Assembly: GCA_902517865.1 (NCBI GenBank)
Contig: CABYDT010000005.1
Coordinates: 1-64,000 of the forward strand
Reading direction: 5' to 3'
Length of the DNA stretch: 64,000 nucleotides
Source: an uncultured Pelagibacteraceae bacterium
GTDB lineage: Bacteria > Pseudomonadota > Alphaproteobacteria > Pelagibacterales > Pelagibacteraceae
The notes under the pieces are model-generated. The model did not search any database. It worked only from the letters and a program-made list of their open reading frames with translations, and was not told the origin of the DNA. The translations under genes were made by a program, and so were the position numbers. Within the stretch, counting starts at the first letter, position 1. The number at the start of each line of letters is the position of its first letter. This document shows positions 1 through 64,000 of this stretch, in pieces.

Positions 1-45
1 TTATAAGTTGTTAATATACAAAAAAACTAGTATTAACAAAACTCA

Positions 46-121
46 GCCCCTGTAGCTCAATTGGTAGAGCAACTGATTTGTAATCAGTAGGTTCGTGGTT
101 CGATTCCGCGCGGGGGCACCA
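46..121 (+). tRNA. tRNA-Thr (anticodon TGT)
   Basis: Cloverleaf of 76 bases with the 3' CCA encoded. The seven-base acceptor arm GCCCCTG (46-52) pairs with CGGGGGC (111-117) with one G-T wobble. The anticodon arm ACTGA/TCAGT closes loop TTTGTAA, giving anticodon TGT. The T arm contains GTTCGATTC. Only 11 bases separate it from gpsA, so the two may share a transcript. Confidence 0.96.
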
Positions 122-132
122 TAAATTATTTT

Positions 133-1134
133 ATGAAAAGTAATAAAATTCTAGTGCTTGGATATGGGGTTGCCAGCAATGCATATCTTTCACTTTTAGA
201 GAATAACAATCAAAATACAATTGTTCTCGGCTCACCGTTGGATAAAAAAAAAATATCACGAGCAAAAAATAATTTCAAAAATTTTTCAAATAATATTTCA
301 TTTTCAAAAAAAACTAAATTTTATTTTCATAATGAATGTAATAAAATAAATTTTAATAAAATTAATTACATAATTATTGGCACAAATTCTAAGGGGATTA
401 AATGGGTGTGTGATATTATCAAAAAAACTAACATACATACAAAATTTCTAATTTTAACTAAGGGTTTAATGTTTTATCAGAAGAAAATTATAACGATAAG
501 CGAATATTTAAAAAAAATTACTGGAAGAAAAAATTTCGTAATGTCTGCTGGTCCTTGTTTAGCTAATGAATTATTAAATAAAAAATTTACGCAAACAATT
601 TTTTCTTCTAAAAATATTTTGAATGCAGAAAAATTTAAAAAAATTTTGTGTACAAAATATTATATTCCTGAAATTAATAATGACTTAATAGGTTCTGAAA
701 TATGCTCTGCTATTAAAAATATTTATGCAATAATTATAGGCTCAAGTTTATCAATCATTAAAAAAAATAATTTAACAAATTTCAATACTTCGTCTTACTT
801 ATTTAATCAGAGTTTAAAAGAAATGAGTGTTATAACAAAAAAATTTGGGGGAAGTAACAGCAGCGTGTTTGGAATTGCTGGTGTTGGAGATTTGTATGTG
901 AGTATTTTAGGGGGACGAAATAGCAAGTTAGGATCTTACCTAGGTGAGAATTTAAATTATAAAAATATTTTAAAAAATAAAATGAAAAATACAACTGTTG
1001 AAGGGGCTGATCTTGTAATATCCCATGGAAAATTACTTATCAAAAAGATTGGAAGAAAGAATCTTCCCCTGTTAAATTCATTATGCAATTCACTATTAAG
1101 CAATAAAAAGTTAAATTTAAGCATAAACAGTTAA
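133..1134 (+). CDS. gpsA: glycerol-3-phosphate dehydrogenase [NAD(P)+]
   Basis: Cytosolic enzyme that reduces dihydroxyacetone phosphate to sn-glycerol 3-phosphate, the backbone for phospholipids. At 333 aa it has the usual GpsA length. The N-terminal nucleotide-binding loop is GYGVASNA (residues 10-17), a divergent form of the family's GxGxWGTA that lacks the tryptophan. The family landmarks SAGPCLANEL, AIKNIYAIIIG (with the catalytic lysine) and GIAGVGDLYVSILGGRNS follow in order, then TTVEGADL near the end. It begins 11 bases after tRNA-Thr. A 77-base gap with a stem-loop separates it from nuoA. Overall conservation is low for GpsA, but the catalytic motifs are intact, so I infer a working but fast-evolving enzyme. 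Confidence 0.88.
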   Translation: MKSNKILVLGYGVASNAYLSLLENNNQNTIVLGSPLDKKKISRAKNNFKNFSNNISFSKKTKFYFHNECNKINFNKINYIIIGTNSKGIKWVCDIIKKTNIHTKFLILTKGLMFYQKKIITISEYLKKITGRKNFVMSAGPCLANELLNKKFTQTIFSSKNILNAEKFKKILCTKYYIPEINNDLIGSEICSAIKNIYAIIIGSSLSIIKKNNLTNFNTSSYLFNQSLKEMSVITKKFGGSNSSVFGIAGVGDLYVSILGGRNSKLGSYLGENLNYKNILKNKMKNTTVEGADLVISHGKLLIKKIGRKNLPLLNSLCNSLLSNKKLNLSINS

Positions 1135-1142
1135 TTAATTAA

Positions 1143-1172
1143 GCTTTTTTGTGTTTTTTATGACAAAAAAGC
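1143..1172 (+). terminator. stem-loop between gpsA and nuoA
   Basis: A perfect 10-bp inverted repeat, GCTTTTTTGT (1143-1152) and ACAAAAAAGC (1163-1172), encloses a 10-base loop. It sits 9 bases after the gpsA stop. There is no uridine tract on the 3' side, so it may terminate transcription poorly, or it may protect the 3' end of the message. The rest of the gap up to 1211 is AT-rich and holds TATATATA at 1199-1206, a possible -10 element for nuoA. Confidence 0.35.
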
Positions 1173-1211
1173 ACACTTAAACTCTAACGATTAAAAGATA
1201 TATATACGCTA

Positions 1212-1580
1212 ATGTTATATGACTTTTTAAAAGATTACGCGACTATCTTAATATTCTTATTCATATCAATTGGTATTGGAGTAGGATTTATATTTTTAAA
1301 CCTCCTATTTTCTCCCAATAATCCAGATAGTGAAAAATTATCAGCTTATGAATGTGGATTTGAAGCATTTGGAGACGCTAGAATGAAATTTGATGTAAGA
1401 TTTTATCTTGTAGCTATATTATTTATTATTTTTGATTTGGAAGTAGCTTTCCTTTTTCCATGGGCTGTCTCACTTGGAAACATAGGCTTACTAGGTTTTT
1501 GGTCTATGATGTTTTTTTTATTAATTTTAACTGTTGGTTTTGTATATGAATGGAAAAAAGGAGCTTTAGATTGGGAGTAA
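1212..1580 (+). CDS. nuoA: NADH-quinone oxidoreductase subunit A
   Basis: Small membrane subunit (122 aa) of complex I, near the quinone site at the junction of the peripheral and membrane arms. Three hydrophobic helices are visible (about residues 9-32, 63-83 and 90-112). The loop between helices 1 and 2 carries the family signature [20 protein letters not shown], including the redox-sensitive cysteine. It is the first gene of a complete nuoA-N operon. Its TAA stop overlaps the nuoB ATG. No clear ribosome binding site lies upstream, and a TATATATA box ends only 5 bases before the ATG. Confidence 0.96.
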
Positions 1581-2098
1581 TGATAGAAAGTAAAATTAAA
1601 CAAATTCCGCCAGAATTTAAGGATGTTGCTGAAAATTTTAGCAGGGACGGTTTCGTAACTATAGCAAGTAATACTTTGATAAATTGGGCTAGAACAGGAT
1701 CTCTACATTGGATGACATTTGGCTTAGCATGTTGCGCTGTTGAAATGATGCAAACTTCTATGCCGAGATATGATTTAGAAAGATTTGGTGCTGCACCCCG
1801 AGCATCACCTAGACAATCAGACGTAATGATTGTTGCAGGGACATTAACTAATAAAATGGCTCCGGCCTTAAGAAAAGTATATGATCAAATGCCTGAACCT
1901 AGATATGTTATTTCAATGGGTAGCTGCGCAAATGGAGGAGGTTATTATCATTATTCTTATTCTGTTGTCAGAGGATGTGATAGAATTGTACCAGTAGACA
2001 TTTATGTTCCTGGGTGCCCGCCCAGTGCGGAAGCTCTATTGTATGGAATTTTACAATTACAAAAGAAAATTAGAAGAGAAGGTTCATTAAAAAGATGA
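1580..2098 (+). CDS. nuoB: NADH-quinone oxidoreductase subunit B
   Basis: Peripheral-arm subunit that carries the terminal cluster N2, which passes electrons to quinone. The N2 ligands are visible: the cysteine pair in [19 protein letters not shown] and [15 protein letters not shown] start it at the ATG that shares its A with the nuoA stop (TAATG), preceded by GGAG; an in-frame ATG at 1550 lies inside nuoA and would add ten unlikely residues. This gives 172 aa, normal for alphaproteobacterial NuoB. It overlaps nuoC by four bases, so translational coupling is likely. Confidence 0.96.
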
Positions 2099-2712
2099 CA
2101 AATAAAGAAACAGAAAATTTAATCAATTTGTTAAAAAATGATACTAAATTAAATTTTCAAAATTATACCAGCGTTGATAATTTCGTTGTATGTTTGGGTG
2201 AAACAAAGAATTTATACAATAATTTAAACATACTAAAAAAATCAGAAACTTTTAAATTTAAACAATTAATTGATATCACAGGTGTTGACTTTCCAGAAAG
2301 AGAAGAAAGATTTCAACTTATTTATACATTGTTAAGCCATGAATATAATCAAAGAATAGCACTCAAAATTAATTTTAAAGATGAAGAGATAATACCGAGT
2401 ATTGTTAATATATTTACGTCCGCAAATTGGTTAGAGAGAGAAGTGTTTGACATGTATGGAATTAAATTTTCTAATCATCCAGATTTAAGAAGAATATTAA
2501 CAGACTACGAATTTGAAGGCTATCCTCTGAGAAAAGATTTCCCTCTCACCGGGTTTAAAGAAGTCAGATATGATCCAGAATTTAAAAAAGTAAAATATGA
2601 TACAGTAAAATTACAACAAGATTACAGAGATTTTGATTTTGAAAGTCCTTGGAGAGGATCAGAATATATCGCTTCTGAGCAAAAAAAAGTAGGTAAATTA
2701 AAAAATGACTAA
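2095..2712 (+). CDS. nuoC: NADH-quinone oxidoreductase subunit C
   Basis: The 30-kDa peripheral subunit (205 aa), which packs against NuoD and NuoB near N2 and has no cofactor of its own. The family signature [20 protein letters not shown] is present (about residues 111-130), followed by [22 protein letters not shown]. NuoC is separate from NuoD here, as is usual in alphaproteobacteria, not fused as in E. coli. It overlaps both neighbours by a few bases. Confidence 0.96.
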
Positions 2713-3880
2713 ACAAACCAAAACAATGAATTTAAATTTTGGACCACAGCACCCGGCTGCGCATGGAGTTCTAAGATTAATATTAGAGTTGGACGGAGAA
2801 GTCGTTGAAAGAGCAGATCCCCATATTGGTTTACTTCACAGAGGTACAGAAAAATTAATAGAAACAAAAACTTACACTCAGGCAATACCTTATTTTGATA
2901 GACTAGATTACGTAGCCCCGATGAACCAAGAGCACGCTTTTGCATTGGCTGTAGAAAAGCTTTTAAAAATTGATGTTCCAAGGCGAGCGCAGTATATCAG
3001 AGTTATATTTTGCGAGATTGGCAGAATTCTTAGTCATTTATTGAATGTAACTACTCAAGCTCTTGATGTAGGCGCACTTACACCGTCATTATGGGGCTTC
3101 GAAGAAAGAGAAAAGTTAATGGTATTTTATGAGCGTGTTTCTGGCTCACGACTTCATGCAAATTATTTTAGACCAGGAGGTGTACATATTGATATGCCAA
3201 CTGGTTTAGCTGAAGATATAGATAAATTTTGTGATGATTTTCCTAAAGTAATAAATAATTTAGAGGATCTACTAACAGATAATAGAATATTCAAACAAAG
3301 AAATGTTGATATTGGAAAAGTTTCTTTAAAAGAAGCTTTAGATTTTGGTTTTAGTGGAGTGATGCTACGTGGCTCAGGAAGGCCTTGGGATTTAAGAAAA
3401 TCTCAGCCTTACGATGGTTATGAAAGATTTGATTTTGATATACCTGTTGGAAAAAACGGTGATTGCTATGATAGATATCTATGTAGAATTGAAGAGATGA
3501 AAGAAAGTCTAAAAATTATTAAACAAGCAATTAGGGAGATTCCAAGTGGACCAGTGATGACTTCTAATCCAAGAGTTGGACCGCCAAAAAGATCTGAAAT
3601 GAAGCAAAGCATGGAGTCTTTAATTAATCATTTTAAACTTTATACAGAAGGTTATCACGTTCCAGCTGGCGAAATATACGTGCCTGTAGAGGCTCCTAAA
3701 GGTGAGTTTGGAGTTTACCTGATTTCAGATGGATCAAATAAACCTTACAGGTGCAAAATTAGAGCTCCAGGATTTGCTCATTTGCAATCAATGGATTATT
3801 TAATAAAAGGACATATGCTTGCAGATGTTCCAGCCGTATTAGGTTCAATGGATATTGTTTTTGGAGAGGTAGACAGATGA
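2705..3880 (+). CDS. nuoD: NADH-quinone oxidoreductase subunit D
   Basis: The 49-kDa subunit (391 aa), which forms the quinone-reduction chamber with NuoB. The N-terminus carries [15 protein letters not shown], holding the histidine of the quinone pocket, and the equivalent of the quinone-binding tyrosine lies in [20 protein letters not shown]. The C-terminus [11 protein letters not shown] is the standard ending. All family blocks are present at normal length. It overlaps nuoE by four bases (ATGA). Confidence 0.97.
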
Positions 3881-4479
3881 GTGGAAAGAAAATTGCTAAA
3901 GAACAACCAGATCAATTTGAATTTAGTTTAGACAATAAAAAAATAATTGAAAAATTGTTATTAAAATATCCTGAGGATAGAAAGAAAAGCGCAGTCATGC
4001 CTTTGTTGTACTTAGCACAAAGACAAAATAATAACTGGATACCTTTAGCAGCCTTAAGGCTTATTAGTAATATTCTGAATATGCCTTATATAAAGGTTTA
4101 TGAAGTAGCTACTTTTTATACAATGTATAATTTATCGCCAGTGGGTAAATATTTTGTTCAGGTATGTACAACTACTCCATGCATGATTAAGGGTTCTGGT
4201 AAGATTGTAGATATGTGCAAAAAACATATTTCATCTAAACAAGGTGAACTAAACAAGGAATTAAATTCATCGTGGACTGAAGTTGAGTGTTTAGGTGCAT
4301 GCGTAAACGCACCAATGATGCAAATTAATGATCAGTACTATGAAGATTTAAACGAAAGTATTGCAGAGAAGATTTTTTTAAGTTTTAAGAATAATCAACT
4401 TCCAAAATTTGGATCACAAATCGGTAGAGTTTCAAGTGAGCCAACTAACAATAGGAAAACATTGAATAGAAATGCTTAA
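3877..4479 (+). CDS. nuoE: NADH-quinone oxidoreductase subunit E
   Basis: The 24-kDa thioredoxin-like subunit that binds the [2Fe-2S] cluster N1a in the NADH-dehydrogenase module. Four cysteine ligands are visible: CTTTPC (about residues 97-102) and [12 protein letters not shown]. Length is 200 aa; the N-terminal helical part ([12 protein letters not shown]) and [13 protein letters not shown] are typical. It overlaps nuoF by eight bases. Confidence 0.95.
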
Positions 4480-5755
4480 AGATAAAGATCGAATATTTAA
4501 AAATTTATATGGCGACGATAGTTTTGCTTTATCTTCAGCTTTAAAAAGAGGGGATTGGAATGCTACGGATAAGATATTAGCAAAAGGCAAGGAGTGGATA
4601 ATTAGTGAAATAAAGAACTCTGAATTAAGGGGCCGTGGTGGCGCCGGTTTTCCAACAGGAGTAAAGTGGTCTTTCGCTCCAAAGAATGTACAACCAAACA
4701 AACCTCACTATTTAATTATAAACGCAGATGAATCTGAGCCGGGCACTTGTAAAGATAGAGAGATTTTAAGAAATGAACCCCACAAATTGTTAGAGGGTTG
4801 TTTGATTTCATCATTCGCCGTAGGAGCAAAAAAATGCTATATTTACATAAGGGGTGAATACGTAAGAGAGGGTGAGATACTTCAGAAAGCTATAGACGAA
4901 GCTTACGAGAACGGATTGTTAGGAGAGAACGCTGCTAAGTCTGGGTGGAGTTTAGATGTATATATACATTATGGAGCAGGAGCTTATATTTGTGGTGAAG
5001 AAACTGCATTACTAGAAAGTTTGGAGGGAAAAAGGGGTCTACCAAGACTAAAACCTCCATTTCCAGCATTAATTGGTTTGTACGGGTGTCCTACTATTGT
5101 AAATAATGTTGAAACAGTTGCTGTTGTACCAGAAATTTTAAAAAGAGGAGCAAAATGGTTTTCTTCATTTGGAAGGCCAAAAAATAGAGGAACAAAAATA
5201 TTTTGTATCTCTGGTAACGTAAACAATCCGTGTAATGTGGAAGAAACAATGAGTATTCCATTGAAGGAATTAGTAGAAGAGCATGCTGGTGGTGTTGTAG
5301 GTGGCTGGGAAAATCTACAAGCTGTAATACCTGGTGGTTCTTCAATGCCATTATTGCCAAAACAAATCTGTGATAAGGTTTTAATGGATTTTGACTCATT
5401 AATAGAGGTAGAAAGTGGACTAGGTACAGCTGGGGTAGTAGTAATTAATAAAGACCAAGACATTGTTAAATGTATTTCTAGAATTGCTCGTTTTTATAAG
5501 CACGAAAGTTGCGGACAATGTACTCCTTGTAGAGAAGGTTGTGGTTGGATGTGGAGAATGCTTGAGCGAATAAACCGTGGAGAGTCTAATATAGAAGAAA
5601 TAGATATGTTAATGGATGTAACAAAGCAAATAGAAGGGCATACAATTTGTGCTTTTGGTGAGGGATCTGCTTGGCCAGTTCAAGGGTTATTAAGACACTT
5701 TAAAGCAGAACTAATTGATAAGTGTGAAAATTTAGGAAATAGAAAAATAGCTTAA
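4472..5755 (+). CDS. nuoF: NADH-quinone oxidoreductase subunit F
   Basis: The 51-kDa subunit, where NADH is oxidised, with FMN and cluster N3. The NADH/FMN loop [17 protein letters not shown] and [15 protein letters not shown] are present, and the FMN region [20 protein letters not shown] follows. The N3 ligands are in [16 protein letters not shown], with the distant cysteine in [12 protein letters not shown]. It is 427 aa, full length. The stop overlaps the nuoG ATG (TAATG). Confidence 0.97.
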
Positions 5756-7767
5756 TGGTTAAATTAAAAATTGATAACAAGAACATAGAAGTTGAACCTG
5801 GAACTACAATTTTACAAGCGTGTGAAATAGCTGGTAAAGAAATTCCAAGATTTTGTTATCATGAAAAATTATCGATAGCAGGTAATTGCAGAATGTGCTT
5901 AGTCGAAGTATCTGGTTCAAATAAACCTGTAGCTTCATGCGCTATGCCTGCAGTCGATGGGCAAGAAATAAAAACTAACTCTGAAATGGTTAAAAAAGCT
6001 CGAGAGGGAGTTATGGAATTTTTATTAGTGAATCATCCATTGGACTGTCCAATTTGTGATCAGGGTGGAGAATGTGATTTGCAAGATCAAGCATTTAATT
6101 ATGGTGGAGGCAAATCACGATACGAATTAAACAAAAGATCAGTTAAAGAAAAAAATATGGGGCCGTTGATAAAAACTCATATGAATAGATGTATACATTG
6201 CACAAGATGCATTCGTTTCGCAGAAGAGATTGCAGGAGTAGAGGAATTAGGAGCTATTAATAGAGGTGAAAACATGGAGATTTCTACTTATTTAGAAAAA
6301 TCTGTTACATCTGAATTTTCGGCTAATTTAATTGATTTATGCCCAGTTGGAGCCCTCACCTCTAAGCCTTATGCTTTTGAAGCAAGGCCATGGGAACTTA
6401 AAAAAACAGAATCTGTAGATGTAATGGATGCTATTGGCTCAAATATTCGAATTGATAGCAAAGGATGGGAAGTAAAAAGAATTTTACCTAAAATCAACGA
6501 AGATATAAATGAAGAGTGGATTTCTGATAAAACCAGATTTTCATGTGACGGATTATTAAATAACAGGATAGATAGCCCTTATATAAAAATTAATGGTAAA
6601 TTAACTGCAACTTCTTGGGGTAATGCTTTTGAGTTTATAAAATCCAATGTAGTTAACAAAAAAAGTTTTAGTGGATTAATAGGTCAGCTAGTAGATGTTG
6701 AGACTACTTTTGCGTTTAAAGAATTTTTTAAAAAAGTATTTAATTCTAATTTAATTGATTTTAGGCAAAAAAATCTTTTTTTAAAAAATTCTAGTCTATT
6801 TCATAATATCTTTAATACTCCACTAAACGATATTCATAATAGCGATTTAATACTTTTGATTGGAGCAAACCCAAGACACGAAGCAAGTATTTTAAATTTA
6901 AAAATAAGGAAAGCAATTAAAGTAAATCAAGCAAAAGTTTTCAGTATCGGAAATATACCTGATCAAACATATGAAGTTCATCATTTAGGAGATAATATTG
7001 AAATACTTAATGATATTGACTCAAATAATATCGATTTTAGTAAAGTATTTTATGCAGCGAAAAAACCAATAATTATTATTGGTGAGAGCGTTCTTAATTT
7101 CAAAATTGGAAATTTTGTAATTGAAAAATCTAAATCTATATTGTCAAAGGCAAATAATTTATCTGGATTTAATATTTTACATCAAAACGCCTCTTCGGTT
7201 GGATCAATAATTCTAGAAAGCTATAATAACAATTTTACAAATTTATTACTATCAGACGTGCTATTTTTACTAAACGCTGATGAGGTAAAAATAGATAAAC
7301 AATCAAATCAGTTCATTATTTATCAAGGAACACATGGCGGTGAAAATGCAAGCTTAGCTGATGTAGTTTTACCAGGTGCTGCTTTTACTGAAAAAGAAGG
7401 TATATTTGTAAATTTAGAGGGTAGACCACAGCTAGCTAACAAAGCAAGTTATCCACCAGGTAATGCCAAAGAAGATTGGAAAATCATTAAGGCTTTGTCT
7501 GATATATTTAATAAACCATTAAACTTTAATTCTTTGGAAGAGTTACGTGAACAGATGTTTGATAAATATCCAATTCTTAAAGACTTAGACTGTTTGCCAA
7601 CAATAAATTATAAGGACATTAAAATTGAAGAAGTTGATAAAATAGAACAAAATATTAAACTTCAAGATTTTAGATATTATAAATCTAATATTATAGCAAG
7701 ACAGTCAAATACAATGCATGAATGTGAAAAAAAAATATTTAAAATTAATCAACCTAGTAAAAATTAA
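5755..7767 (+). CDS. nuoG: NADH-quinone oxidoreductase subunit G
   Basis: The 75-kDa subunit that carries the electron wire from FMN to N2. The N-terminal ferredoxin domain has the N1b ligands ([15 protein letters not shown] and a later cysteine). The His-Cys3 set for N5 is in [19 protein letters not shown], and the N4 ligands are in [10 protein letters not shown] with a later LCPVGAL. A molybdopterin-oxidoreductase-like domain fills residues 220-600. At 670 aa it is on the short side; mitochondrial-type homologues run to about 690-720. It contains an intact nine-A run near its 3' end, useful for comparison with the broken gyrA. Confidence 0.95.
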
Positions 7768-8762
7768 TGGATATTATAAATATAATCTTTTACGATACAT
7801 TAAAAATCTTTGCACTAATAACACCAGTGCTTATTACTGTAGCATTAATTGTTTGGTTAGATAGGAGAGTTTGGGGTTTAGTTCAATTAAGAAGAGGACC
7901 AAACGTAGTTGGCCCTTTTGGATTATTTCAAAGTTTAGCAGATGCTCTGAAATTTATATTTAAAGAAGTGATCATACCTGCCGGTGCAAATAAAATAATC
8001 TTTATTTTAGCTCCAATAGTTACAATGTCTTTAGCTTTACTAGCCTGGGCAGTTATACCATTTAGTGAAACTTTATTTGTAAGTAATATTAATGTTGGAA
8101 TTTTATATTTATTTGCAGTTTCTTCACTTGGAGTATACGGGATAATTATGGCTGGTTGGGCATCTAATTCAAAATACCCCTTTCTTGGTGCTCTTCGATC
8201 GGCCGCGCAAATGGTATCATATGAAGTTTCTATTGGTTTTATAATTGTTACAGTGCTTCTTTGTGTTGGCTCGTTAAATTTAGTTGATATTGTTTTAGCA
8301 CAGAAAAACGTTTGGTTCGCAATACCCTTATTTCCTATGTTTGTAATATTTTTTATTTCTTCACTGGCGGAAACCAATAGACCACCATTTGATTTACCAG
8401 AGGCAGAAGCTGAATTGGTAGCTGGATACCAAACAGAATACTCTGGAATGATGTATGCTTTATTTTGGCTTGGAGAATACGCAAACATTCTACTTATGTG
8501 TGCAATGGGCTCTATTTTATTTTTAGGTGGCTGGTTATCGCCAATTAATATTGCGCCTTTTAATCTAATTCCAGAACCTATTTGGTTAATAATAAAAATA
8601 TTATTTTTATTTTTAATTTTTGCCTTAATTAAAGCTATTGTTCCCAGATACAGATATGACCAATTAATGCGGTTAGGCTGGAAAGTTTTTTTACCTGTCT
8701 CACTCGTTTGGGTAATATTAACATCTGGGTTTTTATTATATTTTGATTTATTGCCGACATGA
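7767..8762 (+). CDS. nuoH: NADH-quinone oxidoreductase subunit H
   Basis: Membrane subunit (331 aa, eight predicted helices) that forms the entrance of the quinone channel and couples the redox arm to the proton pumps. Signatures seen are [19 protein letters not shown] near the N-terminus, [20 protein letters not shown] (the conserved acidic loop) and [15 protein letters not shown] near the C-terminus. Its start overlaps the nuoG stop by one base, and it overlaps nuoI by four. Confidence 0.97.
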
Positions 8763-9244
8763 AATTTAATAGATTATTAAAAATTATTTTCCTTAGTGAA
8801 TTCATAAAAGGTTTATTTATTGCGATAAAATTTATCTTTAAACCTAAAGCAACTATAAACTATCCATTTGAAAAAGGATCTATAAGTCCAAGATTTCGAG
8901 GGGAACATGCATTGAGGAGATATCCTAATGGTGAAGAACGATGCATAGCATGTAAGTTATGTGAAGCAGTGTGCCCTGCTCAAGCAATTACTATCGAGTC
9001 TGAGTCTAAAGAGGATGGATCGAGACGAGCAGCACGATACGATATTGATATGGTTAAATGTATTTATTGTGGATTGTGCCAAGAAGCATGTCCAGTTGAT
9101 GCTATCGTTCAAGGTCCAAATTTCGAATTTTCTACAGAAACCAGAGAAGAGCTTTACTATAATAAAGATAAGCTCTTAGAAAACGGTGACAAATGGGAGA
9201 ATGAGATTGCTAATAATATTAAATTAGATAAGCAGTACAGATAA
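8759..9244 (+). CDS. nuoI: NADH-quinone oxidoreductase subunit I
   Basis: The 23-kDa ferredoxin-like subunit (161 aa) with two [4Fe-4S] clusters, N6a and N6b, between NuoG and N2. Both ligand sets are complete: [16 protein letters not shown] and [17 protein letters not shown]. The N-terminal helical segment anchors it on NuoH/Nuo[18 protein letters not shown] is the family signature just before the first cluster. Confidence 0.97.
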
Positions 9245-9245
9245 A

Positions 9246-9866
9246 ATGTTAGCACATTCAATAGTATTTTATTTTTTTTCATTAATAACAATATTTTCAT
9301 CAATAATGGTTATTTCATCAAAAAATACCATTCATGCAGTGTTTTTCTTAATATTAGATTTTGTAAGTATTTCATGTCTATTTATAATGTTAGGCGCTGA
9401 ATTCTTGGGAATGATTACACTTATTGTGTATGTTGGTGCCGTTGCAGTTTTATTTTTGTTTGTTGTAATGATGATAAATATTAATTTCTCTGAACTTAAA
9501 TCAGGTTTTTTAAATTATTTACCTTTTGGATCATTAATAGGATTAGTAATTTTATTAGAGCTTTTTATTATGGTTGGGGCTTGGAAATACAAAGATAACT
9601 TTTTAACAACGGGTGAAATTGTTATTAATAAAGAAATTACAAATACACAGAGTATTGGAAACGTTATTTATACCGATTACATACACTATTTTCAAATTTC
9701 AGGTATTATTTTATTAGTTGCGATGATTGGGGCGATACTACTTACTTTCCAAAAAAGAGATTTTTTAAAAAGACAAAATATAATTCAACAGGTATCAAGA
9801 GAGAGATCTGACTCAGTGAGTGTTGTTAAAGTAGAAACATATAAAGGAATTAAAATAGATGATTGA
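9246..9866 (+). CDS. nuoJ: NADH-quinone oxidoreductase subunit J
   Basis: Membrane subunit (206 aa, five helices) of the complex I proton path. The core is recognisable: [18 protein letters not shown], then [20 protein letters not shown], which contains the pi-bulge helix of the family. A poorly conserved loop at residues 115-140 precedes the last helix. It overlaps nuoK by eight bases. Confidence 0.95.
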
Positions 9867-10170
9867 TGTCGGATTAGGTCATTATTTAGGGTTAGGTGCT
9901 GTTATTTTTACAATAGGAGTGGTTGGAATATTTCTTAATAGAAAAAATGTAATAGTTCTTTTAATGTCTATTGAGCTCATACTGATTGCAGTAAATATTA
10001 ATCTTGTTTCGTTTTCTGTTTATCAACAAGATATAGTTGGTCAGGTATTTACAATGTTCGTCCTTACTGTTGCTGCAGCTGAAGCAGCAATTGGTTTGGC
10101 GATTTTAGTCGTATTCTTTAGAAATAAAGGATCGATACATGTAGATGATATTAATAACTTAAAAGGATGA
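9859..10170 (+). CDS. nuoK: NADH-quinone oxidoreductase subunit K
   Basis: Small antiporter-like membrane subunit (103 aa, three helices) that carries two conserved glutamates of the proton path: one in [16 protein letters not shown] and one in [15 protein letters not shown]. Length and sequence are standard. A gap of seven bases leads to nuoL. Confidence 0.96.
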
Positions 10171-10177
10171 TATTGAA

Positions 10178-12088
10178 ATGTCCTATGTATTAGTTTTTGC
10201 ACCATTAATTGGTTTTCTTTTAACAATTTGTTTTGGTAAATTACTTGGAGATAGAATTTCTCAAATCTTAACGTCATCACTAGTTTTAGCATCAACATTA
10301 ATATCATTTTTTTATTTTTTCAAATTTATTTCAAACGATACAGCTATAATAAATGATCAAATTATAAATTGGCTTTCTTCAGGAAAATTAAGTTTTGATT
10401 GGTCAATTTATATTGATCCATTAACATCTTTAATGCTCGTAATTATTACATCAATATCATTTTTAGTTCATATTTATTCTATAGAGTATATGTCTCACGA
10501 CAAATCAAAACCTAGATTTATGGCTTATTTGTCCTTTTTTACATTTGCTATGATTATGCTAGTTACAGCAGATAATTTTGTTCAATTATTTTTTGGATGG
10601 GAAGGTGTTGGACTAGCTTCTTATTTATTAATTGGTTTTTGGTATCATAAAAATTCTGCTAACAAAGCTGCGATAAAAGCATTTATTGTAAACAGAATCG
10701 GAGACTTTGGCTTAGCAATTGGTATTTTTATAATTTATAAATATTTGGGGACTTTAAATTATGAGGAAGTTTTTAACGGGTTAATTACATTAAATGATAA
10801 AACTATATCCATCCTAGGCATAGAAGGAAGCATTATATCATTTATTGCATTCTTCTTATTTATTGGTGCAATGGGTAAATCAGCACAAATTTTTTTACAT
10901 ACATGGTTACCAGATGCCATGGAGGGACCAACACCAGTATCTGCTTTGATACATGCTGCTACTATGGTAACTGCAGGCGTTTTTTTAGTGGTTAAATGTT
11001 CACCGATTTTTGAAAATTCAATATTCGTATTAAATTTAATACTAGTAATTGGCGCTAGTACTGCTCTATTTGCAGCAACTATAGCCTTAGTTCAAAATGA
11101 TATAAAAAAAGTTATTGCTTATTCTACTTGTAGTCAACTTGGCTATATGTTTGTTGCCACTGGACTGGGTGCATATCACATTGCTATGTTTCACTTATTT
11201 ACACACGCTTTTTTTAAAGCTTTGCTTTTTTTGGGAGCAGGTTCCGTAATTCACTCGATGAAGGACGAACAAGACATGAGAAGAATGGGTGGATTATGGA
11301 ATAAAATTCCAATTACTTATGTTTTCATGATTGTAGGAACCTTAGCAATAACTGGATTCCCTTTCTTATCCGGTTTCTTTTCTAAAGATGCAATTATAGA
11401 AGCAACGTATTATTCTCAAAGTAAATTTGGAGGATACGCAATGGTTGTTTGTATTTTAACAGCACTTTTAACTTCAATGTATTCTTGGAGATTAATAATT
11501 AGAACATTTCATGGAAATTTTAATAATATTAACTTAGATTTAAAAGATGTTAAGGACTCGGGCTTGATAATTATATTACCTTTGCTTTTACTATCAATAG
11601 GAGCAGTCTCGTCTGGTTTTGCTTTTAAAGAATTGCTAATCGGCATTGATTTTATAAAGTTTTGGGACAACTCAATTTATTTTAAAGAAAATTTTGAATT
11701 AAAGCATCCACCGTTTTGGTTTTTATTACTCACTCCAATGTTTGCAACATTTGCAATACCTCTATCTTTTTATGTATTTTTAAAAAATAAGAAAATTATT
11801 GATGATATTAAAGCTAGACATCAGCCGCTTTATAATTTTTTAATTAATAAATGGTATTTTGACGAAATTTATGATTTTATATTTGTTAGACCTATAAAAA
11901 ATATTGGTGATAAATTTTGGAAAATAGGGGATATATTTATTATAGATGGATTTGGTCCCAACGGTTTTGCTAAAATAGCAAAGATAATATCGATCAAAGC
12001 GGTAAAATTTCAATCAGGATTTTTATATCATTATGCTTTTGTAATGTTAATTTTTTTATCGATATTTTTAACTTTAATAATAATTTAA
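10178..12088 (+). CDS. nuoL: NADH-quinone oxidoreductase subunit L
   Basis: The distal proton-pumping subunit (636 aa), related to Mrp antiporters. The antiporter core is clear: FFGWEGVGLASYLLIGFWY with the key glutamate, then HTWLPDAMEGPTPVSALIHA with the central lysine/histidine region, and AYSTCSQLGYMFVATGLG. The long C-terminal lateral helix region follows (about residues 530-636). It ends one base before the nuoM ATG. Confidence 0.97.
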   Translation: MSYVLVFAPLIGFLLTICFGKLLGDRISQILTSSLVLASTLISFFYFFKFISNDTAIINDQIINWLSSGKLSFDWSIYIDPLTSLMLVIITSISFLVHIYSIEYMSHDKSKPRFMAYLSFFTFAMIMLVTADNFVQLFFGWEGVGLASYLLIGFWYHKNSANKAAIKAFIVNRIGDFGLAIGIFIIYKYLGTLNYEEVFNGLITLNDKTISILGIEGSIISFIAFFLFIGAMGKSAQIFLHTWLPDAMEGPTPVSALIHAATMVTAGVFLVVKCSPIFENSIFVLNLILVIGASTALFAATIALVQNDIKKVIAYSTCSQLGYMFVATGLGAYHIAMFHLFTHAFFKALLFLGAGSVIHSMKDEQDMRRMGGLWNKIPITYVFMIVGTLAITGFPFLSGFFSKDAIIEATYYSQSKFGGYAMVVCILTALLTSMYSWRLIIRTFHGNFNNINLDLKDVKDSGLIIILPLLLLSIGAVSSGFAFKELLIGIDFIKFWDNSIYFKENFELKHPPFWFLLLTPMFATFAIPLSFYVFLKNKKIIDDIKARHQPLYNFLINKWYFDEIYDFIFVRPIKNIGDKFWKIGDIFIIDGFGPNGFAKIAKIISIKAVKFQSGFLYHYAFVMLIFLSIFLTLIII

Positions 12089-12089
12089 T

Positions 12090-13589
12090 ATGAATTTACC
12101 AATTTTATCAATTTTAATATTTTTACCTTTAGTCGGTGTTTTTTTTCTAGTTTTTACAAGAGGAGATGAGCATTTTATAAGAAAAACATCTATTAATGTA
12201 TCTTTAATTACCTCATTACTAACGCTTTTAATTTCAATATTCATTTGGTTTAATTTCGACAAAACAACAGCTGAGTTTCAATTTGTTGAAGAAAAAAAAT
12301 GGATTAGAGATTTTATAAATTATAAAGTAGGAATCGATGGCGTAAGTTTAGTATTTATTATTTTAACATCTATAATTGTACCAATATGCATTATCTCGAC
12401 GTCAAATAGTGTATCTGTTCGTATAAGGGAATTTTTGATTTCTATACTTCTGATGGAAACATTAATGCTTGGTGTTTTTTGTTCATTGGATTTATTTATT
12501 TTTTTTCTATTTTTTGAGGCAGGTTTAATTCCAATGTTTCTAATTATAGGTATTTGGGGTGGAGATAGACGTGTATATTCTGCGTTTAAATTTTTTCTTT
12601 ATACTCTTTTTGGTTCAGTATTCATGTTAATAGCTATTATATTTATTTATTTTGAATATGGATCATTAGATGTAATTAAGTTGTTACAGATTGACATTGA
12701 TCAAAAATATCAAAAATATTTATGGCTTGGTTTTTTCGCATCATTTGCTGTAAAAACTCCAATGTGGCCTGTTCATACTTGGCTACCTGATGCACATGTA
12801 GAAGCACCAACCTCAGGTTCAGTAATATTAGCTGCTATTTTGTTAAAAATGGCAGGGTACGGATTTATAAGATTTTCAATCGGATTATTTCCAGACGCTT
12901 CTTTATATTTTGCACCTTTGATTTTTGCATTGAGTATAATAGCAATTATTTACACTTCTCTTGTAGCATTAATGCAAACTGATATGAAAAAACTAATAGC
13001 TTATTCGTCAGTAGCACATATGGGATTTGTTACCTTGGGTATTTTTGTTTTTAACATTAATGGTTTACAAGGAAGTATTTTTCAGATGATCAGTCACGGT
13101 ATTGTGTCCGCAGCACTTTTTTTATGTGTAGGAGTTGTCTATGATAGAATGCACTCAAGAAATATATCAGATTATGGCGGGTTAGTTAATAAAATGCCCT
13201 TTTATTCAACTTTCTTCTTTATTTTTATTTTAGCGAGTATTGGGTTGCCAGGTACGAGTGGATTCATTGGTGAGTTTCTTATTTTAATAGGAGCTTTTAA
13301 GTATAATTATTTAATAGCTTTATTTGCTGCGACAGGTGTTATTTTATCCGCGTGTTACGCACTCTGGATGTACAAAAGAGTAGTATTTGGCAAAATTTCT
13401 AATGATAAAATTAATAATTTACTTGATTTAAATAAAAGAGAAATAATTTCAATTATACCATTGGTGATTATAGCAATTTTACTAGGTATATATCCAAATA
13501 TTATTTTGGATACTATTTCTGAAAGCTCGAATAATATAATTGAAACCTTCAACCAAAAAATAAATTTAGAGGTAGTTAAAAATGAATAA
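12090..13589 (+). CDS. nuoM: NADH-quinone oxidoreductase subunit M
   Basis: Second antiporter-like proton pump of complex I (499 aa, about 14 helices). It has LFFEAGLIPMFLIIGIWGG with the conserved glutamate, KTPMWPVHTWLPDAHVEAPT and AYSSVAHMGFVTLGIFVFN. It overlaps nuoN by eight bases. Nothing looks unusual. Confidence 0.97.
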   Translation: MNLPILSILIFLPLVGVFFLVFTRGDEHFIRKTSINVSLITSLLTLLISIFIWFNFDKTTAEFQFVEEKKWIRDFINYKVGIDGVSLVFIILTSIIVPICIISTSNSVSVRIREFLISILLMETLMLGVFCSLDLFIFFLFFEAGLIPMFLIIGIWGGDRRVYSAFKFFLYTLFGSVFMLIAIIFIYFEYGSLDVIKLLQIDIDQKYQKYLWLGFFASFAVKTPMWPVHTWLPDAHVEAPTSGSVILAAILLKMAGYGFIRFSIGLFPDASLYFAPLIFALSIIAIIYTSLVALMQTDMKKLIAYSSVAHMGFVTLGIFVFNINGLQGSIFQMISHGIVSAALFLCVGVVYDRMHSRNISDYGGLVNKMPFYSTFFFIFILASIGLPGTSGFIGEFLILIGAFKYNYLIALFAATGVILSACYALWMYKRVVFGKISNDKINNLLDLNKREIISIIPLVIIAILLGIYPNIILDTISESSNNIIETFNQKINLEVVKNE

Positions 13590-15003
13590 TATTGAATTTA
13601 TTTATCCTGAATTATTTTTAATTATAAGCTTATTAATTCTTCTGATTCTTGGTGTTTATAAATCTAATAGCTATAATTTCATAAAGAAAATAACCACAAT
13701 TTGTTTTTTGTTGTGTATACCTATAGTTTATTTAAACAATATTGGTGATTTTAATATTTTTAATAATAGTTATTCAGTTGACAGTTTGTCTAACTATTTA
13801 AAAATTCTCATTTTGTTATCTACAGTGTTTTCACTAATGTTCACTAATGATTATATAAAAATTCAAAAACTTGATAAATTTGAGTATCCTATATTAATTC
13901 TTTCAGCAGTCATTGGAATGTTTTTAATGGTAAGCTCTAATGACTTAATAGGTCTTTACCTTGGTATAGAATTGCAATCGTTATCACTGTATGTATTAGC
14001 ATCTATTGATCGAGGATCTGAAAAATCTACTGAGGCAGGTGTTAAATACTTTGTGTTAGGAGCTCTTTCGTCGGGACTATTTCTTTATGGGTGCTCGCTT
14101 TTATATGGATTTTCTGGGTCAACTAATTATTACGAGATTTCGGAAGTATTTAAACAAGATACAAGTATACCAATATTATTTGGTATTATATTTATTATTA
14201 TTGGCTTAGCATTTAAAATTTCCGCAGTACCATTCCATATGTGGTCACCTGATGTTTATCAGGGATCCCCAACATCCGTAACATCATTTTTTGCACTGGC
14301 GCCAAAAATTGCCGGATTAGGGGCTATTATTAGAATTTTATACATATGTTTTGGAGAGATTTATGAGGAATGGAAATCAATAATAATCTTTATTTCAGTT
14401 GCTTCAATGCTTTTGGGGGCTTTTGCAGCTATAGGACAAACAAATTTAAAAAGATTAATGGCATATAGCAGTATTAGTCATATAGGTTATGTATTGGCAG
14501 CTCTTACCGTTGGCAATAGAGACGGGGTTATTTCAGCAATATCATACTTAAATATTTACATTATTATGATGATAAGTTCATTTGCATGCATTTTGTTTTT
14601 TAAAAGAAAGAATGTATATTTTGAAAATATATATGATTTATCTGGTTTATCAAAAAACCATCCATTAATTTCTTTTTGCTTTGCTACTACATTATTTTCT
14701 TTAGCTGGTATACCTCCGCTTGCAGGATTCTTTGCAAAATTCTACGTATTTAAATCAGTAGTAGAAGCAAACATGATTTATCTTGCAATTATAGGATTAA
14801 TAGCTTCAGTTATATCTGCATTTTATTATTTGCGAATTGTAAAAATTATGTATTTTGATCCTGAAAATGAAAAATTTGACGAAGGTAGCAATATTGGAAT
14901 TCGTTTTTCTATTTTATTTTCTTCAATAATAATAATTTTCTACTTTTTAAATCCATCATCAATTCTTTATTATGTCGAAATGGCAACTAAATTTTTGAAT
15001 TAA
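13582..15003 (+). CDS. nuoN: NADH-quinone oxidoreductase subunit N
   Basis: Third antiporter-like pump (473 aa), next to NuoK and NuoJ. Seen are LYLGIELQSLSLYVLASIDR with the conserved glutamate, AVPFHMWSPDVYQGSPTSVT and MAYSSISHIGYVLAALTVG. It closes the nuo set, making all 14 core subunits present and in the canonical order. The next gene, birA, follows after only four bases, so the unit probably continues. Confidence 0.97.
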   Translation: MNNIEFIYPELFLIISLLILLILGVYKSNSYNFIKKITTICFLLCIPIVYLNNIGDFNIFNNSYSVDSLSNYLKILILLSTVFSLMFTNDYIKIQKLDKFEYPILILSAVIGMFLMVSSNDLIGLYLGIELQSLSLYVLASIDRGSEKSTEAGVKYFVLGALSSGLFLYGCSLLYGFSGSTNYYEISEVFKQDTSIPILFGIIFIIIGLAFKISAVPFHMWSPDVYQGSPTSVTSFFALAPKIAGLGAIIRILYICFGEIYEEWKSIIIFISVASMLLGAFAAIGQTNLKRLMAYSSISHIGYVLAALTVGNRDGVISAISYLNIYIIMMISSFACILFFKRKNVYFENIYDLSGLSKNHPLISFCFATTLFSLAGIPPLAGFFAKFYVFKSVVEANMIYLAIIGLIASVISAFYYLRIVKIMYFDPENEKFDEGSNIGIRFSILFSSIIIIFYFLNPSSILYYVEMATKFLN

Positions 15004-15007
15004 AATT

Positions 15008-15520
15008 ATGGATACTTTAAATATCTATTATGATAAAATTGGAAGTACAAATTCGGAAGCTAAAAATATTTTATTAAGACACAACATCAAAAAAGCAGTA
15101 ATAATTTCTGAGGAACAAACATCTGGAAAAGGCAGATATGGTAATAAATGGATATCAAAAAAAGGCAATTTATATATGAGCTTAGTATTTCAAGTTAAAA
15201 GTTATAATCATATAAAATTATTACAATTCAAAATTCTTAAATTGTTAAAATCTGTAATATCGAATTTATTAACTGAAAAGTCGCAAATTAAAGTTAAACA
15301 TCCAAATGATATCTTAATTCAAAATAGAAAAATATCTGGGATTTTAATTGAAAGTATAAATTGTTATTCAAAATTATATGCTATAGTTGGCATAGGTGTA
15401 AATATAAACAATTCTCCAAGTATAAAAAAAAGGAAAACAATACATTTAAATAAATTACTTAAAATTAAAGTAAAACCTAAAGAAATTGCAAAAAAAATAA
15501 GGAAAAAAATTAAAATTTAA
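15008..15520 (+). CDS. birA: biotin-[acetyl-CoA-carboxylase] ligase, short form
   Basis: Attaches biotin to the biotin carboxyl carrier protein through a biotinyl-AMP intermediate. Only the catalytic domain is present (170 aa): the ATP/biotin loop SGKGRYGNKWISKKGNLYMS, the ligase lysine region in NRKISGILIE, and GIGVNINNSP. Both the N-terminal DNA-binding domain and the C-terminal SH3-like domain of E. coli BirA are missing, so it cannot act as a repressor. The near-invariant KWPND motif reads KHPND. Position between nuoN and coaX is usual in alphaproteobacteria. Confidence 0.85.
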   Translation: MDTLNIYYDKIGSTNSEAKNILLRHNIKKAVIISEEQTSGKGRYGNKWISKKGNLYMSLVFQVKSYNHIKLLQFKILKLLKSVISNLLTEKSQIKVKHPNDILIQNRKISGILIESINCYSKLYAIVGIGVNINNSPSIKKRKTIHLNKLLKIKVKPKEIAKKIRKKIKI

Positions 15521-15521
15521 T

Positions 15522-16283
15522 ATGATATTACTACTCGATATTGGGAACACATATACAAAATTGGCAGTTTATGATTTGTTAAAAAATAAAATAAAAAAAA
15601 AAATTAATATAAAAACTATTTATTTATTAAACAAAAATTTCTTGCTTAATTTACTTAAAAAAGAAAAATTCAAATATTCATTGTGTTCTTCAGTAGTTCC
15701 AAAAATATATAAGAAACTTAAAACTTTTTTGAGTAATAAAAGCGTTAAAACTTATGAAATTTCTCAAAAAATAATTAAAAAAAATATTAAAATAAAAATT
15801 AAAGATAAAAAACAATTAGGATCTGATAGAATTTCCAATTCCATAGCGGCAAAAAGCCTTGGTTATAAAAATGTTGTAATAGTAGACTTTGGCACTGCAA
15901 CCACATTTGATATTATTAATAAGTCAGATTACATTGGTGGAATTATTTTTCCTGGTATAAATTTATCAATTGAGGCTTTAGGTAAATTAACTGCAAAATT
16001 ACCTATAATAAAGTTAAAGAAAAATAGAAGAGTTATTGGTAAAAATACATTTGAAGCAATCAATTCAGGCATATATTGGGGATATATTTCAATGATAAAT
16101 GGTTTATTGTGGAAAATAAATAAAGTTACGAATAAGAAAAATAAATTGATATTAACAGGTGGATATAGCAAGTTTTTCAAATCCAAGATAAATACCAAAT
16201 CTACTTTGAAACCAGATATAACATTATTAGGTCTTATATCATTAATAAAAAGGAATAAAAAAATATTTGATGTCAACAAATAA
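15522..16283 (+). CDS. coaX: type III pantothenate kinase
   Basis: First step of coenzyme A synthesis: phosphorylation of pantothenate. The type III (ASKHA-fold) motifs are present: LLLDIGNTYTKLAV at the N-terminus, GSDRISNSIAA, VDFGTATTFDII and GGIIFPGINLSIEAL. Length of 253 aa is normal. It contains an 11-A run (15593-15603) without a frameshift. coaD, a later step of the same pathway, lies near 37.2 kb. It overlaps rnj by 14 bases. Confidence 0.92.
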   Translation: MILLLDIGNTYTKLAVYDLLKNKIKKKINIKTIYLLNKNFLLNLLKKEKFKYSLCSSVVPKIYKKLKTFLSNKSVKTYEISQKIIKKNIKIKIKDKKQLGSDRISNSIAAKSLGYKNVVIVDFGTATTFDIINKSDYIGGIIFPGINLSIEALGKLTAKLPIIKLKKNRRVIGKNTFEAINSGIYWGYISMINGLLWKINKVTNKKNKLILTGGYSKFFKSKINTKSTLKPDITLLGLISLIKRNKKIFDVNK

Positions 16284-17940
16284 TAAAGAACTACTTTTTT
16301 GCCCACTTGGTGGTGTAGGCGAGATAGGTGCAAATATGAGCTTATATGGTTACGGTGAAAAAAATTTCCATGAATGGATAATGATTGATATCGGCGTCAC
16401 ATTTACTGACGATAGTGTCCCTGGTATTGATTTAGTAGTTCCTGATCCAGATTTTATAATACAAAAAAAAAAGAATTTAAAAGGTATTGTTTTAACTCAT
16501 GGTCATGAGGATCATATAGGAGCAATTGCTTACCTTTGGCCTTACTTAAAGTGCAAAATTTATGCCACTCCTTTCACCGCTACATTAATAAAAGAAAAAT
16601 TTAAGGAAAAGAAAATTAATATAGACGATCACTTAAATATAATTCCTTTAAACGGTAAAATAGATATTAAGCCATTTAAAATCAATTTTGTGTCCTTAAC
16701 ACACTCAATATTAGAACCCAACGCTCTTTTGATAAGCACACCTGACGGCAATATATTTCATACCGGAGATTGGAAATGTGATCTTAAACCATTGATTGGA
16801 AAGAATATGGATACTGAAAAACTTAAAAACATTGGATCAAGTGGAGTGTTAGCTATGGTATGCGACTCTACTAATATTTTTACTGAAGGAAGATCGGGAT
16901 CTGAATCAGATGTGAGAGATAACCTGATAAATTTATTTGAAACTATTGAACATAGGATTGTAGTGACAACATTTGCTTCAAATGTAGCTAGGATGGAAAG
17001 CGTATTCAAATGCGCAGAGAAAGTCGGAAGGCATTTGTCATTAGTTGGCAGATCAATGAATAAGATTTATAAAGTTGCAAAAAGTTGTGGTTATTTAGAA
17101 AGCGTAAAGCCACCAATTGACCCAAGGGATGCTATAAGGTTACCAAAGTCAAAAATTGTATATTTATGTACTGGAAGCCAAGGAGAACCAAAAGGAGCAA
17201 TAAATAGAATAGTTAATGATGAACATCCAGATGTTGAGTTATCTGAGGGTGATACCGTTATTTTTTCTTCAAGAATTATTCCTGGCAATGAAAAAAAATT
17301 GTACAAAATGCATAATGCTCTTTGCAAAAAGAAAATTAATGTTATTTCTGAAGAAAATGCCTTTGTTCATGTTTCAGGCCACCCGGGTAGAGATGAAATG
17401 AAAGACATGTATCAGTGGATAAAACCTAAAATTTCCGTACCTGTTCATGGAGAGCATAGGCATTTGTTAGAGCATTATAATTTTGCAAACTCCATGCAAG
17501 TCAAGTTTCCTACGTTAATAGAGAATGGCGATGTTTTAAGAATATTTCCAGGAGAGCCTAAAATCGTAGACAAAGTAAATAATGGCAAACTGTTAATTGA
17601 TGGCAATAAACTTATTGATGAAGACAATTTAGCTTTGAAAGAAAGAAAGAATATTTCCTTCCATGGCTTACTTGATTTGAGTGTTTTAATTTCTAAAAAT
17701 AATAAAATTCAGAGAAATCCAATTATAAATATCAGAGGTTTACCATTTGATGACCTAGAGAAGAATGAGATTATATATGAATTGGAGGACAAATTTTTTG
17801 ATGTGTGTAGCAATATCAATTTAAATAATAAAAAATCTGAAAAGCTACTCATTGATGAACTAAAGTCACAATTACGAAAAGTTATTTTTAATCGTTGTAA
17901 TAAAAAACCATTTATGAATATCAACTTTATAAAAATTTAA
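16270..17940 (+). CDS. rnj: ribonuclease J (metallo-beta-lactamase/beta-CASP)
   Basis: 5'-3' exonuclease and endonuclease of RNA processing; it replaces RNase E-type functions in many lineages and is often present alongside RNase E in alphaproteobacteria. The metallo-beta-lactamase zinc motif is LTHGHEDHIGAIAYLW (about residues 77-92), with HTGDWKCD downstream. The beta-CASP part has CDSTNIF, a conserved CTGSQGEP and HVSGHPGRDEM, then VPVHGEHRHL. I start at ATG 16270; the TTG at 16267 just before it seems unlikely. The C-terminal domain is present, with 556 aa in total. The position after coaX is conserved in alphaproteobacteria. Confidence 0.93.
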   Translation: MSTNNKELLFCPLGGVGEIGANMSLYGYGEKNFHEWIMIDIGVTFTDDSVPGIDLVVPDPDFIIQKKKNLKGIVLTHGHEDHIGAIAYLWPYLKCKIYATPFTATLIKEKFKEKKINIDDHLNIIPLNGKIDIKPFKINFVSLTHSILEPNALLISTPDGNIFHTGDWKCDLKPLIGKNMDTEKLKNIGSSGVLAMVCDSTNIFTEGRSGSESDVRDNLINLFETIEHRIVVTTFASNVARMESVFKCAEKVGRHLSLVGRSMNKIYKVAKSCGYLESVKPPIDPRDAIRLPKSKIVYLCTGSQGEPKGAINRIVNDEHPDVELSEGDTVIFSSRIIPGNEKKLYKMHNALCKKKINVISEENAFVHVSGHPGRDEMKDMYQWIKPKISVPVHGEHRHLLEHYNFANSMQVKFPTLIENGDVLRIFPGEPKIVDKVNNGKLLIDGNKLIDEDNLALKERKNISFHGLLDLSVLISKNNKIQRNPIINIRGLPFDDLEKNEIIYELEDKFFDVCSNINLNNKKSEKLLIDELKSQLRKVIFNRCNKKPFMNINFIKI

Positions 17941-18881
17941 TGAGTTTAAAAAAATTTATTGATCCTATAACCAATGTCACATGTTTAGCTTCAATCAACT
18001 CGTATAATTTTATTGGCAAAGGAGATAAAAACGCCGCTGATCAAGCCGCTGTAGACTCGATGAGAAAAGAATTAAATAATATTCCTTTTGATGGTGAAGT
18101 TGTAATAGGCGAGGGTGAGATGGATGAGGCGCCCATGTTATATATAGGTGAAAAGCTTGGATTAGGGGGCGATATAAGCGTTGATATCGCTGTAGATCCA
18201 CTAGACGGAACAAAGCTTGCAGCAGATAATAAGCCCAATGCGGTTTCTGTTATAGCAATATCAAATAGCAATTGTTTTTTAAGAGCACCAGATATGTATA
18301 TGGAAAAAATTTCTGTAGGACCTGAACTGCCTAATAATGTCATAAATTTAGAGGATCCACTAACGAAGAATATTGAGAGATTAGCGAAGGCAAAAAAAAA
18401 AGATGTTATAAATATTAAAGTTTGTCTATTAGACAGACCCAGGCATAAAAAACAAATTGATATTTTAAAAAATATGAATTGCAAATTAAAATTAATTACA
18501 GACGGGGATGTAGTTGGAGCTATGCAAGCCTCGCTTCATGACTCTGACGTTGATATGTATTTAGGAACTGGAGGCGCTCCAGAGGGAGTTTTAGCTGCCG
18601 CTGCAATAAAATGTTTAGGTGGTCAATTTCAAGGTAGATTAGTATTTAACAGCAAGGATGAGGAATTAAAAGCTTCAAAAATGGGAATTCATAACTTTGA
18701 AAAAATTTACTCAATAAACGATTTAGTCAAAGATGATGTAGTATTTTCTTGTACAGGCGTTACAAATGGTGATCTAGTAGAAGGTATAAAAAAAGTTAAC
18801 GATAGATTTACCACGGAAACTTTTAGTATGCATTTTCAGTCTAAAACTATAAAAAAAATTAAAAAAGAATATGTTATATGA
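17940..18881 (+). CDS. glpX: class II fructose-1,6-bisphosphatase
   Basis: Gluconeogenic hydrolysis of fructose 1,6-bisphosphate. The GlpX signatures are VIGEGEMDEAPMLYIGE, the metal-binding DPLDGT in DIAVDPLDGTKLAADN, and GTGGAPEGVLAAAAIKCLGG. Length 313 aa is typical. Its ATG overlaps the rnj stop by one base, and its end overlaps recJ by four, so it is probably translated from the same message. A homoserine dehydrogenase gene (hom) often precedes glpX-recJ in related genomes and is absent here. Confidence 0.95.
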   Translation: MSLKKFIDPITNVTCLASINSYNFIGKGDKNAADQAAVDSMRKELNNIPFDGEVVIGEGEMDEAPMLYIGEKLGLGGDISVDIAVDPLDGTKLAADNKPNAVSVIAISNSNCFLRAPDMYMEKISVGPELPNNVINLEDPLTKNIERLAKAKKKDVINIKVCLLDRPRHKKQIDILKNMNCKLKLITDGDVVGAMQASLHDSDVDMYLGTGGAPEGVLAAAAIKCLGGQFQGRLVFNSKDEELKASKMGIHNFEKIYSINDLVKDDVVFSCTGVTNGDLVEGIKKVNDRFTTETFSMHFQSKTIKKIKKEYVI

Positions 18882-20620
18882 GCAATCTATCTGTCTTAGA
18901 TAGGAGATGGGTTATTAAACCAGTAAATCAAGCAAGTATTGAAAGTTTATGTCAAAAAAAAAATTTAAATCACCTTTTTTCTAAGATCTTAACTTCAAAA
19001 GGCATTTCAGAAAGTAACTATGACAATTATATCAATCCTAAAATTAAAAATTTTTTACCAAATCCTTTTATATTTAAAGATATGGAAGAGGCTATAAGAA
19101 AAATATATTTTCATATTATCGGTAAAAATAAAATAACACTATACGGTGATTACGATGTAGATGGTGCATCTGCATGCGCAATTTTGTCAAAATATTTAAA
19201 AAACCTAGGTGTTGACCATGAAATATATATACCTGACAGAGTAAAAGATGGTTATGGTCCTAATATTAAGGCTTTTGAAAAAATTATTAATAATCAATCA
19301 AAACTAATAATTATGCTGGATTGCGGAACGCAATCGTTTGACTCAATTGCCTATGCCAATCAAAAAGAAGTTGATACTATTGTAATTGATCATCATAAAT
19401 CTATTGAAATTATTCCAAAGGCGCACGCAGTAATCAATCCAAATAGATTTGACGAAGATGGTGCTTATGGATACCTGTGCGCAGCAGGCTTAGTATTTAT
19501 TTTTTTAGTTGCTTTAAATAGGCATCTTATAAATGAAAAATACTTTACAAAAAATAATTTAATTATCCCAGATTTATTAGATTTTTTGGATATTGTAATG
19601 CTGGGTACAGTTTGTGATGTTGTGCCATTAATCGAATTAAACAGAGCATTTGTTAAACAAGGACTTAAAATTATGTCTAAAAGAAAAAATTTAGGTCTTA
19701 AAACTTTATCTGACATTTCTGAAATATCATATATGCCCACTAGTAAAGACGTAGGTTTTAAAATTGGACCTAAAATTAATGCTGGTGGTAGAATTGGTCA
19801 ATCAGACTTAGGAGTTAATTTACTATTATCTAGCGAACCGGAGAAGGCTTATCTAATTTCTAAACAACTGCATGATCTTAATTTAAAAAGAAGAGATATC
19901 GAAAATAAAGTATTATTAGATGCTATTGACAAAGCAGATAAAGAAAAAAAAAATAATATAATAGTTTTGCATAGTAATGATTGGCATGAAGGAATTATAG
20001 GAATAATAGCAAGTAGAATCGTTGATTTATACAACAAACCATGCGTTGTTATAAGTACACAAAAAGACATAGCTAAAGGTTCAGCAAGATCTGTACAAGG
20101 TTTTGATATAGGTTTAGCCATTATTAAAGCAAAGCAAAAAAATTTAATCATAAAGGGTGGTGGCCATGCAATGGCTGGAGGATTTTCAATAGAGGTAAAA
20201 AATATTGATATATTTAAATTTGAAATTAATCATTTATTTAATAAAATTGATAATAAATTAAATAATGATCTTTTGATTGATCTTGCTTTGTCGCCCCAGG
20301 CTTTGGATGATAATTTCACAAAATATATTGAAATGTTGGAACCATTTGGATCAAGTAATAAAGAGCCAGTTTTAATGTTAAATAATATAGAAGTTAGCAA
20401 AGCTAATATAGTAAAAAGAAGTCATATAAAATGTTTTTTTAAAACAATTGACAGATACATTGATGTTATGTCTTTCAATTCAGTAGGTAAACCTATAGGA
20501 GAATATTTATTAAATGCAAAAAAATCTAGATTTGACGTTGTTTGTAAAGCATCACTTAATTATTGGAATAATAGACAAAATTTACAGTTGATTTTGTTAG
20601 ATTTAAAAGTATTGAATTAG
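18878..20620 (+). CDS. recJ: single-stranded-DNA-specific exonuclease RecJ
   Basis: 5'-3' single-strand exonuclease used in recombination and mismatch repair. The DHH-family motifs run in order: YGDYDVDGASACAIL (about residues 88-102), MLDCGTQSFD, VIDHHKS, and LGTVCDVVPL. The DHHA1 domain has the GGGHAMAGGFSI signature. Length 580 aa is usual. It ends 14 bases before tRNA-Glu. Confidence 0.95.
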   Translation: MSNLSVLDRRWVIKPVNQASIESLCQKKNLNHLFSKILTSKGISESNYDNYINPKIKNFLPNPFIFKDMEEAIRKIYFHIIGKNKITLYGDYDVDGASACAILSKYLKNLGVDHEIYIPDRVKDGYGPNIKAFEKIINNQSKLIIMLDCGTQSFDSIAYANQKEVDTIVIDHHKSIEIIPKAHAVINPNRFDEDGAYGYLCAAGLVFIFLVALNRHLINEKYFTKNNLIIPDLLDFLDIVMLGTVCDVVPLIELNRAFVKQGLKIMSKRKNLGLKTLSDISEISYMPTSKDVGFKIGPKINAGGRIGQSDLGVNLLLSSEPEKAYLISKQLHDLNLKRRDIENKVLLDAIDKADKEKKNNIIVLHSNDWHEGIIGIIASRIVDLYNKPCVVISTQKDIAKGSARSVQGFDIGLAIIKAKQKNLIIKGGGHAMAGGFSIEVKNIDIFKFEINHLFNKIDNKLNNDLLIDLALSPQALDDNFTKYIEMLEPFGSSNKEPVLMLNNIEVSKANIVKRSHIKCFFKTIDRYIDVMSFNSVGKPIGEYLLNAKKSRFDVVCKASLNYWNNRQNLQLILLDLKVLN

Positions 20621-20634
20621 TAGAATATCTAAAT

Positions 20635-20709
20635 GGTCCCTTCGTCTATCGGTTAGGACACGTGGTTTTCATCCTCGAAAGAGGGGTTCGATTCCCCTAG
20701 GGACCGCCA
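20635..20709 (+). tRNA. tRNA-Glu (anticodon TTC)
   Basis: A 75-base gene including CCA. Acceptor arm GGTCCCT (20635-20641) pairs with AGGGACC (20699-20705), with G discriminator. The T arm GGGGT/CCCTA region and loop TCGATTC are typical of tRNA-Glu. The anticodon loop TTTTCAT gives TTC. The anticodon stem is CGTGG against CCTCG, which leaves a T-T mismatch in its centre (pair 29-41). It lies 14 bases after recJ. Confidence 0.94.
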
Positions 20710-20782
20710 AATCATAATGATAACTATTATCAATCTCAAAAAAATTTATTGTAAAAAAAAATAATTTTCTTATTTAATCATT

Positions 20783-20959
20783 ATGGAAAAAAATACATAC
20801 AGTTGTAAAAAATGCGGAATGAGTTTAACAAGCACCTGCTCTAAATGCGACAGGGTTGTTGACATTAAACAGTTAAGCGGCGGTTGTTTAGTTCAAATAA
20901 CTAAATGCACAGATTGTGCGAATACACCTGTGATTAAAGATATTTGTAATCACGCTTAA
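20783..20959 (+). CDS. 58-aa cysteine-rich (zinc-ribbon-like) protein
   Basis: Short ORF ATG 20783 to TAA 20957-20959, coding for 58 aa with eight cysteines. Three are paired as CxxC: C8-C11, C19-C22 and C42-C45; single cysteines are at 35 and 55. This spacing suggests one or two small metal-binding ribbons. I do not recognise a named family. It follows tRNA-Glu by 73 bases and ends exactly next to the stop of the convergent gpx gene. No strong Shine-Dalgarno is visible. The high cysteine content in an AT-rich background argues that it is a real gene. Confidence 0.65.
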   Translation: MEKNTYSCKKCGMSLTSTCSKCDRVVDIKQLSGGCLVQITKCTDCANTPVIKDICNHA

Positions 20960-21499
20960 TTAAAGCAGTTCTTCAATTTTTTTTAATAAATTGTTGCTTG
21001 TAGGCCTTGTCATTGATGAGAAGGTTTCAACTATTTTGCCATCTCTATTAATCAATATTTTATAAAAGTTCCACTTGGGGATCGTAGATTTGCCGTAAGA
21101 TTTGAGCGCCCATTTATAAAATTCATGAGCATTTTCCCCTTTTACATCTACAGTTTCTGATATTGGAAAAGTTATTCCAAATTTACTTTCACAGAAGTCT
21201 TTCACTTCTTTTGAGGTATCTAATTCTTGATTAAAGCTATTAGATGAAATTCCAATGATTACTAAACCTTCGTCTTTGTATTTATCCCAAGTAGATTGCA
21301 AACCCTCATATTGTTTTGTAAATCCGCATCGGCTTGCAACGTTTACCACTAATATGACTTTATCTTTATAATCGCTTATTTTAATTGAATTATCTGACAA
21401 ATCTTTAAATGTTATGTCATATAAATTTTTTTCCATAGAAATTGAATTCTCAGATATTATCAAACATACAATTAAACAAAAGAATTTAAATATTCGCAT
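20960..21499 (-). CDS. glutathione peroxidase family protein (thiol peroxidase)
   Basis: Reduces hydrogen or lipid peroxides, probably with thioredoxin-type partners as BtuE/GPx-type enzymes do. The catalytic block NVASRCGFTKQYEGLQ carries cysteine, not selenocysteine; the family glutamine lies further on in the IGISSNSFNQEL region and the tryptophan in KWNFYKILI. Residues 1-21 form a hydrophobic N-terminal signal, so I infer export to the periplasm. Length is 179 aa. The start overlaps the 3' end of nhaA by 14 bases, suggesting joint expression. Confidence 0.9.
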   Translation of the reverse strand: MRIFKFFCLIVCLIISENSISMEKNLYDITFKDLSDNSIKISDYKDKVILVVNVASRCGFTKQYEGLQSTWDKYKDEGLVIIGISSNSFNQELDTSKEVKDFCESKFGITFPISETVDVKGENAHEFYKWALKSYGKSTIPKWNFYKILINRDGKIVETFSSMTRPTSNNLLKKIEELL

Positions 21500-22673
21500 T
21501 TTTTTTTGTTGAAAGAAGTAAAATTATATAACCCATTACAGTTGAAAATAAAGACCCTAATAAGACTCCGATCTTAACACCATCAATAATATCAGAGTCT
21601 GGGAAAGCTAAGTTTCCCACAAATAAACTCATTGTAAAACCAATTCCAGTTAATATACCCACGCCGTAAAAGCTTACCCAGTTACAATTGTCTGGTTTTT
21701 CGGCCCAACCGAATTTTATTGCAGCTATTGAAAATACAAATACACCCACTTGTTTACCTATAAATAATCCTAAGCATATACCCAAAGGAACAGGACTTAA
21801 AAGGTCAATAAATGACACGCCTTCTAAATTAACTCCTGCATTTGCTAATGCAAAAACTGGCATAATTATAAATGATACATATGGAGCAAGCGAGTGTTCC
21901 ACTTTTTTTAACATTGAATGTGTATGACCATGAATTTCTTTTTCATGTGGAATTGTAATGGCCAACAAGACCCCTGCAATTGTTGCATGTATTCCAGATT
22001 CATGAGTGAAAAACCACATAAAGGTTCCTACGATCGCAAAGGGAAAAAAACTTTTAATCTTAAATTTGTTTAATCCTATTAAAATCAAAAAGCTCAATAG
22101 GACTAAAGTTAAATAAAAAACATTTAATTTTGTAGAATAAAATATAGCTATAATTATAACGGCACCCATATCATCTATAATAGCAAGGGCTACTAAAAAA
22201 ACTTTCAATGACAACGGAACTCTGGATCCCAACAAAGACAAAATACCAATCGAAAAAGCAATGTCGGTAGCAGATGGAATTGCCCAACCTCTTAAAGTTT
22301 CTGGTGTTTCATAATTAAATGCAACATAAACAAGCGCCGGTACAAGCATCCCGCCAACTGCACCCAAGATAGGTAAGGCAGCTTGTTTTGGTCTAGACAA
22401 TTCACCTTCAACAAATTCTCTTTTAATTTCAAGACCTACCACTAAAAAAAATATTGCCATTAATGCGTCATTAATCCAATGAAATACAGAAAGTTTTAAT
22501 TTGAAATCACCAAAACCTAAAGGAATATAAGTTTTTAAAATTGAAAAATAAGTATTTGAAAGAGCTGAATTGCTGATGATTAGAGCTATTACTGTCATAA
22601 ACACCAACACAATACCAGCTGAAGTTTCTTGTTTTATAAACCATTTAAAAAAGGAGGTTGTTTTAGCGATCAT
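21486..22673 (-). CDS. nhaA: Na+/H+ antiporter NhaA
   Basis: Inner-membrane antiporter that exports sodium in exchange for protons, fitting a marine cell. 395 aa with about 12 helices. The ion-binding aspartate pair is in ALAIIDDMGAVIIIAIF, and the N-terminal part has FFLVVGLEIKREFVEGEL and PSATDIAFSIGIL. It is the first gene of a two-gene minus-strand unit with gpx. Upstream lie 95 AT-rich bases and then tRNA-Pro on the opposite strand. Confidence 0.96.
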   Translation of the reverse strand: MIAKTTSFFKWFIKQETSAGIVLVFMTVIALIISNSALSNTYFSILKTYIPLGFGDFKLKLSVFHWINDALMAIFFLVVGLEIKREFVEGELSRPKQAALPILGAVGGMLVPALVYVAFNYETPETLRGWAIPSATDIAFSIGILSLLGSRVPLSLKVFLVALAIIDDMGAVIIIAIFYSTKLNVFYLTLVLLSFLILIGLNKFKIKSFFPFAIVGTFMWFFTHESGIHATIAGVLLAITIPHEKEIHGHTHSMLKKVEHSLAPYVSFIIMPVFALANAGVNLEGVSFIDLLSPVPLGICLGLFIGKQVGVFVFSIAAIKFGWAEKPDNCNWVSFYGVGILTGIGFTMSLFVGNLAFPDSDIIDGVKIGVLLGSLFSTVMGYIILLLSTKKNANI

Positions 22674-22768
22674 TTCATTTATTTAGCATCTTATTTGAAA
22701 AAATTAAATTCTTAATTCTTTAATATAATTATAAATTAATGTATATACTTTTAAAATCTAAAAATATC

Positions 22769-22845
<77 letters not shown>

Positions 22846-22909
22846 ATACAACTAAATATAGTGACAATAATTTCCTCGCTTTATAAAAAGTTCTAAATAG
22901 TGTTGCGAT

Positions 22910-24046
22910 ATGAATAAAAATATACGTGAGCATGCTTTAGTATCTTTAAGTGAGTTTATTAGTTCTGATTTAAAAGAATACTCAAGTAAAAGAAATTACG
23001 ATTATGGTCCTAATAATAGAAAAAATACATCAAATTTATCCAAATTTATTACTCACGGAATTTTAACTGAAAAAGAAATTATAACACAATCATTGGAAAA
23101 ATTTAAGTATGAAGTAATAGAAAAATTTATTCAAGAAATTTTATGGAGAATATACTGGAAGGGTTGGTTAGAAAAAAGATCAACTGTGTGGAGTGATTTT
23201 TTAAAAAATTTAAATAAATTAAAAAAAGAATTAAATGGTAACCAAAACTATACTAACGCAATTAACGGTAATACAGACATTTCTTGCTTTAATGACTGGA
23301 TACATGAATTAAAGAAATACGGATATCTTCATAATCATACAAGAATGTGGTTTGCTAGTATATGGATATTCACTTTAAAATTACCTTGGGAGCTTGGAGC
23401 TGAAATATTTATGAAATATCTATATGATGGTGATTACGCATCCAATACGTTATCCTGGAGATGGGTCGCAGGTCTACAAACAAAAGGAAAGCATTATGTT
23501 GCTCAGTCATGGAATATACAAAAATTTACTAATAATAAGTACAATAATATTAAATTAGTGGAAAATCCATTGCCAATGAATGAAAATCAAATTTATAAAG
23601 AGGCTTTTTTAGATTTTCAAAATATTGATGTTAAGCAGTATGAAAATTTTGTAATATTTGAAAATAACTTATCAGCAGAGAATTTTGATTTATTTTTAGA
23701 TTTTAAAAATATATTAATTGTAAAAAACATAAATCATAGAAAATTAGATTATGACAAAAAAGTTATGGATTTTAAAACAAAGTTAATAGAGGATCAGTTG
23801 TCTAGAATTGAGAATGTTAAGCCTGTTCAAATAATTGATATTTCAGAATTAAAAAAAATTGATATATCTAAGTCAATTTCATTGTATCCAAATGTTGGAG
23901 AAAATTTAGATTATCTTATTGAAAATAACATTCAAATTAAATTTATATATAGAACGATAGATTTGGTATCTTATCAATTTTGTAATAAAGGTTACTTTAA
24001 TTTTAAAAGAAATATTCCGTTTATACTTAAGAAAATAGTTGCTTAA
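22910..24046 (+). CDS. photolyase/cryptochrome-like FAD-binding protein without N-terminal antenna domain
   Basis: Residues 40-207 match the helical FAD-binding half of DNA photolyases and cryptochromes: TSNLSKFITHG (40-50), ILWRIYWKGWL (77-87), HELKKYGYLHNHTRMWFAS (132-150), DGDYASNTLSWRWVAGLQT (173-191) and WNIQKFT (201-207). A normal photolyase has about 200 residues of Rossmann-like antenna domain before this; here the FAD part starts almost at the N-terminus and about 150 unassigned residues follow it. Whether that tail replaces the antenna domain is my inference. It may repair UV dimers or act as a light sensor. It starts 64 bases after tRNA-Pro and heads a four-gene plus-strand group. 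Confidence 0.8.
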   Translation: MNKNIREHALVSLSEFISSDLKEYSSKRNYDYGPNNRKNTSNLSKFITHGILTEKEIITQSLEKFKYEVIEKFIQEILWRIYWKGWLEKRSTVWSDFLKNLNKLKKELNGNQNYTNAINGNTDISCFNDWIHELKKYGYLHNHTRMWFASIWIFTLKLPWELGAEIFMKYLYDGDYASNTLSWRWVAGLQTKGKHYVAQSWNIQKFTNNKYNNIKLVENPLPMNENQIYKEAFLDFQNIDVKQYENFVIFENNLSAENFDLFLDFKNILIVKNINHRKLDYDKKVMDFKTKLIEDQLSRIENVKPVQIIDISELKKIDISKSISLYPNVGENLDYLIENNIQIKFIYRTIDLVSYQFCNKGYFNFKRNIPFILKKIVA

Positions 24047-24095
24047 ATATTAATGATCTAATTGTAAATGGTATAAAAAAGTATTAAATGTATCG

Positions 24096-24842
24096 ATGTT
24101 TAGTTTTTTAAAATCAGATAAAGTAAGTAAATCAAAATTAAAAATTATTTCTGGCTACAATTTTAGATATAGAAATGTTGGAAAGCACTCTGAAAAAACT
24201 ATTATTAAATATGCTAATTATTTCAAATTTGATTATGAAATTATAAAAAATATTAAATTCGAAAGACACTTTTATTGGTTAAAAATCAAAGCAATTATTG
24301 ACAATTTAAAATCAAAAAAATATGAATATATTTTTTGGATTGATGCTGATGCTTTCTTTTGTAAATATGAAAATATTTTAAAACATATAGATAAAAAAAA
24401 ACATATTCATATAGTTAACCATCTGGTCAAGTCTGTTCATAAGACGAATTATAAAAATACTAATTATTTAACTTGGGGGCCTAACGTTGGTGTTATTTTA
24501 GTGAAAAATACTAAGTGGTCGTTAGATTTTTTTCAAAAAGTTTGGAATAAAACAAAGTACCTAGATCATTATTGGCCAGATAATGCGGCATTTTTAGACG
24601 TAATAGGATTTAAAGCTGAAATTAGTAAATTATCTGATAATAAGCCATCAAAAAACATTTTGAGCAAATTTGAATTTTTACCAGGAACCTGGAATAGTAT
24701 GCCAAAAAAAAATTATTTAAAACCAGATGATACCGAGTTGTCGAATTTCTATTTCGATCCAATTATCATACATCTAGCTGGCATGCGTAGAAAAAGTAGA
24801 ATTAATTTTATAAAAAAATACAACAAACTTTTTGTTAAATAA
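24096..24842 (+). CDS. GT34-like (galactosyltransferase) family glycosyltransferase
   Basis: 248 aa. The central IFWIDADAFF (about residues 79-88) is a DxD metal and sugar-nucleotide site preceded by hydrophobic residues. Downstream TWGPNVGVILVKNTKWSLDF, HYWPDNAAFLDVI and IIHLAGMRRK match the layout of the GMA12/MNN10 (GT34) family: a glycine-asparagine core, an acid-asparagine acceptor segment and a histidine near the C-terminus. No signal peptide, so a cytosolic or membrane-associated enzyme that adds a sugar to a surface glycan or lipid; the substrate cannot be read from sequence. It lies 49 bases after the photolyase-like gene and one base before the NDUFS4-like gene. Confidence 0.7.
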   Translation: MFSFLKSDKVSKSKLKIISGYNFRYRNVGKHSEKTIIKYANYFKFDYEIIKNIKFERHFYWLKIKAIIDNLKSKKYEYIFWIDADAFFCKYENILKHIDKKKHIHIVNHLVKSVHKTNYKNTNYLTWGPNVGVILVKNTKWSLDFFQKVWNKTKYLDHYWPDNAAFLDVIGFKAEISKLSDNKPSKNILSKFEFLPGTWNSMPKKNYLKPDDTELSNFYFDPIIIHLAGMRRKSRINFIKKYNKLFVK

Positions 24843-24843
24843 T

Positions 24844-25122
24844 ATGAAGATAGCAAGAATTTATATACCAACCAAAACAGCTATGCAATCGGGTAACAAA
24901 AATAATAACAGGTGGGTCCTTGAATATCCTGGGATTTCGAATTCTAAAGATTATCTTATGAATTGGAATTCTACTGGAAATACAAAAAAACAAGTAAAAA
25001 TTTTTTTTAAGAGTAAAAATGAAGCTATTAATTACGCTAAAAGGAATAAAATAGAATTTAGATTGATTGAACCAAAAAGAAGAAGAATTGTTATAAAATC
25101 TTATGCTGATAATTTTAAATAA
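24844..25122 (+). CDS. complex I accessory subunit, NDUFS4 (18-kDa) family
   Basis: 92 aa. Alphaproteobacterial and mitochondrial complex I carry this subunit on the peripheral arm, near the NuoE/F/G module, where it stabilises assembly. The family core is evident: ARIYIPTKTAMQSG, NRWVLEYPG, LMNWNSTGNTKKQVKIFF, EAINYAKRN and a closing YADNF. I use ATG 24844; an upstream TTG at 24832 would lie inside the preceding gene. It is about 10 kb from the nuo operon, as is common. It overlaps the bacA-like start by one base. Confidence 0.88.
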   Translation: MKIARIYIPTKTAMQSGNKNNNRWVLEYPGISNSKDYLMNWNSTGNTKKQVKIFFKSKNEAINYAKRNKIEFRLIEPKRRRIVIKSYADNFK

Positions 25123-26120
25123 TGTTTAAATTTTTTACACAAAAAAAATGGTTTACCTGGAGCATTGGAGGAACCTTACTAATTTTAATTGCTACATGGT
25201 CATTAGTTCAGATTGATGTACAAATTAATAAATGGTTTGGGGAATTCTACGACGCATTACAAAAAGCACTTACATCCCCAAACTCTGTAACATTAGGTGA
25301 ATTTCTTTCTTATCTTTATACATTCCTAAAATTAGCTGCGATATATATTCTAGTAATTGTTTTTGCAGACTATTTTACAAGTCATTGGACTTTTCGATGG
25401 CGGACAGCTATGGCTGAATTTTATCATGATAAATGGACATTCGCATCCTCAATAGAGGGAGCTTCACAAAGGGTCCAGGAAGATACATTAAAATTCGCAA
25501 GGATCATGGAAGGCTTGGGTGCAGAGTTATTAAGAAGCATTATGACACTTATTGCATTCACACCTATATTATGGGGATTATCAAAAAAAATTACTGAGTT
25601 ACCTTGGATAGGGCAAGTTGATCATGCAATGGTGTGGGTTGCTATTATTGCTGCGTTAGGTGGTACAATTTTATTAGCAAGTGTTGGCATCAAGTTACCC
25701 GGTATTGAATATGATATACAGAAAGAGGAGGCGGCTTATAGAAAAGAGCTGGTCTTAGGAGAAGACTCATCTGAGAGAGCAAAACCAAAAACAGTTTTAG
25801 ATCTTTATGGAGGAGTAAGAAAGATTCATTATAAACAATATTTTCATTATTTATATTTTAATGCTGTAAAATGGAGTTACCTTCAAGGAATGGTAATAGT
25901 TCCCTATATTGCTTTAGCCCCTACAATTGTCTCTGGCGTTGTAACATTAGGTTTTGTCCAACAAATAATCAGGGCATTTTCTAGAGTAGAAACCTCTTTA
26001 CAATATTTGGTAAGAAGTTGGCCTATTATAGTTGAATTAATATCTGTACATAGAAGATTAAGAGAGTTTGAAAGAAGACTTGAATTAAACAAAAACGAGA
26101 AAGATTTTATTAATGCTTAA
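25122..26120 (+). CDS. SbmA/BacA-family peptide transporter
   Basis: Inner-membrane proton-driven importer family for peptides and peptide-like compounds (E. coli SbmA, Sinorhizobium BacA). The signature region is FRWRTAMAEFYHDKW followed by IEGASQRVQEDTLKFARI; membrane helices occur at about residues 12-32, 64-84, 135-152, 168-190 and 250-280. The C-terminal helix has RSWPIIVELISVHRRLREFE. At 332 aa it is shorter than SbmA (about 406 aa), mostly at the N-terminus. The stop codon interlocks with that of recG on the other strand in a shared TTAA. Confidence 0.85.
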   Translation: MFKFFTQKKWFTWSIGGTLLILIATWSLVQIDVQINKWFGEFYDALQKALTSPNSVTLGEFLSYLYTFLKLAAIYILVIVFADYFTSHWTFRWRTAMAEFYHDKWTFASSIEGASQRVQEDTLKFARIMEGLGAELLRSIMTLIAFTPILWGLSKKITELPWIGQVDHAMVWVAIIAALGGTILLASVGIKLPGIEYDIQKEEAAYRKELVLGEDSSERAKPKTVLDLYGGVRKIHYKQYFHYLYFNAVKWSYLQGMVIVPYIALAPTIVSGVVTLGFVQQIIRAFSRVETSLQYLVRSWPIIVELISVHRRLREFERRLELNKNEKDFINA

Positions 26121-28159
26121 CCAGCGTCAATAATATTATATATTTTTTGTTTGTTAAAAATCTTTAATAGTATTTCAAATTTTTTAGTATCATCGATTTT
26201 ATCAACATATTCTTTTGCTAAATCAAAAAGGTGAGAGTGATATATAGGATCGGCTATTAAAAAATCTTTCTCTCCACTTTGTTTAAAACCTAAAATATCA
26301 CCATATCCTCGCAATTTTAGATCTTCTTCAGCTATTAAAAATCCGTTCAAATTATCTTTAATGATTTTAAGTCTTTTTTTTGATAATTCCGATAAGTTCT
26401 TATGATATACTAATAAACAATTAGCCTCATTACCGCTTCTACCAACCCTACCTCTTAGTTGATGTAATTGAGAAAGTCCGAACCTTTCAGAATTTTCAAT
26501 TACTATAGTGTTTACGTTTGGATTATCTAAACCAACTTCAACGATAGTTGTGCAGACAATTAAATCTAATTTTTTTTCTAAAAAATTAATCATTATTTTA
26601 TCACGTTCTTGTTCTTTTAGATTTCCATGAATACATTCCATTTTATATGAGGTTTTGTTTTTTAAAAATTTTAACCTTTCATTTACTGCCTTAACGTTTA
26701 ATTTTTCACTTTCATCAATAATAGGACAAACCCAATATACCTGATCTGAACTATTAATTCTTTTTTCAATAAAATTTAAAACATCATCAATTTTATTATT
26801 CGGTTTTAAGAAAGTAGTTATGTTATTGTTAAACGGCTTTTCTTTTATAGTGGACAAGTCTAAATCACCATAATTTGTTATAATTAAAGTTCTTGGTATC
26901 GGTGTTGCTGTCATTAACAATACATCAGTATTTGTATCGCCCTTAGAAGCCAACTCTATTCTTTGCTTTACACCAAATTTGTGCTGTTCATCAATTATAA
27001 TATATCCAAGTTTTCTAAATTTAATTCTATTTTGAAATAATGAGTGCGTTCCTATAATTAGATCAATTTTTCCACTGAGCAATTCATTTAAAATAGATTT
27101 TTGCTTTTCTTTTTTAATAGAACTCGATATTAGCTCAACATTAATATTTTCATCTTTAAATAAATTTTTAAATAGTTTGTAATGTTGCATTGCTAGTATT
27201 TCTGTTGGTACCATAATTGCAACTTGATAATCATTTTTTATAACACAAGCTGCAGTTATAAAAGCTACAATAGTTTTTCCACAGCCGACATCCCCCTGTA
27301 ATAATCTCATCATTTTTTTTGATGAGCCTAGATCAATATTAATTTCGTTTATTACTTTTTTCTGATCATTAGTTAATTTAAAAGGTAACTTTTCTTGAAT
27401 GGTACTTAAATATTCTTTGGAAATCCTTTTGCAAATTTTTGTTTTTTTAATTATTCTTTTTCTAATTTTTTTAAACAATAATAAGTTTGATAAAATTTCA
27501 TCGAAAGCAAGTCTTTCATAGTAATTAGAATTTTTGTTAATATCTTTATTACTTTCAGGATTATGCAATTTTTTAATTGAGGATGACCAAGATGACCAAC
27601 CCCTTTCATTGATAAAATTTTTATCATGCCATTCGTCAATTTCATCAATATCTTTACTTTCTTCAAAATAAATCTTCTGAATAGTTTTTGGAGATATACC
27701 GCTTAAATTTGAATATTTAGACATTATTTTTTTTATACTCATTTCTTTATCTATTGTTTGAATATAATCTGGATTAGTCATTTGAAATTTATTTTTATAA
27801 ATTGTTACTTTTCCGCTTATTATAATTTCAGTATTCAAAGGAAGTTGTTGCCTGATATAATTTTCTCTAACATTAAAAAAAACAATATCAATCTTTCCAA
27901 AGTCATCCTCACAAGTAACTCTAAATGGTAAATTTCTAATTCTTGGAAAATTATATTTAATTGGTCTAACAAATATTGTGCTAATTTTTCCTATTTCCAA
28001 TTGGTCCAAGGTTGGGCAAAATCTTCTATCTATCGTGCCAATTGGTAATCGCAAAAGCAAATCAATTTTAGTGTATATGTTTTTTTCATTAAGTTTTTTA
28101 GAGATTATTTGACCAACACCTTTTGCTTTAATAATAGAATCAAATAATTTATTATTCAT
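26117..28159 (-). CDS. recG: ATP-dependent DNA helicase RecG
   Basis: Branch-migration helicase that remodels stalled forks and Holliday junctions. 680 aa: an N-terminal wedge/OB domain (to about residue 250), Walker A in LQGDVGCGKTIVAF, the DEQH box in IIDEQHKFGVKQR, MTATPIPRTL, and the C-terminal helicase block ERFGLSQLHQLRGRVGRSG. It is divergent from sdhE with only 23 bases between them, a pairing common in alphaproteobacteria. Confidence 0.96.
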   Translation of the reverse strand: MNNKLFDSIIKAKGVGQIISKKLNEKNIYTKIDLLLRLPIGTIDRRFCPTLDQLEIGKISTIFVRPIKYNFPRIRNLPFRVTCEDDFGKIDIVFFNVRENYIRQQLPLNTEIIISGKVTIYKNKFQMTNPDYIQTIDKEMSIKKIMSKYSNLSGISPKTIQKIYFEESKDIDEIDEWHDKNFINERGWSSWSSSIKKLHNPESNKDINKNSNYYERLAFDEILSNLLLFKKIRKRIIKKTKICKRISKEYLSTIQEKLPFKLTNDQKKVINEINIDLGSSKKMMRLLQGDVGCGKTIVAFITAACVIKNDYQVAIMVPTEILAMQHYKLFKNLFKDENINVELISSSIKKEKQKSILNELLSGKIDLIIGTHSLFQNRIKFRKLGYIIIDEQHKFGVKQRIELASKGDTNTDVLLMTATPIPRTLIITNYGDLDLSTIKEKPFNNNITTFLKPNNKIDDVLNFIEKRINSSDQVYWVCPIIDESEKLNVKAVNERLKFLKNKTSYKMECIHGNLKEQERDKIMINFLEKKLDLIVCTTIVEVGLDNPNVNTIVIENSERFGLSQLHQLRGRVGRSGNEANCLLVYHKNLSELSKKRLKIIKDNLNGFLIAEEDLKLRGYGDILGFKQSGEKDFLIADPIYHSHLFDLAKEYVDKIDDTKKFEILLKIFNKQKIYNIIDAG

Positions 28160-28166
28160 ATGGTTT

Positions 28167-28172
28167 TATAAT
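28167..28172 (+). promoter_or_regulatory. candidate -10 element for sdhE in a 23-bp divergent gap
   Basis: A perfect TATAAT lies 10 bases before the sdhE ATG, in the 23-base space between recG and sdhE. Transcription would begin about at the start codon, which implies a leaderless or near-leaderless message. No good -35 hexamer is seen 16-18 bases upstream, inside recG. Confidence 0.35.
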
Positions 28173-28182
28173 ATTTAAATAT

Positions 28183-28440
28183 ATGAATAATAGAGATTAT
28201 TTTTTAAAAAAATTACTTTTTAGATCTACTCACAGAGGTACAAAAGAGATGGACCTATTTTTAGGTGGTTTTTTAAAAGAAAACATAACCACGCTTAAAG
28301 ATAATGAGCTCAAAGAATTTGAGCAAATTTTGAATTTTTCAGATAAAAATATTAACGATTGGCTTGTATTCAACAAAAAGAACGATGAAATTGATGCAAT
28401 AGCCTTATCTAAAAAATTAAAACTACATGTTATAAAATAA
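28183..28440 (+). CDS. sdhE: succinate dehydrogenase assembly factor SdhE
   Basis: 85 aa protein that promotes covalent flavinylation of SdhA and so assembly of complex II. The family signature is RSTHRGTKEMDLFLGGFL (about residues 14-31) with the essential RGxxE. The C-terminal part has NDWLVFNKK, near the usual WL motif. It is divergent from recG. The sdh genes are not in this window. Confidence 0.92.
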   Translation: MNNRDYFLKKLLFRSTHRGTKEMDLFLGGFLKENITTLKDNELKEFEQILNFSDKNINDWLVFNKKNDEIDAIALSKKLKLHVIK

Positions 28441-28493
28441 TATATTCTAATATTAGTTGTTAATTTCGTAAATTTAGTTTAAATAGCTGACTT

Positions 28494-28778
28494 ATGGACG
28501 CTAAAGCATTGGGACAATTCATACCTCTAATATTAATTTTTGTTATTTTTTATTTTCTACTTATTAGACCTCAGCAAAAAAGAATTAAAGAACATAAGGC
28601 AATGGTAAATGCATTAAACAGGGGAGACCAGGTTATCACAGCTGGAGGGTTAGTTGGAAAAATTGAACGATTATTAGACGATGAGAAAGTAGAAGTTCAA
28701 ATTGCAGAAAATGTCAACGTAAAAATAGTTAAATCAACCATTTCGCAAGTGTTAAGCAAAACAGATACCAAAAAGTAG
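28494..28778 (+). CDS. yajC: preprotein translocase subunit YajC
   Basis: 94 aa accessory of the SecDF complex. One membrane helix (about residues 10-28) is followed by the signature RPQQKRIKEHKAMVNALNRGD and a small beta domain with TAGGLVGKIERL. It is followed by secD after a single base, and secF comes next, so the three form an operon. Confidence 0.95.
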   Translation: MDAKALGQFIPLILIFVIFYFLLIRPQQKRIKEHKAMVNALNRGDQVITAGGLVGKIERLLDDEKVEVQIAENVNVKIVKSTISQVLSKTDTKK

Positions 28779-28779
28779 A

Positions 28780-30324
28780 GTGTTACAATTTTCGAAATTT
28801 AAAGTTTTCTCAATATTTTTTGTTATTGTACTTGGATTATTTTTTTTTGTTCCAAATTTTATAAGCAAAAACCTGATTTCATTTGAACCAAAAAGGTTTA
28901 CCTTGGGCTTAGATCTGCAGGGTGGTTCATATTTATTATTAGAAATAGATACAAAACCTATTTTAGAGCAAACATTTCAATCGAAAATAATTGAAATTAA
29001 AAAAAAATTGAGAAAAAACAATATTGTTTATTCTGATTTTAAAATAAAACAAAGTAATTTAGTTTTTAATTACAAATCAGAAGAAAATAAAATTAAAAGT
29101 TTATTAAATGAAAAAGATATTAATTTACTATCCAATGGTAGTAAAGAATTTACTGTTTATGCTGAGCAAAATCAAATTAAGATAGAATTTACAAAAGAAT
29201 TTTTTGATTTGATTAAAAAAAACGCACTCGAGCAATCACTTGAGATAGTCAGAAATCGTATAGATGAACTTGGAACTAAAGAACCTACAATTATTGCACA
29301 AGGTACTGACAGAATATTAGTTGAATTACCTGGATTAAAAGATCCTGCATATATCAAATCACTTTTAGGAAAAACTGCTAAATTAACATTTAGATTTTTA
29401 GCCATTAATGAAAAAGAACAATTTGGTGTTGATAATTTAAAATCAAATACAGATCCAAGTAGAACTTACAAAGTAGAAAAAAAAATAATTATTTCTGGTG
29501 AAAATTTAATCGATGCTCAGCCTGGATTTGATCAAATTAACAACTCATCCGTAGTAAATTTTAAGTTAGATACTTTTGGTGCTAAAAAATTTGGTTTTAT
29601 TACAAAAAAAAATATTGGAAGAAACTTGGCTATTGTTATTGATAATGAAGTTGTTAGTGCACCAGTTATTAGAGATGCAATAACTACTGGCAATGGGCAA
29701 ATATCTGGAAATTTTACGGTTCAAGAAGCTAATGATTTATCAATTTTGCTTAGATCGGGAGCATTACCAGCGCCTATTAAAATCATTGAAGAAAGAACAG
29801 TAGGGCCAGATTTAGGTAAGGAAAGTATACAAAAAGGTTTTTTTTCACTGGTGCTAGGTTTTGTTTTAGTGATTATTTATATGATATTTAATTATAAAGT
29901 ATTTGGTATATTTGCAAATATTTCTCTAGCTATTAATTTAATTTTATTAATTGCAGTTTTATCAGTGTTTGAAGCTACTTTAACTCTTCCCGGTATTGCT
30001 GGCATCATTCTTACAGTAGGGATGGCAGTTGATTCAAACGTATTAATTTATGAAAGGATAAGAGAAGAAAAAAAATATGAAAATAACAATATGATTGTAT
30101 TTGACTCAGCATATAGAAGAGCGCTTACTACAATATTAGATGCAAACATAACGACTTTTATCGCTGCCATTATACTTTACTCCATTGGTAGCGGACCAAT
30201 AAAAGGATTTTCTATTACATTGGCCATAGGTATTATAACTTCTTTCTTTACAACTTTTGTGTTTGGACGTTTTTTAGTTGTTCTATATTTAAAAAAGAAT
30301 AAAGGAATAGAAAGTATATTTTAA
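28780..30324 (+). CDS. secD: protein translocase subunit SecD
   Basis: Membrane component that uses the proton gradient to pull secreted proteins through SecYEG. 514 aa: first helix at about residues 9-26, the periplasmic P1 domain with LGLDLQGGSYLLLEID, then ELPGLKDPAYIKSLLGKTAKL, and the C-terminal five-helix bundle with GIAGIILTVGMAVDSNVLIYERIREE. I use the GTG at 28780, two bases after the yajC stop, because no ATG fits the expected N-terminus. Confidence 0.96.
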   Translation: MLQFSKFKVFSIFFVIVLGLFFFVPNFISKNLISFEPKRFTLGLDLQGGSYLLLEIDTKPILEQTFQSKIIEIKKKLRKNNIVYSDFKIKQSNLVFNYKSEENKIKSLLNEKDINLLSNGSKEFTVYAEQNQIKIEFTKEFFDLIKKNALEQSLEIVRNRIDELGTKEPTIIAQGTDRILVELPGLKDPAYIKSLLGKTAKLTFRFLAINEKEQFGVDNLKSNTDPSRTYKVEKKIIISGENLIDAQPGFDQINNSSVVNFKLDTFGAKKFGFITKKNIGRNLAIVIDNEVVSAPVIRDAITTGNGQISGNFTVQEANDLSILLRSGALPAPIKIIEERTVGPDLGKESIQKGFFSLVLGFVLVIIYMIFNYKVFGIFANISLAINLILLIAVLSVFEATLTLPGIAGIILTVGMAVDSNVLIYERIREEKKYENNNMIVFDSAYRRALTTILDANITTFIAAIILYSIGSGPIKGFSITLAIGIITSFFTTFVFGRFLVVLYLKKNKGIESIF

Positions 30325-30325
30325 T

Positions 30326-31231
30326 ATGAATATATATCAAAGTAAATTTGAATTTATTAACAAACATCAGTATTTAATAATATTTTCTACTTTATTATTT
30401 ATCTTATCTATTTTTTTATTTTTTTTTAAAGGTTTAAATCTTGGAATAGATTTTAAAGGAGGGACAGTTATTGAAATGCAATTTGATAAACAAATAAAAT
30501 CTAGTCAGATAAGAAAAGAACTTTTGAAGTTAGATCTTGGTGATGTAAAAGTTAAGGAATTTGGTAAGTCAGATAATTATTTAGCAATTTTTGAAAAAAA
30601 AGGTACAGAAAATGATTTTATTTCTAATATAAAATCACATTTAAATAAAAATTTAAACTCTAATGTAGATTTTAGACGTGTTGAAATCGTTGGTCCAAAA
30701 ATTAGTCAGGAATTAAGTAAAAAAGGTCTAATTGCCGTATCTCTAGCCTTAATTTGCATGTTAATTTATATTTGGTTCAGGTTTGAATGGCAATTTAGTG
30801 TTGGAGCAATTACAGCATTAACTCATGATGTATTCATAACAATTGGTGTATTTAGTTTATTGGGTTATGAATTTAACTTATCAATCGTAGCTGCGGTTCT
30901 GACGATTATTGGATATTCAATGAATGATACAGTAGTTATCTACGACAGAATAAGAGAAAATTTGAAGAAATTTGATAAAAAAGATCTGTCTATATTACTA
31001 AATGAATCTGTTAACGAAACACTACCAAGAACCATAAAAACTTCAGTTACCACATTATTAGCTTTAATTTCAATATATTTTTTTGGTGGGGAAATATTAA
31101 AAGGATTTTCGTTTGCTTTGATATGGGGGGTTGTAATAGGAACATATTCCTCTATTTTTATAGCATCACCAATATTGCTTTACATAAGCTTAAAAAGAGA
31201 TTGGTCTGAGAAGATTGATAATACTCCTTAA
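30326..31231 (+). CDS. secF: protein translocase subunit SecF
   Basis: Partner of SecD (301 aa, six helices). Signatures are [17 protein letters not shown] near the N-terminus, [11 protein letters not shown] and [20 protein letters not shown]. It follows secD by one base. The stop shares a TTAA with the stop of the convergent uvrA, leaving no room for a separate terminator. Confidence 0.96.
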
Positions 31232-34104
31232 GCTATCTTTTTCTCTTTATTAATTAATATTTTACTCAAAAATTGCCCTGTATAACTATTGTTGATTTTT
31301 GCTAAATTTTCTGGTGTTCCTTGAAAAATAATTTGACCACCACTGTCACCACCGTCTGGACCCATATCTACTATCCAATCTGCAGTTTTAATAACTTCCA
31401 TGTTGTGCTCTATCACAATAACTGTATTTCCCTTATTAACAAACGTTTGTAGTACATCCAAAAGTTTTTTTACGTCGTGAACATGCAATCCGGTTGTTGG
31501 TTCATCCAATATATATATAGTACGACCCGTAGATCTTTTTGAAAGTTCTTTTGCTAATTTAATTCTTTGAGCTTCTCCACCAGAAAGTGTAGTAGCTTGT
31601 TGACCTATCTTCATATAACCTAGGCCAACTTTTTGTAATGTTAATAACTTATCTTTGATAGTGGGAATATTTGAAAAGAATTCAACACTTTCGTCAACAC
31701 TCATATTTAATACATCAGAAATATTTTTTCCTTTAAAGGTTACACTCAATGTCTCTCTATTGTATCTTTTTCCTTTACAAGCATCGCACTCAACAAATAC
31801 GTCAGGCAGAAAATGCATTTCATATGTTATAACACCGTCACCTTCGCATGCCTCACATCTTCCGCCTTTAACATTAAAAGAGAATCTTCCAGTCTTATAT
31901 CCTCTACTTTTTGACTCTGGTAGATTTGCAAACCAGTCCCTGATAGGAGTAAATGCTCCAGAATAGGTCGCTGGATTTGACCTCGGTGTTCTGCCAATAG
32001 GTGATTGGTCTATATCAATAATTTTATCTAAGTATTCAAATCCTTTAATATTTTTAAATGGTTTTGGCATTTTTCTGGAAATTTGTTTATTTATCATTAG
32101 GTTTAAAGCTCTATATAGCGTGTGCAATATTAATGTTGATTTACCACTACCCGAGACTCCCGTTACACATGAAAAAGCGCCTAAAGGAATTTGCAAATCT
32201 ACATTTTTTAAATTGTTGCCAGTCGATCCAATAATTTTAAGATATCTGCCATTTTTTGCACTTTTTCTAATTTTCGGTGTAACTATAAATTTTCTCTTTG
32301 AAAGGTAATCACCAGTAATACTTTTTTCATTAGAACAAATTTCATTAAAATTACCTTCGGCTATAACTTTCCCACCATTTACTCCAGCGCCTGGTCCTAT
32401 ATCAATAATGTGATCAGAGTTTAGCATAGCCTCTTCATCATGCTCCACTACAATTACTGTATTACCTAAATCTCTTAATCTTTTTAAAGCTTTAAGTAAT
32501 TTAATGTTATCTTTTTGATGCAAACCAATTGATGGTTCATCCAAAACATACAATACACCTTGAAGTCCTGAACCTATTTGTGATGCTAATCTTATTCGTT
32601 GAGACTCCCCACCTGACAGGGTACCAGAACCCCTTGACAAATTTAAATAATCCAGCCCTACATTGACCAAGAAAGATAACCGCTCATTGATTTCTTTTAA
32701 TACATGAATTGCGATTTTATTTTCTCTATCACTTAAATAATTTGGTAAATCATTAAACCATTTATACGCATCTTTTATAGATAATTTTGTTACTTCACTA
32801 ATATTTTTAGAATTTATTTTTATACAGAGTGCCTCTTCTTTTAATCTATTTCCTTTACAATTTTCACAGTCTTTTTCACTTTGAAAATTGGATATTTCCT
32901 CACGCTTCCAATCACTTTCTGTTTCAAGGTATTTTCTCTCTAAATTATTAATTACACCTTCAAACGTTTTTTTATTGCTATATGTTTCATAACCATCGTC
33001 ATAAGTAAATTTTATTTCTTCTTCATCAGATCCATAAAAAATTATATCTTGAATTTTTTTTGGCAATTTTTTCCACGGGTCAGTCAAAGAAAACTTATAA
33101 TGTTTTGCTATAGAGGAAAGTGTCTGAGCGTAATAATGACTTGTAGAATTTGCCCAAGGCTTAATACAGCCGTCAGCAATTGATTTCCGATCATCTGGAA
33201 TAACTAATTTTGGATCAACATATAAATCAACACCTAGCCCATCACATTCTGTACAAGCACCAAAGGGGGAATTGAAAGAGAAAAGCCTAGGTTCAATTTC
33301 TTCTATTGTAAATCCTGATTCTGGACATGCGAATTTCGAAGAAAATATTATCTTATTAGTTTTTTGATGTTCTTTAGGAATATTATTATCTACATATTCT
33401 GTATACAACAGCCCATCTGAAAGTTTTAATGATAATTCAACACTTTCAGAAATTCTTTTTTCATCTTCTTTTTTGTTAATAAATTTATCTACCAATAATT
33501 CAATATTGTGTTTAATTTTTTTATTTAGATTTGGAACTGAATCGATGTCATATATTTTACCGTCAATTCTAATTTTTTCGAAACCTTGTTTTTTAAAATT
33601 TAAAATTTCTTTACGATATTCTCCTTTTCTACCGCGGACAATTGGAGAAAATAAATTTACTTTGGATGGCTTAGGTAAATCTAAAATTTTATCAACCATT
33701 TCACTAACAGTTTGAGATTTAATAGGTTTGCCTGTGAACGGAGAGTAGGGGATACCAACGCGTGAGTATAAAACTCTCATATAATCATATATTTCTGTTA
33801 CTGTTGCTACAATTGACCTTGGATTTTTTGAAGTAGTTTTTTGTTCAATAGATATAGCCGGCGAAAGACCTTCGATCAGGTCCACATTAGGTTTTTTCAT
33901 TTTATCAAGAAATTGCCTTGCATAGGCTGATAGACTTTCAACGTATCTTCTTTGTCCCTCAGCATAAATCGTGTCAAACGCCAATGAGGACTTTCCCGAC
34001 CCTGATAAGCCTGTTACTACCACTAGCTTGTCACGTGGTATTTCAAGCGATATATTTTTTAGGTTGTGTTCTTTTGCACCTTTTACAACAATATTTTTCA
34101 ACAT
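31228..34104 (-). CDS. uvrA: excinuclease ABC subunit A
   Basis: DNA-damage recognition ATPase of nucleotide excision repair. 958 aa with two ABC modules: Walker [18 protein letters not shown] near the N-terminus and [14 protein letters not shown] later, and signature motifs [12 protein letters not shown] and [12 protein letters not shown]. Zinc-module cysteines are visible (CENCKGNR and CEACEGDG with CDACKGKRY). It is divergent from ssb across 89 bases, a conserved pairing. Confidence 0.97.
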
Positions 34105-34150
34105 AGTTAGATGGTTTAAATGTTAATTTGTTCTAATTATATGCGATATA

Positions 34151-34160
34151 TGGTATAAAT
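34151..34160 (+). promoter_or_regulatory. candidate extended -10 promoter of ssb
   Basis: TGGTATAAAT in the 89-base uvrA-ssb gap resembles an extended -10 (TGnTATAAT) and lies 33 bases before the ssb ATG. No convincing -35 hexamer is at the right distance. The gap also has one GTTC half-site (34130-34133) but not the GTTC-N7-GTTC LexA box of alphaproteobacteria. Confidence 0.35.
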
Positions 34161-34193
34161 TAATAATATATAAACCAATTAAATAAAGAAAAA

Positions 34194-34646
34194 ATGGCAG
34201 GAAGTCTTAATAAAGTATTTTTAATAGGCAGATTGGGTAATGACCCAGACATAAAATCTACTCAAAATGGAAAAAGCGTTGCAATTCTTAGCTTAGCTAC
34301 AAGTGAAAGTTGGAAAGATAAAAATTCAGGCGAAAAAAAAGAGAAAACTGAGTGGCATCGTGTGGTTATATTTAATGAGGGGCTTGTTAATGTAGTACAG
34401 AAATATCTAAAAAAGGGTGCTCAAGTTTATGTCGAAGGTCAAATTAGTACTACAAAATATACAGATAGTAACGGCCAGGAAAAATTTAGCACTCAGATTG
34501 TATTGCAAGGTTACAACTCAACTCTTACAATGCTAGGAGGCACAGGTAAATCTATAGATAGTGGTGTCGATCAGGACACAACGAGCAATTTACCATCAGA
34601 TGAAAATGCCTCTAAAACAAAAATAGACGACGAAGTTCCTTTCTAG
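34194..34646 (+). CDS. ssb: single-stranded DNA-binding protein
   Basis: 150 aa. The OB fold occupies residues 1-112: SLNKVFLIGRLGNDPDIKST, TEWHRVVIFNEGLVNVVQKY and GAQVYVEGQISTTKYTDSNG. A polar linker leads to the acidic C-terminal tip DDEVPF, which recruits partners such as RecJ and RecG, both in this window. It is nine bases upstream of gyrA. Confidence 0.96.
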   Translation: MAGSLNKVFLIGRLGNDPDIKSTQNGKSVAILSLATSESWKDKNSGEKKEKTEWHRVVIFNEGLVNVVQKYLKKGAQVYVEGQISTTKYTDSNGQEKFSTQIVLQGYNSTLTMLGGTGKSIDSGVDQDTTSNLPSDENASKTKIDDEVPF

Positions 34647-34655
34647 ACTTTTAAA

Positions 34656-35957
34656 ATGAAAGAAAAAAAAACTGCTATTCGTAATATACGCGATGAAATG
34701 AAATCATCATACTTATCTTACGCGATGAGTGTGATTGTTAGTAGAGCCTTACCAGACGCACGAGACGGATTAAAGCCTGTACACAGAAGAATAATATACG
34801 CCATGTATAAAGGTGGTTACGATTGGAATAAGCAATACCGTAAATCTGCTAGAATAGTTGGAGATGTAATTGGTAAATATCATCCGCATGGAGATCAAGC
34901 TGTATATGATGCAATGGTGCGACTGGCTCAGGATTTTTCTATGAAGGTTAGACTATTAGATGGCCAAGGTAATTTTGGATCTATCGATGGAGATAACGCT
35001 GCCGCAATGAGATATACAGAAATAAAACTAGCAAAAATTACTGAACATTTAGTTTCTGATATTCAAAAAAATACTGTAGACTTTCAAAATAACTACGATG
35101 AAACTGAGTTAGAACCAAAAGTTCTTCCTTCACAATTTCCAAACTTACTTGTTAATGGGGCAGGTGGTATTGCTGTGGGTATGGCAACCAACATTCCACC
35201 TCATAATCTAAAGGAGGTTATAGATGGTACATTAGCTTACATTAAAAATGAAAATATAACTTTAAAAGATTTAATGAAGATTATTCCAGGTCCAGATTTT
35301 CCAACAGGCGGTATAATTTTGGGAACAGAACAAATATACAAGGGATATAAAGACGGAAGAGGATCAATCAAAATACGTGGCGAAGTAGATATCGAAAAAC
35401 AAAAAAATGAAAAAACATCTCTAATAATTACATCTATACCTTATCAAGTTAATAAAACCGCGCTTATAGAAAAAATTGCTACCTTAATAAGAGATAAAAA
35501 AATTGAGGGAATATCTGATTTAAGAGATGAGTCAAATAAAGATGGTATAAGAATTGTAATTGAGATAAAAAAACAAACTAATCATGAAATAATTTTAAAT
35601 CAACTTTACAAATACTCTCCATTAGAAAGTTCATTTGGATTTAATACACTCGCCATAAAAGATAATCGACCTCAAAATTTATCTTTAATAGACTTCATAG
35701 ATACTTTCTTAAAATTTAGAGAAAAAACCATTATAAGAAGATCCTTATTTGAGTTAAAAAAAGCTAAAGACAGAGTTTTAGTCTTAATAGGATTGTTTAT
35801 TTCAATCGAAAATATTGATGAGGTTATTTCAATTATTAGAAGATCAAAAAATCCGGAAGAAGCTAAAATTTTTTTACTCAAAAAAAAATGGGATTTTAAT
35901 AAGTCAAAAATTGAAGATAAAATTCTTCAAATCTCTGACATTGATAAAAAAAATTAA
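34656..35957 (+). CDS. gyrA: DNA gyrase subunit A, N-terminal part (split by frameshift)
   Basis: Breakage-reunion domain of gyrase, which introduces negative supercoils. This frame gives 433 aa, through the winged-helix and tower regions, ending at a TAA at 35955-35957. The active-site tyrosine is Y120 in [11 protein letters not shown]. In the quinolone pocket the sequence is [17 protein letters not shown], with Gln at the position of E. coli Ser83. The protein should continue into the downstream frame; a -1 shift in the eight-A run at 35946-35953 joins the two into about 866 aa, close to E. coli GyrA (875 aa). Both halves keep strong conservation, so I think the gene is functional in the cell and the break is recoding or a sequence error. 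Confidence 0.93.
35946..35953 (+). other. eight-A run at the gyrA frameshift
   Basis: The run follows GAT in the upstream frame and leads into TTAAATTATTTGTCTGAT. In the upstream frame it reads DKKN and stop; shifted by -1 (equal to nine A) it reads [13 protein letters not shown], which leads straight into the conserved region aligned with ISEPQAQAILDLRLQ of E. coli GyrA. Longer A runs in nuoG (nine) and coaX (eleven) leave the frame intact. Confidence 0.8.
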
Positions 35958-35962
35958 ATTAT

Positions 35963-37255
35963 TTGTCTGATACACAAGTTAAATCAATATTGGATCTAAA
36001 ACTACAAAGATTAACAGCAATTGGTTTTGATGAGATAGATGAAGAACTTAAAATACTTTGTAAAACAATTGAAAAATTAAAGAATATTTTAAATAATAGG
36101 AGTTCGTTATTAAGATATATTGAAGAAGAGTTAATTAATATTAAAAATAAATATGGAAAAGATAGAATTACACAATTTAGTGATCAAGCTTTAAACCTAG
36201 ATATAGAAGATGTTATTCAGCATGAGGATATTGTAGTAACGCTTACAAACCAAGGTTATATAAAAAGATCTCCATTGACATCAGTTAGATTACAAAAACG
36301 TGGCGGAAAGGGTAAGATAGGTATTAAAACTCGTGAGGAAGATTTTGTTACTGAAATATTTACTGGAAATACTGCATCTACAGTTTTGTTTTTTTCGAAT
36401 AAAGGAAAGGTATTTAAAATTAAAGGATGGAAAATACCAGAGGGGTCAAACCAGTCAAAAGGTAAGCCAATATCGAATTTATTTGCCTCATTAAATAACG
36501 AGAATAAAGTGACATCAATTATGTTATTACCTGACCAAAATGCCAACAGAAAGTTATTAAAAATCTTATTTATTACCAAGAAAGGAAAATTAAGAAAAAA
36601 TAATATAGAAGACTTTCAAAATATTCAATCTAATGGAATCATAGCTATGAAGCTAGATAAACATGATGAGATAGCAGCAGTGAAATTAGTAAGAGATGAT
36701 CAAGATGTTTTAATAAGCACCTTTAATGGATTATGCTTAAGAACAAATATAAATAAAATAAGACTTTTTAAGGGGAGATCTTCAAAAGGCCTTAAGGGTA
36801 TAAAATTGTCAAACAATGATGAAGTAATCTCGCTATCTGTAATTAACAAAGTAGAAAGTAGTGAAAATGAAAAAAAAATTATTTTAAAAAACGAAGAAGG
36901 TATGATTAAAAAAAATACAAAATTAATGGAATTAAAAAATAAAGAACAGTATATATTATCGATTACTGAGAATGGTTATGGTAAAAGAACGTCATCATTT
37001 GAATACAATAATCAAGCAAGAGGTGGCAAGGGAAGGAAAGGTATAATAATCGATAAAAAAAATGGTAATTTAGTTGCATGTTTTCCGGTTAATCAAGCGG
37101 ATAGTATAATGCTTATTACAAATAAGGGACAAACAATAAGCTGTAGTGCAAAGACAATTAGGGTAACCGGGATTGTTAGTCGCGGAGTAAAGGTTTTAAA
37201 TACAGCTACAGACGAAAAGGTTGTATCTGCATGTTTGCATTTAAAGGATGACTAA
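35963..37255 (+). CDS. gyrA: DNA gyrase subunit A, C-terminal part (split by frameshift)
   Basis: 430 aa in the -1 frame relative to the upstream part. The first reading is LSDTQVKSILDLKLQRLTAIG, the end of the breakage-reunion core. The six-blade C-terminal beta-pinwheel that wraps DNA follows, including the GyrA box QKRGGKGK and the repeat-like ARGGKGRKGI. A TTG is the only plausible start in this piece and no ribosome binding site precedes it, so it is unlikely to be made on its own. The open frame extends back to 35948. It overlaps coaD by eight bases. Confidence 0.9.
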   Translation: MSDTQVKSILDLKLQRLTAIGFDEIDEELKILCKTIEKLKNILNNRSSLLRYIEEELINIKNKYGKDRITQFSDQALNLDIEDVIQHEDIVVTLTNQGYIKRSPLTSVRLQKRGGKGKIGIKTREEDFVTEIFTGNTASTVLFFSNKGKVFKIKGWKIPEGSNQSKGKPISNLFASLNNENKVTSIMLLPDQNANRKLLKILFITKKGKLRKNNIEDFQNIQSNGIIAMKLDKHDEIAAVKLVRDDQDVLISTFNGLCLRTNINKIRLFKGRSSKGLKGIKLSNNDEVISLSVINKVESSENEKKIILKNEEGMIKKNTKLMELKNKEQYILSITENGYGKRTSSFEYNNQARGGKGRKGIIIDKKNGNLVACFPVNQADSIMLITNKGQTISCSAKTIRVTGIVSRGVKVLNTATDEKVVSACLHLKDD

Positions 37256-37751
37256 AAAAATAGCATTATATCCTGGAACATTTGATCCATTAACATATGG
37301 TCATTTAGATATTATCAAAAGAGCAATAAAAATTGTTGACATTCTTTATGTTGGAATTGCTCATAATAAAAATAAAAAAACTTTATTTAACATTAAGGAA
37401 AGAGAGGAAATTGTTTCTAAAACTTTAAAACTACTTCCAAAAAAATTAAGAAAGAAAATTAAAACAGTAAACTTTAGTGGATTAACTGTAAATTATTGTA
37501 AGAAAGTAAATGCAAATATTTTAATAAGAGGTTTAAGAGTGGTAGCTGATTTTGAATATGAATTTCAATTAGCTGGTATGAATAATAATTTAAATAAAAA
37601 TGTACAAACTATTTTTCTTATGGCTGAAATACAAAATCAGGCAATATCATCAAATATGGTAAAAGAAATTGCTTCTTTGGGTGGAGATGTGGCTAAATTT
37701 GTACCTAAACCTGTATTATTACTTATAAAAAAAAAATTTAAAAAATTATGA
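37248..37751 (+). CDS. coaD: phosphopantetheine adenylyltransferase
   Basis: Penultimate step of coenzyme A synthesis. 167 aa of the nucleotidyltransferase fold: YPGTFDPLTYGHLDIIKRA with the GHLD form of the HxGH motif, VNANILIRGLRVVADFEYEF, and the ISSNMVKEIA C-terminal signature. It overlaps gyrA by eight bases and the cyclophilin gene by four. Confidence 0.95.
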   Translation: MTKKIALYPGTFDPLTYGHLDIIKRAIKIVDILYVGIAHNKNKKTLFNIKEREEIVSKTLKLLPKKLRKKIKTVNFSGLTVNYCKKVNANILIRGLRVVADFEYEFQLAGMNNNLNKNVQTIFLMAEIQNQAISSNMVKEIASLGGDVAKFVPKPVLLLIKKKFKKL

Positions 37752-38299
37752 AAATATTTCATATACTATTATTAATAACTGCTATACTAAACTCAAACAA
37801 AGGACTCGCAATGGAAAATAAAATAATTATCAAATTAAAATATGGAGATGTGGAAATTGAGTTATTTCACGAGGATGCGCCAAAACATGTTGATAGAGTT
37901 TTAAAATTAGCAAAAGAAGGAAAATATGATGGTGTAGTTTTTCATCGTGTAATAGAGGGTTTTATGGCACAAACCGGGGATATTAAATTTGGAAATATAA
38001 ATGATTTTAATCAAAGAATGGTTGGAACAGGAAGCTCAGAGTTACCAGATTTAAAAGCAGAATTTAATAACATCCCGCATGAAAGAGGCACAGTTTCAAT
38101 GGCAAGATCTGCTAATCCAGATAGTGCCAATAGTCAGTTTTTTATTTGCTTTAAATCAGCACCGCATTTAGACAGGCAGTACACTGTTTTTGGTAAAGTT
38201 ATATCTGGTATGGAATTTGTAGATCAAATTAAAAAAGGGGAACCTGGTAGTGGATCTGTTGACAAACCTGATTACATTGAAAAAATAGAAATAAAATAA
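37748..38299 (+). CDS. cyclophilin-type peptidyl-prolyl isomerase, exported
   Basis: 183 aa. Residues 1-21 form a signal peptide (hydrophobic, ending near GLA), so a periplasmic protein-folding helper. The cyclophilin core includes YDGVVFHRVIEGFMAQTGD (with the catalytic arginine), RGTVSMARSANPDSANSQFF and LDRQYTVFGKVISGM. Its position between coaD and tgt is seen in many alphaproteobacteria. PpiA and PpiB cannot be told apart here. Confidence 0.92.
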   Translation: MKIFHILLLITAILNSNKGLAMENKIIIKLKYGDVEIELFHEDAPKHVDRVLKLAKEGKYDGVVFHRVIEGFMAQTGDIKFGNINDFNQRMVGTGSSELPDLKAEFNNIPHERGTVSMARSANPDSANSQFFICFKSAPHLDRQYTVFGKVISGMEFVDQIKKGEPGSGSVDKPDYIEKIEIK

Positions 38300-38305
38300 T
38301 TTTTT

Positions 38306-39412
38306 ATGTCAATCTCTTTTCATCTTATGAAAGAAGATGGGTGTGCTAGATTAGGAAAAATAAAAACAAAAAGAGGCGATATAGATACGCCTGCTTTTAT
38401 GCCTGTTGGTACTCAGGCAACTGTAAAAGGTCTGACTAACGAACAAATCGTAAATACAACATCTCAAATTATTTTATGTAATACTTATCATCTTTACATT
38501 AGACCTGGTATAGAAAGAATTTATAGAATGGGTGGTTTGCATGAATTCATGAATTCCAATTTACCCATATTAACAGACTCTGGGGGCTTTCAGGTTATGT
38601 CTTTATCTAAAAACACAAAAATTACTGAAGAGGGAGTTTATTTTAATTCACATGTTGATGGTAAAAAAATTTTTTTATCACCGGAGATTAGTATTGCTAT
38701 TCAAAAAAAACTAAATTCTGATATTGTTATGGTTTTTGATGAATGTCCAAAATATTCTAAGGACAAAGATTTAATAGAAAAATCGTCTAATTTATCATTG
38801 AGATGGGCTCAAAGATCAAAAAAAGAATTCGGCATAAATAGAGATAAGTTTTTATTTGGTATTGTACAAGGTGGCGTTTTTAATGATTTAAGAATAGATA
38901 ACCTAAAAAATTTGTTAGATATTTCTTTTGACGGTTACGCTGTCGGCGGCCTTGCGGTAGGGGAAAGTCAATTAGAAATGTTTGAAACTTTAGATTGTTT
39001 AAAAAATGAACTGCCTAAAGATAAACCACGTTATTTAATGGGTACTGGAACACCAGGTGATATACTGGGGTCTGTTAAGCGCGGTATTGATATGTTTGAT
39101 TGTGTTTTACCCTCAAGATCAGGAAGGACAGGGCTAGCTTATACTTGGAATGGAAAAATAAATTTGAGAAATTCCAAATATGCTACGGACGACACTGCAT
39201 TAGACGAAAATGTTAATTGTCCTGCCTCAACAGATTATAGCAAAAATTACCTTAACCATTTAGTTAATACAAATGAAATTTTAGCTTCTATACTGTTAAC
39301 ATGGCATAATATTGCATTTTACCAAGATTTGATGAGCAAAATAAGATATAATATAAGTATAAATAATTTTGAGAATTTTTATAAAAAAAATTTTGAAATG
39401 TTGAATAATTGA
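38306..39412 (+). CDS. tgt: queuine tRNA-ribosyltransferase (TGT) with degenerate zinc site
   Basis: Exchanges G34 for preQ1 in GUN-anticodon tRNAs (queuosine pathway). 368 aa. Active-site and substrate motifs are present: LTDSGGFQVMSLS (nucleophile-region Asp), the FGIVQGG loop, YAVGGLAVGE and DCVLPSRSGRTG. The C-terminal zinc site CxCxxC...H of the family is reduced: against CHCAVC in Zymomonas TGT this protein has VNCPAS, keeping one Cys and the distant His of TWHN. The protein is otherwise normal; stability or function may differ. Confidence 0.93.
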   Translation: MSISFHLMKEDGCARLGKIKTKRGDIDTPAFMPVGTQATVKGLTNEQIVNTTSQIILCNTYHLYIRPGIERIYRMGGLHEFMNSNLPILTDSGGFQVMSLSKNTKITEEGVYFNSHVDGKKIFLSPEISIAIQKKLNSDIVMVFDECPKYSKDKDLIEKSSNLSLRWAQRSKKEFGINRDKFLFGIVQGGVFNDLRIDNLKNLLDISFDGYAVGGLAVGESQLEMFETLDCLKNELPKDKPRYLMGTGTPGDILGSVKRGIDMFDCVLPSRSGRTGLAYTWNGKINLRNSKYATDDTALDENVNCPASTDYSKNYLNHLVNTNEILASILLTWHNIAFYQDLMSKIRYNISINNFENFYKKNFEMLNN

Positions 39413-39467
39413 CCAAATTACTTGATATTTTAAAGAAATTTTATTATTAACAGGTTTTTTTAACGCA

Positions 39468-39495
39468 TTGAATATCGGCTTTAAAAAATTATAAC
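39468..39495 (+). promoter_or_regulatory. promoter candidate for tRNA-Lys
   Basis: TTGAAT (39468-39473) and TATAAC (39490-39495) are 16 bases apart and lie eight bases upstream of the tRNA 5' end, a sensible distance for a short leader. The 91-base gap after tgt has no other clear signal. Confidence 0.45.
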
Positions 39496-39503
39496 TAAAA
39501 CGT

Positions 39504-39579
<76 letters not shown>

Positions 39580-39584
39580 AAATA

Positions 39585-39740
39585 ATGTCAAAAAAAAATT
39601 TTTATTTTGTTAAATGCAAAAATTGCAAAAACGATATAAAGATATCACCGCAAGTTTATAGGTTAAAATTATCACAAACCTGTGATGTTTGTTTAAGTAA
39701 GGTTTTTAAAAAATTTAAAAAAAAAACTAGATACCCTTAA
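39585..39740 (+). CDS. 51-aa CxxC/CxxC zinc-ribbon-like protein
   Basis: ATG 39585 to TAA 39738-39740, 51 aa. Two CxxC pairs (C11-C14 and C33-C36) are 18 residues apart, as in small zinc ribbons; the rest is lysine- and aromatic-rich, suggesting nucleic-acid or ribosome contact. It starts six bases after tRNA-Lys, so its message would come from processing of the tRNA transcript, and no Shine-Dalgarno is present. Its last 14 bases overlap the 3' end of the opposite-strand protease gene. I do not recognise a named family. Small size keeps confidence moderate. Confidence 0.55.
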   Translation: MSKKNFYFVKCKNCKNDIKISPQVYRLKLSQTCDVCLSKVFKKFKKKTRYP

Positions 39741-40554
39741 TTTTAGGAAATCTAGCCTTTATCTCTGGTATCCAAAGCTTGATTTGTTTTATTCTATTGC
39801 TAGGCGAGGGGTGCGTACTTAGGAACTGCGGTGGAATCTTGCCTTTCTGTAATTTTCTCATTCTTGCCCATAACTCTGAAGCTTCTAATAAATCATAACC
39901 AGTAAGAGATGAAAACGCCAGCCCTAGGTAGTCAGCTTCTGTTTCTTGTTTTCTAGTAAAAGGGTTGAATATTCCTACTTTCAAAATATCTACACCAGTT
40001 GTTTGTCCAACAGTATTTCTTGTTCTACTAATAGCTCCTCCAAGTAATGCATCTGCGACAGCCGTTGTAACATTTAATGCTGTAGCAGCACTTGCCCTTT
40101 CTACAGAATGTTTAGCAACTGCATGAGCTATCTCATGACCCATTACATTTGCTAAACCATCAGTGTTTTTTGTTACTTTTAAAATCCCAGAGTAAACAGC
40201 AATTTTTCCACCTGGCATACACCATGCATTTAACATTTTATCATCATCAACTAATATATATTCCCATTGGAAATTTTTAGTTGGATCATTTTTTCCTTGT
40301 TTCTTAAAGTACTCACTAATAGCAATTTCCATTTTCTTGCCAATTGTTTTGATACTGTTTAGTGTTGTTAAATCTCTACTTAATTTAGCTTTTCTCTTAA
40401 ACTGTTTGTAAGCTTTTGCCGCTTGCGCATTTATCATAGATTCAGGGTATATTTTTAGCTGTTTTCTGCCTGTGATAGGGGTTGAAGTACAAGCATTAAG
40501 AGCAAATGCACAGCACCCGCAGCCTAAATATGTTAAAAATTGACGTCTTTTCAT
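39727..40554 (-). CDS. M48-family metalloprotease, Tat-type lipoprotein
   Basis: 275 aa. The N-terminus has a twin-arginine signal (MKRRQFLTYLGCGCCAF) and a lipobox-like LNAC at about residues 18-21, so I infer export by Tat (genes at 53-54 kb) and lipid anchoring. The zinc motif HEIAHAVAKHS is followed by a distal glutamate in KQETEADYLGLAF. A C-terminal SxHPSPSNRIKQIK is typical of YggG/LoiP-like M48 peptidases, which act in outer-membrane protein quality control. Single gene, convergent with the 51-aa ORF. Confidence 0.9.
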   Translation of the reverse strand: MKRRQFLTYLGCGCCAFALNACTSTPITGRKQLKIYPESMINAQAAKAYKQFKRKAKLSRDLTTLNSIKTIGKKMEIAISEYFKKQGKNDPTKNFQWEYILVDDDKMLNAWCMPGGKIAVYSGILKVTKNTDGLANVMGHEIAHAVAKHSVERASAATALNVTTAVADALLGGAISRTRNTVGQTTGVDILKVGIFNPFTRKQETEADYLGLAFSSLTGYDLLEASELWARMRKLQKGKIPPQFLSTHPSPSNRIKQIKLWIPEIKARFPKIKGI

Positions 40555-40630
40555 GTTTTAATTACCAAAATAAAGTGTAAATTAAACAATTACAAGCACG
40601 ATTTAACATGAATTTACAAATAAAATAAAT

Positions 40631-41260
40631 ATGACCAATAATCCTTTAAAAAGCACTAAAAAAAAATCATTAATAACTAAAATACGAAACTATTTTTTAG
40701 CTGGTGTAGTAGTGATGATACCAATAGCTGCTACTGCATATTTAACAATATTTATAATTAATGTCTCTGAAAAAATTATACCAAAATCAATAAATCCAAA
40801 TCAATATTTGCCTTTTGATATACCGGGTTTAGAAATACTAATAGCATTCATAATTTTAACTTTAATTGGGCTTTTGTCTCTAACCTTTCTAGGTAAAAGA
40901 TTATTATCATTTAATGAAAAGATATTAAATAAAATTCCTATTTTAAGGACAATTTATAATGGATTAGGTCAATTAACTAAAAGCTTTGCAAATAAAGACA
41001 ATAGTAATAAAAAAATTGTTTTATTGGAGTACCCAAGAAAAGGCATATGGTCAATAGGTTTTGCAACTAATGAAAACGAGGGAGAAATTAGTAATAAAAT
41101 AAATCGGAAATTAATAAATGTTTTTGTTCCTACAACGCCAAACCCGACAAGTGGATTTCTATTAATGGTTCCCAAGGAGGATCTTGTCTATTTAGATATG
41201 AATTTCGAGGATGCTTCGAAATTTATTATGTCCGCTGGGTCTATAAACCCTTTAAAATAG
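40631..41260 (+). CDS. DUF502 family membrane protein
   Basis: 209 aa with two membrane helices (about residues 22-48 and 71-95), then a soluble C-terminal domain: PILRTIYNGLGQLTKSF, FATNENEGEIS and FVPTTPNPTSGFLLMVPKEDL, the last being the best family mark. Function is unknown; in plants relatives are called LIKE COV. In many alphaproteobacteria it is near recG, but here about 12 kb away. It is followed by the longest non-coding stretch of the window. Confidence 0.85.
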   Translation: MTNNPLKSTKKKSLITKIRNYFLAGVVVMIPIAATAYLTIFIINVSEKIIPKSINPNQYLPFDIPGLEILIAFIILTLIGLLSLTFLGKRLLSFNEKILNKIPILRTIYNGLGQLTKSFANKDNSNKKIVLLEYPRKGIWSIGFATNENEGEISNKINRKLINVFVPTTPNPTSGFLLMVPKEDLVYLDMNFEDASKFIMSAGSINPLK

Positions 41261-41270
41261 CTCAATTTAG

Positions 41271-41317
41271 CTTTTCCAGGAGAACAGAGATGGCTAAATC
41301 TAAGAATCCTGGAAAAG
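41271..41317 (+). promoter_or_regulatory. hairpin that covers a ribosome binding site
   Basis: CTTTTCCAGGA (41271-41281) and TCCTGGAAAAG (41307-41317) form a perfect 11-bp inverted repeat around a 25-base loop. The 5' arm contains part of AGGAGA (41278-41283), a strong ribosome binding site for an ATG at 41290. An alternative pairing TTTAGC (41266-41271) with GCTAAA (41293-41298) partly competes with it. There is no T-run, so I do not think it is a plain terminator. Confidence 0.5.
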
Positions 41318-41322
41318 AATAA
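41290..41322 (+). CDS. 10-codon mini-ORF inside the hairpin
   Basis: ATG 41290 to TAA 41320-41322 reads MAKSKNPGKE, a short basic peptide. An AGGAGA sits seven bases upstream of the ATG, one of the best ribosome binding sites near it. It could be a leader peptide, a small protein, or a decayed gene start; I do not recognise it. Confidence 0.25.
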   Translation: MAKSKNPGKE

Positions 41323-41478
41323 TTAATTAATTTATTTCACTTAATTTGTCTAGGTCAGTTATTCTTACCTAAATATTAACACATCAGTTAAATATATAAT
41401 ATAAACTATTGATTTTAATAGTAATTATTAAAATATGTATATTTAAATATCGCAATTTATTTTTATGAAATTTAAATA

Positions 41479-41508
41479 TTGACATAATAATTAACTAATA
41501 TATATATT
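41479..41508 (+). promoter_or_regulatory. strong sigma-70-type promoter of the recombinase
   Basis: TTGACA (41479-41484) matches the -35 consensus exactly, and TATATT (41503-41508) is one base from the -10 consensus, at 18-base spacing. Initiation near 41515 would fall in the palindrome at 41507-41531 and leave only about 20 bases before the ATG. Confidence 0.6.
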
Positions 41509-41531
41509 CCGATAATTAATTGTTATCGGAA
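41507..41531. repeat. 9-7-9 palindrome at the recombinase start
   Basis: TTCCGATAA (41507-41515), spacer TTAATTG, and TTATCGGAA (41523-41531): two perfect 9-bp inverted arms and a 7-bp spacer. It ends three bases before the recombinase ATG. It may be an operator for self-repression, a hairpin in the leader, or a core crossover site, since tyrosine recombinases use such spaced inverted arms. Confidence 0.6.
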
Positions 41532-41534
41532 ATT

Positions 41535-42449
41535 ATGAGTAATTTAACAACTGAAATTAAAAAATTAGAAATTGAAACGCTAGACAATTTAAAATTGTCA
41601 AAAGCTAAAAATACCATCCGAGCATACAAATCTGACTTTAAGGACTTTGTTCTTTTTTGCTCTAAGCATGACATAAAAAGTATGCCAACAGAACCAAAGG
41701 CAGTATCTCTATATCTCACGCACTTATCAAAACAATCAAAATTTAGCACACTAAAAAGACGTTTAGCATCTATTAAAGTCATGCATAGGTATAAAGGTTA
41801 TTATTTAGATACAAATCATCCTGCAATCGTCGATAATTTACTTGGCATTAAAAGACAAATAGGAGTTTATCAAAAGGCAAAAAAACCACTAATGTTTGAT
41901 AATTTAAAAGATATAATTAGAGTTATTAATAATTCATCATTAAGTGAATACAAAAAATTAAGAGATAAATCGATAATTTTAATAGGGTTTTCGGGTGGAT
42001 TTAGAAGATCAGAGCTAGTTTCTATTACTAGAGATGATGTTGAATTTGTTAAAGAGGGAGTAAAAATATTTGTAAAAAAATCTAAATCAGATCAGTCTGG
42101 TGAGGGAATGACAAAGGCAATTCCCTACTTTAAAAAATTTGAATATTGTCCTGTAGATCATCTAAAAAAATGGTTGCAAGAAAATAAAAATGACTTGATT
42201 TTTCCTATATCAGATAAAAATGTTGCTCTAATTATTAAAAAACATGCATCAAACGCAGGCTTAGATGATAAAAAATATGCAGGACATAGTTTGCGATCAG
42301 GCTTTGCAACTAGTACAGCTGAGTTAGGAGCTAGTGAAAGAAATATAATGGCAATGACCGGTCATAAATCTGTAGATATGGTACGTAGGTATATTAAAGA
42401 AGCAGATTTGTTTAAAAATAACGCTTTAAATAAAATATCAAATAAATAA
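41535..42449 (+). CDS. tyrosine recombinase/integrase
   Basis: Site-specific recombinase (304 aa from ATG 41535). The N-terminal SAM-like core-binding domain spans about residues 1-110 and the catalytic domain the rest. The full catalytic set is visible: Arg in GGFRRSELVSI, Lys in KKSKSDQSGEG, HSLRSGF, the His in TGHKSVDMV, and the Tyr nucleophile in RRYIKEA. I prefer ATG 41535 to a TTG at 41520, because the TTG lies in the palindrome. It resembles phage-type or element-borne integrases more than XerC/XerD, but I cannot exclude a Xer-like role. No partner phage or plasmid genes are near; two glycosyltransferase genes follow on the other strand. Confidence 0.9.
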   Translation: MSNLTTEIKKLEIETLDNLKLSKAKNTIRAYKSDFKDFVLFCSKHDIKSMPTEPKAVSLYLTHLSKQSKFSTLKRRLASIKVMHRYKGYYLDTNHPAIVDNLLGIKRQIGVYQKAKKPLMFDNLKDIIRVINNSSLSEYKKLRDKSIILIGFSGGFRRSELVSITRDDVEFVKEGVKIFVKKSKSDQSGEGMTKAIPYFKKFEYCPVDHLKKWLQENKNDLIFPISDKNVALIIKKHASNAGLDDKKYAGHSLRSGFATSTAELGASERNIMAMTGHKSVDMVRRYIKEADLFKNNALNKISNK

Positions 42450-42482
42450 ATACAAACGATATAAAGCCAATATATAAGTCGA

Positions 42483-43373
42483 TTACTTTCGCAATATTAT
42501 TAATATCAAAAATTTTAGCCGGCAAATTATTTTACCAATTATATAAGATACGTTTATTTTTGGATTCTTCAATGGCCCATTATATGGTGTAGTTTTTATT
42601 GTATTATAGGAAAATAAACCACCTCTTAAATAATGTTTAGTAAAAAAAACTGGTGTAATGCCCCATTTTTTTAAAAATGTATTTGTTCCTTTATTCACTT
42701 TAAGCTCAGGTTTTTTTCTTAATGATATAGATCCAAAGTGATAAACCTTAAATTTACTTAAACCTTTAAAAATTCTTACCCCTGCATTCCAAAGTTTCAT
42801 ATTCAAATCCGGATCTGAACCTATACCTGGATCAAACTCTTGACTAAAACCATTAATTTGTTTCCACACTGCCCTATGTATCAAATGTGGAGCCCAATGC
42901 GAACCTTGATAATCATAATAAGTTAGTTTTTTGTAGTTTTCTAATAATTTATTCTCATTAAAATTTTTATAAGTAGATCCACAATCAAATGCAATATGAC
43001 CTGAATTTTGCTCAATCATAGTGGATGAAAAATAGTACAAATTATGATTTAAATTATTAACCTCATTTTCTAATGCAAGATCCCATCCTGGACAGTAATA
43101 CATGTCGTCATGCGAGTACAAAATAAAATCTGTTGTCGACTTTTTTGATGCTATATTAGTCGAAGTACACAATCCTAAATTTTTTCTTGAGAATGTATAA
43201 ACTATATTATTTTTTTTTAGATAGACTAGAGTATCATCTAATCCCTCATTTACATGAACAATAATTTCGTGCTGGTAATTTGAGTTTTTTTTTATGCTTT
43301 CAATGGTTAACTTGAGATAATGAAAATTGTTAAATGTTGGAATAATAATTGAACAAATCACTATTTCATCCAA
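42483..43373 (-). CDS. family 2 glycosyltransferase
   Basis: 296 aa. GT-A start CSIIIPTFNNFHYLKLTIES with KNLGLCTSTNIASKKS, then ILYSHDDMYYCPGW, where DD is the metal site. A later IGSDPDLNMKLWNAG matches the acceptor/base region. A hydrophobic C-terminal stretch (about residues 277-293) may bind the membrane. It overlaps the upstream gene by 13 bases, so the two are probably an operon for a surface glycan. Donor and acceptor are not readable. Confidence 0.85.
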   Translation of the reverse strand: MDEIVICSIIIPTFNNFHYLKLTIESIKKNSNYQHEIIVHVNEGLDDTLVYLKKNNIVYTFSRKNLGLCTSTNIASKKSTTDFILYSHDDMYYCPGWDLALENEVNNLNHNLYYFSSTMIEQNSGHIAFDCGSTYKNFNENKLLENYKKLTYYDYQGSHWAPHLIHRAVWKQINGFSQEFDPGIGSDPDLNMKLWNAGVRIFKGLSKFKVYHFGSISLRKKPELKVNKGTNTFLKKWGITPVFFTKHYLRGGLFSYNTIKTTPYNGPLKNPKINVSYIIGKIICRLKFLILIILRK

Positions 43374-45460
43374 TCACGCTTATCATACGATAAACCCAAG
43401 GATTTACCTATCATAAAATTAGTAACTAATTTATTATTAAATAGCTTAAAATATTTAACTCTTCCATTTTTGCCTATTTTAGAAAGTTCATTTTCATTAT
43501 TTTTATAATATTTAATTTTGTCTATCAAATCGGTTTCATTACCGTATGTTATAAGCTCGTTTTTATTGAAGAAGTCCTGAAAATAATACTTTTTATCAAT
43601 TATAGTTGCTACTCCATTAGCCATAGTAGATGTGATTCTATCACTAGAGTAATACTTAATTGGTTGTCCTCTACTAATATTTATAGCTAATCTACAAAAT
43701 GACAATTTTTCAAAAAATTCATCACCCCATACGGGTTGATTATTGTTCATTCCATAAATTTTAAATGACAAATCTGCACAGCTATTAACTATTTTTTTAA
43801 TAAATTTTTCTCTGGGATCTGAATGATTTTTTTTAAGAGTGCCTCTATGCTGACCATGACTTATAGCTATAAATATATCAAACGATTTTTTGTTATTAGA
43901 AAAATTATTAACGTCAATAGATGGATCAGCTGGGTTAGGAATAAAAAAACTATTTTTTTTGTTTAAAAATGATATTTGATCAGGCGATGTAGTAATAAAA
44001 TTTGTATCAACAATATCGCTTTTAGATAATATTCTATTTTTATTTTTAATAAAGTCAGGTCCAGTTTTTATTAAAGGATCAAGAAACCATTGTGAGATTT
44101 TAATTCCTGAAAAATTTTTTTTTATTTTATATAAAGGATCTTGCATTAGATTGTCAGCATGTCCAAGCATTATTATATCAGGTTTAAAATTATTAACCGA
44201 AGATAGTACTATTTTTGATAAATTTTTTTTTCCCTCTAAGTCATAAATATTTTTTGATGTACTCAGAATATCTCTATCGCTTATTGAAAGCACATTATAG
44301 TTGTTTAATAAAAAACCATTATTAATTTTTTTTGATGTAGAATAATATAATCTTCCATTATGTCTGATATGTGTATCAGCAATATGCAATACTTTTATAG
44401 GCCGATTTAAATTAATATAAATTTTATTATTTATAAGATTATTCCTGATATTATCTAGTTCTATACTTATTTTATTGATATCATGCACATGATTTTTAAA
44501 CGCTTTTTTTTGCAAATCTATTCTCAATTTTTTATTTTTAATAATATTATTAATTGCATTAAATAGAGAAAGCTCATCTAACTTATCTAGTGTTATTTTA
44601 TATTTTAATGTCTCCGGTAACCCACCTTTGTCAGAAATTATCGTAGCACAACCTGCTGCACCAGATTCTATAGCTACACGACCTAATGGCTCTTCCCATC
44701 GCGAAGGTATTACGCTAATAGCAGCTTTTCGAATTCTATTGATTGTATCAGCGTACTTAAGCCATCCTAAATTTTTAAATCTAGCATGAGAAAAAACAAT
44801 CTTCTCTCTAGGCTCATCTCCCACAACCTCCACTGACCAATTTTTGTGAAGCTTTAATATACGCATGGCAGCTTTGCCAAAAATATCATATCCCTTCGAA
44901 GTATTTAGTTTGCCTGCAAATATTATTGTATTTTTTTTTAACGGAAAATTATTTTCTTTTTTAACTCCTGCATATACAACTTGAGTTTTATCTGAATTTT
45001 TAAAATTAATATTTTTAAAAAATTGATCTTTTAAGTATGAGCTTACAAAGAGTATTTTGTCTATACTTTCTAAGAGTAATTCTCTATCTTTTTCTGTTTT
45101 TGAACCTCTAAGATTAATCGGATCATTATGAAAATAAAGAATTATTTTTTTTTGTGTTTCGTTTTTTAATAAATTTGCAATTTGCGGTCTGTTATGAATT
45201 TCTATTATGTCAGGGTTAAACTTTTTAATTTCTTTAACTAATAGTTCAGCATACTCCACATTTGAGCTTCTTAATTTGATTTTTCCAATTTCAATATTTT
45301 TATAATTTTTATCTACAATATCTTTTTTTTCTGTACTGCCATAAATTTTGTACTTAAATTTGCTTTTTCGAGTATACTCTTTTGTAAATAAAGAAACTGC
45401 ACCAGAATATTTTATAGAATAATTTTCTGTCAAAGGAAGTACTACAGCTATTTTTTTCAT
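43361..45460 (-). CDS. fused GT4-like / CgeB-like glycosyltransferase
   Basis: 699 aa with two transferase-like halves. Residues 1-345 are GT-B, GT4-like: FAGKLNTSKGYDIFGKAA (about 181-198), GDEPREKIVFS and the EX7E motif in EEPLGRVAIE (E257 and E265). Residues 354-699 begin with KVLHIADTHIRHNGRLYYST and contain GHADNLMQDP, SQWFLDP and FDIFIAISHGQH, in the style of CgeB/DUF3880-type glycosyltransferases. The fusion of two transferases suggests successive sugar additions. It overlaps tatD by four bases. Confidence 0.75.
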   Translation of the reverse strand: MKKIAVVLPLTENYSIKYSGAVSLFTKEYTRKSKFKYKIYGSTEKKDIVDKNYKNIEIGKIKLRSSNVEYAELLVKEIKKFNPDIIEIHNRPQIANLLKNETQKKIILYFHNDPINLRGSKTEKDRELLLESIDKILFVSSYLKDQFFKNINFKNSDKTQVVYAGVKKENNFPLKKNTIIFAGKLNTSKGYDIFGKAAMRILKLHKNWSVEVVGDEPREKIVFSHARFKNLGWLKYADTINRIRKAAISVIPSRWEEPLGRVAIESGAAGCATIISDKGGLPETLKYKITLDKLDELSLFNAINNIIKNKKLRIDLQKKAFKNHVHDINKISIELDNIRNNLINNKIYINLNRPIKVLHIADTHIRHNGRLYYSTSKKINNGFLLNNYNVLSISDRDILSTSKNIYDLEGKKNLSKIVLSSVNNFKPDIIMLGHADNLMQDPLYKIKKNFSGIKISQWFLDPLIKTGPDFIKNKNRILSKSDIVDTNFITTSPDQISFLNKKNSFFIPNPADPSIDVNNFSNNKKSFDIFIAISHGQHRGTLKKNHSDPREKFIKKIVNSCADLSFKIYGMNNNQPVWGDEFFEKLSFCRLAINISRGQPIKYYSSDRITSTMANGVATIIDKKYYFQDFFNKNELITYGNETDLIDKIKYYKNNENELSKIGKNGRVKYFKLFNNKLVTNFMIGKSLGLSYDKRDWMK

Positions 45461-46227
45461 ATTATTTTAAAGATTTTATTAAAATTATTTGTTGTAATTC
45501 TGTATATCATTTTTTCATTGATATTTTTAATTTTTGCCACTTCTAAGGCAATAATATCTAAATTCTGAGGAGTATTCATTTTACCACGAAATGGTTCAGG
45601 AGATAAATATGGAGAGTCTGTTTCGATTAATATTTTATCATCAGGCACATATTTAACAACCTCTCTTAGATCGTTATTTTTTTTAAATGTAATAATTCCG
45701 CTAAAAGATATATGAGCACCAAAATCTAAAAGTTTCTTAGCAAATTCTTTAGTTCCGGTGAAACAATGTATGATTAATCTGGCATCTGGTTTTTTCATAT
45801 ATAATTTCAATAATTGCAATGTATCGTTTTCTGCATCTCTAGTGTGAACTACTAATGGCAGGTTGCATTTTTCACTTAAATTTATATGGTCAATAAAATT
45901 TTTTCTTTGTATATCTAGTTTAGTTTTAGTTCTATAATAATCAAGTCCTGTTTCACCAATACCTATAATCTTTTTATTTTTTTTTATTAAATTTATATAA
46001 TCTTCGTCGTTAAAAATTTCATTTATGTTATTTGGATGAAGGCCAACTGTTGCATAAATTTCTCTATATTTTGCACTTAGTTTTGAATTTAAAATTGAAG
46101 TTTCTAAATTTATGCCAATAGTTAAAAGTTTATTTATTCCTTTTTTTTTACAATTTTTAATTAATTCTTCATAATTGTTAAGCATTGGCTCATAATACAA
46201 ATGACAGTGTGAATCTATTAGTTCCAT
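45457..46227 (-). CDS. tatD: TatD-family metal-dependent hydrolase (DNase)
   Basis: 256 aa TIM-barrel metal hydrolase. Motifs: IDSHCHLY at the N-terminus, ATVGLHPN, GIGETGLDYYR, VVHTRDAENDTL, IIHCFTGT and ETDSPYLSPEP. The protein removes or edits 3' ends of DNA in repair. The ATG shares a base with the metG stop (TAATG). The order metG-tatD after holB is standard for alphaproteobacteria. Confidence 0.94.
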   Translation of the reverse strand: MELIDSHCHLYYEPMLNNYEELIKNCKKKGINKLLTIGINLETSILNSKLSAKYREIYATVGLHPNNINEIFNDEDYINLIKKNKKIIGIGETGLDYYRTKTKLDIQRKNFIDHINLSEKCNLPLVVHTRDAENDTLQLLKLYMKKPDARLIIHCFTGTKEFAKKLLDFGAHISFSGIITFKKNNDLREVVKYVPDDKILIETDSPYLSPEPFRGKMNTPQNLDIIALEVAKIKNINEKMIYRITTNNFNKIFKII

Positions 46228-47720
46228 TAATATTTTTTGAATAAAATCTTTGGTTTGGTTAGGACTTGCCCAACTGGAATATCTATTTTTAAATTATTAA
46301 TACTAAAAGTATTCAATCCAAGTAAATTTAGGAAATATTCTGATTTTTTTGGCATTATTGGGTGCATTAATATAAATATGTTCTTAATAGAATTTAAAGA
46401 TGTATTTAATATATTTTTTATGTTTGTATCACTATTTAATTTTCTATTCCATGGTTCATTATCATTTACGTATTTGTTAATTTTAGAAGAATACTTATTG
46501 ATTTCTTTTATATAATTATGAATTTCAAGATTTTGCAGACATTTAATAAAATTTTTTGGTTCTATTATTGTGATTGAATTTTGAGTATAATTTTCTGATG
46601 TATTAGGCATTTTTGACTCATAATATTTATCAATTAGAGCAAAAACTCTTTGTGTAAGATTTCCAATGTTATTAGCCAAATCGTTTATGCAAATTTCTAT
46701 GTTATCTTTATTTATCTTTCCGTCTAAACCAAAGACTACTTCTTTAGCAAGATAATATCTGATTTCATCTGTACCATACTCATTTATCAACTCAATTGGA
46801 TTTAATATATTTCCCTTCGACTTTGACATTTTTTCGTCACCTGAAAGTATCCATCCATGACTAAAAATTTTTTTAGGCAAGGGAAGATCTGCTGCCATTA
46901 AAAAAGCAGGCCAATATACAGCATGAAATCTCAAAATATCTTTTCCTATTATATGAATATCAGCAGGCCAAGGCGCGTGCTGATCTTTATTAAAGTAGTT
47001 AGATGCACTAATATAATTTACTAAAGCATCTAACCAAACGTATATAATATGTTTTTTGTGACCTGGCACACTTATACCCCAATTAAATGTAGTTCTCGAA
47101 ACAGATAAATCTTTCAATCCTTGTTTTATAAAACTTACAACCTCGTTCTTTCGAGATTCTGGTTGAACAAAATCAGGATTTTTTTCATAGAACGACAATA
47201 GTTTCTTTTCAAAGCTAGATAATTTAAAGAAATAGCTTTCCTCTTCCATCCATTCAACCTCACTACCGCTAGTTATTGATTTTTTTTTACCATCTTCTTC
47301 AAATATCTCATCTTCAGCATAGTATGCCTCATCTGAAATTGAGTACCAACCAGAGTATTTCGATAGATAAATTTGATCATTCTTGCTCAAAATTCCCCAT
47401 AGCTGTTCAACAACTTTTTTATGTCTATCCTCTGTTGTTCTTATAAAGTCTGTGTTACTTAAATTTAGTTGATTTGATAAGTTTCTAAAGACATCTGAAA
47501 CTTCATTACAAAAATCAATTGGATCCTTGTTATCCTTTTCCGCAGATTTTTGTATTTTTAAACCATGTTCATCTGTACCAGTTAAAAAAAACACCTCATA
47601 CCCTTCTAATCTCTTAAATCTAGCGATTATATCTGTTAATATACTTGAATATGCGTGACCCATATGGGGTTTGCCAGAAGGATAATAAATTGGAGTAGTA
47701 ATAAAAAAATTTTTAGTCAT
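46227..47720 (-). CDS. metG: methionyl-tRNA synthetase
   Basis: Class I synthetase, 497 aa from ATG 47720. The HIGH motif is HMGH in PSGKPHMGHAYSSILTD, the KMSKS loop is in GDEKMSKSKGNI, and HAVYWPAFLMAADL is a typical core stretch. The connective peptide has no zinc cysteines (YSGWYSISDEAYY), like many alphaproteobacterial MetG proteins. I prefer ATG 47720 over TTG 47729, which overlaps holB. No C-terminal Trbp domain. Confidence 0.96.
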   Translation of the reverse strand: MTKNFFITTPIYYPSGKPHMGHAYSSILTDIIARFKRLEGYEVFFLTGTDEHGLKIQKSAEKDNKDPIDFCNEVSDVFRNLSNQLNLSNTDFIRTTEDRHKKVVEQLWGILSKNDQIYLSKYSGWYSISDEAYYAEDEIFEEDGKKKSITSGSEVEWMEEESYFFKLSSFEKKLLSFYEKNPDFVQPESRKNEVVSFIKQGLKDLSVSRTTFNWGISVPGHKKHIIYVWLDALVNYISASNYFNKDQHAPWPADIHIIGKDILRFHAVYWPAFLMAADLPLPKKIFSHGWILSGDEKMSKSKGNILNPIELINEYGTDEIRYYLAKEVVFGLDGKINKDNIEICINDLANNIGNLTQRVFALIDKYYESKMPNTSENYTQNSITIIEPKNFIKCLQNLEIHNYIKEINKYSSKINKYVNDNEPWNRKLNSDTNIKNILNTSLNSIKNIFILMHPIMPKKSEYFLNLLGLNTFSINNLKIDIPVGQVLTKPKILFKKY

Positions 47721-47725
47721 TGATA

Positions 47726-48409
47726 TCAAATTAAATTTTTTAAATTTTGATTAAATTTTTTTGATTTGTCTAGAATTTTAAATTTTCTTATTAAATTTTC
47801 GTAATTAAATTTATTATTTTCTTTAAAGTGTTTGAGTAAAGCGAATTTAACCATATTGAAATTCTCATTAGATTTTTCATTATTATAATTTTCAATAGAT
47901 TGCCTTATATCAAGGGTTTCATTCTTTATTATATCAGTATTTTTAAGAAAATATTTAAATTTATAACAACGCGATTTTATAGTTTCTAAAATTTTATCAT
48001 TTACAGAAGAAACCATAATAAAATTACAATTATCAATATTTTCCTCTAAAGTTTTTAGTAATGAGTTTGTGGCAAAGCTATTTAGAAAAGAAATATTATT
48101 AATTAATACATATTTGTTATTTTTACTTAAGCTTCTAAAATTTGTAAATTTTATTAAGTCTCGTGTTATATCAATTCCTGTAGACTTAGTTAAATCTAAG
48201 ATGTAAATATCAAATCTATTATTAAAAACAGCATCATCCTTCTCGCTTGTATAATTTAATCCAATAAAATTACTAACTAACTTTTTTACAAAAAAAAAGA
48301 CTTCTTTAACATCATTCGTTAATAGCAGAATAGGACTAGGTAAAATATTTTTGTTATTTAAATCAATAAACATTTTAAGTTGATTAGATAAAAAATTATT
48401 ATTATCCAT
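47726..48409 (-). CDS. holB: DNA polymerase III delta-prime subunit
   Basis: Clamp-loader subunit, 227 aa, shorter than the usual 320-340 aa. Best marks are NSFATNSLLKTLEENIDNCN and KILETIKSRCYKFKYF, the sensor region with the SRC motif. The usual Walker A is not recognisable (LLLTNDVKEVFFFVKKL), and the zinc-finger cysteines are absent, so it is probably a non-hydrolysing structural delta-prime. Context (tmk before, metG after) supports the call. Confidence 0.82.
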   Translation of the reverse strand: MDNNNFLSNQLKMFIDLNNKNILPSPILLLTNDVKEVFFFVKKLVSNFIGLNYTSEKDDAVFNNRFDIYILDLTKSTGIDITRDLIKFTNFRSLSKNNKYVLINNISFLNSFATNSLLKTLEENIDNCNFIMVSSVNDKILETIKSRCYKFKYFLKNTDIIKNETLDIRQSIENYNNEKSNENFNMVKFALLKHFKENNKFNYENLIRKFKILDKSKKFNQNLKNLI

Positions 48410-49016
48410 TTAAAATTTTCTTTTTTACCAAAATTTTAGTTATCTGGTCAGTTACTTCATTTTTATTTAATTTACCATCTATTAAAAAAATTTTTTTATC
48501 TTTTTTTTTCTCCTTTAAAAAGGCTTTTCTTATAATGTTTAATTTTTTTAAATCATAATTATCAAATTTGTCGTTATTTCTTCTTCTTGATTTAAGCCTT
48601 TTTTTGGCTAAGACTACCGGCAAATCAATTAAAAAAGTTAAATCGGGATATGAATTTTTTCCTATTGTGTTTTGCAAAAAATTAATCAGTTTCTTGTCTA
48701 TTTTTTGTTCATAATGTTGGTATGCATATGTGGAATGAACATATCTATCACATAATACAATATATTTTTTTTTTAGATAGTGGTTTATTTTTTTAAAATG
48801 GTCATGCCTCGCTGCATAAAAGAGCATTAGCTCTGATAATGGTGTCAAATTACTTTTTATTATTAGATTTCTAATTTTCTCGGCAAAATTTGTACCACCA
48901 GGTTCTCTGGTAATAAAAACTTTTTTATTTTGATTTTTTAAAATTTTATAAATTATTTTAATCTGTGTAGATTTTCCAGAAGCATCAATTCCTTCAAATG
49001 TTATAAACTTTTTCAT
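48402..49016 (-). CDS. tmk: thymidylate kinase
   Basis: Phosphorylates dTMP to dTDP. 204 aa: P-loop FEGIDASGKSTQI, TREPGGTNFAEKIRNLI, and CDRYVHSTYAYQHYEQ (DR(Y/F) motif). The LID region has the basic RLKSRRRN. It overlaps holB by eight bases and follows dacC after three. Confidence 0.95.
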   Translation of the reverse strand: MKKFITFEGIDASGKSTQIKIIYKILKNQNKKVFITREPGGTNFAEKIRNLIIKSNLTPLSELMLFYAARHDHFKKINHYLKKKYIVLCDRYVHSTYAYQHYEQKIDKKLINFLQNTIGKNSYPDLTFLIDLPVVLAKKRLKSRRRNNDKFDNYDLKKLNIIRKAFLKEKKKDKKIFLIDGKLNKNEVTDQITKILVKKKILNG

Positions 49017-49019
49017 GTT

Positions 49020-50153
49020 TTAACCCCATACAAAAAAACTTATAGAGTTTAAAAATCTTTTCATAAAATTTACTTTTTTTGTTTCAGTATTGGATATAAT
49101 TTCTTCAGATTTAATTAATTCATTATTATAATAAATTTCTAATTTACCCAAAATGTCTCCTTTTTTAACACTGGATTTAATTGGCTCTTTTACTTTAGCT
49201 AATATTTTTATTTTATTTTTTTTTCTTTTTTCTGTAGTAATAAATACATCATCTCTCAAAGTGCCTATAACATGCCCAGCATTAATGTTCCATGACTTGA
49301 TTTTTAAATCAATATTTTTGGGAATTTTTAATAGGTCGTATCTAATTTTTGCATAATTAATTAATTTTAAGCTTTCTTTTGTTCTCTCGGACGAAGATTT
49401 TGTTCCGCTGATTACGCTAATTATTCTTCTGTCATTCAGTTTCGTTGTTGCCGCTAGAGAATACCCCGAGTCAGATAAATGGCCGGTTTTAATACCATCC
49501 GCGCCTATGTTTCTATACAACAACACATTTCTATTTCCTTGTTTTATTGGATCACCACCAGTTCTGTCCCAAGTAAATTCTTTTTCTGCATAAAGTTTGT
49601 AAAGTTCAGGGTAATTCTTAATCATGTAGATTGACATGATGGCTATATCAGAAACGGTTGAAAAATTATTTCCGTCATAAATACCTGATGAATTAGTAAA
49701 GTTTGTATTTTTTAATCCAATTTCAATAGCTTTTTCATTCATTAAATCAGCAAATGCAGCTTCTGTTCCGGCTATACCCTCTGCTAAAACTATGCAAGCA
49801 TCATTCCCGGAAACAATAATTATGCCTTTTAATAAATTTAAAACAGAGATTTTGTCATTGGGCAATATAAACATAGAGGAATAACCGCTTTTTGACATTC
49901 TCCAAGCTTTGTTAGATACAAGGAATTTTTCGTTAATTGATAATTCCTTTTTTTTAATTAAGTCAAACGCAACAATGCTTGTCATAATTTTTGTCATCGA
50001 AGCAGGTGAAATTTTTTGATCAGAGTTTTTTTCAAATAAAATTTTTTCTGAGTTAACATCTATTACTATTGCTTGAGACGCAGAAGTAGTTATTTTAGAG
50101 TAAGATAATGAAGGCAAAATTAAAAGTATTATTAAAAGCAAAGTTTTTTTCAT
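49020..50153 (-). CDS. dacC: D-alanyl-D-alanine carboxypeptidase (DacC/PBP5-type)
   Basis: Trims the terminal D-alanine from peptidoglycan stems. 377 aa with a signal peptide (residues 1-18). Active-site motifs: SxxK in ISPASMTKIMTS, SxN in VSGNDACIV and KTG in DGIKTGHLSDSG. A C-terminal PBP5-like beta domain precedes an amphipathic tail. It overlaps the rlpA-like gene by four bases. Confidence 0.93.
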   Translation of the reverse strand: MKKTLLLIILLILPSLSYSKITTSASQAIVIDVNSEKILFEKNSDQKISPASMTKIMTSIVAFDLIKKKELSINEKFLVSNKAWRMSKSGYSSMFILPNDKISVLNLLKGIIIVSGNDACIVLAEGIAGTEAAFADLMNEKAIEIGLKNTNFTNSSGIYDGNNFSTVSDIAIMSIYMIKNYPELYKLYAEKEFTWDRTGGDPIKQGNRNVLLYRNIGADGIKTGHLSDSGYSLAATTKLNDRRIISVISGTKSSSERTKESLKLINYAKIRYDLLKIPKNIDLKIKSWNINAGHVIGTLRDDVFITTEKRKKNKIKILAKVKEPIKSSVKKGDILGKLEIYYNNELIKSEEIISNTETKKVNFMKRFLNSISFFVWG

Positions 50154-50779
50154 TTTATTATTATATTATAACCATTTAGTTTACTTAATTTATCACTATA
50201 TTCGTCAAACTCTTTTAAATTTATTAAAGGTCCTACGAATACATAATTATCATTTTTTTTTGATATAATAACTATTTTTTTCGTCCTAATATTTTTTTTA
50301 AGGTTTTTAACTAAAGTATAGGCATAAGATTCATTATAAAATGGGCCATATTCTAAATAAATATATTTTTTATCTGACTCACTGATTGTCTCTGTGCTTA
50401 TTAGCTCACGTGAAACTGAAGACGCAACTTTTTTTTCTTTTTCATAAATTTTGGCTTTTTTTGCAATAAATTTAGGATTTTCGATTGACTCTTCAATATA
50501 GACTAATGGAAAGTTTTTTGAAAGTTTTAAATTATTTAAGGATTTAAAATCGATATTTCCGACTCTATTTTGTGAACCTTTGTAATCCGCATTGGTAATT
50601 ATTTTAACATAATTCTTGTTTTCTATATTTATTATTTTGACTAATCTATTTTTTTTCAAATTTTTAATTGCAATGATGCCTTCATTATTTAAAGATATAA
50701 AACCTTTTGTTTCATATATAGATTTTTGAGAAATGCATGAAAATAAAAATAAAAATAATAAATATAAAAATCTATACAT
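50150..50779 (-). CDS. RlpA-like lipoprotein with degenerate barrel and SPOR-like end
   Basis: 209 aa. It starts with a lipoprotein signal ending LFSC, with Cys15. The middle NRLVKIINIENKNYVKIITN aligns with the RlpA double-psi barrel (LVRVTNLxNGRSVxVRIND), but the glycine-rich first part and the catalytic-region residues of active RlpA lytic transglycosylases are missing. The last 70 residues (YLEYGPFYNESYAYTLVKNL) look like a SPOR domain, which binds denuded septal glycan. The position between dacC and mltB, where rlpA sits in relatives, supports the call. I infer binding, not catalysis. Confidence 0.65.
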   Translation of the reverse strand: MYRFLYLLFLFLFSCISQKSIYETKGFISLNNEGIIAIKNLKKNRLVKIINIENKNYVKIITNADYKGSQNRVGNIDFKSLNNLKLSKNFPLVYIEESIENPKFIAKKAKIYEKEKKVASSVSRELISTETISESDKKYIYLEYGPFYNESYAYTLVKNLKKNIRTKKIVIISKKNDNYVFVGPLINLKEFDEYSDKLSKLNGYNIIIK

Positions 50780-51761
50780 TTTTTAAATAATCTGCAAAAA
50801 TTCCGATCGTAATGGCAAATCTTAAAGATCTGTTCCAATGTAGCAATTTTTCATAATTGTTGAGTACCAAGTAATAGTCTCCGCTATTGCCATCAGGTCT
50901 TATAAGTCGGGCGTTTAAATTTTCATTTATTTTTACACTATCAGATAATTTTACTCCAAGTTTTTTCCATTTTTTTATTGCTAATTTTTTTTTTAGTTTT
51001 CTTGCATCTATACCTATATATTTAGGATTAATTTCTTTTTCTAATTTAACTTTAAATCCCCATGGGTTTTTATCCCATCCAATTTTATTTAAATAATTTG
51101 CTGCAGATGCAAACGAGTCATTTAAGGAAACATATAAATCTATATTATTATTATTATCATAATCTATAGCAAAGTTTTGAATTGATGATGGCATAAATTG
51201 AAAATTCCCATGTGCGCCTGCCCAGGAACCAACTAATGAATCTAATTTAATAATTTTTTTATCAATTAATCTTAATAATATTAAAAGCTCTTTAGAAAAA
51301 AACTCGGATCTTCTTTTGTCATATGAGAGAGTAGATAATGCAGATATAATATCTACTTTACCTTTGTGTCTTCCAAAATGGGTTTCTATACCCCATAAAG
51401 CTACAAGATAATTTGCAGGAACATCAAATTCCTTTTCAATTTTATTAAGTAGATCTCTATTTGATTTAATTAATGATTTAGCAGATTGAATTTTTTTAAT
51501 ATTTATTCTTTTCTTTATATACACATTTGTTTTTTCTATAAATTCAGGCTGTCTTCTGTCGTAAGTTATTATTCTCTCTAAAAATTTTACATTTTTAAAT
51601 GCTGTGTCAACAGTGACTTGATTTACTCCTTGCTTAACAGCGTATTTTTTGTAGTTTTTGACCCAATTATTAAAATCCTCGTTTGCATTTAATATTTCAG
51701 GCTTAAGTATTAATAAGATAAAAAATAATATTTTAATTAAGTTCATTATTTTGGATAACAT
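50772..51761 (-). CDS. mltB: lytic murein transglycosylase B
   Basis: Cleaves glycan strands to anhydro-muropeptides. About 329 aa from ATG 51761; ATG 51746 (MNLIK...) is equally good and gives a clean signal peptide, while TTG 51767 is unlikely. The catalytic glutamate is in YLVALWGIETHFGRHKGK. SLVGSWAGAHGNFQFMPSS follows, then YDNNNNIDLYVS. It is the first gene of the minus-strand wall group. Confidence 0.92.
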   Translation of the reverse strand: MLSKIMNLIKILFFILLILKPEILNANEDFNNWVKNYKKYAVKQGVNQVTVDTAFKNVKFLERIITYDRRQPEFIEKTNVYIKKRINIKKIQSAKSLIKSNRDLLNKIEKEFDVPANYLVALWGIETHFGRHKGKVDIISALSTLSYDKRRSEFFSKELLILLRLIDKKIIKLDSLVGSWAGAHGNFQFMPSSIQNFAIDYDNNNNIDLYVSLNDSFASAANYLNKIGWDKNPWGFKVKLEKEINPKYIGIDARKLKKKLAIKKWKKLGVKLSDSVKINENLNARLIRPDGNSGDYYLVLNNYEKLLHWNRSLRFAITIGIFADYLKNV

Positions 51762-51783
51762 AATCAAAAATGAAAGTCATTTA

Positions 51784-51811
51784 TTGATATTTGGCTATAA
51801 ATATTTATAAA
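51784..51811 (+). promoter_or_regulatory. promoter candidate for tRNA-Ser
   Basis: TTGATA (51784-51789) and TATAAA (51806-51811) with 16-base spacing precede the tRNA 5' end by 15 bases. Since both flanking protein genes are on the minus strand, the tRNA needs its own promoter here. Confidence 0.5.
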
Positions 51812-51826
51812 TGCGCTATTATCAAT

Positions 51827-51916
51827 GGAGAGGTGGCTGAGCGGTTGAAAGCACTGGTCTTGAAAACCAGCAATGGGGCAACTCATTCGTGGGTTCGAAT
51901 CCCACCCTCTCCGCCA
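51827..51916 (+). tRNA. tRNA-Ser (anticodon TGA)
   Basis: 90 bases with a long variable arm and CCA. Acceptor GGAGAGG (51827-51833) pairs with CCTCTCC (51906-51912). Stem CTGGT/ACCAG closes loop CTTGAAA, so anticodon TGA. T arm GTGGG/CCCAC with loop TTCGAAT. It runs opposite to its neighbours and its 3' end is five bases from the 3' end of serS. Confidence 0.96.
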
Positions 51917-51921
51917 TTGAA

Positions 51922-53196
51922 TTAATTTATTTTTGTACAACCATTCATATAAGGTACGAGCACTTTCGGGACCGTTATTGACCCATCTGAATTTTGATAG
52001 TTTTCTAATATTGCTACAATAGTTCTACCAACGGCTAAACCAGAACCGTTTAATGTAGATAGATACTCATTTTTTCCATCTACAGTTTTGTATTTTGAAT
52101 TCATTCTCACAGATTGAAAAATTCCACAGCTCGAACAGCTTGATATCTCTCTATAATTTTTTTGTGATGGTAACCAAACCTCAATGTCATAAGTTTTTTC
52201 TGCACTAAAACCCATGTCACCGCTACATAATAGAATAACTCTATACGGAATTTCTAATTTCTTTAAAATTGATTCTGCACAAGACAGTAATCTTTCAAGT
52301 TCTTCTAATCTTTTCTCTGGTTGAATAATTGATACTAATTCAACTTTCGTAAACTGATGCTGTCTAATCATTCCCTTAGTATCTTTTCCAGCAGCTCCAG
52401 CTTCCTTTCTGAAACATTGTGTACTGCTAACTAATCTTAAAGGTAAATTTTCATATTCAATAATTTTCCCAGCCACTATATTTGTTAAAGAAACCTCACT
52501 AGTTGGTATTAACCATAAATTGTCACCTAAATTATATTGATCATTTTCAAACTTGGGAAGTTGAGATGTTCCAAACATAGATTTGGAATTAACAATTACA
52601 GGCATGGAATGCTCCGTATAACCATTTTCTTTTGTGTGAACGTCCAACATAAAATTAACAAGTGCTCTTTCTAATAAAGCAAGATTGTTTTTAAGTATAA
52701 CAAATCTAGAACGTGAAATTTTAGCTGCATTTTCAAAATCCATTTGATTTAATTTAACGCCAATTTCATCATGTGGTTTAATTTTAAAATCATGTTTATT
52801 AATATCTCCAAATTTTTTTATTTCCTTATTATCTTCGTTATTTTTTCCTATAGGCACTGTATTGTGAGAAATATTAGGAATATTATGTATTAAATTGTCA
52901 CTTTCAGCTTTAATTGTTTCATTTAAATTTGTTAAATCATTAATTTTATTTTTTAAATTTGTAACTTCATTGCTTTTAAGATTAAATTCTTTGGAATTTT
53001 TTTTTATAGAGGATAACTCTTTAGATATTACGTTTCTTTTATTTTGAAGCTTTTGAATTGACTCTAGATTTTCTCTGTACTTTTCATCAATAGCTAATAT
53101 TTCATTAATAATTTTATCTGAATTTTTGAATTGTCTATTATTTAAAGAATTAATTACCTCTTTCTTATTTTCTCTAATAAACTTTACCAGAATCAT
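51922..53196 (-). CDS. serS: seryl-tRNA synthetase
   Basis: Class II synthetase, 424 aa. The long N-terminal coiled coil (about residues 25-100) that grips the tRNA-Ser variable arm is clear. Motif 2 is FRKEAGAAGKDTKGMIRQHQF, and motif 3 is SGLAVGRTIVAILEN. It overlaps tatC by four bases. The substrate tRNA-Ser gene lies directly tail-to-tail. Confidence 0.97.
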   Translation of the reverse strand: MILVKFIRENKKEVINSLNNRQFKNSDKIINEILAIDEKYRENLESIQKLQNKRNVISKELSSIKKNSKEFNLKSNEVTNLKNKINDLTNLNETIKAESDNLIHNIPNISHNTVPIGKNNEDNKEIKKFGDINKHDFKIKPHDEIGVKLNQMDFENAAKISRSRFVILKNNLALLERALVNFMLDVHTKENGYTEHSMPVIVNSKSMFGTSQLPKFENDQYNLGDNLWLIPTSEVSLTNIVAGKIIEYENLPLRLVSSTQCFRKEAGAAGKDTKGMIRQHQFTKVELVSIIQPEKRLEELERLLSCAESILKKLEIPYRVILLCSGDMGFSAEKTYDIEVWLPSQKNYREISSCSSCGIFQSVRMNSKYKTVDGKNEYLSTLNGSGLAVGRTIVAILENYQNSDGSITVPKVLVPYMNGCTKIN

Positions 53197-53936
53197 TTTT
53201 TCTCTACAATTTTAACAGTAAAAATTGATATTTCATACAATAGAAGCAGTGGCAATGCTAATCCTATTTGAGTAATTGGATCTGGAGGGGTTAATACTGC
53301 GGCCATACTGAATATTATTATTATTATATATTTTCTTCTTTTTCTTAAATATTCTGCATCAACAAAACCTACTTTTGCTAGCAATGTTAATAAAACTGGC
53401 AATTGAAAACTTATTCCAAATGCAATAATCAACCTAGTAATTAATGAGAGGTATTCATTTACTTTAGCTTCAAGTTGAATTGGTAAACTTTCTGGTGTTG
53501 CTATTTTTTCAAATGATAAAAAAAAATCTATGGCAAGCGGCATAATTAAATAGTAAACTAACATTCCCCCTAATAAAAAAAGTACTGGCGTAGCTACCAT
53601 AAACGGTAATAATGCTAGCTTCTCATTTTTGTAAAGCCCGGGTGCAATAAATTTCCATATTTGTATTAAAATAATTGGACAGGATATAAAAAATGCAGAA
53701 AAAAAAGCTAGTTTTAAATACGTTAAAAATGTTTCATGTAAAGCGGTAAAAATTAATCTTCGATCAATATTATCGTTTTTAACTGCTTCTGCATAAGGGG
53801 TAACTAAAAAATCATAAATTTTATCAGCAAAGAAATAGCATCCAATGAAAGTTATAAATAAAAAGATTATACATTTTAATATCCTAGATCTTAATTCAAC
53901 TAAGTGTTCACCAATAGTTGCTTGTTTTTCAACCAT
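53193..53936 (-). CDS. tatC: Sec-independent translocase subunit TatC
   Basis: 247 aa, six helices; receptor for twin-arginine signals. Signatures: GEHLVELRSRILKC, WKFIAPGLYKNEK and FGISFQLPVLLTLL. Its ATG overlaps the tatB stop by one base. The complete tatABC set, serS and scpAB form a conserved block. The M48 lipoprotein at 39.7 kb is a likely client. Confidence 0.97.
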   Translation of the reverse strand: MVEKQATIGEHLVELRSRILKCIIFLFITFIGCYFFADKIYDFLVTPYAEAVKNDNIDRRLIFTALHETFLTYLKLAFFSAFFISCPIILIQIWKFIAPGLYKNEKLALLPFMVATPVLFLLGGMLVYYLIMPLAIDFFLSFEKIATPESLPIQLEAKVNEYLSLITRLIIAFGISFQLPVLLTLLAKVGFVDAEYLRKRRKYIIIIIFSMAAVLTPPDPITQIGLALPLLLLYEISIFTVKIVEKK

Positions 53937-54142
53937 TAAGATTTTTTATTTTTTTTATTACTTTCCTCAGAGTCTATATCTGTAGCGTTCTCGATATCAT
54001 CCTGAATTTCAGTAATATAGGATTTTACTTTTTTAACATATGACCCGATTTTTTTTACAACGACAGGAAAATCCTTTGGACCGATTATTAATATTGCAAG
54101 TACAATTATTACTAATAATTCAGACCACCCAATTTGTGGCAT
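53936..54142 (-). CDS. tatB: Sec-independent translocase subunit TatB
   Basis: 68 aa, shorter than E. coli TatB (171). An N-terminal helix with the TatB proline IGPKDFPVVVKKIGSYVKKV follows MPQIGWSELLVIIVLAI, the glutamate at position 8 being typical. It is separated from tatA by two bases. Confidence 0.9.
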   Translation of the reverse strand: MPQIGWSELLVIIVLAILIIGPKDFPVVVKKIGSYVKKVKSYITEIQDDIENATDIDSEESNKKNKKS

Positions 54143-54144
54143 TT

Positions 54145-54333
54145 TTAACTTTCAGATTTATTGTTATCGTCTTTAGATATAGATTTATTTTCTGAGTTTT
54201 CATCAGACATGCCCTTTTTAAAGCTCTTTATACCTTTGGCCACGTCTCCCATTAACTCAGAAATTTTGCCCCTGCCAAATAAGAGAACTACTAGTGCCAC
54301 TACAATTGCTATTTGCCAAAAACCTATACTCAT
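54145..54333 (-). CDS. tatA: Sec-independent translocase subunit TatA
   Basis: 62 aa. One membrane helix (residues 4-20) and the amphipathic hinge [20 protein letters not shown], a clear TatA mark, are followed by an acidic, serine-rich tail. It forms the pore oligomer of the Tat system. Confidence 0.94.
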
Positions 54334-54370
54334 AATGAATTTATATGTTAATTTTAAGAAAATACAACAA

Positions 54371-55012
54371 TTATTCTTTTTTTTCTAACGTATCACTGAT
54401 CATATCATCTATGTTTGAATAACTGTTTTTTTCAACTTTGCCTTTATCTTCCTCAGCAAACTTAGCGGTACCAAAAATTGAACTATCGACTCTATTATCT
54501 ATTAGTCCAGCGGCCATTAATTCTTCCGAATTCGGCAAGTCATCAATTGAATTAATATTAAAGTGACTTAAAAAAGTATCCGATGTTGCGTACATCAGTG
54601 GTTTTCCTGGAATATTTTTTCTACCTTGTGGTTTTACCCAACCTAATTCAAATAATACTTCTAATGTTCCAGTGCTAAAAGATACACCTCTAATCTCCTC
54701 TATTTCAGACCGTGTAACAGGTTGATGATAAGCTATAATTGCTAAAGTTTCGATTGCTGCCTTTGAAAGTTTTTTTTCCACGTAAATTTCTTTCCGTAAC
54801 TTATCAGATAAATCAGATGACGTTCTAAATGACCATTTGTCAGCTAAACATACTAGATTTATGCCTCTTGATTTGTATTCATCCTGTAGGTTATACAGAA
54901 CTTTTAATACGTCTGTTCCTCTTTTGACTTTGGTTTTTAAAGTTTTTACATCAACTGGGTCTTTAGATGCAAACAAAATAGCTTCGATTAATTTTTTATC
55001 ACTCTTAGACAT
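54371..55012 (-). CDS. scpB: segregation and condensation protein B
   Basis: 213 aa. Two winged-helix domains; [20 protein letters not shown] and [20 protein letters not shown] are the family signatures. With ScpA it binds the SMC condensin. It starts three bases after the scpA stop. The C-terminal 40 residues are polar and variable. Confidence 0.94.
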
Positions 55013-55015
55013 TTT

Positions 55016-55756
55016 TTATTTTTTTTTTATAAATATTTTATTATATATATTTTTTTGTTTAATTAATAATTCCCCTTCCCTCACCAATTCAAGGCTAGCA
55101 ACCAATGTCCCCGATAGGCCAGTTTTATATAATTTTTTATTATTTAAATATATTTTGGGAATAGTTTTTTTAATATCACACCAATCTTTTATTGAATTAA
55201 ACATTGCTGATATTTTTTTTATAGCTAATTCCATGGTGTACACTGGCAGTTTAATAATATCTATTTTTGAGAAATTTTGTTTTCTTTTAAAATCTGCATA
55301 AGATTTAATTAATTCATATAAAGATAATTTATATTTTGATTTATTTTTAGCTTTTATATCCTGTGCTCCTCCTCTAAAAAAAATATCAACACCAATTTGT
55401 TTTTTTTTCATTAGTTGTGATGAAAGTAATCTTATCATTTCTAACTTTCTTAATTGTAATTTTAATTTTTCAGCCATTTCAATTGCTGAAAAATCATCAT
55501 CATATTCATCGGGTAATAATAATCTTGATTTCAAATACGCCAACCATGCAGCCATTACTAAAAAATCAGCGGCTAATTCTAAATTTTTTTTTACTTTTTC
55601 TATTACCCTAATATAAGAATCTGCTAATTGCTCTATTGATATTTGCATTAAATCAACTTTTTGAGATTTTGCTAAATCTAGCAACAAATCAAGTGGTCCT
55701 TCATAGTTATCTATGTTTAAAACAAAATTTTCTACTTGATTAAGAGTCTTATTCAT
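55016..55756 (-). CDS. scpA: segregation and condensation protein A
   Basis: 246 aa kleisin that bridges SMC heads. The N-terminal part NYEGPLDLLLDLAKSQKVDL and FLVMAAWLAYLKSRLLLP are clear; the C-terminal winged helix ends in the usual style (LVASLELVREGELLIKQ). Together with scpB and nagZ it forms the standard alphaproteobacterial block. Confidence 0.94.
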   Translation of the reverse strand: MNKTLNQVENFVLNIDNYEGPLDLLLDLAKSQKVDLMQISIEQLADSYIRVIEKVKKNLELAADFLVMAAWLAYLKSRLLLPDEYDDDFSAIEMAEKLKLQLRKLEMIRLLSSQLMKKKQIGVDIFFRGGAQDIKAKNKSKYKLSLYELIKSYADFKRKQNFSKIDIIKLPVYTMELAIKKISAMFNSIKDWCDIKKTIPKIYLNNKKLYKTGLSGTLVASLELVREGELLIKQKNIYNKIFIKKK

Positions 55757-55779
55757 ATGAAATCAAATAATTCTAAAAT

Positions 55780-56679
55780 TTACTTAATGCTTTTACTTCT
55801 AACATACTTTGCAACATGAAGCATTTCATTCATATTGCCATTACAATGCAAAATTAAATCACATCCTGCAATTAAAGGTTGAATAGATCTCATTTTCAAA
55901 TTTCCCTTTAACCCTTTCATGCAAATATCGTCTGTGATTATTTTTCCTTTAAAATTTAATTTTTTTTTTATTATATCTTGTAAAATATATTTTGAATATG
56001 TTGCGCATTTTTTGTCAACATTTTTATAGTATATATGGGCAGTCATCATATAGTGCGATTTAATATTTTTAAAAGTTTCAAAATCATTTTTCATTAAAAA
56101 TTCTTCATTTTCTTTAATTGTCGGCAAGCTTAAATGACTATCACTAGTTGATAAACCATGACCGGGTGCGTGCTTACTGATACAAGATATTTTATTTAAT
56201 TGGTAAAAGTCAATTACATAGTTTGCTATATTTATAATTTGTTTTTTTTTTGATGAAAAACATCTATCTTTTATGATTTTATGTGTTTTGCTATAAAGTA
56301 TATCTAGCACAGGATAGGCAACAGCATTTATACCTAATAATTTAAAAAGATTAACATTGAAATTTAAAAAATAATTTAATTCTTTTTTGTATTTTTTTCG
56401 ATCTTTATTATACATTTCACCAAAATATCTAGCTGAATATTTTTTTTGTGAAAAAATTTTATTAAATCTATTTATCTTTCCGCCTTCGTGATCAATTAAA
56501 AGTAATAAATCATAATTTACAAGACTTTTGATATGATCAATTAATGATTTAAACTGGTGAATACTTGCTATATTTCTCTCAAAAAAGATTATACCATAAG
56601 GACGATATTTTTTTATAAATAATATTTCTTTATTGGATAAGTAAGAATATTTAATTCCAAATATAGCATTTGTTATCAT
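55780..56679 (-). CDS. nagZ: beta-N-acetylhexosaminidase (NagZ)
   Basis: Cytosolic glycoside hydrolase family 3 enzyme that releases GlcNAc from anhydro-muropeptides, downstream of MltB-type enzymes in wall recycling. 299 aa. Motifs LLLIDHEGGKINRF, SKHAPGHGLSTSDSHLSLP (KHxPGHG with the catalytic Asp-His pair DSH) and IITDDICMKGL are complete. It overlaps the small membrane-protein gene by four bases. Confidence 0.92.
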   Translation of the reverse strand: MITNAIFGIKYSYLSNKEILFIKKYRPYGIIFFERNIASIHQFKSLIDHIKSLVNYDLLLLIDHEGGKINRFNKIFSQKKYSARYFGEMYNKDRKKYKKELNYFLNFNVNLFKLLGINAVAYPVLDILYSKTHKIIKDRCFSSKKKQIINIANYVIDFYQLNKISCISKHAPGHGLSTSDSHLSLPTIKENEEFLMKNDFETFKNIKSHYMMTAHIYYKNVDKKCATYSKYILQDIIKKKLNFKGKIITDDICMKGLKGNLKMRSIQPLIAGCDLILHCNGNMNEMLHVAKYVRSKSIK

Positions 56680-56924
56680 TTCAATAATTTCCAGTATGAT
56701 TTTTCATTTTCAATTGATTTAAATTTTCCATTAATTTCGTTAAAATTTTTAAAGTTCTTTTCTTTTAAATGCACGATATTATCAGCTTCCTTTTCTAATA
56801 AATGTATGTAATTCTTTCTGCTTTCGGTTTTACTTTCAAAAAATAATTTTGAATTATAAAACTTAATATTCAATATTATAAATGACGTAACTATAAAATA
56901 ATTTAAAAATTTAAAATATTTCAT
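56676..56924 (-). CDS. 82-aa single-helix membrane protein between argS and nagZ
   Basis: I do not recognise a family. ATG 56924 shares a base with the argS TGA; a GTG three bases earlier is also possible. Residues 4-24 are a membrane helix, followed by about 58 polar, lysine-rich residues with coiled-coil flavour. Related genomes often have a SPOR-domain gene here, so this may be a remnant of one (anchor kept, SPOR lost). Tight overlaps with both neighbours argue for expression. Confidence 0.6.
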   Translation of the reverse strand: MKYFKFLNYFIVTSFIILNIKFYNSKLFFESKTESRKNYIHLLEKEADNIVHLKEKNFKNFNEINGKFKSIENEKSYWKLLK

Positions 56925-58630
56925 CACATTTCTTTAACTATTGATACATTTAAAATATTTAACCCACTTTTAATAACAAAAAAAATTTTTTTTATTAAAA
57001 ATAATCTTGCAGTAACTAAATCTTCGTTATTATTCTCTAAAATTCTCAATTTATCGTTACTTTTTCCAAGATTCCAATAAAAATGAAATAAAGAAGATAA
57101 TTCGTATAAATAGTATGGAACTCGATGTGGCTCTAGATTTTTTACACTTAAAGATATTACTTTAGGCCATTCTGAAATTTTTTTTATAATATCTATTTCA
57201 GATTTATCATTCAATAAACTTAGATTTGTAGATTTAATATCATCTTCAATATTTTTATTTAATTTTCTAAAAATTGAATGAATTCTCGCGCTGGCATATT
57301 GAACATAAAATACTGGGTTATCTTTAGACTTGTCTGTTACTATATCAAAATCAAAATCAATTTGAGAATCTGTGTTTCTGTAAACCATCATAAATCTAAC
57401 AGCATCACTTCCTACTGATGAAATAAGATCTTTAACTTCAATAAAATCTCCAGCCCTTTTTGACATTTTGTAAGGCTTTCCCGATTTATACAGCTTTACT
57501 AGTTGAGTTACTTTGCATTTGAAATCTATATTATTTTGAAGAGCAATAACACTTGAGGTAATTCTTTTTATATATCCTGCATGATCGGCTCCTAAAATAT
57601 TAATATATTTGTCAAAAGATCTTTCAATTTTATTTAAATGATATGCAATATCATTCGCAAAATAGGTCCATGAACCATCAGGTTTTTGTAACGCTCTATC
57701 CTCATCATCACCAAAAGATGATGATTTGAATAAAAGTTGTTTCCTCTTAACCCAATTTTCATCTTTAATTGATTTAGGTTTTGGCAAAAATCCATCATAT
57801 AAAAGATTTTCTTTTGTTAATTTTGTAACAACTTTTTCAATTATTTTCTGCTTTACTAAATTAGACTCGTATACAAAATTGTCGTGCTTAATACCTATTG
57901 ACTCTAAATTTGATTTTATTAGTTTCATTGCATGTAAAATAGACTCTTTTGAGAGTAAATCTTTTATTTTTTCAAAATTATCGTAATTATTTATTTTTTT
58001 TTCTTTTATAATATCTTTAGCTATTTCTTTTATATACTGGCCTGGATATAAATTTTTATTTTCGGGAAATGTAGTTTTATGCAATATCTCTTTTATTCTA
58101 TGATAAACAGACTTAGCAAAAATATCTATTTGATTTCCATAATCGTTTACATAGTACTCTTTAACAACAGTATGACCAGCAAATTTCAGTAGATTGGCTA
58201 GAGTATCTCCATATACAGCTCCTCTACAGTGACCAACGTGCAAAGGCCCTGTTGGATTTGCTGATACAAATTCTAATAAAATTTTATTCCTTTTTAAATT
58301 TGGTACTCCATAGTTATCTCCCAAAGATGATAAAAATCCCGACCAAAAATCTTTTTTAAATTTAAAATTTATAAATCCTGGTTTTATTACATTAAATTGG
58401 TCAAATTCTTTAAAATTTTTCTTTAAGACTTCTTCAATTTGACAAGCAATATCATATGGATTTTTTTTTACCTTAGTAGATAAAATCATTGCTATATTAA
58501 AAGTTAAATCGCCAAATTTTTCAAGTTTTGGTTTTTCAACTAAAAATTTATCTTCCAAATCAAAAAGTTCTACATTTTTGTCTTTTAATACTTTAATAAA
58601 TTTTTGTTTATAATTTTCGAATATATTCAT
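56924..58630 (-). CDS. argS: arginyl-tRNA synthetase
   Basis: Class I synthetase, 568 aa. HIGH motif in SANPTGPLHVGHCRGAVYG, the KMSK-like GKPYKMSKRAGDFIEV, and the C-terminal DALR anticodon domain with QYASARIHSIFRK. It overlaps dgt by four bases and leads into nagZ. Confidence 0.97.
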   Translation of the reverse strand: MNIFENYKQKFIKVLKDKNVELFDLEDKFLVEKPKLEKFGDLTFNIAMILSTKVKKNPYDIACQIEEVLKKNFKEFDQFNVIKPGFINFKFKKDFWSGFLSSLGDNYGVPNLKRNKILLEFVSANPTGPLHVGHCRGAVYGDTLANLLKFAGHTVVKEYYVNDYGNQIDIFAKSVYHRIKEILHKTTFPENKNLYPGQYIKEIAKDIIKEKKINNYDNFEKIKDLLSKESILHAMKLIKSNLESIGIKHDNFVYESNLVKQKIIEKVVTKLTKENLLYDGFLPKPKSIKDENWVKRKQLLFKSSSFGDDEDRALQKPDGSWTYFANDIAYHLNKIERSFDKYINILGADHAGYIKRITSSVIALQNNIDFKCKVTQLVKLYKSGKPYKMSKRAGDFIEVKDLISSVGSDAVRFMMVYRNTDSQIDFDFDIVTDKSKDNPVFYVQYASARIHSIFRKLNKNIEDDIKSTNLSLLNDKSEIDIIKKISEWPKVISLSVKNLEPHRVPYYLYELSSLFHFYWNLGKSNDKLRILENNNEDLVTARLFLIKKIFFVIKSGLNILNVSIVKEM

Positions 58631-59751
58631 TTTATTAAGTCGTTATATATCGTAAGTGCATACTTATCAGTCATACCTGCAATAAAATCACAAATATTTC
58701 TTTCCTTAGATTGAGACTCATGTTTTTCTTTTATTTTATCATAGTTTTTCAAATAATAATTAAAAAGTTGTTCGACAATATCTTCAGATTTTATATTCCA
58801 TTTCGTTATAAATTTATGATTATACATATTTCCTTTTAAAAAACTTCGTATTTCCATTAAAAGAAATTCGGTTTTTTTTGAAAAACTAACTAGATTTTTT
58901 CCGTATTTATATACATCTTTGATTGTTTTAATTTTATTTTTTTTTATTCTTTTATTTGTCTCTTCTATCAAATCTGTAACCAGGTAATTAATTAAAAACC
59001 TATTTATCCCATAATTATTTAAACTTATTTTGTTTTTTTTTATAGCATTGTTAAAACTAGTAATCTGTTTTAAGTCTTCTAATGTAAACAAACCGGCTCT
59101 AAGCCCATCATCAATATCATGACAATTATAGGCTATATCGTCTGAGATAGAGCTTATTTGTGCTTCTAATGATCCAATATCCATGTAATTTATTTTATAT
59201 TTTTTTATTTCTGGTAGGCTCTTTTCAATATGTTTGTAATTATTTACAATGCCATTATGTTTTATTAATCCGTCGATAGTATTTATTGTCAAATTTAATC
59301 CAGTATGCTTTTGATAAACTCTTTCTAAAAAAATCAGTATCCTAATAGTTTGTAAATTATGATCAAAACCACCATTGTTTGTCATACACTTATTCAGAGC
59401 ACTCTCCCCTGCATGACCAAAAGGTGTATGACCGAGATCATGTGCTAAGCTTAGTGTTTCACACAAATCCTCGTTTAAACCAAGTACCCTAGCTATTGAT
59501 CTAGAGATTTGTGAGACTTCAATTGAGTGTGTGAGTCTGGTCCTAAAATGATCACCCTCATGATATACAAAAACCTGAGTTTTATGTTTTAATCTTCTAA
59601 AAGAGTTACAATGTATTACTCTGTCTCTGTCTCTTTGATATTCTGTTCTATACTTTGATTTTTTAACTTTATATACCCTTCCTCTAAAATTTATGTCATT
59701 TGAGGAAAATGTCGCTAATTTTTTATTATATTTATCTATAATTTTTTGCAT
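58627..59751 (-). CDS. dgt: deoxyguanosinetriphosphate triphosphohydrolase-like protein
   Basis: HD-domain dNTP triphosphohydrolase, 374 aa. FRRLKHKTQVFVYHEGDHFR, the HD-type LTHSIEVSQISRSIAR and LAHDLGHTPFGHAGESALN show all metal ligands, and SDDIAYNCHDIDDGLRAG continues the domain. Hydrolyses dNTPs to nucleosides and triphosphate. It is divergent from erpA with 24 bases between. The dgt-argS order is typical for alphaproteobacteria. Confidence 0.94.
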   Translation of the reverse strand: MQKIIDKYNKKLATFSSNDINFRGRVYKVKKSKYRTEYQRDRDRVIHCNSFRRLKHKTQVFVYHEGDHFRTRLTHSIEVSQISRSIARVLGLNEDLCETLSLAHDLGHTPFGHAGESALNKCMTNNGGFDHNLQTIRILIFLERVYQKHTGLNLTINTIDGLIKHNGIVNNYKHIEKSLPEIKKYKINYMDIGSLEAQISSISDDIAYNCHDIDDGLRAGLFTLEDLKQITSFNNAIKKNKISLNNYGINRFLINYLVTDLIEETNKRIKKNKIKTIKDVYKYGKNLVSFSKKTEFLLMEIRSFLKGNMYNHKFITKWNIKSEDIVEQLFNYYLKNYDKIKEKHESQSKERNICDFIAGMTDKYALTIYNDLIK

Positions 59752-59775
59752 TTTTAAATTATTTATTAGTTATTA

Positions 59776-60087
59776 ATGAATATTGAAATAACAGATAGAG
59801 CAAAAAAAGAAATTGCTAATATACTTAAAAACGAAGAAAAGGGATCTTTTTTTCGTGTTACCATTGAAGGCGGAGGTTGTTCTGGATTTAAATATATTTT
59901 TTCTATCGACAAATCTGTCACTATTGATGACTTCAAAAATGATATGGTAGTAATAGACAAACTTAGTTTAAGTTACCTAAAAGACTCAATTTTAGACTAT
60001 CAAGAAACACTAATAGAAAAAGCATTTAAAATTAAAAATCCTAATGCACAATCTTCTTGTGGCTGTGGAATTTCTTTCTCTCTGTGA
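59776..60087 (+). CDS. erpA: iron-sulfur cluster insertion protein (ErpA/IscA type)
   Basis: A-type carrier that delivers [4Fe-4S] and [2Fe-2S] clusters to apoproteins; complex I and IlvD in this window need such clusters. 103 aa with the three cysteines of the family: the first in GGGCSGFKY, then the pair CGCG in AQSSCGCGISF. It lies opposite dgt, and a GTGA overlap couples it to xthA. ErpA and IscA cannot be told apart surely. Confidence 0.9.
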   Translation: MNIEITDRAKKEIANILKNEEKGSFFRVTIEGGGCSGFKYIFSIDKSVTIDDFKNDMVVIDKLSLSYLKDSILDYQETLIEKAFKIKNPNAQSSCGCGISFSL

Positions 60088-60857
60088 TTATTTCTAGCTG
60101 GAACATAAATTCAGTAAGAATCAGAACTGAGATTATTAAAAATTATCTAGTTAAAGAAAAAATTGACATACTTTTGTTACAAGAAATTAAATGTCAAACA
60201 GACCAGTTTCCCTCTAAATTTTTTAATGATTTAGGGTATGAATGTTATGTTAGTGGTCAGAAATCGTATAATGGCGTAGCTATAATTAGCAAGTGTAAAT
60301 TAAACAATATTGATATAAAAAGTTTTATAGATCCCAATAATCAGTCTAGATTTATATCAGCAGATATTGAAATAAAAAAAAAATCAACAAAAATTATTTG
60401 TATTTATCTACCTAATGGTAATCCCGTAGGAACAGAAAAATATTTATATAAAAAGAAATGGTTCAAAAATTTTTTTTGTTTTATAAAAAAAATGATTATT
60501 AAAAATAAAAATTTAATTATTGGTGGAGACTTTAATGTAATACCTGAAGATAAGGACGTCGACAATCCTGAAGATTGGGCTAATGACGCTTTATTCAAGT
60601 TAGAAATAAGAAAGGAATTTAGAAAATTATTGAATTTAGGATTTAAAGATTCTTTTAGACTGTTTGATAATAAAGATAAACAATATACATTTTGGGATTA
60701 TCAAAGAGGTTCTTGGAATAAAAACAAAGGATTAAGAATTGATCACTTCTTAGTTTCGCAAAATTTAATAAATGATATTAAAAGTGTTAAAATTGACAAA
60801 TATGTTCGAGCTTTAGAAAAACCTTCAGACCATGCACCTATCAAAATACACTTTTAA
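60084..60857 (+). CDS. xthA: exodeoxyribonuclease III
   Basis: AP endonuclease and 3' exonuclease of base-excision repair. I start at GTG 60084, four bases before the erpA stop (GTGA), giving 257 aa; the upstream TTG at 60057 would extend into erpA. Motifs: IISSWNINSVR, LLLQEIKC (Glu metal ligand), IIGGDFNVIPEDKDV (Asp/Asn pair), LRIDHFLVS and PSDHAPIKI. The last 17 bases overlap the 3' end of manC. Confidence 0.94.
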   Translation: MIISSWNINSVRIRTEIIKNYLVKEKIDILLLQEIKCQTDQFPSKFFNDLGYECYVSGQKSYNGVAIISKCKLNNIDIKSFIDPNNQSRFISADIEIKKKSTKIICIYLPNGNPVGTEKYLYKKKWFKNFFCFIKKMIIKNKNLIIGGDFNVIPEDKDVDNPEDWANDALFKLEIRKEFRKLLNLGFKDSFRLFDNKDKQYTFWDYQRGSWNKNKGLRIDHFLVSQNLINDIKSVKIDKYVRALEKPSDHAPIKIHF

Positions 60858-62097
60858 CTCTTCCATATATATCGTCGTATCTAACAATATCACTTTCTTT
60901 TAAGATTTTTCCAATTTGAGCTTCATAAATAATAAGAGGTTTATTTGATTTGTTTTCAACCCTATGAATAGATTCTTTAGGTATAAAAACAGACTCATCC
61001 ATTTTTTTTTTAATAATCTTATTATTTAATGTAATATGTGCTAATCCCTTTTTTATTATCCAATGCTCACTTCTATGGAAGTGTTTTTGTAAACTCAATT
61101 TCGCCTTTGATTTAACATATATTTCTTTAATCAAAAAATTTTCACCTTTAAATAAATTCGTATATTTGCCCCAGGGTCTAAAAAAAACATTTTTATTTGA
61201 AATATATTTATTTCTTTTTTTATAAAATATATTTAAAATTTCCTTCCAGCTCCCCAAATCACTCCAAGGAATATTTAGTTTAATAATATTAATATCTTCT
61301 GCTTTTTCTAAAATTGCATAGTCAAAAGAAATAGAAGTTATATTTTTAAATAGCTTACTATCTATTACATAAATTTTTTTATTAATTACTTTTGTTTTAG
61401 ACTTGAAATTTAAAAAAGTATCATGCAAAATATTATAAATCTTGGGGCTATATTTTTTATAATTATTTATAACCGACATTGTGTTTAGCAAGAACATTCC
61501 AGAGTTCCAGTATCCACCTTTTTTTATAATTTTTTTTGATAAGCTAAAACTTGGTTTTTCAAGAAATTTTTTTGCCTTAAAAATATTTTTATTTTTTTTC
61601 ATTAAGATATATCCATACTCAGATGAGGGCATGTTGGGCTTAACTCCAAATAAAAAAATATTTTCATCTGTTAAATATTTTATATGCTTTTTAATTGTAT
61701 TTATAAATATTTCTTTTTTTTCTATGTAATGGTCGCTGCTCAAGAAGATTAAAGGCTCGTTCCAGTTTATAGATTTTTTAAAGTTATTTTTATCTGAAAG
61801 TATATTTGCAAATACTGCTGATAATATTGCCGGTGCGGTATTTTTTTTTTCAGGTTCTAGTACAATTTTATATTTTTTAAAATTATTTTTTTTAAGAATA
61901 TTTCTTATTTTTTTTTCATAAATGCGATTTGTACTAATTATTGGATAATCAAAAAGAGAACTTTTGACTCTTTTAAGTGTTTGATCAAATAACGTCCAGG
62001 AACCAAAATTTATAAATTGTTTTGGTCTAATATTTTTCTTGCTGTCCCATAATCTCGTACCCTCTCCTCCGCACAAAATGATAGGTCTTACTTTCAT
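60841..62097 (-). CDS. manC: mannose-1-phosphate guanylyltransferase (with cupin domain)
   Basis: Makes GDP-mannose, a donor for glycosyltransferases such as those at 42-45 kb. 418 aa versus about 470 in bifunctional AlgA/ManC. The nucleotidyltransferase start is LCGGEGTRLWDSKKNIRPKQF, with EPEKKNTAPAI, SSDHYI and a conserved FLEKPS. The C-terminal cupin (from about residue 320) includes LQKHFHRSEHWIIKKGLAHI and EAQIGKILKESDIVRYDD, the isomerase-type end. It begins directly after the ilvD stop, so the two likely form an operon. Confidence 0.88.
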   Translation of the reverse strand: MKVRPIILCGGEGTRLWDSKKNIRPKQFINFGSWTLFDQTLKRVKSSLFDYPIISTNRIYEKKIRNILKKNNFKKYKIVLEPEKKNTAPAILSAVFANILSDKNNFKKSINWNEPLIFLSSDHYIEKKEIFINTIKKHIKYLTDENIFLFGVKPNMPSSEYGYILMKKNKNIFKAKKFLEKPSFSLSKKIIKKGGYWNSGMFLLNTMSVINNYKKYSPKIYNILHDTFLNFKSKTKVINKKIYVIDSKLFKNITSISFDYAILEKAEDINIIKLNIPWSDLGSWKEILNIFYKKRNKYISNKNVFFRPWGKYTNLFKGENFLIKEIYVKSKAKLSLQKHFHRSEHWIIKKGLAHITLNNKIIKKKMDESVFIPKESIHRVENKSNKPLIIYEAQIGKILKESDIVRYDDIYGRVKSVF

Positions 62098-63816
62098 TTA
62101 AATATCTGCGTAACATTTTTTTTCTTTAAATGCTCCAGGATGTGTTACAGCGCCATTTTGTGAGCTACCTACGCTTTGAGCATACTTCCAAAGAGTTCCG
62201 CTTCCGAAATTTGGCTCTTTCTTTTTCCAAATCTTTTTTCTTTTTTCAATTTCATTATCATCTAATTCAACGTTTATAGATCCATTCTCGGCATCTATTA
62301 TTATTTTATCACCATCATTTAATAATCCAATCATGCCACCAACATACGCTTCTGGTCCGACATGACCCACACAAAAACCTCTTGTAGCGCCGGAAAATCT
62401 TCCATCTGTTATTAGAGCAACCTTTTCTCCCATCCCTTGTCCGTAAATCGCAGCAGTTGTTGAAAGCATTTCTCGCATTCCAGGACCGCCTTTAGGTCCT
62501 TCGTAGCGTATTACAATTACATCTCCTTCTTTATATTTTTTATTCTTCACCGCTTTAAATGCTTCTTCTTCACTGTCAAAACATTTTGCTTTTCCTACAA
62601 ATTTTAATTTTTTTAAACCCGCAACTTTTACAATCGCACCTTCGCTAGCTAAATTACCTTTTAAACCTATAACACCACCTGTTTTTGTAATAGGGTTGTC
62701 ATAACTTCTCATAACTTTTTGGTCTTTGTTAAACTTTATATTTTTCAAATTTTCTTCCATTGTGTTACCTGTGACTGTTAAACATTTACCATTAATGTAA
62801 CCACCATCGAGTAATGTTTTTAATAACATTGGTACACCACCTGCTTCAAACATATCTTTAGCAACATATTTACCACCAGGTTTTAGGTCCGCTAGGTAAG
62901 GTGTTTGTTTAAAAATTTTTGCTACATCTAATAAATCAAACTTTATACCACACTCATTTGCAATTGCTGGAAGGTGCAATGCTGCATTTGTTGATCCACC
63001 AGTAGCAGCAACAATAACAGCAGCGTTTTTTAAAGAGTCTAATGTTACGATATCTCTTGGTCTAATTTTATCCTTTAATAATCTCATAACCTGTGAGCCG
63101 CTTTCCAATGCGTATTTATCTCTATCCAAGTATGGAGCAGGTGTGCCAGACGAATAAGGTAATGCCAAGCCAATCGCTTCTGATACGCAAGCCATTGTGT
63201 TGGCAGTAAATTGTCCGCCACACGCTCCCGCACTTGGGCAGGCATTTAATTCAAGCTCTTCAAGCTCCTCATCTGTCATTTTACCTGCCTCGTGCATGCC
63301 AACCCCCTCATAAACATCCACAACGGTAACATCCTTACCTTTAAACTTTCCTGGAAGGATTGATCCACCGTATAGAAATATACTTGGGACATTTAATCTA
63401 CACATTGCCATCATTAAACCTGGCAAAGACTTGTCACAACCTGCTATACCGATTAATGCGTCATAACAGTGTCCTCTAACTGTTAGTTCTGTAGAGTCAG
63501 CTATTACCTCTCTTGAAATTAAAGATGATTTCATGCCTTCATGACCCATTGCGATACCATCAGTGACTGTAATTGTGCAAAATTCTCTTGGTGTACCACC
63601 ATTTTTGTTTACGCCTTTTTTGGCACTCTGGGCTTGCCTCATTAAAGCAATGTTGCATGGAGCCGCCTCATTCCATGTAGATACAACGCCAACAAAAGGC
63701 TTTACAACATCTTCCTTTGTTAAGTCCATTGCGTAATAAAATGATCTATGAGGCGCTCTTTCCGGACCTAAGGTTGTATGTCTACTAGGTAATTTTTTTT
63801 TATCAATATTTGTCAT
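62098..63816 (-). CDS. ilvD: dihydroxy-acid dehydratase
   Basis: Third step of branched-chain amino acid synthesis (dihydroxy acids to 2-keto acids). 572 aa. Cluster cysteines are in [25 protein letters not shown] and [36 protein letters not shown] and [10 protein letters not shown] mark the C-terminal half. Its ATG overlaps the valS stop (ATGA) and it runs into manC. Confidence 0.97.
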
Positions 63817-64000
63817 ACTACAGTGTTTACAATCTCCTTTAATTTATCCAGTTCTAAAGAGTTAGATTTTAATAATTCCCTTTCTTTATCAATAATATCT
63901 TTTGGTGCTTTTTGAATAAAATTATCATTATTAAGCTTATTTTTTGAAATTTCAATTATTTTCACTAAATTAGATATTTTTTTGTCTATTATTAACTTTT
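63813..64000 (-). CDS. valS: valyl-tRNA synthetase, C-terminal end (partial)
   Basis: The final 61 codons of valS, entering from the window edge. The C-terminal coiled-coil arm is recognisable: [20 protein letters not shown] followed by KERELL, which matches the family's LxNxxFxxxAPxxVVxxER signature. The TGA overlaps the ilvD ATG. The catalytic part is outside the window. Confidence 0.88.

Follow-up and report, generated by a model that had tools for sequence, protein, structure and literature searches.

A candidate single-recombinase dif/Xer module in Pelagibacteraceae (SAR11), with its site set into the promoter of the adjacent recombinase gene

The window, that is, the whole 64,000-nucleotide stretch of DNA analysed here, contains a gene for a tyrosine recombinase, a promoter ahead of it and, reaching from the promoter almost to the start codon, a 25-bp palindrome with two exact 9-bp arms around a 7-bp centre, TTCCGATAA-TTAATTG-TTATCGGAA (41507–41531). 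As shown in the Table, the two promoter boxes enclose a spacer of 18 bp, and 3 bases separate the end of the palindrome from the ATG at 41535; this anatomy is exactly that described in the original prediction, which was made from the letters of the window.

Table. Features of the promoter, the proposed dif site and the recombinase gene in the window
Feature	Position	Strand	Basis and remarks
-35 box TTGACA	41479–41484	+	letters; TTGAC[ATC] upstream of the site in 102/102 distinct loci
-10 box TATATT	41503–41508	+	last 2 bases are the first 2 of the dif-like site
Left arm TTCCGATAA, proposed dif site (type A)	41507–41515	+	letters, conservation, palindrome count
7-bp centre TTAATTG, asymmetric, proposed crossover region	41516–41522	+	ortholog loci
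Right arm TTATCGGAA, proposed dif site	41523–41531	+	letters, conservation, palindrome count
Single Xer-type tyrosine recombinase gene, 304 aa	41535–42449	+	profiles, motifs, 8-row alignment

Perfect 9-7-9 palindromes occur four times in the window and zero to four times in each of 20 length-matched first-order Markov sequences; a 9-7-9 palindrome per se is not beyond chance here. Although this geometry alone is not rare in the window, a chance palindrome is ruled out by conservation, because 108 of 109 loci have the core GATAA-N7-TTATC just ahead of the start of the orthologous gene. When the 25-bp sequence was searched with up to 3 mismatches, a single match was obtained in the window (mean of 0.06 in shuffled sequences), and the earlier statement that the window has no second copy was thereby confirmed. 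The genome of the window has one perfect 25-bp site and two other places with 3 mismatches, and three more matches to the 17-bp core at 1 mismatch. Another inverted repeat, whose arms CTTTTCCAGG and CCTGGAAAAG enclose a 27-bp loop, lies past the upstream gene (41271–41317) and has no match in Rfam.

The encoded protein matches the Phage_integrase profile (E 2.1e-21) and that of the N-terminal SAM-like domain (E 1.2e-6). Its best NCBIfam models are XerA, PRK00283 (the general tyrosine recombinase subfamily), XerD and XerC, all with scores far below the cut-offs: the highest, 81.8 bits for XerA (NF040815), compares with a cut-off of 220, those for XerC and XerD (71.7 and 77.7 bits) with 335 and 330, and that for XerS (PRK05084; 44.7 bits) with 267, and the recombinase remains under every curated Xer cut-off. 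The nearest solved chains are Cre and XerD, and no XerH chain was matched in the structure library at E ≤ 0.001. The motifs FRRSEL, KSKSDQ, HSLRSG, TGHK and RRYI are invariant in the 8-row alignment; they match the catalytic pattern of tyrosine recombinases (R, K, H-x-x-R, H, Y), in which they presumably supply the R, K, H and R, H and Y, respectively. Relatives with 64–89% identity (80 of 545 matching loci) carry, with few exceptions, the labels Pelagibacteraceae, Pelagibacter or Pelagibacterales; one of the 80 loci is labelled Puniceispirillum. The window is accordingly placed in the SAR11 family Pelagibacteraceae. A second tyrosine recombinase gene is found in the genome of the window (L004; G000:C2:120856–121326, a 337-aa open reading frame) and probably belongs to a mobile element.

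The 109 loci compared consist of the window, 28 ortholog loci from 36 family relatives and 80 named loci; the latter two sets overlap partly, and 102 distinct loci were used for the promoter box and the column statistics. The only locus in which the core is not seen upstream of the gene is L060, where the contig starts inside the gene, and conservation of the palindrome beside homologous genes, whose failure had been named in advance as a refutation, thus speaks in favour of the site. The TTGAC[ATC] box occurs in 2.5% of shuffled sequence versus all of the distinct loci, and the promoter that had been read from the letters is accordingly both real and conserved. Two types of site can be distinguished, type A with TTCCGATAA arms (94 rows) and type B with TTACTAAYGATAA-like arms (14 rows), and across the 102 distinct loci they hold 1.72 (A) and 1.86 (B) bits per column, compared with 0.50–0.74 in the flanks. 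The 7-bp centre is TTAATGG in 91 of the 108 loci, TTAATTG in 10 and another sequence in 7; it is conserved and asymmetric, as would be expected of a crossover region. The site is almost unchanged between enzymes down to 50% identity while the flanks vary, and the distance from the end of the core to the ATG ranges from 4 to 19 bp. Types A and B pair with short and long enzymes, respectively, with no exception in 28 genomes; the switch of site type coincides with an insertion in the enzyme, and since the tree requires one change only, this co-variation was given no weight as independent proof of recognition. In the gene tree, members of the genera g1, g2 and g9 are placed far apart (G002, G032, G022), and at G002:C59, G022:C1 and G032:C1 the recombinase and site type are at odds with the genus labels; either the module is sometimes exchanged whole or some assemblies (G002) are contaminated. 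The upstream neighbour is a methyltransferase-like gene in 80 of 108 loci, with sugar-modification genes on the downstream side; variable glycosyltransferase-type genes directly follow the recombinase in many loci (42483–45460 in the window, and orthologs), and a variable island seems to border the terminus.

Copy number was determined in 143 family genomes, of which 142 are at least 90% complete and the remaining one is the window's own (85.6%). The exact 17-base core is present in 124 of them and occurs once in 123 of these 124, compared with 3 genomes for a reversed control pattern; G018 has a second, variant core match. The site is thus a single chromosomal copy, as a single-recombinase dif/Xer system demands. 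The 19 genomes that lack the core also lack the gene in an alignment search, and all of them are assemblies of 20–70 contigs; the absences are attributed to assembly gaps. The gene of G033 is split across two contig ends, and G221 has a core-like match without the gene. Among the single-contig genomes (G005, G007, G010, G018, G022, G026, G034, G063, G066 and G101), gene and site are present in 10 of 10. No genome in which the gene is separated from the site was seen among the 109 loci or in the gene search of the core-less genomes.

The position of the module on the chromosome was also determined. In 7 of 7 closed genomes, the shorter arc between the gene and dnaA spans 0.42–0.49 of the circle. 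For five of these seven, 400-kb segments were examined: the maximum of the cumulative GC skew within ±200 kb falls +570, +1062, -2096, -2851 and -2094 bp from the site, and the sign of the skew flips across the site at all four window sizes tried; within the 64 kb of the window itself, the turning point is at 39834, 1.7 kb from the site. The site is therefore at the replication terminus, at the GC-skew switch, where the dif of a single-recombinase system is required to lie. No KOPS-like polar octamer could be singled out confidently; the k-mers polarised toward the site are mostly purine-rich and follow the strand bias. Neither the terminus nor the resolution of chromosome dimers had figured in the first reading of the locus.

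A Phage_integrase match was found in 29 of 37 family genomes, the 8 without a match all being multi-contig. Exactly one match is present in 5 of 7 closed genomes, where a single Xer-type recombinase stands without an XerC/XerD pair; G010 and G018 each have a second match, to a longer protein (open frames of 450 and 355 aa). In the sister family, at least 2 matches are present in 19 of 24 genomes, with best E values of 1e-41 to 1e-48, and the closest equivalog models for one protein each from G037 and G055 are XerD (316 bits, slightly under the cut-off of 330) and XerC (315 bits, slightly under 335), respectively. All 12 of the genomes searched have FtsK with a gamma domain (FtsK_gamma). Most simply, the Pelagibacteraceae would have replaced XerCD-dif by a one-enzyme module. 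Searched with as many as 2 mismatches, the canonical dif pattern of Alphaproteobacteria gives scattered matches in both families and was rejected as a discriminator, since a reversed control also matches. In several genomes of the sister family (f2), the word CATAATTTATTTTATG recurs, in some about 18 kb from a xer gene (similar words lie, for example, at G051:C1:157532, G052:C4:86292 and G058:C10:39228); as a candidate canonical dif of that family, it is a lead only.

The site also occurs in viruses. Exact copies of the type A 25-mer, with two free bases, are present in 32 viral contigs, those of type B in 3 more, and those of the reversed type A in none; these 35 contigs (IMG/VR; L250–L284) include many near copies and are not independent. 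An HTVC010P-like terminase is encoded in 25 of the 35, with the site lying 314–393 bp ahead of the gene start in 23 cases and 1158 bp ahead of it in the other 2, and in all 25 the orientation of the site is opposite to that of the terminase. The terminase of one site-bearing contig is 98.6% identical to that of HTVC106P and the terminase of another is 62% identical to that of HTVC010P, by which an assignment of the contigs to Bacteroidota viruses is ruled out. The viral copies are independent support for the motif being used as DNA in SAR11 cells. In tandem B-A pairs, A is intact and B altered in L259, L261, L265 and L280, and B is intact and A altered in L282–L284. Only 2 of the 35, the GC-rich contigs L256 and L258, encode a related recombinase, 28% identical to the SAR11 enzyme (2776–3963 in L256), with the same arms (TTCCGATAATTGATGGTTATCGGAA) just upstream of the gene; in L256, gyrA lies on one side and filamentous-phage-like genes lie beyond the site, and the contig encodes what we read as a Zot-like protein. 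Among seven terminase regions of named isolates, a type A site that lacks one base is present in HTVC106P and a type B site whose centre is 6 bp in Greip; no good site was found in the other five regions or in the full records of HTVC010P, HTVC034P and HTVC028P, which speaks against the site being general in such phages. Separately, the marine viral contigs L292–L299 encode their own recombinase, 34–36% identical to the SAR11 enzyme, and have no such site.

It is proposed, with a probability of about 0.93, that the palindrome is the dif site of a single-recombinase Xer system of the Pelagibacteraceae (SAR11), served by the recombinase encoded beside it. The original prediction had recognised a spaced inverted repeat with the geometry of a tyrosine recombinase site and assigned it to the enzyme, and its conservation next to the gene supports that assignment; inverted arms around a short centre, adjoining a recombinase gene, are what a site of this kind would be expected to look like. 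Two recombinase molecules would bind the two arms of the promoter-overlapping site at the terminus, and four would pair the two sites of a chromosome dimer, a pairing that is probably driven by FtsK at the septum. Cutting and rejoining would take place inside the 7-bp centre, whose asymmetry would set the direction of exchange, and the dimer would be converted into two monomers. Because both dimer partners are identical, the crossover would regenerate the same promoter-site-gene junction at each event. The bound recombinase may also limit its own transcription; such autorepression, already raised as an option in the first reading, would be a plausible consequence of the overlap between site and -10 box, and we lean toward it.

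The same overlap, together with an end that, at most loci, is only a few bases short of the ATG, would suit a palindrome that is solely an operator, bound by the recombinase or another repressor with no recombination taking place there, and regulation of a SAR11 xerD together with recA, under sulfur limitation and in light, has been described in parts of the literature considered below, if that gene is indeed the same. An operator, however, gives no reason for an asymmetric 7-bp centre to be kept, for a location at the replication terminus or for a site 314–393 bp upstream of terL in viral contigs without the gene, and a site bound by an enzyme with intact catalytic residues is expected to recombine; we regard this reading as very unlikely. 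An RNA hairpin of the 5' leader that governs translation is harder still to credit. The sequence directly ahead of the start codon does fold at -12.6 kcal/mol (z -2.3), but every DNA palindrome folds, type B sites have one arm position unpaired in 14 of 14 cases and the adjoining one in 7 of 14, with no compensating change, and the spacing between core and ATG is variable.

Integrase genes often adjoin att sites, and the gene could on that ground encode the integrase of a mobile element or phage residing in the genome, with the palindrome as its attachment site, the more so as L292–L299 encode relatives. These relatives have no such site, though, the usual neighbours of the gene are methyltransferase-like and sugar-modification genes rather than phage genes, and gene and site are present in every one of the ten closed genomes, at the terminus; given this universal presence, the reading is close to refuted, and little credence is left for it. 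The original prediction had gone further and envisaged a self-switching integrase that recombines with a second site and so uncouples the gene from its promoter. The site does sit between promoter and gene, but a switch of this type would need another recombination site in the same genome. All but one of the core-holding genomes have a single exact core, and in none of the genomes seen does the gene stand apart from its site. Self-switching within the chromosome is refuted by the single copy and retains next to no probability; a phage-borne partner site is possible. On the dif/Xer reading, the site would pair best with the identical copy carried by the sister part of a dimer, and nothing would be switched, because crossing over between identical sites restores the same junction.

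A tentative further idea, which we consider rather doubtful, is that relatives of HTVC010P carry the host dif and use the host Xer to enter, and leave, the chromosome at dif. Phages related to HTVC010P are called lytic, on the ground that they lack an integrase, in passages of one report (PMC6811365), and the occurrence of the host recombination site in some pelagiphage-type viruses is relevant to the question whether phages so classified are able to integrate. An HTVC010P-type terminase is present in 7 of 397 family genomes; in one of these (G146), 180 kb of the same contig separate terminase and site, and none of the seven was shown to be a lysogen at dif. If the idea were true, integration between the xer promoter and the ATG would sever xer from its promoter and put it behind phage DNA, the phage would control expression of the enzyme that releases it, which would be the originally predicted switch with a viral partner, and the tandem sites, in which one type has decayed while the other is intact, would be a record of the host type that the phage uses.

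Several known systems resemble the SAR11 module in part. XerS/difSL of streptococci and lactococci is likewise a single recombinase with its gene directly beside the site, but difSL, as described in parts of a 2017 review by Castillo (PMC5357621), is 31 bp long with an 11-bp centre and imperfect, unequal arms, whereas the SAR11 site has perfect 9-bp arms and 7 bp between them, and the SAR11 enzyme is only distantly related to XerS by its model score. The same parts describe XerH and the archaeal XerA/dif, which also has a single recombinase; XerA is the best model for the SAR11 enzyme, although the score is far under the 220-bit cut-off. XerL/dif was found in Legionellales (Nicholson 2022, PMC9765430), a proteobacterial lineage also listed as lacking dif/Xer in a 2009 survey; compared by description, from passages of that paper, it likewise has a single recombinase, long uninterrupted inverted arms (10 and 12 bp) and a dif mimic borne by a mobile element, but dif and xerL of L. 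pneumophila are more than 400 kb apart, while in SAR11 the distance is 3 bp and the site lies in the promoter. From the same passages, XerH/difH of Campylobacter and Helicobacter may be likened by description, with a single recombinase and a site near the gene. With XerC/XerD-dif of Alphaproteobacteria, the SAR11 module shares the gamma domain of FtsK and the inner arm letters ATAA...TTAT, which are seen in most of the dif sites shown in the published Table 1; it differs in having one enzyme instead of two, a 7-bp instead of a 6-bp centre and symmetric arms, and the enzyme has 24–26% identity to the Xer proteins of the sister family.

In the portion of the 2009 proteobacterial survey that concerns it, Pelagibacter is given as having no dif/Xer, which was read as loss through genome streamlining, and a term search of the main text of Kono 2011 (PMC3025954) found no mention of Pelagibacter. 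It has been reported in parts of the SAR11 papers PMC5069961 and PMC3090418 that sulfur limitation induces SAR11_1019, annotated xerD, along with recA and that xerD and recA are up in light; we infer that this is the gene studied here, because G026 has just one such gene. Among the open-access matches listed, none linked SAR11 or pelagiphages to a dif site of their own. If the proposed reading is right, dif/Xer of SAR11 was replaced rather than lost, by a smaller one-enzyme module whose target lies inside its own promoter, 3 bp from the gene. SAR11 bacteria, which rank among the ocean's most abundant cells, undergo frequent recombination; with this module, they would gain a marked terminus and a likely, testable step of dimer resolution.
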